Source of the DNA: an uncultured Bryobacteraceae bacterium
Lineage (GTDB): Bacteria > Acidobacteriota > Terriglobia > Bryobacterales > Bryobacteraceae
Direction of reading: 5' to 3'
Assembly (NCBI GenBank): GCA_938027685.1
Contig: CALJAM010000011.1
Span: forward strand, 186,001 to 250,000
DNA: 64,000 nucleotides
Made by a program: the position numbers and the translations under genes. The first letter of the stretch is position 1; each line of letters begins with the position of its first letter. Under the pieces are notes generated by a model. That model was given only the letters and a program-made list of their open reading frames with translations. It made no database searches and had not been told where the DNA came from. This document shows, piece by piece, positions 1-64,000 of the stretch.

Positions 1-756
1 CTGCACATAGGTGCGGGTAAAGGCTCGCTGGAGATCGGCGGGGCGGACAATCCAGTGGTCAAGGACGCCTTCGGGAGGCCCTACGTGCCCGGCAGCTCGC
101 TGCGCGGCAAGCTGCGCGCCCTGCTGGAGCAGGCCTCCGGCCTGGCGGTGCCCTCCGAGCTGGTGTACCTGTCCCGGCGGAAGGGCCAGGAAGTCCGCAT
201 CCACCAGAGCGACCGCCCCGACGACGAGATCTGCCTGCTGTTCGGGCGGAATCCCGGCCGCATGGAGCGCGTGCAGGGCGAGCCGTTGGAATCCAGCCAT
301 GCCACGCCGGCGCGACTTACAGTTTGCGACGCCCCGCTCGATCCGGACAGCATCACGCCCCAGATGCGCGAGAACTTGGACGATGAGCTGACGGAGGTCA
401 AGAGCGAGAACGCCATCGACCGCATCACCTCGCAGGCGAATCCCCGCACGCTGGAGCGGGTTCCAGCCGGGGCCCGTTTCCGCGTACGCTTCATTCTCGA
501 CGTCCTCTGCGAAGAAGACAAGGCGTTGCTAGCGCGCTTAATCGAGGGCCTTCGCCTGCTCGAAGACGATTCGCTGGGCGGCGGCGGCTCGCGCGGCAGC
601 GGCCGTGTCCGCTTTGCCAATCTCCGTTTGGTGTGGCGCAACCGCAGCTACTACGCAACCGGCTCGCCTGAGGTGGAGTTGATCGCCCAAGCCGATCTAG
701 CCGCCTTGCAGGCGACGGCTCTACAGCCCGATTTCAGCGCCCGGCTGATACCCTGA
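1..756 (+). CDS. csm3: Type III-A CRISPR RAMP protein Csm3 (5' truncated)
   Basis: Backbone subunit of the Csm (type III-A) effector; each copy binds crRNA and cuts target RNA. The reading frame is already open at base 1, so the start lies outside the window; 251 residues are visible and probably fewer than 25 are missing. The visible N-terminus reads LHIGAGKGSLEIGGADNP, the family's opening block. The Asp at 46-48 matches the catalytic Asp of Csm3 (D33 in Streptococcus thermophilus). PYVPGSSLRGKLR and a late Gly-rich loop (LGGGGSRGSGRV) are RAMP signatures. csm4 begins 2 nt after the stop, so the genes are co-transcribed. Cas10, Csm2, Csm6 and an array would be expected upstream. Confidence 0.93.
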   Translation: MHIGAGKGSLEIGGADNPVVKDAFGRPYVPGSSLRGKLRALLEQASGLAVPSELVYLSRRKGQEVRIHQSDRPDDEICLLFGRNPGRMERVQGEPLESSHATPARLTVCDAPLDPDSITPQMRENLDDELTEVKSENAIDRITSQANPRTLERVPAGARFRVRFILDVLCEEDKALLARLIEGLRLLEDDSLGGGGSRGSGRVRFANLRLVWRNRSYYATGSPEVELIAQADLAALQATALQPDFSARLIP

Positions 757-758
757 AC

Positions 759-1814
759 ATGCAGCCAGGTTTGGTGGTTCGCTTCCGACCTGCGGGACCG
801 TGGCGCATCGGGCCGGACACCGGCGAGCGCGACGGGGTCGATACCCTGTACCACAGCGACAGCCTGTACTCCGCGCTGACGCAGTCCATGGCCCGGCTGG
901 GGCTGCTGGAGGAATGGTTGGAGGCGACGGTGGAAAGCGAGAAGCCTGCGGTGCTCATCAGTTCTTGCTTCCCTTATCTAGACGAGGTGCACCTGGTGGC
1001 GCCGCCGGCGACGCTCTGGCCGCCGCCCCTTTCTGCCAAGCTGCGCTGGGAAGGCGCACGCTTCGTACCGCTTTCCTTGGTGAACGACTTGCTTAGCGAG
1101 CGACCTGCCGACGAGAACGCGTGGCGGCTCGATGGCCCCAGCCAGTGTTTGCTGCCCGCCGACATCAAGTTTTCGGCGCCCGGACCCTTCCGACTGACGC
1201 GGCGACGGCGCGCAGCGGTAGATCGCCTTGCGGGTCACATCGAGCTGCACGACACCGCGTGCCTGGAGTTCGCCGAGGGCGGGGGCTTGTGGGGTTTGAC
1301 GGTCTTTCGTGACGAGGAGGCCTGCACACGTTGGATGCAGCCGTTGCGCGGGGCTTTCCAGCTTCTGGCCGACACCGGGCTGGGCGGCGAGCGCTCGCAG
1401 GGATGGGGGCACTCGCGGACGCCTGAGTTCATAGAGATCGAGTGGCCTGACACCCTGCTAACGGCGCCGGTCCTCGAATCGGGGGAGGATGGAGCAGGCG
1501 CATGGTGGCTGCTTTCACTGTTCGTGCCCGGGCCGGAGGACAGCGTGGATTGGGCGCGTTCACGTTTTACGCTGCTCAAGCGGGCCGGCCGCGTGGAAAG
1601 TCCGCAGGGCTGGGGCCTGCGCAAGAAAGTTTTGCATATGGTCGCCGAGGGCTCGGTCCTTCAGGCGAATCGGGCCTTGCGGGGTGCGGCAAAGAACGTA
1701 GCGCCGGAAGGATTCCCTCATCCGGTGATCCGGTACGGCCTGCCGCTGGCGCTGCGCATCGGGCCGGCAACTGCCGACAGGCCCGCAGCCGAACGCGGGA
1801 CGGGGGCGGCATGA
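759..1814 (+). CDS. csm4: Type III-A CRISPR RAMP protein Csm4
   Basis: Csm4 caps the 5'-handle end of the crRNA in the Csm complex and contacts Cas10. The protein has 351 residues, somewhat long for the family. The N-terminal part (VVRFRPAGPWRIGP, then DTLYHSDSLYSALTQSM) fits the Csm4/Cas5-group RAMP fold. A Gly-rich segment GLGGERSQGWGHS lies mid-protein and GWGLRKKVLHMVAEGS near the end; this late GWG-(K/R)-x-V stretch is typical of Csm4. The start is the ATG 2 nt after csm3. The stop overlaps the csm5 start as ATGA (1811-1814), indicating translational coupling. Identity rests on gene order plus these motifs; the family is divergent in sequence. Confidence 0.9.
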   Translation: MQPGLVVRFRPAGPWRIGPDTGERDGVDTLYHSDSLYSALTQSMARLGLLEEWLEATVESEKPAVLISSCFPYLDEVHLVAPPATLWPPPLSAKLRWEGARFVPLSLVNDLLSERPADENAWRLDGPSQCLLPADIKFSAPGPFRLTRRRRAAVDRLAGHIELHDTACLEFAEGGGLWGLTVFRDEEACTRWMQPLRGAFQLLADTGLGGERSQGWGHSRTPEFIEIEWPDTLLTAPVLESGEDGAGAWWLLSLFVPGPEDSVDWARSRFTLLKRAGRVESPQGWGLRKKVLHMVAEGSVLQANRALRGAAKNVAPEGFPHPVIRYGLPLALRIGPATADRPAAERGTGAA

Positions 1815-2953
1815 GGTACCGTCTAACTTGCCTGACTCCCGTTTTGGTGGGCAACGGGCAGAAATTGTCGCCCGTAGACTACATGGTCTGGCGCAATCAG
1901 GTCAACGTGCTGGACCAGCCCCGCATTTTCCGCTTGTTGGCGCGCGGGCCGCGCCTGGAGACTTACCTGGCGCAGCTTCGGCGCGCCGAGAAGCTGGACT
2001 TCGCCTCCTGGGGCGGCTTCGCGCAGAACTTTGCCGACCGGCGCATACCGTTCGAAAACGCGGCTGCGGCGGCTTATTGGGAGCGCGCTCGGGGCGAGAG
2101 CCTGCAGATTCCGGTGTTTGTCTCCGGTCCCCATGGTCCTTACCTGCCGGGCAGCGCTCTGAAAGGAGCCATACGCACGGGATTGTTATTCGCGGCCTGG
2201 AAGGACCGCCTGTCCGGCAGGCTCGAGGCGCTGGACGCGGAGCAAATGGCGCGGCGTCCGGGCGAAGTGCTGGAGCAGGAGGCGCTGGGAAGTTCCGGCG
2301 CCAACCTCATGCGCTTGGTGCGCGTATCGGATTCGCAGCCGGTGGGGACCGGCGCGCTGAAGGTTTACATGTTACGGGTGGCCACGCTGGAAGCGCGTGC
2401 CGGCGGCCAGTACGAGCTTGGCTGGAAACAGGCGCCCCGCGGCTGGGTGGATGCCCGGCGGGTGGAAGAAAGTACGCCGCTGTTCGCCGAGATGGCTGCG
2501 CCCGGCACGGTCTTCGAAGGCCAATGGCGGGAGAATTCGTACCTTAGCCAACCCGGCGTGTGGGAAGCGCTGGGATGGAAGGAGCCGCCGGACACCGCGG
2601 GGATCCTCCGAGTCGTCAATGAGTATGCTGCGCGGCTGCTCGATGTGCACCGCGAGTACGCGCGGCGCGCGGGCCTAACGCTGGTCGTTCGCAACCTCGA
2701 GCAGGTCGCTTCCCGGCTGCCGTCCGACGGCCGTAAGGCCTGCCTGCTCGCCATAGGCTGGGGCAGTGGCCTGCTGGCGAAGAGCGGTTTCCTGGACACG
2801 GCTTCGGAAGCCTATCGCCGAGCGATGTCGCAATCTCCCTTGTATTCGCGGGCGTTGTATGCCGGTCTTCCCTTCCCCAAGACCCGTCGCATTGTCTTCC
2901 TGGAGAACCAGCCGGCCACTCTGCCCGGCTGGGCCCTTCTCGAGCTCGAGTGA
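1811..2953 (+). CDS. csm5: Type III-A CRISPR RAMP protein Csm5
   Basis: Csm5 binds the 3' end of the crRNA in the Csm complex and helps recruit trimming nucleases. The 380-residue protein starts MRYRLTCLTPVLVGNGQKLS, matching the Csm5 opening (a 'TPVHIGNG'-like turn). It carries the RAMP motif YLPGSALKGAIRTGLL near residue 115 and a late SGLLAKSGF-like Gly-rich stretch, followed by LPFPKTRR. The ATG at 1811 is chosen because it overlaps the csm4 stop. The open frame extends upstream within csm4, but that part has no family similarity. It is the last cas gene here; dnaG starts 57 nt later with its own Shine-Dalgarno. Confidence 0.92.
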   Translation: MRYRLTCLTPVLVGNGQKLSPVDYMVWRNQVNVLDQPRIFRLLARGPRLETYLAQLRRAEKLDFASWGGFAQNFADRRIPFENAAAAAYWERARGESLQIPVFVSGPHGPYLPGSALKGAIRTGLLFAAWKDRLSGRLEALDAEQMARRPGEVLEQEALGSSGANLMRLVRVSDSQPVGTGALKVYMLRVATLEARAGGQYELGWKQAPRGWVDARRVEESTPLFAEMAAPGTVFEGQWRENSYLSQPGVWEALGWKEPPDTAGILRVVNEYAARLLDVHREYARRAGLTLVVRNLEQVASRLPSDGRKACLLAIGWGSGLLAKSGFLDTASEAYRRAMSQSPLYSRALYAGLPFPKTRRIVFLENQPATLPGWALLELE

Positions 2954-3010
2954 GGGTCGCGCGGGGCCACTACCGCGACCGCGCGCCACCATAATAGGAG
3001 GACGGGTGCG

Positions 3011-4729
3011 GTGGGCTTCATCGAGGAACTGAAATCCTCCGTGGACATCGTGGCGGTGGTGGGGCAGTATGTCCGCCTGAAACGCGCCGGCGGCGGCCAG
3101 CGCTGGGTCGGGCTCTGTCCCTTTCATACGGAGAAGACGCCGTCGTTCTCCGTGCATGCGACTCACCAATTCTTCAAGTGCTTCGGCTGCGGCATCGGCG
3201 GCGACGTCATCCGCTTCGTGATGGAGATCGAGCGCATGACGTTTTGGGAGGCGGTGAAACTGCTGGCGGAACGGCACGGAATTCCGTTGCCTCGTCGCGA
3301 GTTCGCGGATGCCGAGACCCGGCTGCGCGCCGCCCTTTACCGCATGCACGAGCTAGCAGCGGAGGCCTTCCGGCGCGGCTTGCAGGAATCAGTGGGCGCG
3401 GGGGCACGCCAGTACCTGGCGGCGCGCGGCGTCAGCCCGCGCTTGCAGGAGGAATTCGGCCTGGGCTACGCGGACGCGAGCGGCTCCACGTTGGCTCGGT
3501 TGCTGGAGCGCGAGGGTTTCACGCCGGAGGAGCTGGAGGCTTCGGGCCTGCTGCTGCGGCGCGCCGACGGCAGCTTTTTCGACCGTTTCCGCGGGCGCCT
3601 GATCTTCCCGATTCACAGCGAGTCCGGCAAGATCGTAGCCTTCGCCGGACGCGCGCTGGAGGCGGGCGACGAACCCAAGTACCTGAACTCACCGGAGACG
3701 CCCATTTATCGTAAGAGCTTCGTGCTTTACAACCTGCATCGCGCCCGCGAGGCGATCCGGAGGCTCGATCAGGCGGTGCTGGTCGAAGGTTACATGGACG
3801 TCATTGCGCTTTGGGGCGCAGGCGTGCGGCATGCCGTGGCCAGTTGCGGCACGGCGCTGACGCCGCAGCAGGTGCGCGTACTACGCCGGCACTCGGAAAA
3901 CGTGGTGGTGAATTTCGATCCCGACGCGGCGGGCGCGGGCGCGGCCGAGCGTTCCATTCAGGTGCTGCTCGACGAGAGCGTTCGCGTTCGTATTCTCGAG
4001 CTGGACGGCGGGTTGGACCCCGACGAGTACGTACGGCAGCGCGGCGCGGCCGCGTATCAGGCCCGGCTGGATCGGGCTCCCGGCTATTTCCACTGGCTCG
4101 CCGACCGTGCACGTGCCCGCTGGGATCTGAACACCACCGAGGGCCGGCTTTCGGCGCTACGCTTTCTGCTCCCCGCGGTGCAGCGCCTGCCGGACAGGCT
4201 CGAGCGGGCGGCGGTGGCCAGCGAATTGGCTTCGTATCTCGGCATCGAAGCAGGATCGGTGCTCGAGCATTTCCGCCGCTCGGCCGAGCGGAAACAGGCT
4301 ATGCCCGCGGTGATCAAGAGCGCGGTCCGGCCGGTCGAGAAGATCCTCATCCAGTGCCTTCTGGCGCGGCCTGAACTCCGCAGCGAGGTTGCGGCTGAAC
4401 TGGCCGGGCTCGATCTGGGGGCCCTGGCGACGCGGAGGATCCTCGAGACGCTGCTCGCGCTGGAGCAGGATGCGGGCTACGCAGAGCTGGAGGCGCGCCT
4501 GGAAGAAGGCGATCGCGAGCTGCTGGCCACGCTGGTTCTGGCCGATGAGGTCAGTGAGGAGGCGCTCACTGCTGATCAGGCCTGGGCCTGCGTGGAAAGC
4601 CTGCGCACCATGGGGCGCGAGGCGGAACGCAATCGGTTGCGATCGCTCATCAGGCAAGCCGAGCGTGTGGGCGATCTGGAGGAGGCTATGCGTCTGACGG
4701 CGGAACTGGCGAGGCTGGACCGGAGTTGA
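3011..4729 (+). CDS. dnaG: DNA primase DnaG
   Basis: Synthesises RNA primers for replication, working with the replicative helicase. The protein has 572 residues. The N-terminal CHC2 zinc finger ligands are visible (C36, H39, C57, C60). A primase catalytic core follows, with the Toprim motif EGYMD near residue 259 and the metal-binding FDPD near 303. The C-terminal helicase-binding region is less conserved. The GTG start follows AGGAGG (2996-3001) by 9 nt. rpoD lies 70 nt downstream, the classical dnaG-rpoD pairing. The unusual feature is its position directly behind a csm operon. Confidence 0.96.
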   Translation: MGFIEELKSSVDIVAVVGQYVRLKRAGGGQRWVGLCPFHTEKTPSFSVHATHQFFKCFGCGIGGDVIRFVMEIERMTFWEAVKLLAERHGIPLPRREFADAETRLRAALYRMHELAAEAFRRGLQESVGAGARQYLAARGVSPRLQEEFGLGYADASGSTLARLLEREGFTPEELEASGLLLRRADGSFFDRFRGRLIFPIHSESGKIVAFAGRALEAGDEPKYLNSPETPIYRKSFVLYNLHRAREAIRRLDQAVLVEGYMDVIALWGAGVRHAVASCGTALTPQQVRVLRRHSENVVVNFDPDAAGAGAAERSIQVLLDESVRVRILELDGGLDPDEYVRQRGAAAYQARLDRAPGYFHWLADRARARWDLNTTEGRLSALRFLLPAVQRLPDRLERAAVASELASYLGIEAGSVLEHFRRSAERKQAMPAVIKSAVRPVEKILIQCLLARPELRSEVAAELAGLDLGALATRRILETLLALEQDAGYAELEARLEEGDRELLATLVLADEVSEEALTADQAWACVESLRTMGREAERNRLRSLIRQAERVGDLEEAMRLTAELARLDRS

Positions 4730-4753
4730 GTTAGTCGGCAGCGGCAGGTGTTG

Positions 4754-4759
4754 TACAAT
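4754..4759 (+). promoter_or_regulatory. Candidate -10 element (TACAAT) for rpoD
   Basis: TACAAT lies between the dnaG stop and the rpoD start, 39 nt before the GTG, leaving room for an mRNA leader that contains GGAGG (4787-4791). No convincing -35 is present 16-18 nt upstream (TTAGTC is the closest). The same hexamer occurs before two other genes in this window. Confidence 0.4.
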
Positions 4760-4798
4760 GACTCAGACTGCTTCTGCCGGGCCGGCGGAGGGGATCCC

Positions 4799-6463
4799 GT
4801 GACACCCGACGACAGGGACGGGCGCATCAAGCAACTCATGGACTCCGGTAGGGAGAAAGGCTACGTGTTGTACCACGAGGTCAACGAGCTGCTTCCTGAG
4901 GACGTCGCGGGCGGGCCGGAACTGGAGGACTTGCTGGCGCAGTTGGACAGCGCCGGTGTCGAGATCCTCGAGGAACCGCGGTTCGAGCGCGGGCCGGAAG
5001 AGGAAGAACTGGGCGAGCTGGATGTGGCGGCCGAGGAGGAGGATGACAAGACGGCCGACCCGGTGCGCATGTACCTGCGCGAGATGGGTTCCGTCCCGTT
5101 GCTGACGCGCGAAGGCGAAATCGAGCTGGCGCGGCGCATCGAGCGGGGGCAGAACAAAGTCAGCAAGGCGCTTTCCCGGTGCCCGGTCGTCATCCGCGAG
5201 ATCTTCCGGCTCGCCGAAGCGGTGGCCTCGGGCGAGACGTCGATTCGCGACGTCCTGGTGATGCCCGATCTGGCCAACGAGGAGGCGCAGGAGAAGCAGA
5301 AGCAGGAATTCCTCGCCGCGGTCGAGGAGATCCGGCCTCTGTTCCACAAAGTCCAGCAGATGCGACGCAAGCTGGTGGCGGTGCCGCAGAGCACCAAGCC
5401 CAAGCAGCACCGCGCCCTGCGTAACGAGCTGGCGCGTCTGGCCGTTCAGGTCTCCCGCAGGGTGCGCGCTCTGCACTTCGATCCGCTCGTGCAGAGTCGT
5501 CTGGCCGACGCGGTGCGCAAAGCGGTGGAGGCCCTGCGGGTGCCGGAGCAGGAGATCGCGCGCCTGCAGCGCAAGCTGGAGGAGCCCGACGCCCCGGTGC
5601 GCGAGCTGCGCAAGGAGCTGCGGCAGCAGACGCAGCGCCTCAAACAACTCGAGCAGGAATTCGGCGCCAGCGCCTTCGAGTTGCGGCAGACGCTCAAGAG
5701 GATCGAAGAGGGCCAGCAGGAGGCCGACGCCGCCAAGAAGCAGTTGATCGAAGCCAACCTGAGGCTGGTGGTATCGATCGCCAAGCGTTACACGAATCGC
5801 GGTCTTCAGTTTCTGGACCTGATCCAAGAAGGCAACATCGGACTCATGAAAGCGGTGGACAAGTTCAACTACCGCCGCGGCTACAAGTTCTCCACCTACG
5901 CGACCTGGTGGGTGCGTCAGGCCATCACGCGGGCCATTGCCGATCAGGGGCGCACAATCCGCATTCCGGTCCACATGATCGAGACCATCAACAAACTCGT
6001 GCGCGCCCAGCGCCAGCTCCAGCAGGAGCACGGCCGCGAGCCCACCACCGAAGAGCTGGCGCGCAAGCTGGATATGCCGGTCTCCAAGGTGCGCAAGATC
6101 CTGCGCGTGGCGCAGGAGCCGATCTCGTTGGAAACGCCGGTAGGCGAAGAGGAAGAATCGCATCTGGGCGATTTCATCGTCGATCGGCAGGTGGCCTCGC
6201 CCTCGGAAGCAGTCATCAACCTGAACCTGCGCGAACAGACGGCCGAAGTTCTCAAGACGCTCAGTCCGCGTGAAGAGAAGGTCATCAAGATGCGCTTCGG
6301 ACTCATGGACGGCAGCGAGCACACGCTCGAAGAGGTGGGCCAGCACTTCGCCGTCACGCGCGAGCGCATCCGGCAGATCGAAGCCAAGGCCCTGCGCAAG
6401 CTTCGGCATCCCAGTCGCAGCCATCGCCTGCGTCCCTTCCTGAGCCTGCTCAAGGGCGGATAG
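4799..6463 (+). CDS. rpoD: RNA polymerase primary sigma factor RpoD (sigma-70)
   Basis: Housekeeping sigma factor that directs RNA polymerase to -35/-10 promoters. The 554-residue protein has a short region 1.1, region 1.2 ([20 protein letters not shown]), a charged non-conserved spacer, region 2 near residue 321 ([12 protein letters not shown], then [11 protein letters not shown] and [17 protein letters not shown]), region 3 and region 4 near 484-544 ([28 protein letters not shown]). The GTG at 4799 is chosen because GGAGG ends 7 nt before it and [17 protein letters not shown] is the usual family start. A TTG 51 nt upstream is in frame but lacks these signals. It follows dnaG in the same direction. 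Confidence 0.96.
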
Positions 6464-6516
6464 GAGCCGTTCGAGCGCGGGGCGCGTGAGCGCCGCCGTG
6501 CCACGGACCGAGGCGC

Positions 6517-7128
6517 TCAGTCTCGGGGCGGGGCGTAGATCTGCTCGACGAGCTCGGCGATGCTTTCGGGAACCAGATGGCGCCAGGGTCTGCCGGAGCG
6601 GATCCGCTCGCGCACCTCCGTAGCTGAAACGTGGTGGTAGTCTTCGCCGAGCTCGAGGGGGTGAATCCGGTCCGCCAGCTCCGCGGGAGGCTGCCAGACG
6701 TCGCCGCGGGGCGCCACCAGGAGCTGATACTCGCGGAGCTGCTCGCGAATGGCGCCGGGTCGGCCGTAGTCCCAGTTTACGATGCGCTCGGCCGCGTCAC
6801 GCCCGCAGACGAAGAACAGCTCGACGCCGGGCGGATACGCGGCGCGGCACTCGCGTGCGATCTCGATGAACAATCCGCCGTCGGAGACGGCCAGCGAAGA
6901 GCGAGGCAGATCCTGGAGCGCGGTTTGGAGCATGCGCAGACGGTCCTCGAAGGATGCTCCCTCGTAGGATTTGTGCGGGAAGCAGCGAGGCAGTATGAAG
7001 AGCACTTCGTCGACCCGCGCCAGCGCAGCGCGCGCCAGGGCCAGGTGAGCGCGCGTGGGCGGGTTGAACGTGCCCGGGAGCACGCCCAAGGCGGCAGGAC
7101 GGCCGGGAGCACGCCGCAGGAAGGTCAC
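6517..7128 (-). CDS. nadD: Nicotinate-nucleotide adenylyltransferase family protein
   Basis: Transfers AMP from ATP to nicotinate mononucleotide in NAD biosynthesis. The nucleotidyltransferase motif GVLPGTFNPPTRAHLAL (equivalent of GxFxPxHxGH) is near the N-terminus. The Thr-Arg-Ala-His version replaces the commoner H-x-G-H. SATEVRERIRSGRPW near the C-terminus matches the ISxTxIR motif. The chosen start is a GTG at 7128, preceded by AAGGG; upstream in-frame codons run into the divergent neighbour's start region. With about 203 residues the size is normal for NadD. It converges on rpoD. The altered active-site motif means a related adenylyltransferase is possible. Confidence 0.82.
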   Translation of the reverse strand: MTFLRRAPGRPAALGVLPGTFNPPTRAHLALARAALARVDEVLFILPRCFPHKSYEGASFEDRLRMLQTALQDLPRSSLAVSDGGLFIEIARECRAAYPPGVELFFVCGRDAAERIVNWDYGRPGAIREQLREYQLLVAPRGDVWQPPAELADRIHPLELGEDYHHVSATEVRERIRSGRPWRHLVPESIAELVEQIYAPPRD

Positions 7129-7175
7129 AATCCCTTGATACCGCAGAGAGGAAGCCGTGTGGCAGGCTGGAGAGG

Positions 7176-8270
7176 ATGACCCGACGGACGCTTCGCATCG
7201 CACTGCTCGGCCAGGGATTCATGGGCCGGGCCCATTCGAACGCCTTTCTGCAGGTGGAACATTTCTTCGACGTTCCGTTCGATCTGGAGTTGCGCGTGCT
7301 CTGCGGACGCGACCCGGAGCGCCTGGCGCGCATGGCGGCCACGTGGGGCTGGCAGGAGACCGCGACGGACTGGCGTCGCGTGGTCGAGCGGCCCGACATC
7401 GACCTGGTGGACGTAGCCCTGCCCAACGCGCTGCACGCGGAGGCGGCCATTGCCGCGGCGCGCGCCGGAAAGATCGTGCTCTGCGAGAAGCCCCTGGCGT
7501 TGAACGCCGCCGAGAGCGCGCGCATGGCGGAGGCGGCGCGCGGCGTGCCCACCATGGTCTGGTTCAACTACCGCCGCGTGCCTGCGGTAGCGTTCGCGCA
7601 CCGGTTGATCGAGCAAGGCAGGTTGGGCCGGATCTATCACTACCGCGCCGTCTACCTGCAACAGTGGGCGATGCGCGAAGACCTGCCGGCTACCTGGAAG
7701 CTCACGCGTAAGCAGGCTGGCTCGGGGGTGGTGGCGGATCTGGCGTCCCATCTGATCGATCTGGCCCTCTGGCTGAACGGGCCGATTCGCGAGGTAGCGG
7801 CCATGACCCACACCTTCGCCGTCGGCCGGGACGTGGAGGATGCGGGCCTCTTCCTGGCACGCTTCGAAAACGGTAGTCTGGGTTCGTTCGAGGCCACTCG
7901 ATTCGCAACCGGCTGCCGGAACCGGAACGCCTTCGAGATTCACGGCTCGCGGGGCATGCTCGCCTTCAATCTCGAAGATATGAACCGGCTCCGCTTCCTC
8001 GATGCTTCCGATCCGGAAGACGTTCAGGGTGCGCGCGATCTGTTGGTGACGGGGCCCGGCCATCCTTACGCGGAGCATTTCTGGAAGCCGGGTCACATTG
8101 TGGGCTACGAGCACACATTCATCGCGGCCCTGGCCGATTTTCTGGTGGCGCTATCGCGCGGCGAGCGTTTCCGCCCGGATTTCGAAGACGGTCACCGCGT
8201 GCAAGTCGTACTCGATGCCGTCGAACGATCCGCCGCAAGCGGGCAGTGGGTGCGCATCCCTGCGGGTTAA
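7176..8270 (+). CDS. Gfo/Idh/MocA family oxidoreductase
   Basis: NAD(P)-dependent dehydrogenase acting on a sugar, inositol or related polyol; the substrate cannot be read from sequence. The 364-residue protein begins with a Rossmann fold (RIALLGQGFMGRAHSNAF) and carries the family motif CEKPLALN near residue 104, whose Lys is catalytic. The C-terminal alpha/beta domain includes GSGVVADLASHLIDLALWL, in which the Asp/His pair fits the active site (DxxxH). The ATG follows GGAGAGG closely. It is divergent from nadD with a 47 nt gap and is followed after 12 nt by an unrelated zinc-ribbon protein. Confidence 0.92.
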   Translation: MTRRTLRIALLGQGFMGRAHSNAFLQVEHFFDVPFDLELRVLCGRDPERLARMAATWGWQETATDWRRVVERPDIDLVDVALPNALHAEAAIAAARAGKIVLCEKPLALNAAESARMAEAARGVPTMVWFNYRRVPAVAFAHRLIEQGRLGRIYHYRAVYLQQWAMREDLPATWKLTRKQAGSGVVADLASHLIDLALWLNGPIREVAAMTHTFAVGRDVEDAGLFLARFENGSLGSFEATRFATGCRNRNAFEIHGSRGMLAFNLEDMNRLRFLDASDPEDVQGARDLLVTGPGHPYAEHFWKPGHIVGYEHTFIAALADFLVALSRGERFRPDFEDGHRVQVVLDAVERSAASGQWVRIPAG

Positions 8271-8282
8271 AGTAGTAGCAGG

Positions 8283-8906
8283 ATGTTCACTTGGATTTGC
8301 CCGCAGTGCGGGCGTGAAGTTCCGCCGTCGGAAGCCGACTGTCCGTTTTGCGCGCAAGGCGGCCAGGCGCCGGCCGCGGCCCCGGCAGGGCCCGCCCCCT
8401 CGGCACGCGCCGCGAAACAGTGGCCATCGTGGGCGTTGACGGTGCTGTTCGCGGTCGGCTTCGCTGCGCTGGGGCTGGCAGGTTATTGGGCCTACCGGAG
8501 CCTGCGTCCTCGGGCGACACAGGCGACGCCACCGCCGCCGAAGCCTGCACTCGCGTTCGAACAACCGGAAGCAGCCGGTGCCAAACCTCACCCCCTGGCG
8601 CGACACGTTGAAATCACCGGCTTCCGGCTGAGCGAGGACGCGCGCCGGCGGGCAGCCATCCAGTTTGTCGTCGTGAATCATTCGGGCGCCGACCTTTCCG
8701 GTCTCGAGGCGGAGGTACAACTGACGGCGGTCAGCCCGAAGGGCGATCGTCAGCCGGTGGGCCGGTTTTCCTTCAGAGCGCCCAAACTGGGTCCTTACGA
8801 ATCGCGGGAACTCAAGGCTCCTCTCGAGACGAACCTGAGGGTTTACGAGCTGCCGGACTGGCAATTCCTACGCGCGGAGTTTCGGATTACTGCGCCCGCA
8901 CCGTGA
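8283..8906 (+). CDS. Zinc-ribbon, single-span membrane protein of unknown function
   Basis: No known function recognised. The 207-residue protein starts with a zinc ribbon (ICPQCGREVP, then CPFC), followed by a Pro/Ala-rich linker, one membrane segment near residues 48-70 (WALTVLFAVGFAALGLAGYW) and a soluble C-terminal beta-rich domain. That domain (HVEITGFRLSEDA, AAIQFVVVNHSGADLSGL) resembles the FxLYD-type beta-sandwich of secreted proteins. The zinc ribbon would be cytoplasmic and the C-domain outside if the N-in orientation holds. It lies 12 nt downstream of the oxidoreductase and probably shares its transcript. It could be a sensor or envelope scaffold; this is a guess. Confidence 0.8.
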   Translation: MFTWICPQCGREVPPSEADCPFCAQGGQAPAAAPAGPAPSARAAKQWPSWALTVLFAVGFAALGLAGYWAYRSLRPRATQATPPPPKPALAFEQPEAAGAKPHPLARHVEITGFRLSEDARRRAAIQFVVVNHSGADLSGLEAEVQLTAVSPKGDRQPVGRFSFRAPKLGPYESRELKAPLETNLRVYELPDWQFLRAEFRITAPAP

Positions 8907-8957
8907 GGGGGAGCCCGCGGTTTTGCCCGGTGCGTCCGGTGCTATGCTGAAAAACCG

Positions 8958-9629
8958 ATGTCTCGCCGCGTCGTCAAGAAGCCCCGCACCGCGGAAGAGC
9001 GCAGCGCGCGAATGAAGAAGATCCTCACCCTCCTCGACCGCGCGTATCCGAAGGCAACCACCGAGCTGGCCTGGCGCACCCCCTGGGAGCTGCTGGTAGC
9101 GACCATCCTTTCGGCCCAGTGCACCGACAAGCGCGTCAACGAAGTCACACCGGGCCTGTTCGCCAAGTATCCCACCGTTCATGATTTCGCCGCGGCCAAC
9201 CAGGCCGAACTGGCCCGGGACATCCGCCCCACCGGTTTCTTCAACAACAAGGCGCGCGCCATCATCGGGGCTGCGAAGAAAATCGTCTCCGATTTCGGCG
9301 GCGAGGTGCCGCGCACCATGGAGGAGATGCTCACGATCCCGGGCTGCGCGCGCAAGACGGCCAACGTGGTGCTCGGCACGGCCTACGGCATTCCGACCGG
9401 CATCGCCGTGGACACGCACGTCCAGCGCGTGGCGCGACGGCTCGATCTGACGAAGCAGACGAAGCCCGAGAAGATCGAGCAGGATCTCATGAAACTCGTG
9501 CCCAGGAAGCGCTGGATCTCGTTTTCGCACCAGATGATTCTACACGGCCGTTATGTCTGCACCGCGCGGCGGCCGCGTTGCGGGGAGTGTCCTCTGGAGG
9601 GCCTCTGCTACGCCAGTGACCGAACTTAG
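8958..9629 (+). CDS. nth: Endonuclease III (DNA glycosylase/AP lyase)
   Basis: Removes oxidised pyrimidines and nicks the abasic site in base-excision repair. The 223-residue protein contains LLVATILSAQCTDKRVN, the helix-hairpin-helix TIPGCARKTANVVLG with the catalytic Lys near residue 132, and VDTHVQRVARRLDL with the catalytic Asp near 152. The C-terminal 4Fe-4S cluster loop is intact (C-X6-C-X2-C-X5-C, CTARRPRCGECPLEGLC). A -10-like TATGCT (8943-8948) ends only 9 nt before the ATG and no Shine-Dalgarno is evident, so the mRNA may be nearly leaderless. Confidence 0.96.
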   Translation: MSRRVVKKPRTAEERSARMKKILTLLDRAYPKATTELAWRTPWELLVATILSAQCTDKRVNEVTPGLFAKYPTVHDFAAANQAELARDIRPTGFFNNKARAIIGAAKKIVSDFGGEVPRTMEEMLTIPGCARKTANVVLGTAYGIPTGIAVDTHVQRVARRLDLTKQTKPEKIEQDLMKLVPRKRWISFSHQMILHGRYVCTARRPRCGECPLEGLCYASDRT

Positions 9630-9649
9630 CCGTAAGCCGTCACGCCGGC

Positions 9650-9661
9650 GCGCACGTGCGC
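9650..9661. promoter_or_regulatory. 12-bp perfect palindrome upstream of the ROK gene
   Basis: GCGCACGTGCGC is a perfect palindrome in the 89 nt gap between nth and the ROK regulator, about 57 nt before the regulator's start and 35 nt before a -10-like TAGAAT (9696-9701). Its position would suit an operator for an autoregulated regulator. GC-rich palindromes also arise by chance in such a genome, so this is only a candidate. Confidence 0.25.
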
Positions 9662-9718
9662 CTATCAGCCCGGCGCCAAGGGCCGGCCGGTAGAGTAGAA
9701 TCGGAGGGAGTGCGGGGG

Positions 9719-11020
9719 GTGAAGTCGCGGTCGCTGGAGGAGGCGGTATTCTGGGCGGTTTTCTATCAGCGGGAGGCTCTTCGCGCTACGCTGGCATCGC
9801 ATCTGGGCGTCAGTCTGCCCTCGATCACGCGCGCCGTTCACCGCCTTCTTCGCTGGGGGTTGTTGCAGGAGGCCGGGGCGACCCTATCGGTGCGGGGGAG
9901 GCGGCCCGGGTTGCTGCGCGTGAATCCTCACGTAGGCCTTTTCCTGGGTCTGGAAATCGACAGGCATCGCGTTGCCAGCGCGGTTACCGATTTTAGCGGT
10001 GCGCCGCTGGGATTCAGCTCGGCCCCCTGTCATGCCCGCAGCAGCGTGCAGTCCACGCTGATCGCTTGCAAGCAAACCGCGGGGCGGGCGCTCGAGCTGG
10101 CCGGTGTGCCGCTGGAGCGGGTGGTGCGTATCGGCGTCGGACATACGGGCACTTTGGACTGGGCCACGGGCCGCTGCCTGGCTTGGGACGGCTCGCCGCA
10201 ATGGAGGGACGTACCGTTGCGCGATCTCATCCGGAATGCCTTCGGAGGCAAGGAGGTGACTCTGGATGATCGCGCCCGCGCGCTCGCGCTGGCGCAACAC
10301 TTGAGTCTGCCGGCCTCATCCGGTCATTCCAGTACACTGTACGTGCACATCGGTTCGGGCATCGGCGCCGCCATTTTCCTCGACGGAACGTTGATGCGTG
10401 GAGCCACGCAGGGCGCAGGCGAGATCGGCCATTTGGTCATCGATCCGCACGGCCCGCAGTGCCGTTGCGGGAACCGAGGCTGCGTGGAGGCGTTCGCTTC
10501 CACCGAAGCTGTGCTCGAACGGGTTCGCGGGAAAATCCGCGCGGGCGCCTCGCCATTGCTGTTGCGCCTGTGCGCTTGGCGGCCGGAGACGCTCACGCTT
10601 GCTTTGGTCCTGGCAGCGGCCAAACAGCAGGACCCGGTGGCGCTGGAAGCCTTGCACGAGGCAGCAGCGGCGCTCGGGATGGGCATCGCCAACGCCGTCC
10701 AAATCCTTAATCCGTCACGCGTCGTCCTCTGCGGGCGCTTTGCGTATCTGGCTCGGGAATACCTCTTCGAACCGGTCTGCCGGGAAATCCGGCGCCTCTG
10801 CTTGCCCACTCTTTCCAGGGAACTCGAGATTCGGCTGGGGCACTACCGACCCGACATGGGACCGTGCGGCTGTGCCCTACTGGCAGCCGAGCACGTGGCC
10901 TCGGAGTTGCTGCGTCGGTACGCGGACGCGGCAGTGGGCGCGAATCGCCTGCCTTGTTTTCACTCTGAAAGAAATCCCCTCTCGGTTCTTGAACCGGATC
11001 GCCGCAGTCGCTTAGCCTGA
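9719..11020 (+). CDS. ROK family transcriptional regulator
   Basis: Sugar-responsive regulator of the NagC/Mlc/XylR type. Of 433 residues, roughly the first 75 form a winged helix (VFWAVFYQREALRATLASHL, then SLPSITRAVHRLL). The rest is a ROK sugar-kinase-like domain. GAGEIGHLVIDPHGPQCRCG followed by NRGCVEAFAS contains the ROK zinc ligands (His plus the CxCGxxGC cluster near residue 248). The GTG at 9719 is preferred because GGAGG (9703-9707) sits 11 nt upstream; a GTG at 9710 is too close. TAGAAT (9696-9701) is a possible -10. It lies 17 nt before a TonB receptor and a GH28 gene, so it likely controls that uptake locus. Confidence 0.9.
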   Translation: MKSRSLEEAVFWAVFYQREALRATLASHLGVSLPSITRAVHRLLRWGLLQEAGATLSVRGRRPGLLRVNPHVGLFLGLEIDRHRVASAVTDFSGAPLGFSSAPCHARSSVQSTLIACKQTAGRALELAGVPLERVVRIGVGHTGTLDWATGRCLAWDGSPQWRDVPLRDLIRNAFGGKEVTLDDRARALALAQHLSLPASSGHSSTLYVHIGSGIGAAIFLDGTLMRGATQGAGEIGHLVIDPHGPQCRCGNRGCVEAFASTEAVLERVRGKIRAGASPLLLRLCAWRPETLTLALVLAAAKQQDPVALEALHEAAAALGMGIANAVQILNPSRVVLCGRFAYLAREYLFEPVCREIRRLCLPTLSRELEIRLGHYRPDMGPCGCALLAAEHVASELLRRYADAAVGANRLPCFHSERNPLSVLEPDRRSRLA

Positions 11021-11037
11021 GCTGGGAGGGAAAGACC

Positions 11038-14000
11038 ATGCGGGCAGGAGAACAGGCCCTATTGTTTTCTCTGGCGCTATGCCTGCCGACGACGGCTGTC
11101 GCCCAGCAGCTTGCAACCGCTGGACTTTACGGCACGGTATACGATCCGCAGGGCAGCGTGGTGCCGAACGCTCAAGTGACCTTGATGCACCTGGAACGTA
11201 ACCAGGAACGCGAGGCCACGAGCAACGAGCTTGGTCAGTTCAGCTTTGTTTTCCTTCCGGTGGGCCAGTACCGCCTGACGGTACGCGCTGCGGGCTTCAA
11301 GCTTTTCGAACAGACGGGCATCGTCCTACAAGTTAATGACAATCGCAAGCTGGATGTGCGGTTGGAGGTGGGGGACATCGCCACGCGGGTAGTCGTCGAG
11401 GCCGCCCCTCTGGCGGTGGAGACCTCCAGCGCCACGGTCAAGACGGTTGTGGACGGCAAGCGCGTGCTCGAACTCCCGTTGAACGGACGCAACGTGCTGC
11501 AACTGGCCCTGCTGGTCCCTGGCACCGTGAGCGCGGGCGGCGGCATCCAGGGCGGATCCAAAGTTCCGGCCGACAACCAGAAACTTGTGATCAACGGATC
11601 GCGGCAAAACAATGTACGCTTCACGCTCGACGGCGGCGACAATCAGGATAACCTTACCAACGTCAACGCACCGTATCCGTTCCCCGACGCGGTGGAAGAA
11701 TTTGCGGTCCAGACCGTAAACCCGGGAGCGGAAATCGGCAAGAGCTCGGCCGGGGCGGTAAACGTCGTGACCCGAAGCGGAACCAACGAGTTCCACGGCA
11801 CCGGGTTCTGGTTCCTGCGCAACTCGTCCCTCAACGCCAGAAGTTATTTCCTGCACCAATCCGACAATCTCAAGCGCAACCAGGCAGGCTTCACCGCCGG
11901 AGGGCCTATTCGGCGTAACCAACTCTTCTTCTTCGGCGGCTTGCAGCGGACTTGGATTCGGACGGTGCCGACCGAGCTCAAGCAGTTGACCATGCCGGCC
12001 CCGCACCGTAAAGGCGATTTCAGCGGACTGCTGCAGGCGGCGCGGCGCGTGGTCGTCAATGAGCCGGAGAGCGGTCGGCCCTTCCCGGGCAACATCGTAC
12101 CGCCCTCGCGTCTCTCACCCGCGGCACAGAACTTGCTGAAACTCTCTCCGCTGCCCGGGCCCGACGGTTATACCTATTGGAGATCCAAGGCCGACGACGA
12201 CCTGAAAGAGTACATTTTGCGCGTGGACTGGCGACCCGCGAACCGCCACAGTCTGCTCGGACGCTATCTGCAGAACACTTATGAGAATGTGCGACCGTTC
12301 GATTCCGCCAATCTCCACTCGGTCGCAAACACGGAGCGTTCCTACAGCAAAAACGCCACTCTGGGCTACACGCTGCTGCTCGGTCCCTCCCTGCTTGCCG
12401 ATACACACTTCACCGTCTCACGGACGCTGGGCAAGCGCTGGAATGAATTCCCTTACACGATCGCCGACTTCGGCGTGAAAGTGAATCCGAGTTCTAACCA
12501 GATTTCGGTTTCGATCAACGGCACCAGCGGCCTGAGCCTTTCCACCGTCAATCCTCCGGCCCGGTTCGCACGCACGAACCTGGAATGGACACAGTCCTGG
12601 CGACTGATGAGGGGCCGGCACAGCTACGCGTGGGGCGTCGATCTGATGTTCTCGCGTTACAACGAGTACAACTTCTGGTTGGGCGCGGGTACTTTCGGTT
12701 TCAACGGGCGGTGGAGCGGGTTCGATCAGGCCGATTACGTCATGGGGCTGCTGAGCTCGTTCCGCCAGGGTAACGGCGAGATCGAGTTCCGCCGTTATCA
12801 CTATCAAGGTTTCTACTTCGCCGACGCCTTCCGCGCCACCTCGCGCCTCACGTTGAACTACGGACTTCGCTGGGAGCCGTACACTCCGCTCACCGACTTA
12901 CAAGATCGCGTCGTGCAATTTCGTCCGGAAGAGTATGCGAAGGGCACGCGTTCCAAGCGTTACCTCAATGCGCCGCCCGGACTTTTTTATCCCGGCGACA
13001 TCGTCGGCGGGCGGAAAATCCCCAAGGGAGGCGTCGACGCCAGCAAGAGACAGTTCGGCCCCCGGGCGGGCCTTGCCTACGATATCAGCGGAAGCGGCCG
13101 CATGAGCCTGCGGGCCGGATACGGCCTCTTCTACGACTCCCCCATGATGTACATGCTGAACAACATGAACGTGCAGGCGCCTTTCAGCTTCACGGTCGAC
13201 TTTACCGACGGCTATTTCGACGACCCGTATCGGGGCCGGACGCACCTGAACGTGTTCCCGTTCGCGGGCGATTTCGACCCCAATTCTCCCTTCCAGCTGC
13301 CTTTCCGGGCGGTGGCGTATGAGAGCCGGTGGCGCCAGCCGTATACGCAAACCTGGAACGTGACCCTGGAACGAACGATTGCAACGTGGCTGCTGCAGGC
13401 CAGCTACGTCGGATCGAAGGCGACGCACCTCACGGGCAACTATGACTTCAATGCGCCCATCTACGACCGTGCGCGCAGCCTGCGGGAGAATCAGACCACG
13501 ATTAACCAGAGGCGTCCGCGTCGCGAGTACCAGCAGATCACGCTTCTCTGCACGGCGCTGAATTCAATCTACAACGGCTTGCAGATCTCGGTCCAGAAGC
13601 GCTTCTCGCGGGGTTTCAGCGTGCAGTCGGCTTATACCTTCGCGAAAGCCATTGACTACTACTCGACTAACAAAGAAGTCACCACTCAGAACCTGCCCAA
13701 CCCCTTCGACTTCCGCTTTGCCAGGGGGCTTTCCGACTTCGACGTCACCCATCGCTGGGTTACATCGTACGTTTGGAATCTGCCTCGTCCCGGCAAGGTC
13801 ACGGGTGCGCGCTGGCTGGGCTGGATGACAGACAACTGGCAGTTCAGCGGCATTGTGGCGTTCTCCACGGGCACGCCCTTCACCATAGCCGCCACGAACG
13901 ACGCCATGGCGGGCGCCGGCAGCCCTCGGGTGGATCTCGTAGGGAATCTTTTCCTGCCTGCGAATCGTAGCCGCGGCGAGAAGATCGCGCGATACTTCAA

Positions 14001-14283
14001 CACGGAGGCGGTCGTCAACCCGGCGGGCGGGACCTGGGGCACTCTGGGGCGCAACGCGATCCGCAATCCTAACGGTTCGGGTACGGATGTCGCACTGACG
14101 CGCACTTTTCCGCTTCGGTTCGCCGAGAGCGCGAGCCTGGTGTTCCGGAGCGAGTTTTTCAGTCTTTTCAATCACCCACAGCTCGGCTCGCCGGACGCGC
14201 GCATCGGTCGTAGCACTTTCGGTCAGATCACCAGCGTCGGGGGTCAACGGGTCTTGCAATTTTCGCTAAAGCTCAACTACTAG
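11038..14283 (+). CDS. TonB-dependent receptor, Oar-like, with carboxypeptidase-regulatory domain (1)
   Basis: Large outer-membrane barrel protein, probably a receptor or transporter for glycan fragments. The 1081-residue protein has a signal peptide (cleavage near AVA-QQ, residue 22) and a carboxypeptidase-regulatory-like beta domain at about 27-110 (GTVYDPQGSVVPNAQVTLMH). A plug-like segment lies at about 130-245 (RVLELPLNGRNVLQL, NVVTRSGTNEFHGTGFWFL). A long beta-barrel ends in QFSLKLNY, an aromatic terminus expected for BAM insertion. GGGAGG precedes the ATG. The ROK gene is 17 nt upstream and GH28 44 nt downstream, so the ligand may be a pectin oligomer. The ligand is inferred from context. 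Confidence 0.9.
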   Translation: MRAGEQALLFSLALCLPTTAVAQQLATAGLYGTVYDPQGSVVPNAQVTLMHLERNQEREATSNELGQFSFVFLPVGQYRLTVRAAGFKLFEQTGIVLQVNDNRKLDVRLEVGDIATRVVVEAAPLAVETSSATVKTVVDGKRVLELPLNGRNVLQLALLVPGTVSAGGGIQGGSKVPADNQKLVINGSRQNNVRFTLDGGDNQDNLTNVNAPYPFPDAVEEFAVQTVNPGAEIGKSSAGAVNVVTRSGTNEFHGTGFWFLRNSSLNARSYFLHQSDNLKRNQAGFTAGGPIRRNQLFFFGGLQRTWIRTVPTELKQLTMPAPHRKGDFSGLLQAARRVVVNEPESGRPFPGNIVPPSRLSPAAQNLLKLSPLPGPDGYTYWRSKADDDLKEYILRVDWRPANRHSLLGRYLQNTYENVRPFDSANLHSVANTERSYSKNATLGYTLLLGPSLLADTHFTVSRTLGKRWNEFPYTIADFGVKVNPSSNQISVSINGTSGLSLSTVNPPARFARTNLEWTQSWRLMRGRHSYAWGVDLMFSRYNEYNFWLGAGTFGFNGRWSGFDQADYVMGLLSSFRQGNGEIEFRRYHYQGFYFADAFRATSRLTLNYGLRWEPYTPLTDLQDRVVQFRPEEYAKGTRSKRYLNAPPGLFYPGDIVGGRKIPKGGVDASKRQFGPRAGLAYDISGSGRMSLRAGYGLFYDSPMMYMLNNMNVQAPFSFTVDFTDGYFDDPYRGRTHLNVFPFAGDFDPNSPFQLPFRAVAYESRWRQPYTQTWNVTLERTIATWLLQASYVGSKATHLTGNYDFNAPIYDRARSLRENQTTINQRRPRREYQQITLLCTALNSIYNGLQISVQKRFSRGFSVQSAYTFAKAIDYYSTNKEVTTQNLPNPFDFRFARGLSDFDVTHRWVTSYVWNLPRPGKVTGARWLGWMTDNWQFSGIVAFSTGTPFTIAATNDAMAGAGSPRVDLVGNLFLPANRSRGEKIARYFNTEAVVNPAGGTWGTLGRNAIRNPNGSGTDVALTRTFPLRFAESASLVFRSEFFSLFNHPQLGSPDARIGRSTFGQITSVGGQRVLQFSLKLNY

Positions 14284-14327
14284 CGCGAGCGATCGACGCG
14301 TGCAGGGCGTGCGAGAGATAGGATCAG

Positions 14328-15866
14328 ATGAGATACGGTAAAGGCAGGTATCGGGCGCTCACCGCGCTGCTGCTCCCTTGGCTGCTCGGGGCTCAGGTTC
14401 ATGACGTGCGCCGCTACGGCGCCAAGGGGGACGGCAAGACCAAAGACACCGCGGCGGTGGAGGCCGCGATCGCGGCGGCAGCCAAAGAGGGCGGCACGGT
14501 GCTGTTCCCGCCGGGAACCTATCTGTGCGGCACCATTCATCTGAAAAGCGGCGTTGCTCTGGAGCTTGCGCCCGGCGCGGTCATTGCGGCCAGTCCCGAG
14601 CAGGCCGATTTCGACCCTTACGAATCTCTGCCGTTCAAACCGGTGGACGATCGCGAAACCACGTACTCGCGTCATGCGCTGATTCTGGGCGAGGGCGTCG
14701 AGGACGTGGTCATCTCGGGCACCGGTGTCATTGACGGCAATCGTAACAAGCGGGGCGGGCCCAAGCCGGTGTCCTTCAAGAACAGCCGACGGATCACGAT
14801 CCGCGGCGTTACCGTGCGCAACTCGCCCAACTACGCCATCAGCCTGCTGGGCTGCGAGCACGTCAACATCGAAGGGGTCAGCGTCGTCAACAGCTACGCC
14901 GACGGGATCGATCCGGATTGCTCCCGGTTCGTGCGCATCGCCAACTGCTACGTGGACTCCCACGACGACGCGATCTGCCCGAAGGCCAGCCAGGCTTTGG
15001 GTGAACCGCGACCGACCGAGCACCTAGTCGTGACGAACTGCATTCTGCGAACCGACTGCAACGCCATCAAGTTCGGGACCGAAAGCCGCGGCGATTTCCG
15101 CAACGTCACGGTGACCAACTGCGTCATTTTGCCCCGTGACCGCGGCATCCGGCCCATTTCGGGCATTTCGCTGCATTCGGTGGACGGCTCCCACATCGAG
15201 GGCGTAACGATCTCGAACATCGTCATGCGCCAGGTGCGCGCGCCGTTGTTCATCCGGCTGGGCAATCGCGGCCGGGGCATGAATCCGCCCGTGCCCGGCT
15301 CCATTCGGGGCGTCGTGATTAGCAACGTGGTGGCGGTGGACGCCTCCCACACCAGCGCGGTGGTCGGAATCCCTGGCCACCGCGTGCAGAACGTGACGCT
15401 GGAAAATCTGGACTTCACCATGACCGGCGGCGGGCGTTTCGCCGGCCTGGCTGTTCCCGAGCACGAGGCCAAGTACCCGGAGGCAACGATGTTCGGGGAG
15501 CTGCCGGCCTGGGCTTTTTATGCGCGCCATGTGGAGGGCATCGTCGTCCGCAACCTGCGAGCGCAGTTCCGCGAGTCTACGGCTCGCCCGGCCGTGATCT
15601 TCGACGACGTGCTGGAGGCCGATCTGGACGGGCTTCGGCCCGCAACAGTCTCCGCGGAAGCCCCCGTGGTATGGTTTCACAACGTCGCCAATGCCATGAT
15701 CCGGGGCGCCCGCGTGCGCGCGACGATCCCACTGTTCCTGCGCGTTTCGGGCCCGCACAGCGCCGCGATCAGGCTTTTCGAGAACGACATTGGCGCGGCC
15801 GCGCGCTTGGTGGAGGCGGCAGCCGACACGCCGCCCGAGGCGGTGCACGACGCTTCGCGCCGCTGA
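14328..15866 (+). CDS. Glycoside hydrolase family 28 protein (polygalacturonase-like), exported
   Basis: GH28 enzymes hydrolyse galacturonan or rhamnogalacturonan by an inverting mechanism. The 512-residue protein has a short signal peptide (LTALLLPWLLGAQ) and the characteristic start VHDVRRYGAKGDGKTKDTAA. A right-handed beta-helix follows with repeats such as RITIRGVTVRNSPNYAI. The catalytic Asp residues fit YADGIDPD (near 194) and SHDDAI (near 211); the downstream His/Arg-Lys motif is represented by NAIKFGTESRG. The last 130 residues are additional helix coils. It sits between the receptor and the DegT-type gene in one direction, supporting extracytoplasmic pectin processing. The exact bond cleaved is not determined. 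Confidence 0.9.
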   Translation: MRYGKGRYRALTALLLPWLLGAQVHDVRRYGAKGDGKTKDTAAVEAAIAAAAKEGGTVLFPPGTYLCGTIHLKSGVALELAPGAVIAASPEQADFDPYESLPFKPVDDRETTYSRHALILGEGVEDVVISGTGVIDGNRNKRGGPKPVSFKNSRRITIRGVTVRNSPNYAISLLGCEHVNIEGVSVVNSYADGIDPDCSRFVRIANCYVDSHDDAICPKASQALGEPRPTEHLVVTNCILRTDCNAIKFGTESRGDFRNVTVTNCVILPRDRGIRPISGISLHSVDGSHIEGVTISNIVMRQVRAPLFIRLGNRGRGMNPPVPGSIRGVVISNVVAVDASHTSAVVGIPGHRVQNVTLENLDFTMTGGGRFAGLAVPEHEAKYPEATMFGELPAWAFYARHVEGIVVRNLRAQFRESTARPAVIFDDVLEADLDGLRPATVSAEAPVVWFHNVANAMIRGARVRATIPLFLRVSGPHSAAIRLFENDIGAAARLVEAAADTPPEAVHDASRR

Positions 15867-15895
15867 GTTTCCTCTACCGGAGGCAGACAGCAGAA

Positions 15896-17161
15896 ATGGC
15901 GGAAATGAACTTCAGCGAGCGGTTGGCCCTGCACGGCGGCCCTCGGGCGAAACGCACGCCGATTGCGCCGCGCAAGCGCCACGGAGAGCGGGAAAAGCAG
16001 TTACTCAATGAAGTTATAGACGCCGATGTGCTCTTTTACTATTTCGGGACCAAAGTACGGGAGCTGGAGCGACGTTTTGCTACGCTCTACGGTCGCCGTC
16101 ACGCTATCGCGTGCTCGAGCGGCACGGCGGCCGTCCATATGGCGGTCGCGGCGCTGCGACTGCCGCCGGGCAGCGAGGTGATCACTTCGGCGATCACCGA
16201 CATGGGTTCGGTGACGGGCATCCTCTACCAGGGTCTGGTGCCGGTCTTCGCCGATGTGGAAGCGGAGACGCTCAACATGGATCCGTCCTCGGTGCGTGAA
16301 CGGATCACGGCCCGGACGGGCGCGATCCTGGTGGTTCACCACGCCGGCCTGGCCGCGAATCTTGACGCCCTCGCGGATGTCGCGCGCGAAAGAGGCCTCC
16401 CGCTGATCGAGGATTGCGCCCAGGCTTACGGCTGCACCTACCACGGCGAACCGGTGGGGAGGCGGGGAGTGCTCAGCAGCTTCTCGCTCAATCATTTCAA
16501 GCACATCACGTGCGGCTCCGGGGGGATGGTGCTCACCGACGAGGACCAGCTCCGTTATTTCTGTTCGCTTTTTCTGGATAAGTGCTACCAGCGCGAGGAG
16601 GGAGTTCGCAACCCGTTCTTTTTGGCGCCGAATTATCAGATGACCGAGTTACAGGCGGCCGTCGCGCTAGCCCAACTGGAGAAACTGCCGGAAATTGTGG
16701 AACGCCGCAGCAGCCTGGGCGTACGCCTCGACCAACACCTGCGTAGGATCCCGGGCGTTCATCCCCAGCTTACCCCGCCCGGCTGCCGCCATTCTTACTT
16801 TCTGTATCTGTTCCGTCTCGACTTGGCCGCGCTCCGCTGCACAGCGGAGGAGTTTGCGAGCGCCCTGAATGCCGAAGGCGTCCCCGCGCGGGCGCGACTT
16901 ATCACCGGCGGCCGCCCCGTGTATCTCTACGATATCTTCCAGAATCGGTCAGCCTTTCCCGGCAGCCGGTATCCCTTCTATTCGCTCGATACGGGCGCCG
17001 ATCGTGTTTATCGACGCGGAGATTGTCCGGCGGCCGAGGCCGCTTTTTCTCAGTGGCTGACTATCGAGATGGCGGAGCACTATACGGAAACGGACATTGA
17101 CGAGTTCGCGCTGGGGATCGGGAAGGTAGCCTGGCACTACCGCAAACGCGCGGCAGCGTGA
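15896..17161 (+). CDS. DegT/DnrJ/EryC1/StrS family PLP-dependent enzyme
   Basis: Fold-type I PLP enzyme of the sugar aminotransferase/dehydratase family, 421 residues. ACSSGTAAVHMAVAAL is the cofactor phosphate site, LIEDCAQAYG carries the Asp that contacts the pyridine ring, and SFSLNHFKHITCGSGGM contains the internal-aldimine Lys near residue 201. Thus the catalytic residues are intact. The ATG at 15896 is chosen, 12 nt after GGAGG (15879-15883); the longer open frame upstream lies inside GH28. It is 29 nt downstream of GH28 in the same direction. Such enzymes usually make amino sugars for glycans or antibiotics, so its role in a degradation locus is unclear. The substrate is unknown. Confidence 0.88.
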   Translation: MAEMNFSERLALHGGPRAKRTPIAPRKRHGEREKQLLNEVIDADVLFYYFGTKVRELERRFATLYGRRHAIACSSGTAAVHMAVAALRLPPGSEVITSAITDMGSVTGILYQGLVPVFADVEAETLNMDPSSVRERITARTGAILVVHHAGLAANLDALADVARERGLPLIEDCAQAYGCTYHGEPVGRRGVLSSFSLNHFKHITCGSGGMVLTDEDQLRYFCSLFLDKCYQREEGVRNPFFLAPNYQMTELQAAVALAQLEKLPEIVERRSSLGVRLDQHLRRIPGVHPQLTPPGCRHSYFLYLFRLDLAALRCTAEEFASALNAEGVPARARLITGGRPVYLYDIFQNRSAFPGSRYPFYSLDTGADRVYRRGDCPAAEAAFSQWLTIEMAEHYTETDIDEFALGIGKVAWHYRKRAAA

Positions 17162-17772
17162 AGCCCCGCCCCATCGGGTTTGGCGCGCCGTTTCTCTGTC
17201 AGGATTTCGAACAACTCGGGAAGCTTCCGCCTCATCGTGTTTGGCGCCGCGGCGTATCTTCCTGCCCGAAGATTCAAACCGTCGACCGAAGCGCACTATA
17301 TCGTTTACGGCGGTATGTCGAGTGGGCCGTGCTTTGAGGCGGGCGTGTTCAGCCGGACCGGGCGCTTCCCTGCGGCGGAACCCGCAAGCGCGAGGGCGTG
17401 GTGCGGGCACGTTGCCTTGAGAGGCGCGAACCGATCGGGGCGGAGTGCTCGGGTCTCGCGCGCTGCGCAGGCGCATCCGCACGTGTCAGGCACGTGCCTT
17501 AGCGACTTCTGTCCAGCCCAACTCTCGTGGTTCGGTGATCAGCCGGACGCAGGCTCGTTTGTGAATCCAGGAGCCGAGGGCTTTGCGGGCTGAGGCGGCG
17601 CAACGTCGCCGGTCGGAGCGACGATCGAGGCGGGCGTGTGAAATCGTGCGCCCTTGGCACGGGGCGCGAGGCAGCAGACAGGCGAGCGCAGCGATCGAGC
17701 GCGTGGGCTCGGTGAAGGCGGGGAGGGCGGAATTACTTCGCCTGTATTACCGCCTACCGGTTCCGCGGGGAC
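17162..17772. other. 611 bp without a convincing gene
   Basis: Between the convergent DegT-type gene and tpiA. A 137-codon open frame at 17180-17593 (+) has no protein-like features and is not called. Two similar 30-bp segments (17161-17190 and 17221-17251, sharing CATCG-GTTTGGCGC) are spaced 60 bp apart. A short hairpin GCGCCC-N8-GGGCGC occurs at 17648-17667 and a GGCACGTGCC palindrome near 17489. This may be decayed coding DNA or non-coding spacer. Confidence 0.5.
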
Positions 17773-18522
17773 TCAGTAAAGGACGATGGCCGCGAAGGAG
17801 AGCGGGTCGAGGCTGGCGCCGCCCACCAGCACGCCGTCGATTTCCTCCTGGGCCATGAGGCCTTTGATGTTGTCGGGCTTGACGCTGCCGCCGTAGAGAA
17901 TGCGGAGCCGGGCGGCGGCCTGCTCGCCGTAGCGCTCGCGCGCCTGAGCGCGCAGGAAGCGGTGCGCGGCAGCGGCCACTTCCGGCGTGGCGGTGCGGCC
18001 GGTGCCGATTGCCCACACCGGCTCGTAGGCGATCACGATGCGCGCGAACTGCTCGGGGGTGAGTCCGCTGATGCCGATTCGGAACTGCTCGAGCAGCACG
18101 GCTTCGGTCCGGCCGGCCTCGCGCTCCTCGAGACGTTCGCCCACGCAGACGATGGGCGTAAGGCCGGCGTCCAGGGCGGCGACGGTTTTCTTGAGCACGG
18201 TCTCGTCGGTCTCGCCGAAGTACTGCCGACGTTCGCTGTGACCGACGATGACCCAGCGGCAGCCGAGCGCAGCCAACATCGGCCCGGAGACCTCGCCCGT
18301 GTACGCGCCTTCCTTCATCCAGAACAGATCCTGCGCACCGATTTCGATGCGGCTGCCGGCCGCCGCCTCGACCGCGGCGGCGAGGTTTGTAAAGGGCGGG
18401 CAGATGACGATCTGCCGATCCGCAGCATCCTGCACCAACGGGCGGAACTTCTCGAAGAATGCACGTGTTTCCGCGGGCGTCTTGTACATCTTCCAGTTGC
18501 CCGCCATCAACGGTGTTCTCAT
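17773..18522 (-). CDS. tpiA: Triosephosphate isomerase
   Basis: Interconverts dihydroxyacetone phosphate and glyceraldehyde 3-phosphate in glycolysis. The 249-residue protein has every catalytic residue: K11 in GNWKMYK, H95 in [13 protein letters not shown] and E167 in [12 protein letters not shown]. The phosphate-binding YGGSVKPDN lies near the C-terminus and the protein ends [16 protein letters not shown]. The ATG overlaps the deoB stop as ATGA (18519-18522), so it is the last gene of a coupled minus-strand operon yebC-ruvC-unknown-deoB-tpiA. No strong intrinsic terminator follows. Confidence 0.97.
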
Positions 18523-19727
18523 AGCAGTGCGTCCAGAAAGCTAGTCCCTTTCTCCAGGATTGCGGCGGACGCGCGCGCAGGGCGCTCGCGTCCGAGGAAA
18601 TTTTCGGCCACGGTCTGGCCCACGTCGGCAAGCGAGGTGCGCGTACCCAGATCGACACCACGGCGCGCCCGCGGGCCGTAGACCAGCAGGGGCACATACT
18701 CACGGCTGTGATCCGTGGAAGGGGTAACGGGGTCGTTGCCGTGGTCCGCCGTGAGGATCAGCAAATCGTCGTCCCGCAGGGCGCCGAGCAGGTCGGGCAG
18801 CCACCGGTCGACTTCTTCCAGGGCACGTGCGAAGCCCTCGGTGTCGTTGCGGTGGCCGTAGAGCGAGTCGAAATCCACCAGGTTGGCGAAGATCAGCCCG
18901 CGGGGAAAACTTGCAGCCGCCCGCAGGATCTCCGCCATCCCGTGCGCGTTGTCGCGTGTTTTTCGATGCTCTGTAATTCCGCGGCCCAAGAAAATATCGT
19001 AGATCTTTCCCACCGCGGACACCGGCACTTGTGCCTCGGCCAAGCGGTCGAGCAGCATGCCGGGCGGGGGAGCGACGGCGTAATCGTGCCGATTCTGCTG
19101 GTCGCGCACGAAGGCGCCCGGGCGGCCCAGGAAGGGACGCGCGATCACGCGGCCTACCTGGTGCTCGCCGCGCAGCAGCTCACGGGCGATTTCGCAGATC
19201 CGGTACAGCTCGGCGAGGGGGATGACCTCCTCGTGCGCCGCCACTTGAAAGACGCTGTCCGCGGAGGTGTAAACGATGGGACGGCCGGTGCGCAGGTGCT
19301 CCTCGCCCAGGCGCTCGATGATTTCGGTTCCGGAGGCGGGCACGTTGCCCAGCACCCGGCGCCCAATGCGGCGCTCGAATTCGCGAATGATTTCGGGCGG
19401 GAAGCCGTTGGGATAGGTAGGGAACGGTTTTGCGAGCTGAATGCCGGCCATCTCCCAGTGACCGGTGGTCGTATCTTTGCCCGGTGAAGCCAACGCGGAG
19501 CGCCCGTAGCAGGCGAGCGGCGAGGCTGCGGGCGGAATGCCATCGAGCGGGCGGATATTGCCCAAGCCGAGTCGCGTGAAATTGGGCAGATCGAGCGGCC
19601 GCACTCGCGCAAGGTTGCCCAGGGTATCGCTACCCTTGTCGCCGTAGTCGCCAGCATCGGGCAGCTCGCCGATGCCAAGGCTGTCCAGAACCACCAGGAA
19701 GATACGCCGGAACGCTGGGGCGGCCAT
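18519..19727 (-). CDS. deoB: Phosphopentomutase DeoB
   Basis: Interconverts (deoxy)ribose 1-phosphate and 5-phosphate in nucleoside salvage; alkaline-phosphatase superfamily, binding two Mn ions. The 402-residue protein contains [19 protein letters not shown] (first metal Asp), the phosphoacceptor region [10 protein letters not shown], and the C-terminal metal sites LTADHGNDP and [12 protein letters not shown]. The ATG at 19727 is chosen because [14 protein letters not shown] is the usual start; the frame extends 54 nt further into the upstream gene. Its start lies 1 nt beyond the stop of the upstream unknown gene, and its own stop overlaps tpiA. Confidence 0.95.
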
Positions 19728-19728
19728 G

Positions 19729-20346
19729 TCAGGGACCCGTCGAGTCCCCTGCACGCAAGGCCTCCAGCAGGCGCGCCGCACGCTCCCGCGCGATGTGCAT
19801 GTAAGCTTGGCCGGCGACGATACGTTCGAGCACGGGAACGAACTGCCGGGGTGCGACCAGGCGCTTGCGGTCCCAAGCCATCTCCAGCTCCAGCAGAGCC
19901 TGGTTCACGCCGAGCCGGTCGTAGCGAGCCGTGCGTTCGAGGCGCTGAAGGAGCTGGGCGCTCTCGGTGATGCGCTCGAACCAGTCCCAAAGAGCTCGAG
20001 CGTCGGGGTCGGCGGAGAAGTTGAACTTGACTTCGTGGCGAGCAGCGCCGCGCTCGTACCGGAATGTTTTGTGGCCCGTAAAAGCGACCTTCGTCCGCGC
20101 TTCGAGCGGCCGCCGGAAGTGATCCAACTTCGCAGCCAGGGCGAAGATCTCGCGCGCCTCCGTGCCGCTCATCTGGAAAACCAGCGGATCGTCGTCATCC
20201 TGCTCGCGGTACTCGCCGCGCCCGCTCTCATCGACGCAAATGGCCACATAAGGCGGTTGGCTGCCAGGAAAACTCTTCGAATAGCAGATGCGCGCCGGTT
20301 CTTCAGCCGGTATCGCCAGCGCCAGCCACAAGGCGATCGAAATCAT
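19729..20346 (-). CDS. Exported protein of unknown function in the ruvC-deoB operon
   Basis: I do not recognise a family. The 205-residue protein has a short hydrophobic N-terminus ([18 protein letters not shown]) that could be a signal peptide. A mixed alpha/beta region follows ([32 protein letters not shown]), then a helical C-terminus. The start overlaps the ruvC stop as ATGA (20343-20346) and the gene ends 1 nt before the deoB ATG, so it is translationally embedded in the operon and is certainly expressed with it. A secreted protein between repair and salvage genes is unexpected; its function cannot be inferred. Confidence 0.8.
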
Positions 20347-20840
20347 GACGGCTCCTGCGAAGCGGCGACGCCCGAGCGGCGGGTGGCGTGACAGATGGCG
20401 ACGGCCAAGGCGTCCGCGGCGTCGGCGGAATCGAGGCCCTCGCCGAGTTCCAGCAGCGAGCGGACCATCATCATGACCTGTTCCTTGCTGGCCCGGCCGT
20501 ATCCGACCACGCTCATTTTGACTTCCAGCGGCGAGTACTCGCCCACGGGCAGACCGGCCTCGGCGGCGCTGAGCAGGGCGACGCCGCGCACATGGGCCAG
20601 CCGCAAGGCGGTGCGCATGTTGGATGCGCAGAATACGTCTTCGATGGCGGCTGCCTCAGGGGCATGTACGGCGATGAGCGACCGCAGGGCCGCCGCAATC
20701 TCCCGCAGCTTTTGGGGAAGCGGAGCTCGCGCGTCGGTGCGGATGACCCCGGCCGCGATCATGCGATGCCGGCGACCATCGCTTTCGATCAACCCGTAAC
20801 CCGTCTGCTCGGCGCCGCAGTCGATCCCGAGGATGCGCAT
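20343..20840 (-). CDS. ruvC: Crossover junction endodeoxyribonuclease RuvC
   Basis: Resolves Holliday junctions by paired symmetric nicks. The 165-residue protein keeps the four acidic catalytic residues: D7 in [15 protein letters not shown]67 in AAIEDVF, and D140 and D143 in [15 protein letters not shown]. Size and motif spacing match E. coli RuvC. It follows yebC by 16 nt and overlaps the next gene. ruvA and ruvB are not in this window, although yebC-ruvC linkage is common. Confidence 0.96.
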
Positions 20841-20856
20841 CGCCCGCGCCGGCGCG

Positions 20857-21606
20857 TCAAGCCTGGGCCAGCGCCTCCATGACCTGCTCGTCGATGTCGT
20901 AGTTGGCGTAGACGTTCTGAACGTCGTCGTGGTCTTCGAGCGCCTCGCTCAGCTTGAGCATTTGTTGGGCGTCCTTGCCCTCCAGACGAACGGTGGTCAA
21001 CGGGATCATCGCGACCTGCGCCGAGACGGTTTCGATGCCGGCGTTCTGAATGGCGTTGAGGACCGCCTCATGAGCCTCCGGCGGCGAAAGGACTTCCCAG
21101 TGCGAGCCATCGTTGCGTATGTCTTCGGCGCCGGCGTCGAGCACGATGGCCATCAACTCCTCTTCGGTGATCTTCTCCTGAGCGATGAGGATTTGGCTCT
21201 TGCGCTCGAAAAGTCGCGAGACGCTACCCTGCTCACCGAGCTTACCGCCGTATTTGGAGAACAGATGGCGGATCTCGCTGACGGTTCGGTTGCGGTTGTC
21301 CGTGGCCGCCTGAACCAGCAGCGCAGCCCCACCGGGGCCGTACCCCTCGAGAATGACCTCTTCGATCTGCTCACCTTGCAGCTCTCCGGTACCACGCATG
21401 ATGGCGCGCCGGATGTTTTCCGCCGGCATGCTGGCTGCCTTGGCGGCCAGGATGGCCGTCCGGAGGCGCGGGTTGGAATCCGGGTCACCGCCGTTGCGGG
21501 CTGCGATGGTGATTTCTTTGATCAAGCGCGTAAACAGCCGGCCGCGCTTGGCGTCCTGGGCAGCCTTTTTGTGCTTGATGGTTGCCCATTTGGAATGGCC
21601 TGACAT
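20857..21606 (-). CDS. yebC: YebC/PmpR family protein
   Basis: YebC-family proteins were described as DNA-binding regulators, and some members are now known to relieve ribosome stalling. The 249-residue protein opens with the family signature [20 protein letters not shown] and contains [26 protein letters not shown] and [12 protein letters not shown], all highly conserved. It is the first gene of the yebC-ruvC-unknown-deoB-tpiA operon, with a promoter candidate 56-83 nt upstream (21662-21689). Confidence 0.96.
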
Positions 21607-21661
21607 GGGTACCTCTCCGCCGAGTGGGCGATCCCGAGCGCTTCAGGAACCCACCCACAGA

Positions 21662-21689
21662 GGATAACAGAAGCGGCCCGGGTTCTCAA
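21662..21689 (-). promoter_or_regulatory. Candidate sigma-70 promoter of the yebC operon
   Basis: On the minus strand TTGAGA (21684-21689) and TTATCC (21662-21667) are separated by 16 nt, giving a leader of about 50 nt before the yebC ATG at 21606. The -35 matches four of six consensus bases; the -10 is weaker. Confidence 0.4.
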
Positions 21690-21797
21690 CTCTCACGGCT
21701 TCAAGGGACTGCGGGCGCCCGGCAGATTTCGACCCCCGCACCCGCAAGACGGCGTACTGGTACCACAAACCCTCTGGTGCGATGCCGCCGCCAAGCT

Positions 21798-21803
21798 TAT
21801 ACT
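21798..21803 (+). promoter_or_regulatory. Candidate -10 (TATACT) of the glycosidase operon
   Basis: TATACT lies 100 nt before the ATG at 21904, in an otherwise gene-free 297 bp divergent spacer (21607-21903). The spacing to a TGGTGC at 21775-21780 is 17 nt, but that -35 is poor. It would produce a leader of roughly 95 nt ending in AAGGGAG just before the start codon. Confidence 0.3.
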
Positions 21804-21903
21804 CGGGGTAGGTTCGTGTCTTCCGGGCGCTGGGGCGCGCCCCAAGCCGACAGGCGGAACGCGAACGGCCGGCCGGCGCCGAGCACGAGAAGGGAGAGCC
21901 ACG

Positions 21904-22302
21904 ATGGCTGCCGGGACCGACGGTTTCCGGCGCGACTACTTCTGGTGGTTTCTGGCCGCCATGCTCGGGTTCTGGACTTTGCTTAGCCCGAACCTGCTGC
22001 GGCCCTGGGTGGATCCCGCGCTTCAGAACTACTTCGTGATGGGAGGCCTGTTCATCGGGGGCGTGGCGCTGGGTTTTTTCCGCCCCGATCGCCCGTGGCG
22101 CTGGGCTCTGGCCAGCATTCTCCTGCTGCCACCCGCCGATGTGGTCTCCCTACTGCGCAACCCCCAACTGACCGCTCTAGACGCCGCCCACGTCATCCGG
22201 CATCTGAGCCTGCAAGCGCCTTCCTACCTGCTTCACGCCCTACCCGTCCTGGTCGGGGCCTACCTGGGAAGCTTTCTGTCGGCGGGCTCAGAGCTTTACT
22301 GA
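21904..22302 (+). CDS. Small integral membrane protein of unknown function
   Basis: 132 residues with four hydrophobic segments (WFLAAMLGFWTLLSPNLL, MGGLFIGGVALGFF, WALASILLLPPADVVSLL, YLLHALPVLVGAYLGSFL). No family is recognised. A GAAGGGAGAG Shine-Dalgarno region precedes the ATG. It is the first gene of a plus-strand operon; the first glycosidase starts 18 nt later. A role in the cytoplasmic membrane alongside the three exported hydrolases is possible, but nothing in the sequence shows one. Confidence 0.75.
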   Translation: MAAGTDGFRRDYFWWFLAAMLGFWTLLSPNLLRPWVDPALQNYFVMGGLFIGGVALGFFRPDRPWRWALASILLLPPADVVSLLRNPQLTALDAAHVIRHLSLQAPSYLLHALPVLVGAYLGSFLSAGSELY

Positions 22303-22320
22303 GCGACCATTGCCGTCGCC

Positions 22321-23943
22321 ATGCGCAAGTCCTTTACACTGGGCTTGGTGCGGACCGCCCTCATGGCCTGTGCAGGCTGGCTAGCGATGGCGACCAGCCT
22401 GCGGCCCGCGCCCACCCATTTCGTTCCCCCGGAATCCTTCCGGCATTACGTCGAGTTTTTCAATGCCATGGGACCCGAGGAGGTGGTCAACCACATCCCC
22501 GACGCGCAGGCGTGGGAGTGGATGGCGGCCAACATTCCTCGCCTGGCCTGTCCCGACGCGGACGTCGAACGGACTTACTACTACCGCTGGTGGGCGTTTC
22601 GGAAGCACATCAAACAGACTCCGGCCGGTTTCATCATCACCGAGTTTCTCAAGCCCGTCAAGCACGGGGGCCAGTACAATGCCATCAGTTGTGCGCTGGG
22701 CCACCACGTCGCGGAGGCGCGCTGGCTGCACAACAGGCGCTATCTTGAGGAGTACCTCCATTTCTGGCTTCGCTCGGGTGAAGGCGGCGGGATCCACCCG
22801 GAACTGCACCGCTACAGCGGCTGGACGGCGGCAGCCGTGTACGAGCGCTGGCTTGCCGACGGCGACACGCGCTCCCTGATCTCCCTGCTCGATGCGCTCG
22901 TCGCCGACTACGAGGCCTGGGAGCGCGAACGCGGCCGGCCCGACGGCCTGTTCTGGCAGTACGACGTGCGCGACGGTATGGAGGAATCCATCAGCGGGTC
23001 GCGTAGGCACAAGAACGCACGACCGACGATCAACAGCTACATGTACGGCAACGCCCGTGCGATCGCGGTCGTTGCGCGTCTGGCCGGGAAGAACGACCTT
23101 GCCCGCGTCTACGAAAGCAAGGCCGCGCGACTACGGCGCCTGGTGCAGGAGCGGCTCTGGGACCGCGAGGCGGCCTTCTTCAAGACGCTGCGCGAGGACG
23201 GCCGGCCGGCCGACGTCCGCGAACTGATCGGCTACACGCCGTGGTACTTCCACCTGCCGCAGCCCGGGCGCGGTTACGAGGAAGCCTGGCGCCAGCTCAT
23301 GGACCCGAAAGGCTTCTACGCTCCTTACGGGCCGACGACCGCGGAGCAGCGACACCCGGAATTCCGCATCGCGGACAAGGGCGACGATTGCCAGTGGAAC
23401 GGTCCGAGCTGGCCTTTCTCGACCACGGTGACGCTAAAAGCCCTCGCCAACGTTCTGCGCGATTACCGCCAGCAGGTCATCGGCGTCAAGGACTATTTCG
23501 AGACCTTCCTCATTTACACGCGCAGTCATCGCCTGAAGCTGCCCGACGGGCGTCTGATCCCGTGGATTGACGAGAACCTGAACCCATTCACGGGCGAGTG
23601 GCAGGCGCGTTCGATGAAGATCCGTAAGGGCACTTTCTACGGGCGCGGCGACCACTACAATCACTCCGGCTACGCGGACCTGTTGATCACCGGCGTGGTG
23701 GGGCTGCGCCCTCGGGCGGATTCGATCGTCGAAGTTCACCCGCTCCTGCCGGAGAGTGTCTGGGACTGGTTTTGCCTGGAGAATGTTCCCTACCACGGAC
23801 GTCGGCTCACGATTCTCTGGGATCGGACCGGACGGCGTTTCGGACAGGGGCCGGGACTGCGGATCTACGCGGACGGCCGCCAGATCGGTCGGCGACCGTC
23901 GCTGGGCCGGCTGACGGCCAAGCTGCCCGACGGGAAGCAATGA
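22321..23943 (+). CDS. Exported MGH1/GH63-like glycoside hydrolase
   Basis: Predicted (alpha/alpha)6-barrel hydrolase, 540 residues with a signal peptide (LVRTALMACAGWLAMATS). Motifs shared with the mannosylglycerate-hydrolase/GH63-like clan include WQYDVRDGMEESISGSR, NSYMYGNARAIAVVARLAG, the substrate-site stretch CQWNGPSWPFSTTVTLKAL and HYNHSGYADLLITGVVGL. HPLLPESVWDWFCLENVPYH leads into a C-terminal beta region. These residues place it in the fold with confidence; the substrate is not evident. The gene lies 18 nt after the small membrane protein and 4 nt before the GH140-like gene. Confidence 0.85.
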   Translation: MRKSFTLGLVRTALMACAGWLAMATSLRPAPTHFVPPESFRHYVEFFNAMGPEEVVNHIPDAQAWEWMAANIPRLACPDADVERTYYYRWWAFRKHIKQTPAGFIITEFLKPVKHGGQYNAISCALGHHVAEARWLHNRRYLEEYLHFWLRSGEGGGIHPELHRYSGWTAAAVYERWLADGDTRSLISLLDALVADYEAWERERGRPDGLFWQYDVRDGMEESISGSRRHKNARPTINSYMYGNARAIAVVARLAGKNDLARVYESKAARLRRLVQERLWDREAAFFKTLREDGRPADVRELIGYTPWYFHLPQPGRGYEEAWRQLMDPKGFYAPYGPTTAEQRHPEFRIADKGDDCQWNGPSWPFSTTVTLKALANVLRDYRQQVIGVKDYFETFLIYTRSHRLKLPDGRLIPWIDENLNPFTGEWQARSMKIRKGTFYGRGDHYNHSGYADLLITGVVGLRPRADSIVEVHPLLPESVWDWFCLENVPYHGRRLTILWDRTGRRFGQGPGLRIYADGRQIGRRPSLGRLTAKLPDGKQ

Positions 23944-23947
23944 GGTC

Positions 23948-25372
23948 ATGAAGCGCCTTCTTGTTCGCACCGCGTTAGCACTGGCAGCGCCTTACCTGCT
24001 CGCGCTATCGGAGCCCGCGGCTGCGGGCAGCGCCCTCGGCCCTATACGGGTCTCGGCCGACCGCCGTTTCCTCCAGCTCCCTGACGGCACGCCTTTCTTC
24101 TGGCTGGGCGACACGGCGTGGTTCCTTCTTAGCCGGCTCAACCGTGAGGAGACGGAACGCTATTTCGAGGACCGCGCTGCCAAGGGTTTCAACGTCGTGC
24201 AAGTAGTCGTGCTGGGCAATCCGCAGAGCCGCAACGCCTACGGAGTGCCTGCTCTGGTCGAGGGCGATCCAGCCAGGCCGAACGTGACGCCCGGCGCCGA
24301 TCCGGCGCGGCCGGGCGAGTACGACTTTTGGGATCACCTGGACTGGGTGCTCGAGCGTGCGGCCGGCCGCGGCATCCACCTCGGGCTGGTCGCAGCTTGG
24401 GGGTCCATGGTCGATCGCGGCCACCTGCACGAGGGCAACATCCAGGCCTACGCACGGTTCCTGGCCGGGCGCTACCGCCACCGCCCCAATATCGTCTGGA
24501 TTCTGGGTGGCGACACTCGTGGCGATCGCCATCCCGAGGTGTGGCGCGCGTTCGGGCGCAGGCTCAAACAGGAGGATCCCGAGCACCTGATCAGCTTCCA
24601 TCCCTTCGGGCGGACGCAGTCCTCCAGCTGGTTTCACTCAGAGGCCTGGTTGGACTTCAACATGTTCCAGTCCGGACATCGGCGTTACGACCAAGATGGC
24701 GCTCCCAACGCGAAGGGGGAGGATAACTGGCGCTACGTTCTCGAGGATTACGCCCGCCGGCCTCCCAAACCCACACTGGACGGAGAGCCATCTTACGAGG
24801 ATATACCGCAGGGACTGCACGATCCCTCGCAACCTTACTGGACCGCGGCTGACTGCCGCCGCTACGCCTATTGGTCCGTTTTCGCGGGCGCCTGCGGCCA
24901 CACATACGGCCACAACGCGGTCATGCAAATGCACAAACCGGGCGTGGGAAAGGGCGCCTACGGCGTGCGCAAGTACTGGTATGAGGCGCTCGATGACCCC
25001 GGCGCAGGCCAGATGCGCCACCTCAAGCAGCTCATGCTTTCCAGGCCCTACTTCGAGCGCGTCTTTGACGCCGAGGCCGTAACCGACAACGGCGAGCGCT
25101 ATGACTACGTCATCGTGACGCGCGGTAAACGATACCTGGCGGCCTACACCTACACCGGCCGCAGCTTTCGCTTGCGGATGGGCCGGATCCAGGCAGATCG
25201 CGTGCAGGCCTGGTGGTACGACCCTCGCACGGGTTCGGCCACCGCGATCGGGACGCTGAGCAACCGCGGCGAGCAAACGTTCGATCCGCCGGGCGATCCT
25301 GCGCCGGGCAACGACTGGGTGCTGGTGCTGGACGATGTGCGCGCCGGTTTTCCGCCACCGGGCCGGCGATGA
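23948..25372 (+). CDS. Exported apiosidase-like (DUF4038/GH140-type) glycoside hydrolase
   Basis: TIM-barrel hydrolase of the apiosidase-like group, whose characterised GH140 members cleave apiose side chains of rhamnogalacturonan II. The 474-residue protein has a signal peptide (ALAAPYLLALSEPAAAG). FFWLGDTAWFLLSRLNREE and AAKGFNVVQVVVLGN are family hallmarks, IVWILGGDTRGDR fits the acid/base strand, and LDGEPSYEDIPQG supplies the second carboxylate. A C-terminal beta-sandwich follows (TYTGRSFRLRMGRI, AWWYDPRTG) as in collagenase-type accessory domains. The next gene overlaps its stop by ATGA. The substrate is inferred from the family only. Confidence 0.88.
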   Translation: MKRLLVRTALALAAPYLLALSEPAAAGSALGPIRVSADRRFLQLPDGTPFFWLGDTAWFLLSRLNREETERYFEDRAAKGFNVVQVVVLGNPQSRNAYGVPALVEGDPARPNVTPGADPARPGEYDFWDHLDWVLERAAGRGIHLGLVAAWGSMVDRGHLHEGNIQAYARFLAGRYRHRPNIVWILGGDTRGDRHPEVWRAFGRRLKQEDPEHLISFHPFGRTQSSSWFHSEAWLDFNMFQSGHRRYDQDGAPNAKGEDNWRYVLEDYARRPPKPTLDGEPSYEDIPQGLHDPSQPYWTAADCRRYAYWSVFAGACGHTYGHNAVMQMHKPGVGKGAYGVRKYWYEALDDPGAGQMRHLKQLMLSRPYFERVFDAEAVTDNGERYDYVIVTRGKRYLAAYTYTGRSFRLRMGRIQADRVQAWWYDPRTGSATAIGTLSNRGEQTFDPPGDPAPGNDWVLVLDDVRAGFPPPGRR

Positions 25373-27405
25373 CGAAAGTGAGTAGCGTGAGCGCGCGCTG
25401 GTTTGCCCTGAGTTTGCTGGCGGTGTCGCTTGGGAGCGACGCAAGCGATTTCCGCATCCGTGAGGGGCGGGTGGAAGTACTCTCGCAGGGCGAAGTCGTG
25501 ATCGCCTCGCCGATCGAGGGTCTGTGGTCGATAGCCTGCGAATGGCGCGAGGCGTGGCCCGCCGACTGGGTGCATGCGAAGCCTCGCGAGACGCTGCGGG
25601 AGGGCCCTTGGACTATTCTCCGGGGTCGGTTCGAGGCGTGCGGCGGTTGGTGGAGGGCGGAAGACGCGTGGCGGCGGCGTGACGAACTGATCGAGGTGCG
25701 GCGACGGCTCACGTGGGAGGGCGCGCAGCCGGCCGATCACGTGACCCTGGCGATCCGTTTCCAGGCCGAAGCGGCGCGGGCCGAGGCCGTGCTCCCCGGC
25801 ATTTTGTACTACGGCAATCCTTCCGGCGCGCGCAGCGGCCGAGTCCCTGCGGCGAGGGGTGTGCCGGGCGAAGAGCTGCTCTTCGAGGAGCACCGTTACC
25901 CGATGCCCTTTGCGGCGCTGGAGTTGGAACGCGGCGGGAAACTGTGGGGCGCAGCTTTGCACAGCATCCCATCGCCGGTGCCCTTCGGTAACCGGCAGGA
26001 CCAGTGGTGGTCGCTCGGCGTCGTCTACCGCGAGGGCGGGGCGGAGCTGGCGCTCTGGAGCGGCCCGTGCGCTTCCAACGGCCGCCGAAGCGTGATCAAG
26101 GCGCTGCAGGCGGGTTTCGTGCCCTACGACGAGACCTGGCTGCGGGTGCCGCCCGGCGGCGTCATCGAAAAGGCGTTTTTGCTCGAAGCGTTTTCCCTCG
26201 AGCGGCGCGGAACGGCCTTCCAGCGTCCCGTGCGCAGTGCGCTCCAACTCTTCCGTCCCTACTACGCCGAGGACCTTCCCCCGGTCCCTGAGATCGTGCG
26301 CGCGAAGTACCGCTTCGCGAAGACGCGTTGGCGGGAAAGCGAGCGCTACGCCGTCTTTCAGAAGTACCCTGACCGCCGACAGGCTGTGATGGGCTGGACG
26401 GGGCAAGCCGAGGCGCCGGGATATGCCCTGCTCGTGCTGGCCGACCGCCTCGGCGATCCCGACGCGGTGCGGATGGCCCAAGCCTCCCTGGATTTCCTTG
26501 CGACGGCGCCTTTTTACGACGGCGGCTTCCACAACTGGTACGATCTGGATACCGACCGCTGGCACGGCGCGGAACTGCTGAACCAGGGGCAGGCGATGCT
26601 TGCTTTCGCGCGCGCCATCCGCGTGGGAAGGAGCCAGGGGCGCGATACTTCGCGTTGGGAGGCCTTCCTACGCCGGGCATGCGACGTTCACGCCGCGCGC
26701 ATCCTCGATGCCGCCTGGCGCCCCCCGTCGACCGCGGAGGCCACATTCATCGCGCCGCTGCTTTTGGCCTCGCAACTGTTCGCAGAGGAGCGCTACCGGC
26801 GCGCGGCACTTAAGGCGGCCGAGCATTACGCGGGGCGCCATTGCAGCATGCGCGAACCTTACTGGGGCGGCACGCTTGATGCGCGGTCGGAGGACAAGGA
26901 GGGTGCCGCAGCCGCCTTTCAGGCCTTTCTCGAGCTCTACGAACAGACGCGGGATCCGCGGCATCTGGAATGGGCGCAGCACGCCTGCGACGTCATGCTC
27001 ACTTACACCTACGTCTGGGATGTACCCATGCCGCCGGGCCGCCTGGCCAGTCACCGGTTGCGCACGCGCGGCTGGACCTCGGTTTCGCCGCAGAACCAGC
27101 ATCTGGACGTCTGGGGCGTGCTGGTGGCGCCGGACGTATACCGGCTGGGCGAGATCCTCGGCCGCGATGATCTCAAGCGGCTTGCGCTGGTGATGTACCG
27201 TAGTTGCGGTCAGCTGATAGATCCCTACGGCAGCCAGGGTGAGCAGCTCGAGCAGACCAACTACACGCAGGCGCGCCGCGAGGCAGACCCGACGCGGATG
27301 CGCGGCGATTACAACGAGCGCTGGACCGTTTTCTGGATCACCGCGCACTTTTTGACCGGCGCGGCGCGCTTCCTGGAATTGGGAGCGCCGATCTGGGAGG
27401 AATAG
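25369..27405 (+). CDS. Exported six-hairpin glycosidase-like protein, unclassified
   Basis: 678 residues with a signal peptide (WFALSLLAVSLGSDA). An N-terminal beta-sandwich covers about 25-290 (RVEVLSQGEVVIASPIEGLW, WWSLGVVYREGG). A helical half of (alpha/alpha)-hairpin type follows (GGFHNWYDLDTDRWHG, WAQHACDVMLTYTYVWDVPM, GWTSVSPQNQHLDVWG, NYNERWTVFWITAHFLTGAA). This architecture resembles GH127/GH88/GH105-like six-hairpin enzymes, but I recognise no specific family. The ATG overlaps the preceding stop (25369-25372), so it is coupled to the GH140-like gene; the open frame begins earlier inside that gene. Its coupling makes a joint substrate likely. Confidence 0.78.
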   Translation: MTKVSSVSARWFALSLLAVSLGSDASDFRIREGRVEVLSQGEVVIASPIEGLWSIACEWREAWPADWVHAKPRETLREGPWTILRGRFEACGGWWRAEDAWRRRDELIEVRRRLTWEGAQPADHVTLAIRFQAEAARAEAVLPGILYYGNPSGARSGRVPAARGVPGEELLFEEHRYPMPFAALELERGGKLWGAALHSIPSPVPFGNRQDQWWSLGVVYREGGAELALWSGPCASNGRRSVIKALQAGFVPYDETWLRVPPGGVIEKAFLLEAFSLERRGTAFQRPVRSALQLFRPYYAEDLPPVPEIVRAKYRFAKTRWRESERYAVFQKYPDRRQAVMGWTGQAEAPGYALLVLADRLGDPDAVRMAQASLDFLATAPFYDGGFHNWYDLDTDRWHGAELLNQGQAMLAFARAIRVGRSQGRDTSRWEAFLRRACDVHAARILDAAWRPPSTAEATFIAPLLLASQLFAEERYRRAALKAAEHYAGRHCSMREPYWGGTLDARSEDKEGAAAAFQAFLELYEQTRDPRHLEWAQHACDVMLTYTYVWDVPMPPGRLASHRLRTRGWTSVSPQNQHLDVWGVLVAPDVYRLGEILGRDDLKRLALVMYRSCGQLIDPYGSQGEQLEQTNYTQARREADPTRMRGDYNERWTVFWITAHFLTGAARFLELGAPIWEE

Positions 27406-27422
27406 TTCCGGCTGACGCCGAC

Positions 27423-28727
27423 CTACAGGCCCGGTTCCATGGGCAGCGCCAAGGGCGGCTCGCGCATGAAATCCAGGCGCGCCATCTCCTCGACGGCCTC
27501 GCGCACCGCCTGCTCCGTCGTGGGCTCCAGCGTGATCACGAAGGGCAGGTCATGCTTGGTCTCGCAGGGCAACTGGAGCACCGCCTCGATGCTGATGCGT
27601 TTGGCGGCCAAAATGCCGGCCAGGGCGGCGATGATGCCGGGCCGGTCGTCCACGCGGAAGCGTAGGTAGTAGGCGCGCTTCTGCTGCGTGATCGGGATGG
27701 GCCGGTATTCGCCCAAACGCTCGTGCGCGAAAGGCGAGACACGCTCGGGACTACCGTATCGGATCTCCCTGGCCACGCGCATGAGATCGCTCACCACGGC
27801 CACGCCCGTGGGACGCGGTCCCGCTCCGCGGCCGTAGTAAAACGTGTCCTCGCCGAAGACTCCCTTGACCCAGACGGCGTTGTAAGCCGAACGAACGCCG
27901 GCCAGGATCGCGGTCTGCGGAATCAGGGCCGGCCTCACCGAAAGCAGCAACCCTTCGGGCGTCTGCCGCGCCATGGCGATGAGTCGGATGGTGTGGCCGA
28001 GTGTGTGCGCGTACTGAAAATCAATCGGCGAGATTCGCCGGATGCCCTCGGTGTAAATGTCGGAAGGAGTGATCTTGAGGCCGAAAGCGAGCGCGGCGAG
28101 GATGGCCAGCTTTGAACGTGCGTCGTAACCGTCGACGTCGGCGCTGGGGTCCGCTTCGGCGTAACCCAGCCGCTGAGCTTCGGCCAGCACCTCGCTGAAG
28201 GAAGCGCCACGGCGCTCGATCTCGGTAAGGATGTAGTTGCTGGTGCCGTTGAGAATGCCGTAGAGGGCGACGATCCGGTCGCCCGAAATGCCTTCGCGCA
28301 GCACCGCGTGAATGGGGATGCCGCCGGCCACACTGGCCTCCATAGCCAGGTTGATTCCTGCGGCGATGGCGCGTTCCCAGATTTCCGCGCCCCGCAGCGC
28401 CATTAGCTCTTTGTTGGCAGTCACGACGGACTTCCCGTGCTCGATGGCTCCCAGAATGATCTGTTCCGCCACGGTGGTGCCCCCGATGAGTTCGGCCACG
28501 ATGTCGACTTCAGGATGGGAGACCACGGTTCGCCAGTCCGTCGTGCGTTCCACCTGGGCGAACGCGGCGGGAAGCTGTTTCTCGGCGATCTTCAGATCGC
28601 AGACGATGCGGACCTGGAGCGGAAAGCCGAGCTTGGCGGCGATGGCTTCGGCGTTCTCAGCGAGGATCGCCAAGGTGCCTCCGCCCACGTTGCCCACGCC
28701 TACGATACCGATCCGCACAGGTTGCAT
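27423..28727 (-). CDS. hom: Homoserine dehydrogenase
   Basis: Reduces aspartate semialdehyde to homoserine with NAD(P)H, on the way to threonine and methionine. The 434-residue protein has a Rossmann start (VRIGIVGVGNVGGGTLAIL) and the catalytic-domain signatures ANKELMALRG, ASVAGGIPIHAVLREGISGD and YGILNGTSNYILTEI. A C-terminal ACT domain (YYLRFRVDDRPGIIAALAGI) points to allosteric control by an amino acid, usually threonine. TAGAAT (28736-28741) ends 8 nt before the ATG with no Shine-Dalgarno between, so a leaderless mRNA is likely. It converges on the glycosidase operon with a 17 nt gap. Confidence 0.95.
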   Translation of the reverse strand: MQPVRIGIVGVGNVGGGTLAILAENAEAIAAKLGFPLQVRIVCDLKIAEKQLPAAFAQVERTTDWRTVVSHPEVDIVAELIGGTTVAEQIILGAIEHGKSVVTANKELMALRGAEIWERAIAAGINLAMEASVAGGIPIHAVLREGISGDRIVALYGILNGTSNYILTEIERRGASFSEVLAEAQRLGYAEADPSADVDGYDARSKLAILAALAFGLKITPSDIYTEGIRRISPIDFQYAHTLGHTIRLIAMARQTPEGLLLSVRPALIPQTAILAGVRSAYNAVWVKGVFGEDTFYYGRGAGPRPTGVAVVSDLMRVAREIRYGSPERVSPFAHERLGEYRPIPITQQKRAYYLRFRVDDRPGIIAALAGILAAKRISIEAVLQLPCETKHDLPFVITLEPTTEQAVREAVEEMARLDFMREPPLALPMEPGL

Positions 28728-28735
28728 AAGTTGTC

Positions 28736-28768
28736 ATTCTAGCCGCCCGACGCGGCAGCCGTTATAAT
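28736..28768. promoter_or_regulatory. Divergent -10 elements for hom and the beta-lactamase-like gene
   Basis: On the minus strand TAGAAT (28736-28741) ends 8 nt before the hom ATG. On the plus strand TATAAT (28763-28768) ends 7 nt before the GTG at 28776. Both distances put the predicted transcription start at or within 2 nt of the start codon. The whole divergent spacer is 48 nt, so the two promoters must overlap and may compete. No clear -35 hexamers are seen. Confidence 0.5.
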
Positions 28769-28775
28769 CCTGAGC

Positions 28776-30167
28776 GTGCGCCATCCGGTGCGGGCGGCTT
28801 GCGTTGCGGCGGCGCTGTTGGCGTCGTCCGTGCTCGGGCAGGAGGACGAACTCGATCGCTTTCTTCGGGCCGAGATGGAGCTGAACGAGGCGCCGGGGGT
28901 TGCCGTGGCGATCGTGGAGCAGGGGCGGATCCGGCTGCGAGCCTGGGGCCGAAGGCGTCTTGCCGCGCAGGAGCCCATGACCGTGGATACGCCGGTGGAG
29001 CTCGCCTCGGTGAGCAAGCCGCTCACCGCCGTCGCCGTAGAGCGGCTTGCGCGCGCAGGCAAGCTCGATTTGGACCGGCCAGCGTCGGAGTGGCTCACGG
29101 AACTGCGAGGAGGGCCTTTGGCGGCCGTGACGGTTCGCGCTCTGCTGCGCCAGCGAACAGGCCTGCGGCGGCGTCACGATCGCTCGCTTCCCTGCTGCGG
29201 CCGTCCTGGCGACCGGGACTTGAAACTCGCAGCGCGCAGACTTGCGCGCGCGAAGCCCACGGGAGCATCGCCTCCGCCTTTCGCGTACGCGAACTCGAAC
29301 TACGTTCTGCTGGCAGCGCTGATCGAGCGCGTCTCCGGCGAGCCGTTCGGTCAATTCATGGAGCGGGAGGTCTTCCTCCCGCTGGGCATGACGCGGACGA
29401 CGCTGGATCCGGGAAGGGCGCTGCAATGGGGACTGGCGGGGATGCACGAGCGGAATTGGGGACGGGTGGTGCTAAGGACGGCCACGGAAGCCGGCTGGTT
29501 GGGCGCGTCGTTTGTCAAGTCGACCGCCCGGGACATGGCCGCGTTTCTGGAAGCTGCGCTCGGCGGGAGAGTCGCGGGCCTCGAGCGACCGGAAAGGCTC
29601 GCGCCGCCGTACGATGCCGGCTGGTTCGTGCGCCGGGAAGGCGGCTTGCTCGTGCTCGAGCACTCGGGCGACACCTGGGGCGCCAACGCGGCTCTGCTGC
29701 TGGCGCCGGAGCGTCGTATTGGCGTCGCCGTGCTCATCAATGCGGGCGTCCGGCGCGCGATGGACCTGGCGCGAGCCATCGCGCTCTGGAGGCTTGGTGG
29801 GAGCTTGCCCCCGCCCCGGCGTCCCCCGTGGCACGTGGTGGCCGACAACTGGGCCATGTTTTTCGCGGGCCTTTCCCTGGCCGTGCTCGCGGCGCTGGCC
29901 CTGCTGTGGGGGCGCATCCGTGCGGAGCTGAGGCGCGGGGAGCGCCGCTGGGCGCTACCGGAGAGCCTCTGGGAGCGAGGGCGAATGGTGTTGCTGGCGG
30001 CGATGGCGGTATACCTGTTGGGGCTGGCCGCCCGTGGAGTGATCCTGGCGCCCTATGGTTCGCCGCCCAGCCTGCGGATCGGGCTTTCGGCGCTGGCTCT
30101 GGCGGCGGCCGCGGGTCTGGGCACGGTAGCGACGCTGAGCGCCACCGCCAGGAGACCTCAGGATTGA
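28776..30167 (+). CDS. Beta-lactamase-like serine hydrolase with C-terminal membrane domain
   Basis: Class C beta-lactamase/penicillin-binding-protein fold; such proteins include esterases, peptidases and true beta-lactamases. The 463-residue protein has a signal peptide (ACVAAALLASSVLG). The catalytic SxxK is ASVSKPLTA (S78, K81), the second motif is a Tyr-containing AYANSNYVLL near 172, and the third is LEHSGDTWG near 295 in place of KTG. The final 110 residues hold three membrane segments (MFFAGLSLAVLAALALLWG, MVLLAAMAVYLLGLAA, LSALALAAAAGLGTVA), anchoring the periplasmic domain. The GTG start lies right after a TATAAT box. Its end overlaps the convergent SprT-like gene by 10 nt. Confidence 0.85.
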   Translation: MRHPVRAACVAAALLASSVLGQEDELDRFLRAEMELNEAPGVAVAIVEQGRIRLRAWGRRRLAAQEPMTVDTPVELASVSKPLTAVAVERLARAGKLDLDRPASEWLTELRGGPLAAVTVRALLRQRTGLRRRHDRSLPCCGRPGDRDLKLAARRLARAKPTGASPPPFAYANSNYVLLAALIERVSGEPFGQFMEREVFLPLGMTRTTLDPGRALQWGLAGMHERNWGRVVLRTATEAGWLGASFVKSTARDMAAFLEAALGGRVAGLERPERLAPPYDAGWFVRREGGLLVLEHSGDTWGANAALLLAPERRIGVAVLINAGVRRAMDLARAIALWRLGGSLPPPRRPPWHVVADNWAMFFAGLSLAVLAALALLWGRIRAELRRGERRWALPESLWERGRMVLLAAMAVYLLGLAARGVILAPYGSPPSLRIGLSALALAAAAGLGTVATLSATARRPQD

Positions 30168-30871
30168 ACCAGGCGCCTGAGCAACTGCTGCGCCTGCCGG
30201 AGCTGGGGAAACATGCGCTCGGCTTGGCGGAATTCGGGCGTGTGAACCTGGCGGCGTCCGCCGCAGGCTCGGCTGGGATAGCGCAGGTGCAACATCTCGT
30301 GATACATCACGTACTCCAGCACGAGCCGCGGCGTGCTCGGGCGATCCAGATACTTGCTGATCACGATGGCTTGGTGAGCCGGATCCCAGTGGCCCAGGGT
30401 CGTGCGCGAGGGCCGGGTGCTCCAACTGAGCCGAGGGCGGATCATGAGCCCGCCGAAGAACCGCAGGTTCAACTCGTCGAAGATCTGCTCGAGATCGAAA
30501 TGCTCCCCCTTGGGTTGGGTCAATTGCTTGCGTCCCCGGAGGCCGCGTATCAGCTCGAGGGTGCGCTGCACGTCGCGGCGGCTGAGGTAGCGGCGATAAC
30601 GGTCGACGCAGACGCGGGGCGCCGGACGCCTCAGCAACTTGCCCAACAGGATATGCATCAGTGCCTCGAGAACGGAGGCGGGGGCCCCCTCGAGCACGTC
30701 GCTGATGCGCAGCTCGAGCCGCCCGTCCCGCCAGCAGGCCGAGCTGTGGGCGTCGGCGTAGGGCAGGAAGTGCACCGAGATCTCGGGCGGCGGAGTCCTC
30801 GGTCTCAGTCGCCGGAAAACCCGAGCACAGATCGCTTCCGGCGACTCGCGTCGGGTGCTCTCCACTTGCAT
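30158..30871 (-). CDS. SprT-like zincin with an internal duplication
   Basis: 237 residues. The C-terminal half (about 128-222) is a SprT-like metallopeptidase-type domain: [12 protein letters not shown], then the zinc motif YHEMLH (HExxH at 191-195) and a third ligand candidate in [10 protein letters not shown] (H210). The N-terminal half (about 13-96) looks like a decayed copy. [20 protein letters not shown] parallels [20 protein letters not shown] in the second half, but its HExxH position reads ILLGK. So one half is probably catalytic and one structural. It is divergent from fabH (83 nt) and convergent with the hydrolase gene. The substrate is unknown. Confidence 0.78.
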
Positions 30872-30954
30872 CTACGGTTGAATCTAACATAGAGGTTTTG
30901 GGCCGCCGGCGCGGCCGTGGGCTTGACCGGCGGGTTGCGCAGGAGGAAAGCTCG

Positions 30955-31944
30955 TTGCCGAAAGCCAAAATCAGCGCGCTCGGTTGCTACGTGCCGCCGC
31001 GGGTGTTGACCAACTTCGATCTGGAGAAGATGGTCGACACGACTAACGAATGGATTCTGGAAAGAACCGGAATCCGCGAACGACACATAGCGGACCCCGG
31101 GATGGCCACTTCGGACATGGCCACTGAGGCCGCCCGGGCTGCGCTGGCTGAGCGCGGGATCGAGGCCTCGGAGCTGGATGCGATTCTGGTCTGCACCGTC
31201 ACGCCGGACATGATGTTTCCTTCGACGGCTTGCCTCGTGCAGGACCGTCTCGGCGCCAAAGGCGCCTGGGGCTTCGACCTTGTGGCGGCCTGTTCCAGCT
31301 TCCTGTACGGCCTCACCACGGCGGCGCACCTGGTGGCCGTCGGCTCGCACCGCAAGGTCCTGGTGATTGGCGCCGACACCATGTCGCGCATCGTCGATTA
31401 CACCGACCGCGCCACGTGTGTTCTCTTTGGCGACGGCGCCGGCGCCATGTTGGTGGAGCCCAGCGAGGACGAGGCCCTCGGCTTTGTAGACTTCCTGAAC
31501 GAAATCGACGGCTCGGGCGGCGAATACCTGAAAATGCCGGCGGGCGGCAGCCGGTTGCCCGCTTCGCACGAGACCGTCGAGAAGCGCCTCCACTTCGTCC
31601 ACCAGGACGGCCAGCAGGTGTTCAAGTACGCGGTGCGCCGCATGTACGAGGTCTGTCGGGATCTGATGCGGCGCAACGGGGTCAGAGCCGAGGACCTTGG
31701 CCTACTCATTCCGCACCAGGCCAACGCTCGCATCATCTACGCCACGGCCGAGCGTCTCGGCCTAAAGCCGGAGCAGGTGGTCGTGAATATCGACCGATAC
31801 GGCAACACTACATCCGGCACCATCCCCCTGGCCACGCAGGATGCCATTCGCGAAGGCCGCCTCAAGAAAGGCGATCTCGTTCTGTTCGCGGCGGTAGGCG
31901 CGGGCTTCACCGTCGGCGCCAGTCTCTGGCGCTGGGCGTACTGA
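30955..31944 (+). CDS. fabH: 3-oxoacyl-[acyl-carrier-protein] synthase III (FabH)
   Basis: Condenses acetyl-CoA with malonyl-ACP to start fatty-acid synthesis. The 329-residue protein carries the Cys-His-Asn triad at C113 ([10 protein letters not shown]), H254 (IPHQANARI) and N284 ([10 protein letters not shown]), plus [16 protein letters not shown] and [12 protein letters not shown]. The TTG at 30955 is chosen because AGGAGG (30941-30946) lies 8 nt upstream and [18 protein letters not shown] is the family start; the open frame continues 57 nt further without similarity. The gene stands alone, without acpP, fabD or plsX beside it. Confidence 0.95.
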
Positions 31945-31950
31945 GGGGCG

Positions 31951-33138
31951 TCAAGCGGCGGCCGCTGCGTAAAAGCTCTCTGCCGCTTCCCTGCCCGATG
32001 CCTTGACCGGGAATCCCTCGGCGCGCAACGCGCGCTCGAGCGCTTCGAGCAGCAGAAGCACGTTCTCGCGCGTCGAGGAAGCGCCCATCAGGCCCACGCG
32101 CAGCACCTTGCCCGCCAGCGGTCCGAAGCCGCCCAGCACCTCGATGGCGTACTCATCCAGCAGTCGGCGCCGCAACGCGGCGTCCGAGATGCCTTCGGGC
32201 ACGCGAGGCGTATTGAGAGTCCACAACCGCTGTTCGGGCTCGCGCACGTGCATTTGCAGGCCCATGGCTTCGATCCCGGCAACGAAGGCCAGGTGATTCA
32301 GGCGGTGGCGGCGGAAGCGGTTTTCCAGGCCTTCCTCGTCGATGATCCGCAGCGCCTCGCGCAGCGCATAGAACATCGAAATGGGCGCCGTGTGGTGGTA
32401 GCGGTGCTGGCCCTCGTAGTAGTCGTCAATGAGTTTCAAGTCGAAGTAGAAGGAGGGAACGGGACGCCTGCGCTCCCGGAGGCGCTCCATGGCGCGGGGC
32501 GAACAAGTGATAGGCGCCAGGCCGGGCGGGCAACTCAGTCCCTTCTGGGAGCAACTGTAGGCCACGTCGATGCCGTTTTCGTCCACGTTCACCGGCATGC
32601 CCCCGAGCGAGGTCACGCAGTCGCCGATGACCAGCGCATCCACCTCCCGCGCGGCCGCCGAGATTGCTTTGCCCGGCGTATAGACGCCGGTCGACGTCTC
32701 CGCCTGCACGAAGGCCACCACGTGCGGTTTCTCGCGCAGAACGAACTCGCGCGCCTCCTCCTCGGAGAAAGTCTCTCCCCACGGCTTTTCCAACCGGACT
32801 ACCACGGCGCCCTGGCGCTCGCCGATGTTGCTGATCCGGTCGCAGAAATAACCGTTGGCGAAGACCGCGAGCTTCATCCCGGGCTCCACGAAGTTCACCA
32901 GGGCGGTCTCCATGCCGGATGTGCCGGTGCCGGAGATCACCATTCGGAAGGGGTTTTGGGTTCCGAACACCGGGCCGAGCAGCGCACGGATGTCCTCGAA
33001 GATCTGGAAAAAATAGGGATCCACGTGGCTGACGATGGGTTGACGGAGCGCCTCGTAGACACGAGGCTCGACCATCACGGGACCCGGCCCCATGAGGATT
33101 CGTTTCGGCGGATTCAACGGTCCGATTCCAAGTGCCAT
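31951..33138 (-). CDS. Class V aminotransferase (alanine-glyoxylate/serine-pyruvate type)
   Basis: PLP-dependent fold-type I enzyme of 395 residues. Signatures are LMGPGPVMVEPRVYEAL at the start, GTGTSGMETALVNF as the phosphate-binding loop, VIGDCVTSLGGMPVNVD with the ring-contacting Asp (D173), and SCSQKGLSCPPGLAPI with the Schiff-base Lys K199. These fit alanine-glyoxylate or serine-glyoxylate aminotransferase; the donor cannot be told apart by eye. It converges with fabH (6 nt gap) and is divergent from hrpB with only 22 nt between start codons, so their promoters must overlap. Confidence 0.92.
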   Translation of the reverse strand: MALGIGPLNPPKRILMGPGPVMVEPRVYEALRQPIVSHVDPYFFQIFEDIRALLGPVFGTQNPFRMVISGTGTSGMETALVNFVEPGMKLAVFANGYFCDRISNIGERQGAVVVRLEKPWGETFSEEEAREFVLREKPHVVAFVQAETSTGVYTPGKAISAAAREVDALVIGDCVTSLGGMPVNVDENGIDVAYSCSQKGLSCPPGLAPITCSPRAMERLRERRRPVPSFYFDLKLIDDYYEGQHRYHHTAPISMFYALREALRIIDEEGLENRFRRHRLNHLAFVAGIEAMGLQMHVREPEQRLWTLNTPRVPEGISDAALRRRLLDEYAIEVLGGFGPLAGKVLRVGLMGASSTRENVLLLLEALERALRAEGFPVKASGREAAESFYAAAAA

Positions 33139-33160
33139 AAGTCGCTAGTCTGAGTAACAG

Positions 33161-35599
33161 GTGAAGGCGAAGTCAACCGGCGGGCGCTCCCCGCTGCCGA
33201 TCGATCCGCTCGTTCCCGAAGTCCTTGCGCTGGCCTCCGGGGGATCGAACGTTGTCATCGAGGCGCCGCCCGGAGCGGGCAAGACGACGCGCGTGCCCCC
33301 GGCACTGCTGGAGCTGGGCGGGCAGGTACTCGTGCTGGAGCCGCGCCGACTGGCTGCGCGACTGGCCGCGCGACGTACGGCCCTGGAGCGCGGCGAGCGA
33401 CTAGGCGAGACCGTAGGCTATCAGGTGCGCTTCGAAGACGCCGTCGGCCCGCGCACGCGTCTGATCTACATGACCGAGGGCATCCTCACGCGGAGGCTCC
33501 TGGCCGATCCTGAGCTGCGGGGTGTCGCCTGTGTCGTGCTGGACGAGTTCCACGAGAGGCACCTGGAGGCGGATCTCGCTCTCGCGCTGCTGCGCCGACT
33601 GCAAAAGACGCGGCGGCCGGATTTGCGAATCGTGGTGATGTCGGCGACTCTCGAAGCCGATCCGGCGGCGCGCTTTTTGGGCGATTGTCCCGTCGTGCGC
33701 GCTTCCGCGCGGCAGTATCCGCTCGCGATCCGCTACACGCCGCTGTCGGCGGACAGTCTCGAGCAGCGGGTGGCCGCAGCTCTGGATTCGTTGCTCAAGG
33801 AAGGTCTCGACGGGGACGTGCTGGTTTTCCTGCCGGGCGCGCGTGAGATCCGGCGCTCGCTGCTCGCCTGCCGGAGGCTGGCGGAGCGCTACGGACTGCT
33901 GATGCTGCCGCTGCACGGCGACCTCTCGCTGGACGAACAGGAGCGGGCGCTCGCGCCGGCGGAACGCTTGAAGGTCGTATTCAGCACCAATGTCGCGGAG
34001 AGCTCGGTCACGGTGGAGGGCGTTACGGCGGTGATCGACAGCGGTCTCGCCCGCGTTGCCTCTCATTCTCTCTGGTCGGGCCTTCCGAAGCTGGAAATTC
34101 GCCCGATCAGCAAGGCTTCGGCCAACCAGCGTGCAGGCCGTGCGGGCCGTACGGCGCCGGGCCGGGTCATTCGGCTCTATCCAGCCGAAGACTTCGCACG
34201 CCGAATCGAGCGCGAGATCCCGGAGATCCTGCGCGAGGACCTGAGCGGTCCGCTGCTAATGCTGGCGGCGTCGAACCTGAAGCCCGAGGAACTCGAGTGG
34301 CTGGAGGAGCCGCCGCGCGAGGCTTGGTCGGCGGCCTATGAACTTCTGGGCAGGTTGGGCGCCCTCGATCCCGCGGGCAACCTCACAGGCATCGGACGGC
34401 GGATGGCCCGCCTGCCCCTGGACCCCCGCTTGGCACGCCTGGTCGTGGAAGCCGAGCAGCGCGGTATTGCGGCTCGCGGCTGCGCCGCCGCTGCGTGGTT
34501 GAGCGCGGGAGTGCGTTGGCCGGAGCCGGCGGGCGAGAGCGGAAGTTCGGATCTGATCTGGTTGCTCGAACAGCCCTGGCCGGCCCGCGTACGGCGACTC
34601 TACGAGCAGCTGCTTCGCGTCACCGGTGCGCGCCGGCGCAGCGCTGCCGATGAGGAAGCTCTGCTGGTCTCGGTTCTGGTCGCTTTCCCTGATCGCGTGG
34701 CACGGCGGCGGCGGGATCACGATCTGATGCTTGCGAGCGGCGGAGCCGCGCGGTTGGCGTCGTCGAGCGTGGTGCGCCGAGCGGAGTTCCTGGTGGCGGT
34801 AGACGCAGAGGAACGGCAGGAGCAGGGCGCGCCGCTGGTCCGGCTGGCGAGCGAGGTGCGACCGGAGTGGCTGCTGGATCTTTTCCCCGAGCGCATCCGC
34901 GAACAGGAACGGCTGGAGTGGAACCGAACGGCCGAACGCGTCGAACGCATCAGTGCACTGTTCTACGAACAGCTCGCGATCGAAGAAAGCAGGGGACCGG
35001 CCCGCGGCGAAGCAGCCGGCCGCCTGCTGGCGGAGCGCGCACTGGAGGCCGGCTTGGGCAGATTCGCGGACGCGGAAGAGATCGAGCGGTACCGAGCGCG
35101 CTGGCAGTTCGCTGCCGCTCACGCCTCGCTGCCTGCCCTCACGGACGCGGATTTCGCAACGGCCCTGCGCCGCCTGTGCGAGGGTTTGTCGAGCTTCGCG
35201 GAGTTGGAGAAAGCCGCGCGCGAGGGCGGGCTTCTCGGAGCCTTACAGGCCCGCTTGCCTGTGCATGCGGTGCAGCTCGTCGAAAAGCTGGCTCCCGCCC
35301 GGTTGCGTCTGCCGAGCGGCCGGTGGGCGCGCGTCGAGTATCGAACGGGCGAAGCGCCGGTGATCGCGGGACGAATCCAGGAGTTCTTCGGCCAGCGTTC
35401 GACTCCTCGGTTGGCTGACGGCCGTGTTGCGCTGGTGCTGCGCCTGCTGGCGCCCAACAACCGGCCGGTGCAAACGACCACCGACTTGGAGAGCTTCTGG
35501 CGCGTCCACTATCCGAAGCTGCGGCGCGAGCTCAGCCGCCGCTACCCGCGGCACGACTGGCCGGAGGATCCGCTGTCGGCGCGTCCTTCGTATCGCTGA
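33161..35599 (+). CDS. hrpB: ATP-dependent helicase HrpB
   Basis: DEAH-box RNA helicase-like protein of 812 residues, the usual HrpB size. Walker A is EAPPGAGKTTRVP (near 36-46), the DEAH-box variant is LDEFHERHLEADLAL (near 127), motif III is VMSATLEAD, and motif VI is SANQRAGRAGRTAPGRVIRL. The C-terminal HrpB-specific region includes LPSGRWARVEYRTGEAPVIA and ends in RHDWPEDPLSARPSYR. The function of bacterial HrpB is poorly defined; RNA processing is suggested. The GTG start lacks a strong Shine-Dalgarno and faces the aminotransferase start 22 nt away. Confidence 0.95.
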   Translation: MKAKSTGGRSPLPIDPLVPEVLALASGGSNVVIEAPPGAGKTTRVPPALLELGGQVLVLEPRRLAARLAARRTALERGERLGETVGYQVRFEDAVGPRTRLIYMTEGILTRRLLADPELRGVACVVLDEFHERHLEADLALALLRRLQKTRRPDLRIVVMSATLEADPAARFLGDCPVVRASARQYPLAIRYTPLSADSLEQRVAAALDSLLKEGLDGDVLVFLPGAREIRRSLLACRRLAERYGLLMLPLHGDLSLDEQERALAPAERLKVVFSTNVAESSVTVEGVTAVIDSGLARVASHSLWSGLPKLEIRPISKASANQRAGRAGRTAPGRVIRLYPAEDFARRIEREIPEILREDLSGPLLMLAASNLKPEELEWLEEPPREAWSAAYELLGRLGALDPAGNLTGIGRRMARLPLDPRLARLVVEAEQRGIAARGCAAAAWLSAGVRWPEPAGESGSSDLIWLLEQPWPARVRRLYEQLLRVTGARRRSAADEEALLVSVLVAFPDRVARRRRDHDLMLASGGAARLASSSVVRRAEFLVAVDAEERQEQGAPLVRLASEVRPEWLLDLFPERIREQERLEWNRTAERVERISALFYEQLAIEESRGPARGEAAGRLLAERALEAGLGRFADAEEIERYRARWQFAAAHASLPALTDADFATALRRLCEGLSSFAELEKAAREGGLLGALQARLPVHAVQLVEKLAPARLRLPSGRWARVEYRTGEAPVIAGRIQEFFGQRSTPRLADGRVALVLRLLAPNNRPVQTTTDLESFWRVHYPKLRRELSRRYPRHDWPEDPLSARPSYR

Positions 35600-35654
35600 G
35601 CGGCGCGCGGTCAGCGGGGAGCCGCCGTCCGGGGCCGCGGCGAGCTTGCCGAGA

Positions 35655-35660
35655 TACAAT
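35655..35660 (+). promoter_or_regulatory. Candidate -10 element (TACAAT) of the methyltransferase gene
   Basis: TACAAT ends 17 nt before the ATG at 35678. AAGGAAGG lies between the predicted start site and the ATG and can serve as the Shine-Dalgarno. The hexamer and its next bases (TACAATAGC) are repeated exactly at 53126-53134. No -35 is recognisable. Confidence 0.45.
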
Positions 35661-35677
35661 AGCCGCTAGAAGGAAGG

Positions 35678-36379
35678 ATGGTGGATCCCAAATTGCTCAA
35701 GAAGATGCAGGAGGACTGGGACGAGAGAGCGCGTGTAAACGCCCGCTACTTCGTCAACACCGCACGCGCCGATTGGACCGACGAGGAGTTTTTCCGCTCC
35801 GGGGAGCAGACCGTCGCGGAGGAGATTCTCACCGACATGATCAACATCTGCCAGGGCAAGGACCCCAAGCAGATGCGTGTGCTCGAGATCGGCTGCGGCG
35901 CGGGACGGGTCACGCGAGCCCTGGCCAAGCTGTTCGGCGAGGTCCACGGCGTCGACGTCAGCGGGGAGATGGTGGCTCTGGCGCGGCAGGCGCTGCGCGA
36001 CTTCCCCAACGCGTTTGTGTATCAGAACAACGGCATGGATCTTTCGGTGCTGCCTGCCGGCTTACTCTTCGACTTTGCCTTTTCGTCGATCGTTTTCCAG
36101 CACATCCCCAGTCGTGAGATCATTGAAAATTACGTCCGCGAAGTCAACCGCGTTTTGCGTCCGGGCGCGCTGTTCAAGTTCCAGGTCCAGGGTGATACGC
36201 GCGTACAGAGCTCGCCGGAGGATACCTGGATCGGCGTGCCGATCTCGGAGCAGGAAGCTATCGAGATGGCGCTACGCTGCGGCTTCGAGCCCCGCTATCG
36301 CCACGGCGCGGGTCAGCAGTATTTCTGGCTTTGGTACTTCAAGACCGGGGATCCTCAATCCGTTGGAGGGGGAGGCTGA
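35678..36379 (+). CDS. Class I SAM-dependent methyltransferase
   Basis: 233 residues with a Rossmann-type methyltransferase core. Motif I is VLEIGCGAGRVTRALAKLF (near 67-80), the acidic end of beta-2 is VHGVDVSGEMVALAR, and motif IV is FDFAFSSIVFQHIPSREI; EVNRVLRPGALFKFQVQG completes the fold. About 65 N-terminal residues (AVNARYF-like, FVNTARADWTDEEFFRSGE) form an added helical region seen in small-molecule methyltransferases. The substrate is unknown. Its last 25 nt overlap the convergent small basic protein gene. Confidence 0.9.
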   Translation: MVDPKLLKKMQEDWDERARVNARYFVNTARADWTDEEFFRSGEQTVAEEILTDMINICQGKDPKQMRVLEIGCGAGRVTRALAKLFGEVHGVDVSGEMVALARQALRDFPNAFVYQNNGMDLSVLPAGLLFDFAFSSIVFQHIPSREIIENYVREVNRVLRPGALFKFQVQGDTRVQSSPEDTWIGVPISEQEAIEMALRCGFEPRYRHGAGQQYFWLWYFKTGDPQSVGGGG

Positions 36380-36627
36380 TTTTCGGGTGTTTCGGCGACG
36401 GGGGCCGTCGCGCCCTGCTGCTGCTTGCGTTGCGCCCAATAGCGCCTCATACGCTCGGAAACGGCGCGGCGCTCTTCCAGGCTCATGCTCTTGCGCCCAC
36501 GGCGCTTCCTGCTGCTCGCGGGGCGGTCATGGTTCGCGGTGCGCTGCAATTCCTCGAGCACCGCGATCAATCGATCGAGCCGTTTCTTTTCTTCGTGCAA
36601 AGCCCGGATTGCTTCATAAAGATCCAT
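36355..36627 (-). CDS. Small basic helical protein, possible DNA-binding regulator
   Basis: 90 residues. An N-terminal helix (MDLYEAIRALHEEKKRLDRL) suited to coiled-coil pairing is followed by a basic patch SSRKRRGRKSMSLEERRAV, then ERMRRYWAQRKQQQ and a Pro-rich tail. The RGRKSMS patch resembles an AT-hook-like or H-NS/Lsr2-like basic motif; I do not recognise a named family. Clear heptad-like spacing, codon use and the ATG support a real gene. Its 3' end overlaps the methyltransferase gene. It may form an operon with nothing else; ackA-family and TPR genes lie upstream on the same strand, 32 nt away. Confidence 0.7.
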   Translation of the reverse strand: MDLYEAIRALHEEKKRLDRLIAVLEELQRTANHDRPASSRKRRGRKSMSLEERRAVSERMRRYWAQRKQQQGATAPVAETPENQPPPPTD

Positions 36628-36659
36628 GACGCCCTGACCTGCCCATCATTGGCGTGTTC

Positions 36660-37778
36660 CTATCCTACACCCGGGCCGCCATCGCGCGCCAGCAGTTTGT
36701 AAGCCCGCCGGGCTACGATGAGCTCCTCGTTGGTGGCCAAGGCCAGCACGGCGACAGCAGAATCGTCGGCCGAGACCAGCCTGTCGCCGGCGCCCTGCTC
36801 GTTGCGTGCGGGATCGAGCCGGATGCCCAGAAACTGCAAGTCCTGGCAACAGCGCGCCCGCAGCCGCGCCGAGTTTTCCCCGATGCCTCCCGTAAAAGCG
36901 ACCGCGTCGAGACCGCCCATGGCCGCCGCGTAGGCGCCGATGGTTTTCCGCACCTGGTAGGCGAACACCTCGAGCGCCAGCGCCGCATCCTGATTCCCTT
37001 GGGCGGCGGCCGCCTCGAGATCGCGCACGTCGCCGCCGGGGATGCCGGAAAGGCCCGCCAGGCCGCCCTCGCGCGCCAGTTGCTGACGCACCTGAGCGAC
37101 CGTCCAGCCGCGACGCTCCATCATGTACAGCACGGCGAAGACGTCCAGGTCGCCGTGGCGGGTCGCGTTTTCCAAGCCGGACTGTGGCGAGAAGCCCATC
37201 GTGGTGTCCACCGAACGGCCGCCCTGAATGGCGCAGATCGACGAGCTGCCACCCAGATGACAACTCACCAGGCGCAGGCTCTCGCGCGGACGGCCCAACA
37301 GCTGGGGCACGCGTTCACTGACGTACTGGTGCGAGGCTCCGTGGAAGCCGTAGCGGCGGATGCCGTAGGTCTCGCGCCATTCTGCCGGAACTCCGTAGCG
37401 CGCGGCGTACTCCGGGATGGTCGCATGGAACTCGGTTTCGAAGGCGGCCACCAGAGGGACTCCGGGCATGGCCTCGGAAAAGGCCCGGATGGCCGCCAGG
37501 TAAATCGCGTTATGCGCCGGCGCAGCGGGCAGGTATTCCTCCATGGCCGCCAGCACGCCGGCGTCGATCAGAAACGTACCGCGATAGCGCGGTCCGGCGA
37601 GCACAGTCTTGAAGGCGACCGCGTCCACCGGCGGCTCCTTGACAGGGATGCGCGCGATCGCCTCGCGATAGTCGCTGACCCGCTCGAAGCGGCCCCGGGC
37701 CAGCACGCGCTCGGCCGGCATTTCGAGAAGCTGATACTTGAGCGAGGTGGAGCCGAGATTGGGAACCAGGATGTTCAT
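36660..37778 (-). CDS. Acetate/propionate kinase family protein with altered active site
   Basis: 372 residues, shorter than typical acetate kinase (about 400). The ASKHA fold is clear: NLGSTSLKYQLLEM (N7), YGFHGASHQYV, MGFSPQSGLENATRHGDLD (R207), FTGGIGENSARLR and ATNEELIVARRAY. Compared with Methanosarcina thermophila acetate kinase, the substrate-site HRVVHGG segment (R91) reads FKTVLAG, the catalytic D148 position is Glu (AAFETEFHAT, E114), and the HLGNG loop (N211) reads HLGGSSS. The enzyme may therefore use another carboxylate or be impaired. The ATG at 37778 overlaps the stop of the TPR gene (ATGA). No pta is adjacent. Confidence 0.88.
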   Translation of the reverse strand: MNILVPNLGSTSLKYQLLEMPAERVLARGRFERVSDYREAIARIPVKEPPVDAVAFKTVLAGPRYRGTFLIDAGVLAAMEEYLPAAPAHNAIYLAAIRAFSEAMPGVPLVAAFETEFHATIPEYAARYGVPAEWRETYGIRRYGFHGASHQYVSERVPQLLGRPRESLRLVSCHLGGSSSICAIQGGRSVDTTMGFSPQSGLENATRHGDLDVFAVLYMMERRGWTVAQVRQQLAREGGLAGLSGIPGGDVRDLEAAAAQGNQDAALALEVFAYQVRKTIGAYAAAMGGLDAVAFTGGIGENSARLRARCCQDLQFLGIRLDPARNEQGAGDRLVSADDSAVAVLALATNEELIVARRAYKLLARDGGPGVG

Positions 37779-38920
37779 CGCAACACGCACTTGGCCTGGA
37801 AGGCCTTCAGATTCTGGCGCGCGGGCGCCTGATAAGGTCCTTTGACGGCGGCGGCCTGTTTGGTGAAGTTGACGGCATCGAGGATGCGCCCCGGCTCGCA
37901 GTCTTTCTCGCCCAGGCGAAAGTTGGCCAGGCCGAGATAGAACAGCGCTTCGGCGTTCATCGTCGCGTCGTCGGCGATGCCGGGCAGCGCGGCGCGCAGC
38001 TCCTTATCCGCCTCGACCCAGTTGTTCCGTGCGGCGTGGGTCATGCCGGCGACGAAGTGCGCCCGTCCGCTGATCTGCTGGCGACGCTTCTCCCAGACGT
38101 CGTCGGTGACGCCCTCCGGCTTGGGCTTGGTGGCCGCCAACTCGAGGGCCTTGGCGCACCAGGCCAAGACCTTCTCGGGATCCTTCTTGCCGCGCCGGTA
38201 GCTGTCGGCGACGGCCAGCAGCATGTCCTCGTTGGACTGATCCTTCTCGATGACTTTCTCGGCGAACGCTACGGCCTTCTCGGCCTGCCCGGCCTGCAGA
38301 TAGGCCACGAAGCGCAGATTGGCGATCTGCGGCAGGTACTGGCTTTCAGGATTCTGGGCCTCGAGGGCCTCGATGAGGGCGATGCGCTGCTTCGGGTCGG
38401 GGATCTGCAACGCCAACGCGTAAAGGGTGTACTCGGTGTAAACGTCCAGCTGTTCGGCGAAATCCACCGCCGTTTTCCAATCCTCGACTTCGTCTTCCTC
38501 CTTGGGCTTGGGCGTAGCCGCTACCTTCCGCGCAGCAGCAGAGACCTTTCCCGCCCAGGCGATCAGCGTGGCCGGATCTTTCTTGGCCTCCGCCGCCTTC
38601 AGCGCTTCGTGAGCGGTCTCGAGATCCTCGGGATCGAGCGCCAACGCTTTCTCGCCGGCTTCCAGCGCCTTATCGAACTGGTTGGCCTTCGCGGCCACGC
38701 GCACCATATGCGCCCAGACCCATGGGATGGCCTCGTGCTGCGGATACTGGGCAACGAACTTTTCAAGCAGGCCAAGCTTCTGAACGGGGTCTTCCTGCTC
38801 GCCGATCTGCTGCAGCAACTGCCCCTCGGGCGTTTCGGTGTTGATGGTGAATCTTTGACGCTGCGCCAGGGCTGTCCCCGCAGCCAACAGCAGCGTCACG
38901 GCCAGTTTGAAACGTCGCAT
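37775..38920 (-). CDS. Exported TPR-repeat protein
   Basis: 381 residues with a signal peptide (LAVTLLLAAGTALAQ). Helical repeats follow: FDKALEAGEKALALDPEDLE is a clear TPR, and AGQAEKAVAFAEKVIEKDQS and AALPGIADDATMNAEALFYL add more. A Lys/Glu-rich linker (ATPKPKEEDEVEDWK) separates two repeat groups. It probably acts as a periplasmic scaffold; the partner is unknown. It is upstream of, and overlaps, the acetate-kinase-family gene as ATGA, so the two proteins are made together although one is exported. Two GGGAGG-like Shine-Dalgarno segments precede the ATG. Confidence 0.82.
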   Translation of the reverse strand: MRRFKLAVTLLLAAGTALAQRQRFTINTETPEGQLLQQIGEQEDPVQKLGLLEKFVAQYPQHEAIPWVWAHMVRVAAKANQFDKALEAGEKALALDPEDLETAHEALKAAEAKKDPATLIAWAGKVSAAARKVAATPKPKEEDEVEDWKTAVDFAEQLDVYTEYTLYALALQIPDPKQRIALIEALEAQNPESQYLPQIANLRFVAYLQAGQAEKAVAFAEKVIEKDQSNEDMLLAVADSYRRGKKDPEKVLAWCAKALELAATKPKPEGVTDDVWEKRRQQISGRAHFVAGMTHAARNNWVEADKELRAALPGIADDATMNAEALFYLGLANFRLGEKDCEPGRILDAVNFTKQAAAVKGPYQAPARQNLKAFQAKCVLR

Positions 38921-38951
38921 GACGGCCTCCCTTACCTCCCGGTTGGGATGC

Positions 38952-38966
38952 TATCATATATCAGTA
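38952..38966. promoter_or_regulatory. AT-rich divergent promoter region
   Basis: The 78 nt between the TPR gene and the small secreted protein contain an isolated AT-rich core. On the plus strand TATCAT (38952-38957) and on the minus strand TATGAT (38953-38958) are possible -10 elements. A minus-strand TTGACC (38983-38988) could be a -35, although its spacing fits only a weaker TACTGA (38961-38966). Exact start sites cannot be assigned. Confidence 0.3.
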
Positions 38967-38998
38967 CTGCTTGTGAGGTTCCGGTCAAGAGGGCACTT

Positions 38999-39367
38999 AT
39001 GAGAGTCCCAGCTATGAGAGTCCGAGCGGTGCTGATGCTGGCCTTTCTTGTGGCTGCGGCGTTGCCGGCGGCGGACAAGCCTGTGGTGGGGACGTGGCAG
39101 TGCGTCTCTGACAGTCCCGACGGCGCCCAGTACAGCTGGGCTGTAGTGATCCGGGAGGAGGGCGGCAAGCTCACGGGCACCATCAGCGGCGCGCCGGGTG
39201 AGTTTCTGATGGAGGATATCCGCTTCGAGGGCGGCGTTCTCACTTTCAAGGTCCGGATCGAAGGCGACATATACACCATCGAGGCGAAGATCCAGGGAGA
39301 GAGTTTGGAGGGTACCTGGAAAGGGCCTGGGAGCCAGGGCGTCATCAAGGGCAACCGGCGGAGTTAG
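38999..39367 (+). CDS. Small secreted beta-rich protein of unknown function
   Basis: 122 residues with a signal peptide (VLMLAFLVAAALPAA). The mature part is beta-rich: VVGTWQCVSDSPDGAQYSW, VVIREEGGKLTGTISG, TIEAKIQGESLEGTWKG. This repeated 'GTW...GTI...GTWKG' pattern is common in small exported acidobacterial proteins with a lipocalin-like or single-sheet fold; no function is known to me. The first ATG (38999) follows GAGGG by 5 nt. A 15-bp tandem duplication places a second in-frame ATG at 39014. A much longer open frame upstream overlaps the TPR gene and is not real. Confidence 0.82.
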   Translation: MRVPAMRVRAVLMLAFLVAAALPAADKPVVGTWQCVSDSPDGAQYSWAVVIREEGGKLTGTISGAPGEFLMEDIRFEGGVLTFKVRIEGDIYTIEAKIQGESLEGTWKGPGSQGVIKGNRRS

Positions 39368-39476
39368 AACGGCGGCGAGCCGCCCAGGCTGACGGTTTGG
39401 GTCCGGTACTGAGGCTCCGGAACGACTCGCCGGCGTAAGTTCCCCGCACGATCGCTTCACAGAGCGGTACACCCCC

Positions 39477-39506
39477 GGCTCAAGTTTCAGGGTCCGGACT
39501 TGAGCC
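39477..39506 (+). promoter_or_regulatory. 9-bp inverted repeat in the leader of TonB receptor 2
   Basis: GGCTCAAGT (39477-39485) and ACTTGAGCC (39498-39506) form a perfect 9-bp dyad around a 12-nt loop. The dyad ends just before AGAGGAAAGGAGG, the Shine-Dalgarno region of the receptor. It could act as an operator or as an RNA hairpin that controls ribosome access. The rest of the 161 bp spacer (39368-39528) shows no other feature. Confidence 0.5.
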
Positions 39507-39528
39507 AAGAGGAAAGGAGGCGAACGCC

Positions 39529-42500
39529 ATGCCGGCTTCTCCGACTGCAATCCTCACCCTCCTCGCCGCACTGGCCGGTCTCTGCGCCGGCCAGACCGCA
39601 GACGCGCGCGGCGCACTGGTGGGTCGCGTAACCGATCCCAGCGGCGCCGTCGTCCCAGGGGCCGAAGTCCGCGTGACTAACGTGGCGACCGGCGTGGCAG
39701 CATCCACCCGGACCAACGATGCGGGCAATTACGCCTTGCCGTTCCTGGTTCCGGGCACCTACACGGTGAGCGTCGAACAGCCCGGTTTCAAGAAGTTCGT
39801 GCGCGAGAACGTCCAGATCCGCGTCAACGACAGCGTCGAGTTGAATATCCGCATGGAGCTCGGCGACGTGAGCGAAGCCGTGCAGGTGACGGCCGAGACG
39901 CCGCTGCTGCAAACGGCGGAGGCGTCACTGGGCCAGGTGGTGGACGAGCGGCGCATCAGGGAGCTTCCGCTGTTCGCCGGCAACGCCATGGATCTGGTAC
40001 ACCTGGCGCCCGGCACCGTCAACGGCACGGACATGCGCCTGCGCAAGGCGCCCTTCAACAACGCGCCCTCGCAATTCTCCACCGACGGCAGCGGCAATTA
40101 CGGTAACTTTTTCACCATCGACGGCGTGCCCAACGTTTATTCCGACGGGACCAGCCCGCGTGTGGCGTTCTCGCCCCCTACTGCTTCGCTGTCGGAATTC
40201 AAAGTCCAGACCTCATCCTTCGATGCCTCGGTTGGCCGCACGCTGGGGGCGCTGGTGAACGTCAGTACCAAGGGCGGTACGAACGCCCTGCACGGTCAGG
40301 CGTGGTGGTGGCTGCGGAATTCGGCCTTCGACTGCCCGACTATTTACCAGAATCGTTCCGGTCAACGGATCCCGCCTTACACGGACAACCGCTACGGACT
40401 GGCGGGCGGCGGCCCGGTCCTCCTGCCCAAACTCTACGATGGCAGGAACCGGACATTCTGGTTTTTCACCTGGGAGGCGAACAAGTTCGGCGACCCCAAC
40501 GTCGGCGGTTCGATGATCTCCACGGTGCCCCGCGAGAATTGGCGCAACGGCGATTTCTCCGACCTGCTGAGGCTGGGCGCCAACTACCAGCTTTACGATC
40601 CGGCGACGATCGCCGTGGCGCCAGGCGGGCGTTACAGCCGCCAGCCGCTGCCCGGCAACATCTTCCCCGCCAGCCGCATTCACCCCGTAGCGAAGAACAT
40701 CCTGGCCCTTTACCCGCTGCCCAACCAGCCGGGCACCGCGGACGGCCGGAATAACTTCTTTTATTCGCGGCCCGCCAAGGAAGATTACTGGACCACGATC
40801 GGGCGGTTCGATCACGCTTTCAGCGAGAAGAACCGCATGTTCCTTCGTTTCCACCGGGACTTCTGGGAGGAGGACAAGAATCGCCTATTCGGCAACGACG
40901 TGGCGGGCATCATCCTCAACCGCATCAACCGCGGCATAGCTCTGGACGACGTGCACATGTTCTCGCCCGGTCTGGTGCTGAATTTCCGCTATGGCGTCGC
41001 TCAGCAGGAGTTCCCCGAGCGCCGCGTGAGCCGGGGCTTCGACTTGACCTCGCTGGGCTTCTCGCCAAATCTGGCCAATCTGGTCGACCGCAGATTGGCC
41101 ACCATTCCGCGCATCAGCGTCGGTTCGCTTTCCACGATCAGCAATTGGGAGTCGGGCGACGGCGTCACAGCGTCGCTCAGCCACAGCGCGGTGGCGAACT
41201 TCATTTGGCTGAAGGGGGACCACAATGTGCGCTTCGGTCCGGAGGTCACGGTGTTCCGCGAGTTCCGCAACCGCTACCCGACCGCCGTCTCGCCCGATCT
41301 GAGTTTCAGTAACTACTGGGCCCGCGGCCCCATGGATAACAGTCCGGCCCCGCCTGTGGGCGCCGAGATGATTGCTTTGCTGGCCGGGATCCCCGGCGGC
41401 AGCATGTCGCGCACCGGCAGCTACGCCGAGCAGGACAAGTACTTCGCCTTCTATGTCCAGGACGATTGGAAGGCCACGCGCAAGTTGAGCCTCAACCTGG
41501 GCCTCCGCGTCGAGCACGAATCGCCCATCACCGAACGTTTCAACCGTTCGGTAACGCAGTTCGACGCCGTCAGTCCCAACCCGATCGAGCCCGCAGCGGT
41601 AGCCCGGTACGCGCAGCGTCCGATCCCCGAGCTGCCTGTCAGTCAGTTCAGGGTTAAGGGCGGCGTGACCTTCGCGGGCGTGGGAGGGAACCCGCGCGAA
41701 TTCTGGAGCAGTCAAGCCTTGCTGTGGATGCCGCGGGTGGGGCTGGCGTACCAGCTCGATCCCAAAACGGTTTTCCGCGGCGGCTACGGCATCTTTTACA
41801 GCTCGATCGGCATCCTGCGCACCAACTCCATCCTTTCCGGCTTCAGCCGGACGACGCCGATCGAAGCCTCCAACGACAATGGCCTGACCTGGGTCGCGAC
41901 ACTGGATAACCCGTTTCCCAAGGGCCTGCTGCCCGTGCTGGGCGCCGCCGGCGGATTGGAGACCACACTCGGCCAGAGCACGACTTTCTTCGCCAAGAAT
42001 CGCAAGGCACCCTATGCGCAGCGCTGGTCGCTCGGCTTTCAGCGCGAATTAGCGGGCGGCCACGTGCTGGAAGCTTCTTACGTGGGCAACCGGACCACGC
42101 GTGCGGGAGTTACTCGTAACCTCAGCTACACGCCCCGGCAGTACTACAGCACGCTGCCTTACCGCGATCAGGCGACCATTGATTACTTGAGCGCCAACTT
42201 CCCCAGCCCCTTCTTCGGGCTGCATCCGCAGTTCACCAGCTCGACCGTTACGCGCGCGCAACTGCTCACACAGTACCCGCACTTCAGCAGCGTGCAGTAC
42301 GACGATCCTGCGGGCTACTCCTGGTATCACTCGCTGCAGACCCGGCTGGAAAAGCGCTTCTCCCGGGGCTACACGCTGCAGATGGCGTACACCTGGTCGA
42401 AGGCCATGGAGGCCGTGGAATTTCTGAACGCGTTCGACCCCATGCCTTACGAGTCGCTCGCAGCCATCGACCGCGCGCACCGGCTTACGGGCAGCGGCAT

Positions 42501-42999
42501 TTGGGAGCTGCCCTTCGGCAAGGGGCGCAAGTGGGGAGCGCAGTGGCATCCGGTCGTCAACTTCTTCCTGGGAGGCTGGCAACTGAGCGGCGTCTATCAG
42601 CGCCAGAGCGGTGCTCCGCTCGGCTTCGGGCAGGCGCTGTTCATCGGCGACACCAGACAGATCCGACTGCCTTCGAACCGGCGCAACACCGATCGCTGGT
42701 TCAACACGACGGTGTTCAACCGCGACAGCCGCCAGCAGTTGGCCTGGAACGTGCGGACCGCGCCCTTGCGCTATTCCAACATTCGAGCCGACTCGCAGCG
42801 CCGCTGGGACTTCTCGGCGCGCAAGACCTTCCGCCTGCACGAAAAGGCCTCGATCATCTTCCGCGCCGACACATTCAACGCGCTGAACGAAGTCGTGCTG
42901 CGCACGCCGAACACGACCCCGACGAGCACGGCGTTCGGGACCATCACGGCGCAGGAACCCCCGCGTTCCTGGCAATTCTCGCTTCAGTTGCAATTCTGA
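39529..42999 (+). CDS. TonB-dependent receptor, Oar-like, with carboxypeptidase-regulatory domain (2)
   Basis: 1156 residues. A signal peptide (ILTLLAALAGLCAGQ) leads to a carboxypeptidase-regulatory domain at about 27-110 (LVGRVTDPSGAVVPGAEVRV). The plug region is RIRELPLFAGNAMDLVHL, FFTIDGVPNVYSDGT and NVSTKGGTNALHGQAWWWL. The barrel ends WQFSLQLQF, with a terminal Phe for BAM recognition. AAGGAGG lies 7 nt before the ATG. No hydrolase gene adjoins it, so the ligand is unknown; the upstream hairpin (39477-39506) may regulate it. It converges with pheA. Confidence 0.9.
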   Translation: MPASPTAILTLLAALAGLCAGQTADARGALVGRVTDPSGAVVPGAEVRVTNVATGVAASTRTNDAGNYALPFLVPGTYTVSVEQPGFKKFVRENVQIRVNDSVELNIRMELGDVSEAVQVTAETPLLQTAEASLGQVVDERRIRELPLFAGNAMDLVHLAPGTVNGTDMRLRKAPFNNAPSQFSTDGSGNYGNFFTIDGVPNVYSDGTSPRVAFSPPTASLSEFKVQTSSFDASVGRTLGALVNVSTKGGTNALHGQAWWWLRNSAFDCPTIYQNRSGQRIPPYTDNRYGLAGGGPVLLPKLYDGRNRTFWFFTWEANKFGDPNVGGSMISTVPRENWRNGDFSDLLRLGANYQLYDPATIAVAPGGRYSRQPLPGNIFPASRIHPVAKNILALYPLPNQPGTADGRNNFFYSRPAKEDYWTTIGRFDHAFSEKNRMFLRFHRDFWEEDKNRLFGNDVAGIILNRINRGIALDDVHMFSPGLVLNFRYGVAQQEFPERRVSRGFDLTSLGFSPNLANLVDRRLATIPRISVGSLSTISNWESGDGVTASLSHSAVANFIWLKGDHNVRFGPEVTVFREFRNRYPTAVSPDLSFSNYWARGPMDNSPAPPVGAEMIALLAGIPGGSMSRTGSYAEQDKYFAFYVQDDWKATRKLSLNLGLRVEHESPITERFNRSVTQFDAVSPNPIEPAAVARYAQRPIPELPVSQFRVKGGVTFAGVGGNPREFWSSQALLWMPRVGLAYQLDPKTVFRGGYGIFYSSIGILRTNSILSGFSRTTPIEASNDNGLTWVATLDNPFPKGLLPVLGAAGGLETTLGQSTTFFAKNRKAPYAQRWSLGFQRELAGGHVLEASYVGNRTTRAGVTRNLSYTPRQYYSTLPYRDQATIDYLSANFPSPFFGLHPQFTSSTVTRAQLLTQYPHFSSVQYDDPAGYSWYHSLQTRLEKRFSRGYTLQMAYTWSKAMEAVEFLNAFDPMPYESLAAIDRAHRLTGSGIWELPFGKGRKWGAQWHPVVNFFLGGWQLSGVYQRQSGAPLGFGQALFIGDTRQIRLPSNRRNTDRWFNTTVFNRDSRQQLAWNVRTAPLRYSNIRADSQRRWDFSARKTFRLHEKASIIFRADTFNALNEVVLRTPNTTPTSTAFGTITAQEPPRSWQFSLQLQF

Positions 43000-43044
43000 G
43001 ATCCGTCTGCGAGGCGGGACTGCAGCAGCTCGACCCCGTGCCGG

Positions 43045-43902
43045 CTACTCACCCCTGGGGTAGCAGCCCAACACACGGAGAAAGTCGGCGAGTTCCGCCA
43101 GGTGACTGAGCGCGTTGCGCACGCGCGGCTCTTCGATGTGCCCGATGAGGTCGAGGTAAAAGAGGTACTCCCAGGGCTTTCCCCGCAGCGGACGCGATTC
43201 GATCTTGGTTAGATTCACGTCACGCAGGGCGAATGCGCCCAGCGCACGGAACAGCGCGCCGGGGACGTTGCGCGTGGTGAAAACGACCGACGTTTTCCAG
43301 CGGTCCGCGTCCCCAACTTGCGCGCCGGTCAGGCGGACCTCTTCGGCCCGGCGCAGCAGGAAGAACCGGGTGTAGTTGCGCCGGTCGTCTTCGATCGAAC
43401 GGCGCAGGATGCGCGCTCCGTAAATCTCGGCAGCGACCGCGGAGGCGATGGCGGCCGCATCTTTGAGCCGCTCTTCGACGATCATCTTCACGCTGCCGGC
43501 GGTGTCGTAGAAGGGCACCTTTTCCAAGCGCGGATGTCTCTCGAAGAATTTCAGACACTGGCCGAGCGCCACCGGGTGCGAATAAACGCGCCGGATCTGG
43601 CGGAAGTTTACGCCGGGCAGCGCGATGAGGTTGTGGTTGATGCGGACGTTGGTTTCGCCGGCAATGCGGAAGTCGTAGTTCAGCAGAAGGTCGTAGTTCT
43701 CGTGCACCGAACCGGCGAGCGAGTTCTCGATGGGGATGACGGCTGCGTCCACCTGCTTACGCTTCAGGCTCTGGAAGACCTCCTGGAAGCTGGGCAGAGG
43801 CACGACCTCGACCCGACGCCCGAGAAGCTGGTAAACGGCCTCTTGGCTGAACGCGCCCAGTTCACCCTGAAACGCTACTCTCTCTTTCTTTTTGCCGCTC
43901 AT
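43045..43902 (-). CDS. pheA: Prephenate dehydratase
   Basis: Converts prephenate to phenylpyruvate in phenylalanine synthesis. The 285-residue monofunctional form starts RVAFQGELGAFSQEAVYQLL and contains VIPIENSLAGSVHENYDLL. The catalytic Thr is in RRNYTRFFLLRR. A C-terminal ACT domain (SVVFTTRNVPGALFRALGAF, then LTKIESRPLRGKPWEYLFYLDL) has the ESRP motif used for feedback by phenylalanine. No chorismate mutase domain is fused. The gene converges with TonB receptor 2 (45 nt). Confidence 0.95.
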   Translation of the reverse strand: MSGKKKERVAFQGELGAFSQEAVYQLLGRRVEVVPLPSFQEVFQSLKRKQVDAAVIPIENSLAGSVHENYDLLLNYDFRIAGETNVRINHNLIALPGVNFRQIRRVYSHPVALGQCLKFFERHPRLEKVPFYDTAGSVKMIVEERLKDAAAIASAVAAEIYGARILRRSIEDDRRNYTRFFLLRRAEEVRLTGAQVGDADRWKTSVVFTTRNVPGALFRALGAFALRDVNLTKIESRPLRGKPWEYLFYLDLIGHIEEPRVRNALSHLAELADFLRVLGCYPRGE

Positions 43903-44875
43903 CGCAGCGTAGACGCAGCCCTAACGCCCCAGCGTACAAGAGACACGGCGGCGGCGTCCAGGGCCCGGCGCCGCGCAGCCGACTCCTCCGTGGGCCGAAC
44001 GACCGGAGTGCGGCGGCTGTGACCCGGGTTCGCTGTGGCACAGCCGGGACGCTAGTCGCACGCAACCCTGCGCAAGGGATCCCCGCCGCCTCACGACCTT
44101 GAGGCGGGCGGCTGGGCGGCCTGGCTGCTGCATGGTGCTTACAAAAGTGCCTCGGTCTCGGCCGGACGGATCACCGCGCGTGTGGAAAAGCGCAGCCCGT
44201 CGCCCGCCCTTCGGTCCATCTGGTTTGCGAAAGCGACCGGCGACGTCGACAGCCGTGACGTTACGGCGTTAAGGAGGCCGGCCGGCAGGCGCATCGGCGG
44301 CGCAGCCCTCTTCAGCCCACCGAAGGGCTGCCTACGGCTGAAGCGTCGCGGAATCGACGAGGTGGCGGTTGCGCACGAGCTCTCGATACAGCGAGGACTC
44401 TCGCTCGGTGAAGAGGACGCCATTGAGCGTCCCTGCCAGGAAGATCAGTCCGATAACTTCACCTCGGTTGCGCGGTCCGGCTCACGTTCGGGCTTTTATG
44501 GCTGCGCGCTTGTTGCCGTCGCCCCGCGGCTGGGCGGTGGAGGCTGATCACGACCACGTGCGGCAGGCCCAGGGAAAGCCGGGGTTGCGTGGCCATGTCA
44601 CGCCGGCCGAGTTCTATGAGACGGCTGTTAGTGGGCGTCGACAACGTCGGTCGCCTCCGCGACGGCCCCCAGCGCGTCAGCAGGCGCATCCGATGCCCGG
44701 CGGCCGTCGGAGCCAACGTGCGGGCGCTGGTGCATGGTAGCTACGAGTGAAAAGGGCGGACCCAGCTCGCGGGCAGGTGCGGGCCTTGTTGATGGTCGGG
44801 CGGCTGTGTCAGCGTGGCTGCGAAGGAAGTGCGACGGGGGCGACGCGGGGCGCGCCGCCCCCCATCGATCCATCG
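43903..44875. other. 973 bp without an intact gene
   Basis: The largest gene-free stretch, upstream of pheA and downstream of TonB receptor 3. It contains a hairpin (44310-44343) and a damaged GTGGCACAGCC...GTCGCAC inverted repeat near 44034-44062. A minus-strand open segment lies at 44332-44481 between two stops, without a start codon. Its translation looks protein-like: a hydrophobic run VIGLIFLAGTLNGVLF followed by RESSLYRELVRNRHLVDSA. This suggests remains of a decayed gene. Several open frames of 60-120 codons here have arginine/serine-rich, shadow-like composition and are not called. Confidence 0.5.
44310..44343. repeat. Inverted repeat (8-bp stem) in the gene-free stretch
   Basis: CTTCAGCC (44310-44317) pairs with GGCTGAAG (44336-44343) around an 18-nt loop that itself contains GAAGGGCTGCC. 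Such TTCAGCC palindromes resemble REP-like intergenic elements. Only one intact copy was noticed in the window, so a repeat family is not shown here. Confidence 0.4.
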
Positions 44876-47800
44876 TCAGAATCGCAATCGCACGCCGAGC
44901 TGGATGTTGCGCGGGAAATTCAACTGCTGCACGGGCAGGATCCCGAACTGGGCATCGGAAGGATTGGTGGAAGGCGGATCGCCCCGCAGCGGCGTGTTCG
45001 TGGCGTTGAACGCTTCCCCGCGGAATTCCAGCTCGTAGCGCTCTCGGAACGGGAAGCGCTTGGACAGCATGACGTCGAGCTGGGGCGCAGTGTGGCTGCG
45101 GATCTGGTGGAAGCGGGCCGGCAACTGCACCAGTTCGAACGGCAGCAGTTGCCGGTAGCAGTTCCGATCCCGGTTGAACCAGTTGTTTTCGTTGCGCTGG
45201 ATGGCCAAGGGGTTCCCGCACAGGAACTCCCAGCCGGTCCACGCGGCCAGCGGCACGCCGGTCTGGTAAATGAGATTCAGGTTCGCGCGCCAGTTGCCCA
45301 GGATCGCCTCGCCCCAACGGCCCATATTGTTCAGGAACGCCCTATTCTTGCCGAAGGGCAGGTCCCAGATGCCGGCGAAAGCCAGATTGTGCGAACGGTC
45401 CTCAGCCGCGACCTGGTTGATGAAGGGCATCCATTCGAAAGTGAAGTCCTGCCGAAGGGCATTCTCCATCATCTTGGACCAGGTGTAAGCCAACACCCAG
45501 GTCATGGCGCCGGCGCGCGAAGTGGCGGCCATCATGCGCTTCTCGTAACGGACCTGAAGGCCGTGATACCAAGCTCGGCCCCAGGGATTGGTCGGCATCG
45601 AAACCCCGGTGTGCTGCGGAATGCGGCGCAACAGGTTACGCCGGCTGGTGACCGTCGAGGCGCCGAGGGTCGTGTTGGTCGGCGCGATCCCCCACCAGGG
45701 ATTAGGCAGGGTTTGCTGGAAGTACATCGGGTCTTTCAGCGCGATGTCCCAATGTTCCTTGGCAGCATCGGAGAGCTGGATGGTGCGGCCCTCCTTGTTC
45801 GTGAGGCTCCCAACGTAGGAGGCCTCGAGCACCATGTTCCAGGGCAGCTCCCGCTCCAGGGTGTAGGACCACTGGAAGGTGCGCGGGATAGGTCGCTGAC
45901 GTCCGGGGAAGCTGACGCTGGTGCCGATGTTCGTCAACAGGCCACCTTTGGGCCCCAGCGGGGGGATCAGACCGTCGGGAAACGGATTTTCCAACGAGTA
46001 GGGCCCCGTCAACGCCGCCCGGTGAGTGCGGCCGCCATCGACAGACGCGATGTAATCGGTCGCCTGGCTGAAGCCGGTTGTGATGACTGTCTCGCCGGCG
46101 CGGCGGTGGAAAATCCCGAAGCCGCCGCGCATGACGGTCTTCGAGATGAAGTTATAAGCGAAGCCGAAGCGCGGCTGCACGTTGCTGTAATCGAAGTCGA
46201 AGATGCGGCGCGGTTGGTCGCCGACGCCCGCGTAGAGCAGGCCGCCGCGGATGGCGTCGGGCGGCGCTGGGTAATTGGGCGTGGTGGCGTAGAATCGCCG
46301 CCAGTTGGCCAGCGCCTGGTCGCTGACCGGATTCACGGTATTGAAGGCAAAGCCGCTGACCAGGCGGTTGTGAATCTCATAGAACGGGAACTGAATGTCG
46401 TAGCGCAGGCCGAGATTGAGGGTCAGGCGGCTGAAGACCTTCCAGTCATCCTGGAAGAACCAGGCCACGTAAGGCTCGCGTCGCAGGGTGCTGTCGTTGT
46501 AAGGCATGCTCGCGCTGCCCAAGTACCCCAACAGCAGATCGGCTACGCTCGAGCCGTCCAGCGGCGTGGGGCGTCGCCGTCCGTAGTGCTCCTGACTCCA
46601 TGTGGTGCCGAAACTCCAGGATCCGCCCACGTTGCCCGAGGCCCGGGTGTGATGAATGAGCTGGGCCCACTCGAAGCCGTACTTCATGCTGTGCCGCCCG
46701 GTAGTCTGGGCTACGTTGGCCTGAAAGTTGACCTGCTGGCGCGAGCTCTCGTTCATGAACTGGCTGCCCATGATCGTGGTGTAACCGCTGAGAGCGACCT
46801 GAGGCGGCAGCTTGGCCGGGTAAGTGGGCACCAAGGGAATGTTCTTGATGCCGAGCTTATCCCAGGTGAACTTTGGGTCCGAAACGTTGGGGAAGTTCTG
46901 AATGAAGCGGTTCACGCTCGCCTGCACGTGCAAAATGCGGGTGGGCGAGAGCAGGTGGTCGAATGCAACGATGGCGTTGATGTCGCGACGCACGGTGCCG
47001 GGCATGTTGCCTTGCTCGGCAGGCGGATAGAAGCCGTTCTGGTTCCGGTACTCGCTGCCGTCCTGAAATGTGAAGACCACGTGCAGCCGATCCTGATCGC
47101 CCACCATGTGATCCCAGCGCGCGATGGGTTGTTCGTAGCGGTAACGGCCCAAGTTATCCGGGCGCAGGAAGTTCTGTTGCAGCCTTTGCGGGCTGAAGTT
47201 GGGCGGCGGGTAAAGATTCAGGATATTCCGCCCTACGGTGCTGATCCGCGTAGGCGGGATGACGTTGCCCGGGAACGGCTGCCGCTGATAAATGCCGCCC
47301 GAGATGCAGCTGGTGCCCGGCTCGCCACAAGGGCGTGAGGTGAGCGGATCGAAGATCAGGATGGGGCTGCGCTCACCCGTGGGGATGAAATTGAAGTTCC
47401 CGCCGCGAATTTCCATCGGCGGAACCGTGGTGACCGAAGGGAAGGGCACACGCTCGCGCCAGCCTTCGAAGCTGACGAAGATGAAATCCCTGTCGCGACG
47501 AATCGGGCCGCCCAGGACTCCGCCGAACTGATGTTGGTTGCGGAAGCCGCGGGGCTGACCGCCGGCGTTGTTCTGCCGCGTGTTGGCGTCCAGGATGCGG
47601 TTGCGCCAGAAGTCGAACACGGAGCCGTGCCATTCGTTGGTGCCGGAACGCAGGGTGGTGTTGACGTGGCCGCCGCCGGAGCGCCCGTACTGCGCGTCGT
47701 AGGTGTTGACCATAATCTTCATCTCCTGGATGGCCTCGACGTTGGGCGCCAGGTTGAAGGTCCCCTGGGTAGAAATCGGCGCGCCGTTCAGCAGGAACTG

Positions 47801-48376
47801 GTTGGTCCCCGTGCGCCCGCCGTTCATGGTGAAAGCGCCGTTGACGTCCCAGGCGCGGGTGCCCGAGAATCCCGTCGAGCCGAAGGTGCGCTGGGTGAAC
47901 ATCACACCGGGCGACAGGCGCAGGAGCATGTATGCCTGACGTCCGTTCAAGGGTATCTCCTGCACTTTGATGGGATCGAAGACCAGACCCCGGGATGCGG
48001 TCGCGGTCTGGATCAACTCCTGCTCGCCGACCACGGTGACCGATTCGGTCACCGCACCCAGCTCCATGGTGATGGGCAGGTTCAGCTTGTCCGCCACCTG
48101 GAGCACGATCCCTTCGCGGCGGACGGTGGCAAAGCCCTGCGCGGTCACCACGACCGTGTAACGGCCGGGGTCGAGTCCGACCAGCGTGTAAACGCCGGCC
48201 GCGTTCGTCACCGTCTCCCGAGCTACATTGGTGTCCTCTTTAACTGCGCGCACCGTGGCGTTGGGAATGGCCGCGCCAGAGGGATCGCGGACCTCGCCCA
48301 AGATCGTTGCGCGGAATTCCTGGCCCCAGGCGCCGAGGCACACCAAGATTGCCCCGATCAAGAGTTTCCTGTTCAT
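44876..48376 (-). CDS. TonB-dependent receptor, Oar-like, with carboxypeptidase-regulatory domain (3)
   Basis: 1166 residues. A signal peptide (LLIGAILVCLGAWGQ) precedes the regulatory domain (LGEVRDPSGAAIPNATVRAV, to about residue 105). The plug-like part is VQEIPLNGRQAYMLLRL, NQFLLNGAPISTQG and VNTTLRSGTNEWHGSVFDFW. The barrel ends NIQLGVRLRF. AAGGG lies shortly before the ATG, and a good promoter (TTGCCT-N18-TATAAT, 48434-48463) is placed for it. It is divergent from a sugar-phosphate isomerase-like gene, so the ligand could be a sugar or a natural product. The ligand is unknown. Confidence 0.9.
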   Translation of the reverse strand: MNRKLLIGAILVCLGAWGQEFRATILGEVRDPSGAAIPNATVRAVKEDTNVARETVTNAAGVYTLVGLDPGRYTVVVTAQGFATVRREGIVLQVADKLNLPITMELGAVTESVTVVGEQELIQTATASRGLVFDPIKVQEIPLNGRQAYMLLRLSPGVMFTQRTFGSTGFSGTRAWDVNGAFTMNGGRTGTNQFLLNGAPISTQGTFNLAPNVEAIQEMKIMVNTYDAQYGRSGGGHVNTTLRSGTNEWHGSVFDFWRNRILDANTRQNNAGGQPRGFRNQHQFGGVLGGPIRRDRDFIFVSFEGWRERVPFPSVTTVPPMEIRGGNFNFIPTGERSPILIFDPLTSRPCGEPGTSCISGGIYQRQPFPGNVIPPTRISTVGRNILNLYPPPNFSPQRLQQNFLRPDNLGRYRYEQPIARWDHMVGDQDRLHVVFTFQDGSEYRNQNGFYPPAEQGNMPGTVRRDINAIVAFDHLLSPTRILHVQASVNRFIQNFPNVSDPKFTWDKLGIKNIPLVPTYPAKLPPQVALSGYTTIMGSQFMNESSRQQVNFQANVAQTTGRHSMKYGFEWAQLIHHTRASGNVGGSWSFGTTWSQEHYGRRRPTPLDGSSVADLLLGYLGSASMPYNDSTLRREPYVAWFFQDDWKVFSRLTLNLGLRYDIQFPFYEIHNRLVSGFAFNTVNPVSDQALANWRRFYATTPNYPAPPDAIRGGLLYAGVGDQPRRIFDFDYSNVQPRFGFAYNFISKTVMRGGFGIFHRRAGETVITTGFSQATDYIASVDGGRTHRAALTGPYSLENPFPDGLIPPLGPKGGLLTNIGTSVSFPGRQRPIPRTFQWSYTLERELPWNMVLEASYVGSLTNKEGRTIQLSDAAKEHWDIALKDPMYFQQTLPNPWWGIAPTNTTLGASTVTSRRNLLRRIPQHTGVSMPTNPWGRAWYHGLQVRYEKRMMAATSRAGAMTWVLAYTWSKMMENALRQDFTFEWMPFINQVAAEDRSHNLAFAGIWDLPFGKNRAFLNNMGRWGEAILGNWRANLNLIYQTGVPLAAWTGWEFLCGNPLAIQRNENNWFNRDRNCYRQLLPFELVQLPARFHQIRSHTAPQLDVMLSKRFPFRERYELEFRGEAFNATNTPLRGDPPSTNPSDAQFGILPVQQLNFPRNIQLGVRLRF

Positions 48377-48433
48377 AACCCAACCCTTTCTGAAGAAGTT
48401 GCCGCTCGTGACGATTGCCGGGCGGCGCCTCCG

Positions 48434-48463
48434 ATTATATCAAGCCTGCCGAAGTTCAGGCAA
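48434..48463 (-). promoter_or_regulatory. Sigma-70 promoter of TonB receptor 3
   Basis: On the minus strand TTGCCT (48458-48463) and a perfect TATAAT (48434-48439) are 18 nt apart. The predicted start is near 48427, giving a leader of about 50 nt before the ATG at 48376. It is among the best consensus matches seen in the window. Confidence 0.6.
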
Positions 48464-48485
48464 CCCGTACTGCCACCCGCTCGGC

Positions 48486-48514
48486 TTGCACGGCACTCCG
48501 GAACACGGTATAAG
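48486..48514 (+). promoter_or_regulatory. Sigma-70 promoter of the sugar isomerase/epimerase gene
   Basis: TTGCAC (48486-48491) and TATAAG (48509-48514) are 17 nt apart. The predicted start near 48521 lies 40 nt before the ATG at 48562 and only 5 nt before an alternative GTG at 48526. Together with the minus-strand promoter at 48434-48463 it forms a compact divergent control region. Confidence 0.55.
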
Positions 48515-48561
48515 GAGAGAGCGCCGTGGCAGCGCCAACCGTGATGAGGAGAAAACAGACG

Positions 48562-49392
48562 ATGGCGATTGAACCGGGCCTGAATCTGGAGTTCATCCGC
48601 CGCTCGGAGAAGCCGTTCGCACTGGGCGTCGAGCTGGCGGCAAAGATGGGCTACAAGTACGTGGAGCCGCTCGTCCACACAGGGCGCGAACTGATGAGCG
48701 AGGCGGGCTACTACCACTCGGTTTCGATGGAGGAGGATCCGCATTTCATCAAGGACATTCTCGACCGCCACGGGGTGAAGGCCTCGGGGCTGAGCGCTCA
48801 CTGCCCGCTGATGCGGCCGGAAATCAGCGTGAATTATCTGCAGCGAGCCATCCAGTTCGCAGCCGCGTTGGGCGCGCCGGTCGTGAACACCGACGAGGGC
48901 ATTCGGCCCTCGTGGATTACGGACGAGGAAGCCTGGACCCTGATGCGCTACACGCTGAAGACAGTCCTGCGCGTGGCCGAGCGTTACGGCATCGCCATCG
49001 GCATCGAGCCGCACCAAGAAATCTCCAAGACCACCGACGGCCTGCTCAGGATCGCGACCCTGGTGGAGCATCCGCTGCTCCGCATCAACTACGACACGGG
49101 CAACGCTTATTTGGCCGGCGCCGATATCTACGAGGCGCTGGATCGCATCGGGCCCAGGCTCGTTCACGTGCACGCCAAGGACATCTCTTTCGAACATGCC
49201 GAGGCCGAGCGAGGCAAGGTTACCGGGACTCCCGTGGGTTGCGCGTGCGGCGATGGCGTGATCGACTGGGCGCGGGTGATCGAGATTCTGCGCAGGCACG
49301 GCTTCAACGGCGTGCTTTCGGTCGAATGCGGCACACCGGAGCAGGCGGAGCGCAGTCTCGCTCACCTGAACGCTCTATTGTCGGCCAACTGA
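48562..49392 (+). CDS. Sugar phosphate isomerase/epimerase-like TIM-barrel protein
   Basis: AP-endonuclease-2/xylose-isomerase-like TIM barrel, 276 residues; members isomerise or epimerise sugars, inosose or hydroxypyruvate with a divalent metal. The metal-site strands are visible: IAIGIEPHQEIS, LRINYDTGNAYLAG, RLVHVHAKDISFEHAE and NGVLSVECGTPEQAE. ATG 48562 is chosen because GAGGAG lies 10 nt upstream and falls inside the predicted transcript. A GTG at 48526 with AAGGAG 8 nt upstream is the main alternative, but that Shine-Dalgarno overlaps the -10. The substrate is unknown. The gene is divergent from TonB receptor 3. Confidence 0.88.
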   Translation: MAIEPGLNLEFIRRSEKPFALGVELAAKMGYKYVEPLVHTGRELMSEAGYYHSVSMEEDPHFIKDILDRHGVKASGLSAHCPLMRPEISVNYLQRAIQFAAALGAPVVNTDEGIRPSWITDEEAWTLMRYTLKTVLRVAERYGIAIGIEPHQEISKTTDGLLRIATLVEHPLLRINYDTGNAYLAGADIYEALDRIGPRLVHVHAKDISFEHAEAERGKVTGTPVGCACGDGVIDWARVIEILRRHGFNGVLSVECGTPEQAERSLAHLNALLSAN

Positions 49393-49461
49393 GGTCGCGG
49401 TCCGAAATACCGCCGGAGTAGGCGCGGCGGGCCTTGGGTATGATGGAGGCAAGGTCCCGCC

Positions 49462-52400
49462 ATGCCCAATTCTGCGGACATCCTTCCTGGAGTCAATAGC
49501 TGGCTGGAGGACGAACTCCAGCTTCACTACCGGTACGACCCTAAGGCGCTAGACCCGAGCTGGCGCGAGCGGTTTGCGCGGGAAATCCCAGCAGGAACGC
49601 ATGCGCCTGCCCAGGCGTCGGATGCCGTGCCAACGCCAAGGGGCTCCGGCCCGCTCGAAGGCGAATGGATCCCGTTGCGCGGTGCGGCCGCCCGCATCGC
49701 CGAGAACATGAACGCCAGCATCTGGGTGCCGACCGCTACATCCCAGCGCACCATCCCGGTCAAGGTGATGGAGGAGAACCGGCGGATCATCCACGAGCAC
49801 CGCACGGCCGCGGGCCGGGGCAAGGTCTCTTACACGCATCTGATCGCCTGGGCCGTGGTGCAGGCGCTCAAGGAGTTCCCGGCGCTGAATCACGCCTACG
49901 TCCAGGAGAACGGGCAGGCGTACCGTCTGGTGCGCTCGCGCGTCAACCTGGGCATTGCCGTGGACGTGCCGGGCAAGGATGGTTCCCGCTCGCTGCTGGT
50001 CCCGAATATCAAGGATGCCGGTTCGCTGAGCTTCCGGCGATTCCTGGAACTCTATGACGATCTTATCGCGCGTGCCCGCGCGGGCAAGCTCACGGTCGAG
50101 GACTTCCAGGAAACCAGCGTTTCGCTCACGAATCCGGGCACCGTGGGGACGGCTGCCTCCGTGCCACGGCTGATGCCCGGCCAGGGCGCCATCATCGCCA
50201 CCGGCGTGATTGACTACCCTGCCGAATACCGCGGCGTGGCGCCCGAGCTGCTCGCGATGCTCGGGATCGGCAAGGTGATGACCTTGACCTGCACCTATGA
50301 TCACCGCATCATTCAGGGGGCCGAGTCCGGAATGTTTCTGGCGCGGGTGCAGGCGCTGCTGGAGGGCGCCGACGGCTTTTACGACCGCATTTTCGAGGAT
50401 CTGGGCATTCCACACCGACCCGTTCGCTGGGAGCCGGACCGACAGGCTTGCCTGCCGGGCGCAGGGGATCGTTTCGCCGAGGTGGCGAAAGAAGCCGCAG
50501 TGCTTCAGCTCATCAACGCCTACCGCGTGCGCGGCCATCTGGTGGCCGACCTGGATCCTCTCGGGTCGACCGTGTCTTACCATCCCGAGCTGGACCCGGC
50601 TACCTACGGCCTGACGATCTGGGACCTGGACCGGCCCTTTATCACCGGCACGCTGGCCGAGGCCCTGGGCAACGGCGGACCGCAGCCGGTGGCCACGCTT
50701 CGCGAGATCCTAGAGACCCTGAGGCGCACCTACTGCGGAAAGATCGGCTGCGAGTACATGCACATCCAGGTCCCCGAACAGAAGCGCTGGCTTCAGCAGC
50801 GCATGGAGCCTCAGGCCAACCAGTGGCCGTTGGAGCGCGAAACCAGGCTGCGCATTCTGGATCGGCTGCTGGAAGCCGAGGGTCTGGAACACTTCCTGCA
50901 CGCGCGGTTCGTGGGACACAAGCGCTTCTCGCTCGAGGGCGCCGAAAGCACGATCCCCATGTTGGACGAGCTGTTGTTTCGCGCCTCGGCGCTGGGCGTG
51001 GAAGAGGCGGTCATCGGCATGGCGCACCGCGGACGACTCAACGTGCTGGCCAACATCGTGGGCAAGCCGGTCGAGCAGATCCTTTCCCAATTCGAGATGG
51101 AGGATCCGGAAAGCATTCAGGGGTCCGGAGACGTCAAGTATCACCTGGGGGCCAGCGGCGTGCGCGCCTATCCGAACGGCCGCGAAATCAAGGTCACCGT
51201 GGCGCCCAACCCCAGCCACCTCGAGGCGGTGGATCCGGTCGTGGAAGGGGTGGTGCGCAGCAAGCAGAACCGGCGCGGACCCTACGGGCCTGACCAAGTC
51301 CTGCCGGTGCTCATCCATGGCGATGCCGCCTTCGCCGGTCAGGGCGTCGTGGCCGAGACTCTCAATCTCTCCCAACTGGAAGGGTATTGGACGGGCGGGA
51401 CGGTTCATATCGTTATCAACAACCAGATCGGGTTCACCACGCCGCCCAAGGAAGCTCGCTCCTCGGTTTACGCGACGGATGTGGCGCGGATGGTGCAGGC
51501 GCCCATCTTTCACGTTAACGGCGACGATCCGGAAGCCTGCCTGCGCGCCGTGCAAGTGGCTTTCGAGTTCCGCCAACGCTTCCACAAGGACGTGGTCGTG
51601 GATATGTTCTGCTATCGCCGCCACGGGCACAACGAAAGCGACGACCCGAGCTACACGCAGCCGTTGATGTACCGCAAGATTCGCGAGCACCCGTCGGTGA
51701 CCACCCTGTACGCGCGCCGGCTGGTTGAAGAAGGTCTCATCAGCGAGCAGGAGGTACGGAGAAAAAAGACCGCCATCGCGGAACGTCTGGCCCAAGCCTA
51801 CCGTCTCGCGGAAGAGGGCGGCGCAAGCTTCGAAATCCAAGAAATCGGAGCGCTGCGACAGGAGCAGCCGCGCCCCCGCGGCGCCCAGACCGCAGCCGAC
51901 CGCCAGATCCTCGAGCAGGTCATCAACGCGCTGACCCGGGTCCCCGAGGGATTCCACCTGCATCCCAAGTTGGGCGGCTTCCTCAGGAGGCGTGAACAGG
52001 TATTCCGGGAAGGCGGACCCGTCGATTGGGCGCTGGCCGAGGCCCTGGCCTTCGGCAGTCTCGTTCTGGAGGGCGTTCCCGTGCGGCTTTCCGGGCAAGA
52101 CTCCGCGCGGGGCACTTTCAGCCAGCGACACGCCATACTTTACGATTACGAGGACGGCAGCGAATACTGCCCGCTGCAGCATGTCGCTCCGGAGCAGGCT
52201 CCCTTCGAGGTTTACGACAGCTTGCTGAGCGAAAACGCCGTCCTTGCCTTCGAGTACGGCTACTCGATCGCGGATCCGCATTCGCTGGTGATTTGGGAAG
52301 CGCAGTTCGGCGACTTCGCCAACGGCGCGCAGGTGGTCATCGACCAGTTCATCGCCGCCGGCGAGGACAAGTGGGGACAGCCGAGCGGTCTGGTGCTGCT

Positions 52401-53097
52401 GCTGCCCCACGGCTACGAAGGGCAGGGTCCGGAACATTCGAGCGCGCGCATCGAACGTTTCTTACAGTTGGCTGCCGCCGGGAACATCCAGGTGGCGTAC
52501 CCGAGCACCCCAGCACAGTACTTTCATCTTTTGCGCAGGCAGATGTTCGGCGCCGGCGGGCGTCCGGTCCGCAAGCCGCTGATCGTCTTCACGCCGAAGA
52601 GCCTGCTGCGGCACGCTCGCTGCGTTTCGCGGGTGGAAGAATTGACGACCGGGACCTTCCGGGAGGTGCTTGTGGACCCCGCTCCAGCCGATCCGGCAAG
52701 CGTATCCCGCCTGCTGCTTTGCAGCGGCAAGATCTATTACGAGCTCGAAGCCGAACGCGAGCGCTTGCGAGCGGAGCACGTTGCGCTCGTGCGCATCGAA
52801 CAGCTCTATCCGTTCCCTCACGCCTTGGTGCAGCAGTTGCTCGACAGCTTCCCGGCCACGGCGGAGGTCGTCTGGGTACAGGAAGAGCCGCGCAACATGG
52901 GGGCTTGGCGCTTCGTGCACGAGCAGGTGCAGCCGTTACTGGCGGCGAGCCGGCGGCTGCTCGAGTACGTGGGACGGCCCGAGAGCCCGAGTCCGGCGAC
53001 CGGATCCCACAAGCGGCACCTCATCGAGCAAGAGGAGGTCATCGAACGGGCCCTTCGCAAGAGCGGCGGTTTCAGCCGCTTGCGCCGCGCGGGTTGA
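49462..53097 (+). CDS. kgd: Multifunctional 2-oxoglutarate decarboxylase/dehydrogenase E1-E2 fusion (Kgd/OdhA type)
   Basis: Thiamine-diphosphate enzyme of the TCA cycle, related to mycobacterial Kgd and corynebacterial OdhA. Of 1211 residues, the first 55 resemble the OGDH N-terminal segment (NSWLEDELQLHYRYDP). Residues about 70-320 form an E2 succinyltransferase-like domain ending in CTYDHRIIQGAESG. The E1 part follows, with VIGMAHRGRLNVLANI, ILPVLIHGDAAFAGQG-like thiamine-binding residues (GDAAFAGQGVVAETLN, NNQIGFTT), CYRRHGHNESDDPSYTQP and QEEPRNMGAW. No lipoyl domain is present, so it must use a separate lipoylated E2. A GGAGG lies near the start. Confidence 0.94.
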   Translation: MPNSADILPGVNSWLEDELQLHYRYDPKALDPSWRERFAREIPAGTHAPAQASDAVPTPRGSGPLEGEWIPLRGAAARIAENMNASIWVPTATSQRTIPVKVMEENRRIIHEHRTAAGRGKVSYTHLIAWAVVQALKEFPALNHAYVQENGQAYRLVRSRVNLGIAVDVPGKDGSRSLLVPNIKDAGSLSFRRFLELYDDLIARARAGKLTVEDFQETSVSLTNPGTVGTAASVPRLMPGQGAIIATGVIDYPAEYRGVAPELLAMLGIGKVMTLTCTYDHRIIQGAESGMFLARVQALLEGADGFYDRIFEDLGIPHRPVRWEPDRQACLPGAGDRFAEVAKEAAVLQLINAYRVRGHLVADLDPLGSTVSYHPELDPATYGLTIWDLDRPFITGTLAEALGNGGPQPVATLREILETLRRTYCGKIGCEYMHIQVPEQKRWLQQRMEPQANQWPLERETRLRILDRLLEAEGLEHFLHARFVGHKRFSLEGAESTIPMLDELLFRASALGVEEAVIGMAHRGRLNVLANIVGKPVEQILSQFEMEDPESIQGSGDVKYHLGASGVRAYPNGREIKVTVAPNPSHLEAVDPVVEGVVRSKQNRRGPYGPDQVLPVLIHGDAAFAGQGVVAETLNLSQLEGYWTGGTVHIVINNQIGFTTPPKEARSSVYATDVARMVQAPIFHVNGDDPEACLRAVQVAFEFRQRFHKDVVVDMFCYRRHGHNESDDPSYTQPLMYRKIREHPSVTTLYARRLVEEGLISEQEVRRKKTAIAERLAQAYRLAEEGGASFEIQEIGALRQEQPRPRGAQTAADRQILEQVINALTRVPEGFHLHPKLGGFLRRREQVFREGGPVDWALAEALAFGSLVLEGVPVRLSGQDSARGTFSQRHAILYDYEDGSEYCPLQHVAPEQAPFEVYDSLLSENAVLAFEYGYSIADPHSLVIWEAQFGDFANGAQVVIDQFIAAGEDKWGQPSGLVLLLPHGYEGQGPEHSSARIERFLQLAAAGNIQVAYPSTPAQYFHLLRRQMFGAGGRPVRKPLIVFTPKSLLRHARCVSRVEELTTGTFREVLVDPAPADPASVSRLLLCSGKIYYELEAERERLRAEHVALVRIEQLYPFPHALVQQLLDSFPATAEVVWVQEEPRNMGAWRFVHEQVQPLLAASRRLLEYVGRPESPSPATGSHKRHLIEQEEVIERALRKSGGFSRLRRAG

Positions 53098-53125
53098 GCG
53101 GCGGCCGCCCGGCCGCGGTCCGCGC

Positions 53126-53131
53126 TACAAT
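53126..53131 (+). promoter_or_regulatory. Candidate -10 element (TACAAT) of the YbjN-like gene
   Basis: TACAATAGC at 53126-53134 is identical to the element before the methyltransferase gene (35655-35663). The predicted start near 53138 leaves a leader of about 87 nt containing two Shine-Dalgarno-like sequences. No -35 is visible in the GC-rich DNA upstream. Confidence 0.45.
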
Positions 53132-53224
53132 AGCTGCCGGTTTTCGTTCCGCGCTGGCGCCTGCGACGAGCCACAGCCCGCCCCGCGCCGGAGGAACGAG
53201 CCGCTCATGGCTAAGGAGGTCGTT

Positions 53225-53653
53225 ATGGGGCTGTTCGGCTCCCGGGAGTCAGCCAAGGGCATCATCACAACCATCAGCGGCGAGGAGATGGCCGAGATCG
53301 TGCGCGAAGAGGGATATGCGCCCGAGTTGGGCTTCGACTCGCAAGGGGATCCCCTGATCCGCTTTCGCGTCGAGGGTTACAACTGCCTGCTATTCTTCTA
53401 CGGTGTCGAAGATGGGCGCGCCATGAGCCTGCAATTCCGCGCGGCCTTTCGCGAACAGGTGGATATCGAGAAAGTCAACGAGTGGAATCGGCGGAAAAGG
53501 TTTCTGAAGGTCTACCTGGACGAGGACGGTGACATCAACATGGACATGGACGTGGACCTGGAAGGCGGCGTCACGCGGGCATACCTTGCCGAGCGGCTGC
53601 GGACCTGGCGCGCTGCTTTCCTGGCCTGCGTACGGTTCATGTGCGAACCGTGA
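53225..53653 (+). CDS. YbjN-domain-like protein
   Basis: 142 residues resembling the YbjN fold (a small type III secretion chaperone-like alpha/beta domain of uncertain role). It contains EEMAEIVREEGYAPELGFD, PLIRFRVEGYNCLLFFYG, SLQFRAAFREQVDIEKVNEW, FLKVYLDEDGDINMDMDVDL and a C-terminal helix. The ATG at 53225 is preferred because the perfect Shine-Dalgarno TAAGGAGGT (53212-53220) ends 4 nt before it. An in-frame ATG at 53207, 12 nt after GGAGG, would add MAKEVV. It lies downstream of the Kgd-type gene with its own promoter candidate. Confidence 0.82.
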   Translation: MGLFGSRESAKGIITTISGEEMAEIVREEGYAPELGFDSQGDPLIRFRVEGYNCLLFFYGVEDGRAMSLQFRAAFREQVDIEKVNEWNRRKRFLKVYLDEDGDINMDMDVDLEGGVTRAYLAERLRTWRAAFLACVRFMCEP

Positions 53654-53714
53654 ACGGAGGAACCGGGGAACCTAGGCGGGGCCACACCGCGGCGAGGGCG
53701 CATCCGCAAAAACA

Positions 53715-53804
53715 AGGAGCCCCCGGCGCACGTGGGGACGGGAGCGCCTATGCGGCCCCGACTCGCTGGAAATTCAGGAGCCCCCGGCGCACGTGGGGAC
53801 GGGA
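53715..53804. repeat. Two identical 29-bp direct repeats separated by 32 bp
   Basis: Copies at 53715-53743 and 53776-53804 are identical over 29 bp. Four of the next five bases also match. The 32 bp between them and both flanks are unrelated, so this is not a simple 61-bp tandem duplication. Each copy contains CCCCC...CACGTGGGG. Two readings are possible: a minimal CRISPR-like unit with type I-E dimensions, or paired terminator hairpins. On the minus strand each copy can fold GTCCCC/GGGGGC, and copy 1 is followed by a T-rich TTGTTTTTG. A third copy was looked for one period away on each side and not found. Confidence 0.7.
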
Positions 53805-53846
53805 CCGCCGGGGGCCGGAGGGATTGCGGAGGGCAGGTGTGGGAAA

Positions 53847-54011
53847 TCAGGACTTGGGGGTCTCTTCCTTCTTCTCTTCGGTCTTCTTCCTCGTCTTCTT
53901 CTTCTTTTCCTCCTGCTTCTGCTCCTGCTTTTGCTCCTGTACGGTCGACGGCTGTGCGAAGGCCGAGACAGTCAGCGCACCGGCAATGAGCGCAACGATC
54001 AGCTTTTTCAT
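53847..54011 (-). CDS. Small secreted Lys/Glu-rich protein
   Basis: 54 residues. MKKLIVALIAGALTVSAFAQ is a textbook signal peptide with an AFA-Q cleavage site. The mature 35 residues are almost only Lys, Glu, Gln, Thr and Arg (PSTVQEQKQEQKQEEKKKK onward), with no Cys or aromatic residue. AAGGAGG lies 7 nt before the ATG, a strong ribosome-binding site, so expression is credible. The mature peptide is probably a disordered, charged periplasmic polypeptide; acid- or metal-stress peptides and cell-wall-binding peptides are possible. The gene converges with the YbjN-like gene, with the 29-bp repeats in between. Confidence 0.8.
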   Translation of the reverse strand: MKKLIVALIAGALTVSAFAQPSTVQEQKQEQKQEEKKKKTRKKTEEKKEETPKS

Positions 54012-54152
54012 CCGTTAGCCTCCTTCCAGGATTTCCAGTGGATCAGCGGATCCATCTTCAGCTTGGCATGGCCTGGCATGCCGGGCTATCGCCCCGGGAG
54101 GCTAAGCTTGCGCACCTCGGCAGGTGATGGCCCAGCGTGGGACGCCTCTGGG

Positions 54153-54178
54153 GCAGGGGGGTTGGATTTAGCCCCTGC
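54153..54178 (+). promoter_or_regulatory. 7-bp inverted repeat upstream of the histidine kinase
   Basis: GCAGGGG (54153-54159) pairs with CCCCTGC (54172-54178) around a 12-nt loop, ending 50 nt before the kinase start. It could be an operator or a leader hairpin. The rest of the 217 bp spacer (54012-54228) contains two TGGCATG direct repeats and the palindrome GGCATGCC near 54073-54080, but no recognisable riboswitch. Confidence 0.3.
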
Positions 54179-54228
54179 GGGGGATGTTGCCTGCGTGCCG
54201 TTCGGGGCAAAATGAGTAATGAGAAGCC

Positions 54229-55563
54229 GTGCGATTGTTGAGCGGGGAGGTCACGCCGAGAACCATCTTCCGCCTTTTACTGGCGGGTTTTCTGCTGGTG
54301 ATCGCGCTGCTGGTGACGGCCGGCTTCGTCGCCGTCGAGAACATCCGATCGATTCGCGACAGCGCACGGCAATTGGCCGGCCAGGAGCTGGTGGCCACGA
54401 GGCTTTTGGAGGACGTGCAGTGGGAGCAGGCGGCCCTGAGCGCGATCTTCCACAAGTTGTCGCGCGGTCCGGAACTGGTGGATCGCGAGAAAATCCTCGC
54501 CGAGCTGGACGAGGCCGACGATCGACTCGAGGAGATCAGCGCCACGGTGGCTGGGACGCCCGAAGAGCCGCTCTGGAATCAGCTGAAGCAGGCCTCCAAC
54601 TCCTTCTCGGCCGAAGCACGAAGGCTACTCAGTCAGGAATCTCCCTCCACATTACTGTCGCGCGATCTTTTCCGACGCCACGAAGAAGCGCTCTCGTTGG
54701 TGGCGCGTCTGGCTTCGGCCAGCTACGCGAAGGCGGCAGCCGCCAAGCGGCAGATCGAGGAGCAGTCGCGCCGGCTGCTGTTGAACTCCATGACGCTGCT
54801 CGGCAGCTCGGTCTTGCTGGCTCTGGGATGCGCGTTGCTGACCGTGCGGCTGGCGACCAATATGCTGCACAAGCTGGAGGCGCAGGCCAGCGAGCTCAGC
54901 CGCGTCTCCTGGCATATGCTCGAGAGCCAAGAGACCGCGGCCCGGCGCTTCTCGCACGAGCTGCATGACGAGCTCGGCCAGTCGCTGACCGCCGTGAAAG
55001 CGAACTTGCTGGCGATGCGAACGCAGCAAGGGGCGAACGGCCGGGTCGAGGATTGCGTAGCGGCCGTGGACCGGGCCATCCAGAACGTGCGGGAGCTTTC
55101 CCAACTGCTGCACCCGACGATCCTGGACGATTTCGGGCTCGATGCGGGCCTGCGCTGGCTGGCTGAGGGGTTCATGCAGCGCACGGGCATCGAAGTCGAG
55201 TACAAGTCCGATTTTCAGGGTCGCCTTCCCGAGGAGACCGAAACCCATCTGTTCCGTATCTGCCAGGAAGCTCTAACCAACGTCGCGCGGCATTCCGGAG
55301 CGACACGGGTGAAAATCGAGCTGCGGCGCACAGGCTCGGAGGTCCGCGTGATTGTGGCGGACAACGGCCGCGGCCTGCCGCCGGACGGATCGGTACTGCG
55401 GGAGGGACTCGGCCTAATCGGCATGCGTGCGCGAGCGCGAAATGCCGGGGGCGAAGTGCGTTTCACGAATCAGCCGGGCGGAGGCCTGTGCATCGAGGTC
55501 AGGATCCCCGTCAGGGACGTGCCGCATGACGAAAAAGAAGATACGGGTGCTGCTCGCCGATGA
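54229..55563 (+). CDS. NarL-type sensor histidine kinase
   Basis: Membrane sensor kinase of the HisKA_3 group, 444 residues. A first membrane helix near 14-36 (RLLLAGFLLVIALLVTAGF), a helical periplasmic sensor region of about 145 residues resembling a four-helix bundle, and a second helix near 184-206 are followed by the dimerisation helix FSHELHDELGQSLTAVKANL with the phospho-His near 246. The ATPase domain has EALTNVARHSGATRV (N box), VADNGRGLP and GLGLIGMRARA. The GTG start is tentative; TTG codons at 54235 and 54238 are alternatives. Its 3' end overlaps the response regulator by 38 nt. The signal sensed is unknown. Confidence 0.92.
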   Translation: MRLLSGEVTPRTIFRLLLAGFLLVIALLVTAGFVAVENIRSIRDSARQLAGQELVATRLLEDVQWEQAALSAIFHKLSRGPELVDREKILAELDEADDRLEEISATVAGTPEEPLWNQLKQASNSFSAEARRLLSQESPSTLLSRDLFRRHEEALSLVARLASASYAKAAAAKRQIEEQSRRLLLNSMTLLGSSVLLALGCALLTVRLATNMLHKLEAQASELSRVSWHMLESQETAARRFSHELHDELGQSLTAVKANLLAMRTQQGANGRVEDCVAAVDRAIQNVRELSQLLHPTILDDFGLDAGLRWLAEGFMQRTGIEVEYKSDFQGRLPEETETHLFRICQEALTNVARHSGATRVKIELRRTGSEVRVIVADNGRGLPPDGSVLREGLGLIGMRARARNAGGEVRFTNQPGGGLCIEVRIPVRDVPHDEKEDTGAARR

Positions 55564-56167
55564 CCACGCTCTGGTACGGCAGGGTTTCCGGCTGATCCTG
55601 TCGGCGCAGCCCGATATCGAAATCGTGGGCGAGGCCGGCACCGGTCGCCAGACGCTCGAGCTGGCGGAGAAGCTGCGGCCGGATGTCGTGGTCATGGACG
55701 TCGCCATGCCGGAAATGAATGGCATTGAAGCGACGCGACGGCTTGCCGGGCTGGCGCCGCGGACGCGCGTACTCGCCCTGAGCATGCACAAGGATTCGGT
55801 CTACGTGCGCGAGATCCTGCGGGCCGGGGCCAGGGGATACCTCCTCAAAGACGCGATTGATCGGGATCTGGTGGCTGCGGTGCGCGCGGTCGCAGCGGGC
55901 GAGGGCTACCTCAGCCCGGCGGTTTCCGAAGCCGTGCTCAGCGACTACCGGCGTCACGTCAGCGATCCGCTCGATCTGCTGACCAGCCGGGAACGCGAGG
56001 TTCTGCAACTCATAGCGGAAGGCAAGACGAACAAGGAAATCGCCTCCATTCTCAACCTGAGCGTCTACACCGTGGACGCCCACCGCGGCCGCATCATGGA
56101 GAAGCTGAACGTGCACACCGTCAGCGAACTGGTACGTTTCGCGGTGCGCGCCGGCCTGGTGGACTGA
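55526..56167 (+). CDS. NarL/FixJ-type response regulator
   Basis: 213 residues with a receiver domain (IRVLLADDHALVRQGFRLIL; phospho-acceptor D58 in VVVMDVAMPEMNG; LALSMHKDSVYVREILRAGA; KDAIDRDLVAAVRAV). A C-terminal LuxR-type helix-turn-helix follows (LTSREREVLQLIAEGKTNKE, VDAHRGRIMEKLNVHTVSEL). The ATG at 55526 lies inside the kinase gene, whose stop is 38 nt later, so the pair is translationally coupled. It is the cognate transcription factor of that kinase; its targets are not evident. Confidence 0.95.
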   Translation: MTKKKIRVLLADDHALVRQGFRLILSAQPDIEIVGEAGTGRQTLELAEKLRPDVVVMDVAMPEMNGIEATRRLAGLAPRTRVLALSMHKDSVYVREILRAGARGYLLKDAIDRDLVAAVRAVAAGEGYLSPAVSEAVLSDYRRHVSDPLDLLTSREREVLQLIAEGKTNKEIASILNLSVYTVDAHRGRIMEKLNVHTVSELVRFAVRAGLVD

Positions 56168-56229
56168 GACCGCAGGCTCGCCGGAAACCCAGGTTCCCAT
56201 TACAGCGGTGGCGTCGGGCTGCCGATCTG

Positions 56230-56235
56230 TATAAG
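56230..56235 (+). promoter_or_regulatory. Candidate -10 element (TATAAG) before the degenerate GGDEF gene
   Basis: TATAAG ends 19 nt before the ATG at 56255. AGGGG directly after it is the only Shine-Dalgarno-like sequence and would lie upstream of the predicted start, so a short leader is implied. No -35 is seen. Confidence 0.35.
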
Positions 56236-56254
56236 GGGCCGATCGGGCGACGCC

Positions 56255-57271
56255 ATGTTTATCAGTCTGAAACGCTACCTCAGCGGCGCCGACCATGAGC
56301 TGGCCGAATCGTTTCAGCGCATGACGCTGCTGCTGCTCGAAGCCATCCGTCTGCACGCCGTCGTGGGCGAGCCGGATGAACACCAGCGCTTCCAGCAGGA
56401 CATCGCCAAGCTCGAGAATAAGCTCCAGGAGGATTTCTCGCCGCAGCAGGTTCTGGTGGTAGCCGGAGCCGTAGCCAAGGCCCTGGAAAACTACAACCAG
56501 CGGACCACCCGCTTCATCCGAATGCAAAGCGCGGAATTGCAGGGCATGCTGGCGATGCTCACCGAGACGGTTGCCGCCATCTCGGCCGGTTCCGAGCGCA
56601 CCGTCACACGGCTGCAAACCATCGAAAGACAACTGGAGCGGGCCTCGATGCTGGAGGATATCCGCTCGCTGAAGGCCAAGCTTTCGGAATGCCTGGTGGC
56701 GATACGCGAGGAGGCCCGTCAGCAGCGGGAGGAAACAGCACGAACGATTGCCGAGCTGCGGAATGAGATCAAGCGCGCCCGGGAGCGACAGAGCCCGGCG
56801 GCGCCGGTTAACCGAACGCCTGTGCCCGAAAGCATGAGCCGCGCAGAAGCCGAGCAGGCCCTGGCGCGGGCGATCGAGTACAGAGAGCACGCATACGCCG
56901 CAATCTTCGTGCTCGAGCGTTTCGATCTGATCAGCGGCCGCTTCGGGCCCAACGCCGCCGAACAACTAGCCCGCTTCTACCGCCACCATCTCACGCAAGG
57001 CATGCTTTCCTCCGGTCCGGTTTACCGATGGAACCAAGCCACCTTCCTGCTGGTGATGGACCGAGCCGGATCGCTCGAAGATGTACGTGCGGAAGTCCAG
57101 AGAATCGCATCGGTGCGGCTGGAGTGGACCCTTCAGATAGGCACGCGCACCGTCCTGTTACCGGTGAGCAGCCGCTGGGCGGTGATTCCCGTATTTCAGT
57201 TCCCTTCGCTGCGCCTTCTGATTCAGGAGATCGAGGCGATTTCCGCCGCCACGACGCCGGCGGGCGCCTAG
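56255..57271 (+). CDS. Coiled-coil protein with degenerate GGDEF-like domain
   Basis: 338 residues. The N-terminal 110 residues are helical (HELAESFQRMTLLLLEAIRL). A coiled coil covers about 110-190 (RLQTIERQLERASMLEDIRS, REEARQQREETARTIAELRN). The last 140 residues follow the diguanylate-cyclase fold: AAIFVLERFDLISGRFGPNA, AEQLARFYRHHLTQGM, then VYRWNQATFLLVMDRAG in the place of VaRxGGDEF. The signature GGDEF is therefore lost (WNQATF) and catalysis is unlikely; it may bind a nucleotide or serve as a scaffold. The gene starts 87 nt after the response regulator. Confidence 0.7.
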   Translation: MFISLKRYLSGADHELAESFQRMTLLLLEAIRLHAVVGEPDEHQRFQQDIAKLENKLQEDFSPQQVLVVAGAVAKALENYNQRTTRFIRMQSAELQGMLAMLTETVAAISAGSERTVTRLQTIERQLERASMLEDIRSLKAKLSECLVAIREEARQQREETARTIAELRNEIKRARERQSPAAPVNRTPVPESMSRAEAEQALARAIEYREHAYAAIFVLERFDLISGRFGPNAAEQLARFYRHHLTQGMLSSGPVYRWNQATFLLVMDRAGSLEDVRAEVQRIASVRLEWTLQIGTRTVLLPVSSRWAVIPVFQFPSLRLLIQEIEAISAATTPAGA

Positions 57272-57327
57272 CGCCCGTGTGCCCCGACGGCGTGGCCCTC
57301 CAGCTTGCCTCGAACGGCAGCCCGTCC

Positions 57328-57867
57328 TTAGCCCGGCTGCGTCCGGGGCTCGCCGAGCCTTGTCAGATTCAGGCCGAAGCGCTGTGCCTGGGCTGCGAGG
57401 GCCGGGAAGAGACGGCGGTAGGTCGTGGCGAGATCTTCGGGCAGCACCCGCGTCTCGCCGATGGTGGTCAGGAAGTTGGAATCCGCCGGCCAGCGCGGCA
57501 GTACATGCATGTGGATGTGGCCTGCCACACCGGCTCCCGCGCACTCGCCGATGTTCATGCCTACGTTGAAGCCCTTAGGCCGGTACACTTCACCCAACGC
57601 CGCCTCGGCCACCTGCGCGAGTCGGATCATTTCCTCGAGCGTCTCGGCGGAGGCTTCCGCGAGCGTGGCTACGTGCCGGTAAGGCGCAATCATGAGGTGG
57701 CCTGTCGTATAGGGAAACAGATTGAGCAGGACGAAGTTGTGAAGCGCGCGCGCCAACACCAGGTTTTCGACGTCGTTCTTCTGAGCCGCCTTGAGGCAGA
57801 AGATACACTCGCGCGGCGCCTCACGGCTGACATACTGATAGCGCCAGGGGCTCCAAAGGTAATCCAT
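57328..57867 (-). CDS. HIT family protein (Ap4A phosphorylase-like)
   Basis: Histidine-triad nucleotide hydrolase/transferase of 179 residues. The active-site triad is GHIHMHVLPRW (H117, H119, H121), preceded by NIGECAGAGVAGH. ECIFC (C21, C24) supplies zinc ligands. MDYLWSPWRYQYV at the start and PADSNFLTTIGETRVLPE after the triad match the mycobacterial Ap4A phosphorylase (Rv2613c) group, which phosphorolyses diadenosine tetraphosphate. The gene is the last of the rpsA-IHF/HU-HIT series on the minus strand, 36 nt after the HU-like gene. Confidence 0.9.
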   Translation of the reverse strand: MDYLWSPWRYQYVSREAPRECIFCLKAAQKNDVENLVLARALHNFVLLNLFPYTTGHLMIAPYRHVATLAEASAETLEEMIRLAQVAEAALGEVYRPKGFNVGMNIGECAGAGVAGHIHMHVLPRWPADSNFLTTIGETRVLPEDLATTYRRLFPALAAQAQRFGLNLTRLGEPRTQPG

Positions 57868-57903
57868 GGTGCTGCATGGAGTGCGCCGGGACGGCGGAAT
57901 CTC

Positions 57904-58212
57904 TCAGGACGCGGCCGGAGATTCGCCGGTCGGGCCGGGTCCGTTGACCAGCTCCTTAAGCTCTTTGCTGGGCTTGAAATAGGGAATACGCTTGGCCGGC
58001 ACTTCCACGCGCGCGCCGGTTTTCGGGTTGCGGCCGATACGCGCTTGCCGCTGGCGGGTGCGGAAGCTGCCGAAGCCCCGGATTTCAATCTTCTCGCCTG
58101 CCCGCAAGGCCTGCACGATGCTCTTGAAAATGGTGTCAACGATGACTTCGGAGTCCCTGCGGTTCATTTCCACGACCCGCGAGACCTCTTCGACCAGTTC
58201 CGCTTTCGTCAT
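57904..58212 (-). CDS. HU/IHF family DNA-binding protein
   Basis: Nucleoid protein of 102 residues that bends DNA as a dimer. MTKAELVEEVSRVVEMNRRD forms the helical N-terminus. IEIRGFGSFRTRQRQARIGR and NPKTGARVEVPAKRIPYFKP form the DNA-binding beta arm with the NPKTG tip and the intercalating Pro. The ATG at 58212 is chosen because it starts the family sequence; 14 upstream codons in frame have no similarity. A short PGPTGESPAAS tail is unusual. IHF-alpha versus HU cannot be decided. It lies 90 nt downstream of rpsA. Confidence 0.93.
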   Translation of the reverse strand: MTKAELVEEVSRVVEMNRRDSEVIVDTIFKSIVQALRAGEKIEIRGFGSFRTRQRQARIGRNPKTGARVEVPAKRIPYFKPSKELKELVNGPGPTGESPAAS

Positions 58213-58302
58213 AGCTCGATTATCCTCTCTCACCCGCTGATCCAGAACACCCACGTCGGCGAACCGGGCAGCCCGCCGCGCTGACGCGAGCCGGGTCGCC
58301 GA

Positions 58303-60033
58303 TCACCGTGCTTCGCCTTGAGTCTTCAGGTTCATGACCTCTTCGATCGTCATGGTTGCGCTAGCCGCCTGCCGCTGGTACTCGATCAGGCGACTGCGCT
58401 CTTCATCGGCGTGAAGGGCGCGGATGCTCAAGCCGATGCGTTTTTCGGTTTCGCTCATTCGAATGATCTTGAAATCATACTCGCGGCCGATTTCGAGCGG
58501 CGGCTCGCCCTTGGGGCGCTGGCTCGCCCCGGGGATTTCAGAATTGTGGCAGAGCCCCTCGACGCCTTCTGCCAGCTCCACGAAGACGCCGAAGTTGGCG
58601 GCGCGGCTGACGCGTCCGCGCACCACGTCACCGACCTGGTGAGAGCGGAAGAACGTCTCCCAAGCGTCGGGCTGCAACTGCTTGATGCCCAGGGAAAGGC
58701 GCCTGGCGGCTCCGTCGATGTGCAGGACTACGGCCCGTACGGTCTGACCCTTCTTGAGAACCTCCGAGGGATGTTTGACGCGCTTGCTCCAAGTCAGGTC
58801 GGAGATGTGCACCAACCCGTCGATGCCTTCCTCGATCTCGACGAAGGCGCCGAAGTCGGTCAGCTTACGAACCCGGCCCTCCACCACGGACCCGACACTG
58901 TAACGCTGCTCGACGGTCGTCCACGGATCCGGCTCCAGTTGTTTGATGCCGAGCGAGATCCTTCTTTCGGCGGGCTGCACGGAGAGAACGACGGCTTGCA
59001 CTTGGTCGCCCACCTTGACCACTTTCGAGGGGTGCTTGAGTCGGCGGGACCAGGTCATCTCGGTGATGTGAATCAATCCCTCGATGCCCGGCTCCAGCTC
59101 CACGAAGGCGCCGTAATCGGTGATGCTGACGACTCGGCCGAGCACGCGCGATCCCACCGGATATCGTTCGGCAGCGGTCTCCCAAGGATCTGGCAGCAAT
59201 TGCTTTAGGCCCAAAGAGACCCTTTCCTTTTCGCGGTCGACCTTGAGAACCTTGACGGTGATCTCATCGCCGACATTCAGCACTTCGGAAGGATGGTTGA
59301 CACGCCCGTAGGAGATGTCGCTGACGTGCAGCAGCCCGTCAAGGCCTCCCAGGTCCACGAAGGCGCCGTAATCGGTCAGGCTCTTGACGACGCCCGTAAC
59401 CAGAGCGCCTTCTTCCAGGGCCTCGAGAATGGCCGCCTTGCGCGCGTTCATCTCCTCCTCGACGGCCAGCTTCCGCGAGACCACCACATTGCCACGCTTG
59501 CGGTTGAGCTTCAAGATGCGGACGGGAACGTACTGGCCGATATAGATTTCGGGGTTCGGGACAGGCCGGACGTCGATTTGGGAAGCGGGCATAAAGGCTT
59601 TCACGCCCACGTCAACCGTGAGACCGCCTTTGGTGCGGCCGAGCACGAGCGCGTTGACCAGCAGGCGCTCGCGATAGGCTTTTTCGAGATTCTCCCACGC
59701 GCGCAGCCGGACGGCTTTCTCATGCGAGAGCAGGATGTAGCCGTCCACCTCGACCCCGCCGCGGTCCACCATGACGTCCACGGTGTCGCCGGGCTGGACC
59801 GCGATCTTGCCGTCGGGTTGAATGAATTGTTCGATGGGGACGAGGCCTTCGATCTTGTAGCCGAAATCGACGATCACTTCCTTGTCGGTAACTTTCAAGA
59901 CGCGCCCTTCGAAGATCTCACCCTGGGCCGGCGGGGCGAAATGACCGTAGTCCTCGAGGAGTTCCTCGTAGTCCTCCTCCCCGCCAGGCGGCATTTGCGG
60001 CCTGGGGCGTACCTCATCCTGCTCGCGCGCCAT
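58303..60033 (-). CDS. rpsA: 30S ribosomal protein S1
   Basis: Binds mRNA on the 30S subunit and helps unfold it for initiation. The 576-residue protein consists of six S1 (OB-fold) domains; the first two are less conserved (GEIFEGRVLKVTDKEVIVDF). Domains 3-6 show the repeat pattern G-x-V-x(n)-YGAFV-x-L-x-GL-H-(I/V)-S/T, e.g. LTDYGAFVDLGGLDGLLHVS and LTDFGAFVEIEEGIDGLVHI. A charged stretch (QDEVRPRPQMPPGGEEDYEE) precedes domain 1. The ATG at 60033 follows GGAG; the open frame extends 147 nt into the leader. A clear promoter lies at 60207-60236. Confidence 0.95.
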   Translation of the reverse strand: MAREQDEVRPRPQMPPGGEEDYEELLEDYGHFAPPAQGEIFEGRVLKVTDKEVIVDFGYKIEGLVPIEQFIQPDGKIAVQPGDTVDVMVDRGGVEVDGYILLSHEKAVRLRAWENLEKAYRERLLVNALVLGRTKGGLTVDVGVKAFMPASQIDVRPVPNPEIYIGQYVPVRILKLNRKRGNVVVSRKLAVEEEMNARKAAILEALEEGALVTGVVKSLTDYGAFVDLGGLDGLLHVSDISYGRVNHPSEVLNVGDEITVKVLKVDREKERVSLGLKQLLPDPWETAAERYPVGSRVLGRVVSITDYGAFVELEPGIEGLIHITEMTWSRRLKHPSKVVKVGDQVQAVVLSVQPAERRISLGIKQLEPDPWTTVEQRYSVGSVVEGRVRKLTDFGAFVEIEEGIDGLVHISDLTWSKRVKHPSEVLKKGQTVRAVVLHIDGAARRLSLGIKQLQPDAWETFFRSHQVGDVVRGRVSRAANFGVFVELAEGVEGLCHNSEIPGASQRPKGEPPLEIGREYDFKIIRMSETEKRIGLSIRALHADEERSRLIEYQRQAASATMTIEEVMNLKTQGEAR

Positions 60034-60206
60034 CGAAAGTTCTCCGCCGGAAGCCTGCGGCCTGTCGGGCTGGGCCGGGCTGCCCCCGTCCGGACACGCC
60101 GACACGGACCAGCTTAGCGCGATCTGGAGCGCCCTTTCCGGAGGATAACCCGCTTGCGCAACCGTAGCCCTGAAAGACAAGCCGTTGATGGAGCAATACT
60201 TCCCAA

Positions 60207-60236
60207 ATCTTAGGCCGGGCCGGCGCCCGTTGTCAA
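60207..60236 (-). promoter_or_regulatory. Sigma-70 promoter of rpsA
   Basis: On the minus strand a perfect TTGACA (60231-60236) is followed after 18 nt by TAAGAT (60207-60212). The predicted start near 60200 leaves a leader of about 165 nt before the rpsA ATG. The leader contains a TCCTCC stretch that could pair with the ribosome-binding site, so translational autoregulation of S1 is possible. Confidence 0.7.
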
Positions 60237-60243
60237 CCGCGCC

Positions 60244-60265
60244 CCGGGTCCGCCCCGGGACCCGG
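60244..60265 (-). terminator. Possible terminator hairpin after TonB receptor 4
   Basis: CCGGGTCC (60244-60251) and GGACCCGG (60258-60265) form a perfect 8-bp stem with a 6-nt loop, 46 nt after the receptor's stop and just upstream of the rpsA promoter. No T tract follows, so if it stops transcription it does so as a U-less hairpin. Confidence 0.35.
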
Positions 60266-60310
60266 AACCGGTCGGCCGGCCTGTCGTGCTTCGACTGCGA
60301 CGGGCTCAGC

Positions 60311-63300
60311 TCAGAAGCGGTAGTAGGCCCCGAACTGAATCAATCGCCGCCCGAAGAAGGTGCTGGTGATGCGTCCGAAAGTGGTCGAGTCGATGCTTTG
60401 ATCGCCCACGAACCAGGTCGGGTGATTGAAGATGTTGGTGGACTCCATGCGGATCTCGAGCGACTGCTTCTCGGTGATCCGCGTGTTCTTCTGGATGCCG
60501 AAATCCAAGTTCGATGCCCAGGGCCCGCTGAACATGCGGCGCTGTAGAGTTCCCAGCGTGCCGGGCAGCGGATGGAAGAACACCTGTCCTTGGAATGGGG
60601 CGCTGCCATCGGGAGCTACGGCGCGGCCGTCGGGGCCGATGGCAGACGCGGCCACGAAGTAGGGCCCGACGCCCGTCATGCGCAGCTTCAACAGGTTGTC
60701 GAGCTCCGATTTTGTGGCCAGCGCCACTGCGGTATTGGTGCCCGCGGAACGGGCGGCACGGTTCAGCGTTCCTCGTCCGGAGAGGATCGAAAAGGGCGTC
60801 CCCGATTGCGAGGTCAGGAAGCCCGAAATGCTCCAGCCGCTCACCAGGCGGCCCAGTTTGCGCGGGTTGAGTCGATAACCCTCCCCGATCGGCAGGTCGT
60901 AAACCCAATTGGCCTTGATTTGGTGCGTCAGATCGTATGGCGCCCGCGCCCGTTCCAGCTTCGGGTTGTCAATGTCCAGGAAGGCTTCGAAGCGGGTCTG
61001 ACCGTCGCCCGCCGCGTCGCTCAGCACCTTCGAGTACCCGTAGTTGAATTGGAAGAACAAGCCGCGGCTGACGCGCCGCCGCACGTCCACCTGCAAAGCG
61101 TTGTAGGTGGAATTGCTGTAGTTGTTAAGCATGTTGCAACCCAGTCCGTACGGATTGCGGTAGAAATTGACGTCGCCGTTAAGGCCGTTCACCTGATAGA
61201 CGTTGGCCAACTCACCCGCCTGGCCCTGGCGGATGTAGTTTTGAACGGTGGCGTTGGTGAGCAGGCCGCCGCCGGCCAACCGCGGGAACAGGGTCAGGGG
61301 CTGGCTGCCGGGGACGTTCGGATCGTAGCGCGGATCGAAGACTCCGCGACGCGCAAGAGCCAGAAAGCCGTTGTTGCGCGCGCGTACGAAGTCATCCAAA
61401 AAGCCGTTCTCGCGGATGATCACCTGGTTGTAGTCGAAAGCGCGGAACGCCTTGGTGGCGTGGTTGCCCACATAGCGCACCTCGATCACGGCGCCCTTGA
61501 CCTCCTGCTGAATGCCAAAACTCCACTGCTGTACGTAAGGCGTACGGAGGTTGGGGTCGGGCATGCCGTAAGCGCTTTGCCGGTCCAAGGCGTAGTTGTC
61601 GGCAAAGGTCCGCGGCACCTTGAAGACCGGAACTTGAACCGCCGGCAGGCCCGTGCTTACTCGCCCGCTGAGCCCGGAAGCGGCGGAGGTGGCCGACAGT
61701 CCGGCATTGGTCGCCACGTTGTTGTCCACCGAGCGGATCGTCTCGTCGTTGACAAATCCGACCGAGTAACCCGCCCGCAGAGCCGTGCGCCCATTGCCGA
61801 AAAGATCCCAGGCCAGGCCGGCATTGGGCGCGAAGTTATTCAGGTCCCGGTTATACCAGGGGCGCCCTACCGCCTTGCCGGCGAAATCCAGCGTCGAATT
61901 CGACAGCAGCGTGACGATAGGATTGTTATCCTTCAGAACGGGCAACAGGGCTAGCGCGTCACGTTCGTCGACGCGGCTGTAGTAGTCGTAGCGCACGCCC
62001 AGGGTCAGGTTCAGCCGCCTGTGGATCTTCCAGCTGTCCTGGAAATACCAGGCATAGTTATCGAGGCTGAAGTGACGCAAGCGCGTGGCGCCGCCGACGA
62101 AGCCCGAAGTGCGGTCCTTCACATTGAACGTCTGCGAGTAGGCCGTAACATAGCCCGCCAGTGAAGCTAGCAGGAGGTTGGCGCTGGCCAGGTCTGTCGA
62201 ACTGATCCCCGGCAGTTGGGCCGTCGTCAGACCTGGGTTCCCGGTGCCCGTGCCGATCGTGTAAGTCGGCGTGATGCCGGCGTCGTTGAAGGGCGCCGTA
62301 CGAATCTGCTGCGCCTGGAAGCCGAACTGGAAGTTATGACGGCCCACGACGTAACTGGCGTTGGATTGCTGGGTGTAGGTATTCGTGTCGCGCCCCTGCG
62401 CACGGAAGGTATTCAGCGGGTTACTGTAGATCATCCCCGCCAGAATGTAGTTGCCGAACTTTTCGGTGGTGACGAACGTTCCCGGCGCCAGGTTGAAGCC
62501 GAAGCGCGTCTCGTTGGTGAAGCTGGGTGCAGGATTCCAGCGCCAGGCCAGCGAGACCAGATTCTTGGCGTCGTCGTTTTTGACCTTCGGAATCGTGGAG
62601 TAATCGTTAGCCAGGTCCGGCCGGTCGACGATGTCGCGATTCCACGCCCAGGTTCCCGTAACGGCGTGGCGGGTCGAGGGAATGTAGTCCAGCTTGAGCG
62701 TGTAGTTGTCGCGCGTGCGGTTGTTGCGGAGGAGGAAAGAGTAGCCGGCCGTGTTGCGCAGCAGGTCTTCGCTGGAATCCCCGACACGGTAGTTATTGAT
62801 CTTTTCGGGACCCGGCACCTGGTCCAACAGCCCGCGCATGACCGGGTCCGTAGAAACGCCCGCCAGCTGCAGCACGTTGGCCTTGCGGATAACCCCGGTC
62901 GCATCGCGATAGGTGAAGATGCCCTGGCGGGCATCTGCCGTAAGTATGGTGCGGTTGGCGGAACTCTGCTGACGCAGTCGGAAGGCTTCGTAGTTGGTGT
63001 AAAAAAGGAGCTTGTCCTTGACGACATAGCCTCCCAGCGAGCCGCCGGCCTGGTTCTGGTTGAGGAAGGGCCGCGGGATGCCATCGCGGTTGTTGAACCA
63101 GGTGTTGGCAGCGAGCTTGTTGTTGCGGTTGTACCAATAGAGCGAGCCTCGGAAGTTATTGCTGCCCGAGGGCACCACGAAGCTCACCTGAGCCGTGCCG
63201 CCCGGAAACATGGCGCCGGCGTTCGAGGTGACGATAGTGACCTCGGCCACCTGATCGAGCAGCAGAAGGTTGGGTAGGAAGTCCAGGGCGTTGCTCCGGA

Positions 63301-63892
63301 TGAAGTTATCCTGAGCGTTCACACCCTCGAAGGTGACATTGGCGTAGGATGTGCGCTGCCCGTTGATGACCGTGTTGCCGCGGCCGAGGGTGACGCCCAC
63401 CTGGGTCTGGATCAGCGCCAGTGGGCTGCGGTTGAGCAGGGGCAAGCGGCGAACCTGCTCGTTGGTTACGGTGGTGGAGATTTCGGCGTTGGAAAGCTGC
63501 ACGCCGGGCGCCACCGCCGTCACTTCCACCACCTCGGTCACCGAACCCACCTCCAAGGTCACGGCGGGGAGGCTGGTTTCGCGGCCCGGGTTGATGTCTA
63601 CCGCGCGGAGCGTCTGCTTGCGGAAACCCGCCGCCTCGATCACTATGTCGTACGTGCCGGGGCGGATGCCGATCAGGCTGAAGCGACCCTCGGCGGTGGT
63701 GGTGGTCGACAGAACGGGCGATTGCCCACCCGGCAGGTACAGCTCGATTTTGGCGCCGGGCACGGCGCTGCCGGTAGGATCCAGTACGGAGCCGCTGAGC
63801 CGGCCCGTGTCTTGGGCAGGAAGCGTGAAAGTGGCCAGCGACCAGAGCAAGAATGCCAGAACCCCAACAGGGCTAGCGTGGTTGCGATCCAT
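60311..63892 (-). CDS. TonB-dependent receptor, Oar-like, with carboxypeptidase-regulatory domain (4)
   Basis: 1193 residues. A signal peptide (VGVLAFLLWSLATFTLPAQ) precedes the regulatory domain (LSGSVLDPTGSAVPGAKIEL, to about residue 110). The plug-like part is VRRLPLLNRSPLALIQTQV and ANVTFEGVNAQDNFIRSN. SFVVPSGSNNFRGSLYWYNR opens the barrel, which ends RRLIQFGAYYRF. The ATG at 63892 follows GGAGG by 6 nt; the frame extends 54 nt upstream without similarity. It is on the same strand as rpsA but upstream of that gene's own promoter. The remaining 108 nt to the window end contain no feature I can support. The ligand is unknown. Confidence 0.9.
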   Translation of the reverse strand: MDRNHASPVGVLAFLLWSLATFTLPAQDTGRLSGSVLDPTGSAVPGAKIELYLPGGQSPVLSTTTTAEGRFSLIGIRPGTYDIVIEAAGFRKQTLRAVDINPGRETSLPAVTLEVGSVTEVVEVTAVAPGVQLSNAEISTTVTNEQVRRLPLLNRSPLALIQTQVGVTLGRGNTVINGQRTSYANVTFEGVNAQDNFIRSNALDFLPNLLLLDQVAEVTIVTSNAGAMFPGGTAQVSFVVPSGSNNFRGSLYWYNRNNKLAANTWFNNRDGIPRPFLNQNQAGGSLGGYVVKDKLLFYTNYEAFRLRQQSSANRTILTADARQGIFTYRDATGVIRKANVLQLAGVSTDPVMRGLLDQVPGPEKINNYRVGDSSEDLLRNTAGYSFLLRNNRTRDNYTLKLDYIPSTRHAVTGTWAWNRDIVDRPDLANDYSTIPKVKNDDAKNLVSLAWRWNPAPSFTNETRFGFNLAPGTFVTTEKFGNYILAGMIYSNPLNTFRAQGRDTNTYTQQSNASYVVGRHNFQFGFQAQQIRTAPFNDAGITPTYTIGTGTGNPGLTTAQLPGISSTDLASANLLLASLAGYVTAYSQTFNVKDRTSGFVGGATRLRHFSLDNYAWYFQDSWKIHRRLNLTLGVRYDYYSRVDERDALALLPVLKDNNPIVTLLSNSTLDFAGKAVGRPWYNRDLNNFAPNAGLAWDLFGNGRTALRAGYSVGFVNDETIRSVDNNVATNAGLSATSAASGLSGRVSTGLPAVQVPVFKVPRTFADNYALDRQSAYGMPDPNLRTPYVQQWSFGIQQEVKGAVIEVRYVGNHATKAFRAFDYNQVIIRENGFLDDFVRARNNGFLALARRGVFDPRYDPNVPGSQPLTLFPRLAGGGLLTNATVQNYIRQGQAGELANVYQVNGLNGDVNFYRNPYGLGCNMLNNYSNSTYNALQVDVRRRVSRGLFFQFNYGYSKVLSDAAGDGQTRFEAFLDIDNPKLERARAPYDLTHQIKANWVYDLPIGEGYRLNPRKLGRLVSGWSISGFLTSQSGTPFSILSGRGTLNRAARSAGTNTAVALATKSELDNLLKLRMTGVGPYFVAASAIGPDGRAVAPDGSAPFQGQVFFHPLPGTLGTLQRRMFSGPWASNLDFGIQKNTRITEKQSLEIRMESTNIFNHPTWFVGDQSIDSTTFGRITSTFFGRRLIQFGAYYRF

Positions 63893-64000
63893 TGCTACCC
63901 TCCACGGAACAGTCTTTCCTGGCACGTCCCTCCTCGCGAGCGACAATGACGCGCCCTGCGGCCGGTAGCCGGCGCCTTACCACCATGTCCCCCTCGCAAG

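Follow-up and report, generated by a model that had tools for sequence, protein, structure and literature searches.

Enzymes of family PL27 are L-rhamnose-alpha-1,4-D-glucuronate lyases, and GH127, a family of beta-L-arabinofuranosidases, has an (alpha/alpha)6 fold and a cysteine nucleophile. In published accounts, PL27 is laid out as an N-terminal beta-sandwich followed by an (alpha/alpha)6 barrel (PMC8377490), and the GH142 beta-L-arabinofuranosidase BT_1020 (PDB 5mqr) is an (alpha/alpha)6 enzyme of pectin breakdown (PMC7263609). Few plant glycans are as complex as rhamnogalacturonan II (RG-II). Its bacterial enzymology, in the account drawn on here, rests on one gut Bacteroides (PMC7939467). 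According to the same account, Bacteroides thetaiotaomicron reportedly leaves uncleaved one of the 22 RG-II linkages, the 2-O-Me-Xyl-alpha-1,3-Fuc bond in side chain A, and the RG-II esterase BT1017 contains a DUF3826 domain (PMC7939467).

The window analysed here, a stretch of 64,000 nucleotides from an Acidobacterium genome of 3.9 Mb, holds a gene whose product, P0001, is a candidate founder of a new family of enzymes that degrade glycans, when judged against Pfam, NCBIfam and PDB sequences. It stands last in a set of three genes, with the following features:

22321..23943, + strand: GH142-like enzyme ('MGH1-like' in Pfam), 540 aa (PF22422, 286 bits; PDB 5mqr)
23948..25372, + strand: GH140-like apiosidase-type enzyme (PF13204 and PF12904), 474 aa (Pfam, 379 and 95 bits; PDB)
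25369-27405, + strand: P0001 gene, 678-aa product, probably exported, matching no named family
25369..25372, + strand: ATGA overlap of the GH140-like stop and the P0001 start, read from the sequence
25369..25443, + strand: likely signal peptide, residues ~1-25 (by eye; low pLDDT)
25444..26199, + strand: predicted N-terminal beta-sandwich, residues 26-277 (AlphaFold secondary structure)
25807..25809, + strand: Tyr147, conserved
26284..27378, + strand: predicted (alpha/alpha)6-type barrel, residues 306-670 (AlphaFold; VIA-align)
26866..26901, + strand: residues 500-511 (GGTLDA...DKE), candidate catalytic acids (alignment A3)
27106..27108, + strand: Asp580, further candidate catalytic acid (28/30 A3 rows)

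Results

In regard to the gene itself, the open reading frame proposed in the preliminary description is exact in position and length. That this is a real gene is seen from the identity of its relatives (61-83% to P0001 in the 10 other rows of alignment A1) and the conservation of the three-gene set in both other genomes of the genus examined. The suggested coupling to the GH140-like gene, whose stop codon overlaps the ATG of P0001 by 4 bases, is also borne out, and the MGH1-like gene indeed precedes both, ending 4 bases before the GH140-like start. A longer version of P0001 could begin at an in-frame GTG at 25213, but this start was not adopted, its position falling within the GH140-like gene. 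From the ATG, the translated N-terminus resembles a signal peptide by eye, and P0001 is a likely exported protein with the two-domain architecture of a glycan enzyme. Long open frames are also found on the minus strand here, for instance one of 471 aa at 25150-26565 (-).

Both neighbours can be related to enzymes of solved structure. The gene at 22321-23943 probably encodes a GH142 enzyme, judging by its similarity to the GH142 domain of BT_1020 (residues 614-1103 of 5mqr; 525 bits, E 2e-156). The gene at 23948-25372 is a putative apiosidase, with catalytic and C-terminal domains that are both over cut-off, as in solved apiosidases, and with PDB matches to 3kzs/5msy (454 bits) and to 8t9w, named 'Apiosidase' (300 bits); we take GH140 to be its CAZy number. 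P0001 gave no alignment with its GH142-like neighbour (best E 0.40, 21% over 106 residues).

Close relatives of P0001 occur in Acidobacteriota (54-83% identical), while distant ones, below 30% identity over the alignment, extend to four further phyla, five in total, gut Bacteroidota included. Where annotated, the records of the relatives call them hypothetical proteins. The preliminary description had been unable to place the protein in a family, and the searches agree: hmmscan to E 1 returned 0 families from either Pfam or NCBIfam, and neither P0001 nor the close-family profile A1 matched PDB sequences beyond chance level (the five phmmer hits of P0001, best E 0.48, were read as chance). The outcome that the preliminary description had named as a refutation, clear assignment to an existing family, was not obtained from these collections. 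The profile A2 did match GH76, LanC-like and other barrels in the PDB, but only over short stretches of helical repeats, and for that reason no kinship was read from these matches. A scan of viral_contigs found no relative, and literature searches, made by subject rather than by accession as the protein is unnamed, returned nothing recognised as concerning P0001.

The AlphaFold model (mean pLDDT 71.2, pTM 0.72) predicts beta-strands between residues 26 and 277 and barrel helices between 306 and 670. It thus bears out the beta-sandwich and alpha-hairpin barrel proposed earlier, with many loops poorly predicted: 173 of the 678 residues have pLDDT <50, several conserved loops among them. The 50 matches listed by VIA-align (Z 19.9-26.3) are mostly (alpha/alpha)6 enzymes; GH142 was not seen among these 50, an absence that does not argue for different folds. 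In Foldseek, the best two matches are the PL27 chains of BACCELL_00875, 5no8 (E 5e-9) and 5nok (E 1e-8), with TM-scores of 0.32-0.34, followed by GH94 phosphorylases (E 2e-7) with equally long alignments; the first 50 matches further include entries of GH116, GH52 and PL26. VIA-align superposes P0001 on 5no8 over 478 residues covering both domains, with Z 21.7 and an rmsd of 8.7. P0001 thus shares the domain order of PL27, a sandwich-then-barrel layout that is also common to other families, but the superposition is loose and the GH94 entries are close behind. Sequence gives no support for placing P0001 in PL27, as 5no8 is absent from the HMMER matches of P0001, A1 and A2 against the PDB to E 10.

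Other (alpha/alpha)6 enzymes share only part of the protein. GH76, GH88-type and AGE-type entries, labels that are partly our assumption, have a barrel like that of P0001 (VIA-align Z ~20-23 over ~270-325 residues) and match weakly and partially to profile A2, but they cover only residues ~296-677. A weak match of A2 to the GH127 enzyme 3wkw was also seen (E 8e-4). As judged by the GH127 domain PF07944, P0001 would fall outside that family: a search to E 1 leaves it unmatched, and the best of the 8 relatives scanned reaches 21.2 bits against a cut-off of 24.9. Furthermore, GH127 uses a cysteine, while no cysteine is found among the residues conserved at >=70% in alignment A3.

In A3, which comprises 30 rows including P0001, acidic residues make up most of the best-conserved polar positions. 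Glu511 is present in all 30 rows, Asp509 in 29/30 and Asp504 in 29/29 of the rows with a residue there, as is Tyr147 (29/29), while Arg176 occurs in 23/30 rows and His578 in 22/30. Residues 500-511 form a loop and the start of a helix (509-527) in the model, and Asp504, Asp509, Glu511 and Asp580 are candidate catalytic acids on the grounds of this conservation.

Gene content in other genomes connects P0001 with its neighbours and, together with the matches of these neighbours, makes the coupling stronger than could be seen in the preliminary description. Where a close P0001 member is present, 11 of 12 genomes also encode GH142-like proteins, compared with 24 of the 225 others (Fisher p 1.7e-9), genome counts in these tests not being independent of phylogeny; by genus, the ratio is 4/5 against 14/71 (p 0.010). 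An apiosidase-type gene adjoins the P0001 homologue in three of the five Acidobacteriota genera with close members (g1; G106; and G206, one of six g66 genomes), for which a simple placement model gives a chance of ~3e-6. No PF13204 gene adjoins the homologue in G201, G203, G205, G207, G208 and G130, where GH92, acetyl-xylan-esterase-like, Sde182-like and Gfo/Idh genes are among the neighbours seen. The mere presence of PF13204 is little informative, since it is matched in 13/13 genomes (12 over cut-off), with up to 9 matches per genome. Apiose catabolism was considered as a genome-level companion of P0001 and showed no enrichment, either as OiaX-like (4/12 vs 45/225, p 0.22) or as ApnL-like proteins (4/12 vs 54/225, p 0.33), none over the family cut-off. 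DUF3826, taken as an RG-II marker, was found in 0/13 genomes.

Among the distant relatives, the one in Catenovulum, a strain isolated from algae, is preceded by a DUF5060 gene that ends 2 bases upstream and has, besides Collagen_bind_2, a weak apiosidase match below the cut-off. Two Streptomyces plasmids carry a DUF5060-apiosidase-DUF5605 gene upstream of the homologue, separated from it by two genes, and in Rhizobium a DUF5060-apiosidase-type enzyme (~50% identical) is clustered with the D-apionate lactonase ApnL (1061 bits, over cut-off). At the Streptomyces locus, proteins have OiaX and OiaK as their best named matches, but since the scores (387 and 264) are far below the cut-offs of 700, the locus was not called an apiose cluster.

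Discussion

Tentatively, we favour as a quite plausible reading that P0001 is a secreted carbohydrate-active enzyme, of a family unnamed in the collections searched, working in series with its GH142 and GH140 neighbours on a pectic side chain that is anchored by apiose and probably belongs to RG-II. One operon would yield P0001, a GH142-like beta-L-arabinofuranosidase and a GH140-type apiosidase, and P0001 would most likely remove or split one part of the side chain. The active site is expected where the (alpha/alpha)6 barrel opens, and loops of the beta-sandwich bearing Tyr147 may close it. That the set may dismantle a side chain, possibly of RG-II, had been suggested before; its pectic setting is strengthened by the likeness of the 'MGH1-like' gene to the GH142 domain of BT_1020, while RG-II as the substrate, which we infer, is a reasonable conjecture. 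Weighing against the reading are an adjacency that is not universal, the lack of enrichment of apiose catabolism, the absence of DUF3826, the algal origin of the Catenovulum strain, a lyase as top fold match and the poor prediction of conserved loops.

In regard to the chemistry, acid/base hydrolysis by some of Asp504, Asp509, Glu511 and Asp580 is judged likelier than beta-elimination. A PL27-like lyase would instead act beside a uronic acid through conserved Tyr, His and Arg rather than a carboxylate pair. Such an activity would agree with the PL27 chains heading the Foldseek matches, with the VIA-align score and shared domain order, with the invariant Tyr147 and Arg176 in most rows, and with the presence of uronic acids in RG-II, as given in the excerpted account (PMC7939467). 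The loose superposition, the equally long GH94 alignments and the GH116, GH52 and PL26 entries speak against it, as do the predominance of acids among the invariant polar residues, the weaker conservation of His578 and the absence of 5no8 from sequence matches in which A2 lists other (alpha/alpha)6 enzymes, which together leave a lyase rather improbable. It is also conceivable, if unlikely, that the substrate is a glycan other than RG-II (e.g. arabinogalactan, an algal sulfated glycan or another apiose polymer) and that the operon reflects local re-use. Relatives are found beside arylsulfatases and arabinose genes in Catenovulum, near GH43 and SusCD-like genes in Segatella, near GH88, GH2, GH130 and GH43 in Bacteroides finegoldii, and near GH92 and esterase-like genes in other Bryobacteraceae, apiose genes are not enriched, and DUF3826 is absent. 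On the other hand, the co-occurrence with GH142 and the recurrence of apiosidase-type genes next to P0001 homologues point to the pectic side chain, and relatives below 30% identity may differ in substrate with no bearing on P0001.

Compatible with the favoured pectic role, there is a serious possibility that P0001 is an ordinary member of a numbered CAZy family absent from Pfam and NCBIfam. The occurrence of relatives in five phyla, including gut Bacteroidota, would fit this, and the comparison covers Pfam, NCBIfam and PDB sequences rather than the CAZy/dbCAN families; the lack of a PDB chain match above chance and the 'hypothetical protein' annotations argue the other way. That P0001 founds a new CAZy family acting on some RG-II side-chain linkage is possible but somewhat doubtful. 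If true, the three-gene set of this Acidobacterium would add a family and an RG-II route outside the gut. It is highly improbable that P0001 cuts the 2-O-Me-Xyl-alpha-1,3-Fuc bond, as nothing points there specifically; if it did, complete enzymatic dismantling of RG-II would become testable. In addition, the DUF5060-apiosidase partner and the ApnL neighbour in Rhizobium provide a lead for naming DUF5060 proteins.

The three-gene operon and the architecture of P0001

P0001, a protein of 678 residues according to the translation, is encoded by the last of three genes lying on the forward strand of the window:

22321-23943 (+), GH142-like gene
23948-25372 (+), GH140-like apiosidase-type gene
25369-27405 (+), P0001 gene

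The preliminary description, in which the start of P0001 overlaps the GH140-like stop and an MGH1-like gene precedes both, stands as an observation of the gene and its setting: stop and start share an ATGA overlap, and the GH140-like gene starts 4 bases past the end of the first gene. Named records of close relatives place the host in the Bryobacteraceae (Acidobacteriota). The set is flanked by opposite-strand genes, labelled by eye as yebC-/ruvC-like upstream and homoserine-dehydrogenase-like downstream, and its order is kept in both other genomes of the genus compared (L002 and L003). The name MGH1-like is supported by a match to Pfam MGH1-like_GH (286 bits), although the nearest solved relative, at 525 bits, is the GH142 part of 5mqr at its C-terminal end. 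PDB matches of the GH140-like gene include 3kzs/5msy at 454 bits, which we take to be BT1012, and 8t9w, "Apiosidase", at 300 bits. 5mqr is the GH142 enzyme BT_1020, described as a beta-L-arabinofuranosidase of pectin breakdown (PMC7263609), and BT1012 is described as the beta-apiosidase of RG-II breakdown (PMC7939467). Further upstream, about 5 to 6.5 kb from the operon, a GH28-type polygalacturonase-like protein (14328-15866, +) is followed by a DegT-type aminotransferase (15908-17161, +).

In regard to architecture, the AlphaFold model agrees with the proposed combination of a beta-sandwich (residues 26-277) and an alpha-hairpin barrel (306-670). Among the 50 VIA-align entries listed, residues 296-677 superpose on helical-barrel chains with Z of 19.9-26.3, the majority being (alpha/alpha)6 enzymes. 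The best two Foldseek matches are PL27 chains (TM-scores 0.32-0.34), followed by GH94 phosphorylases with equally long alignments, and GH116, GH52 and PL26 entries are near the top as well. E511 is invariant across 30 aligned sequences (P0001 included, 13 of them close), while D504, D509, D580 and Tyr147 are nearly so; in the model, D504-E511 lies in a loop and at the start of a barrel helix.

Family assignment and distribution

The preliminary description could not place P0001 in a numbered family, and this holds as far as Pfam, NCBIfam and PDB sequences go: there were no Pfam or NCBIfam matches at E 1, PDB sequences gave only chance-level matches (best E 0.48), and the close-family profile retrieved no PDB chain. 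In the eight relatives scanned, Pfam matches (GH127, GH76 and related barrels) all stayed below threshold, save for a peptidase M24 match in the C-terminal part of the L021 frame. Members are labelled hypothetical wherever the record is annotated at that place.

At E 1e-3, matches occur in 19 of 237 genomes of the same taxonomic family, of which 12 have close members (fragmented in G121 and G206) and the other 7 have just distant ones. Even draws gave 10/396 genomes of the phylum and 13/399 of the class. A search of 72,556 plasmid records at E 0.01 gave seven matches. The one in Catenovulum aligns at 42% over 98% of the P0001 length, and those in two Streptomyces at 29% over 82%; the matches in Nonomuraea, Segatella, Bacteroides and Deinococcus cover 17-41%. 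A second copy in Catenovulum is of the Bacteroides kind. On account of these plasmid and genome matches, the family spans five phyla. The homologue in G205 (L004:9278-11956) carries one in-frame TAG, for which real decay and assembly error are indistinguishable.

Association with GH142-like and apiosidase-type genes

GH142-like proteins, counted at an E 1e-60 cut, are present in 35 of the 237 family genomes, seven of them with partial or fragmented forms (G013, G038, G106, G129, G164, G202, G229). They occur in 11/12 genomes with close P0001 members (G106 among the 11) versus 24/225 others (p 1.7e-9), and by genus in 4/5 versus 14/71 (p 0.010), kinship being accounted for at genus level only.

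The apiosidase-type domain PF13204 was sought in 13 genomes carrying P0001 members and was matched in all of them (12 over cut-off), up to 9 times per genome. Such a gene adjoins P0001 upstream in the window's genome, G074 and G075, and its homologue downstream in G106 (L007:9481-10968) and upstream in G206 (L064:4054-5565). The G206 gene is split across two contigs sharing an exact 141-base end, one of which also holds a GH142 gene about 11 kb off. Under a simple placement model, counting fragmentary G121 as a miss and genus g66 as a hit through one of its six genomes, adjacency in 3/5 genera has a chance probability of about 3e-6. No PF13204 gene lies beside the homologue in G201, G203, G205, G207, G208 and G130, and the sole match in G392 is sub-cut-off and far away. 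Other neighbours at several loci are GH92, esterase-like, Sde182-like and Gfo/Idh genes.

In G106, a 690-aa protein (L007:5372-7444, +) directly precedes the homologue with an ATGA overlap; it has no Pfam or PDB sequence matches at E 0.01, does not align with the window's GH142-like gene, and is a second unassigned enzyme candidate. In two g66 genomes, one recorded as Paludibaculum, an Sde182 nucleoside-hydrolase-like gene precedes the homologue (L005:7303-9939, L006:8566-9969).

Partners beyond the phylum

In Catenovulum, the preceding gene ends 2 bases before the homologue and encodes a DUF5060 protein that also has Collagen_bind_2 and matches the apiosidase domain weakly, under the cut-off. 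On both Streptomyces plasmids, a DUF5060-apiosidase-DUF5605 gene lies upstream of the homologue, with two genes between; the one protein compared in full shares 48% identity with its counterpart in G206. Rhizobium plasmid records gave no P0001 match, but the same kind of partner is present there, clustered with DhaK/DhaL genes and with the D-apionate lactonase ApnL, which scores 1061 bits against a cut-off of 750; this setting makes the partner a probable apiosidase. Of the 96 plasmid records matched by this partner type, 80 are from Rhizobium. In R. johnstonii pRL12 (L068:5183-7045 and 11986-13506), the NCBIfam-matched ApnL is annotated "hypothetical protein" and shares one transport/kinase cluster with the DUF5060-apiosidase-type gene.

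Possible substrate

Our best reading is that P0001 represents an unnamed enzyme family, probably exported, whose target would be an apiose-anchored pectic side chain attacked jointly with enzymes of the GH142 and GH140 types. The leading guess for the substrate is RG-II, on which BT_1020 acts. Several findings count against this reading: genomes with P0001 are not enriched in genes of apiose catabolism, none of whose matches reaches the family cut-offs; DUF3826, a domain of the RG-II esterase BT1017, was found in 0/13 P0001 genomes; and several loci have the other neighbours named above. Outside the window, contig C36 of the same genome (L070-L072) holds, within about 40 kb, three apiosidase-type genes, GH127, Gfo/Idh genes, a four-carbon-acid-sugar-kinase-like gene and an ApnL-like gene scoring under its cut-off; apiose-bearing glycans therefore plausibly matter to this organism.
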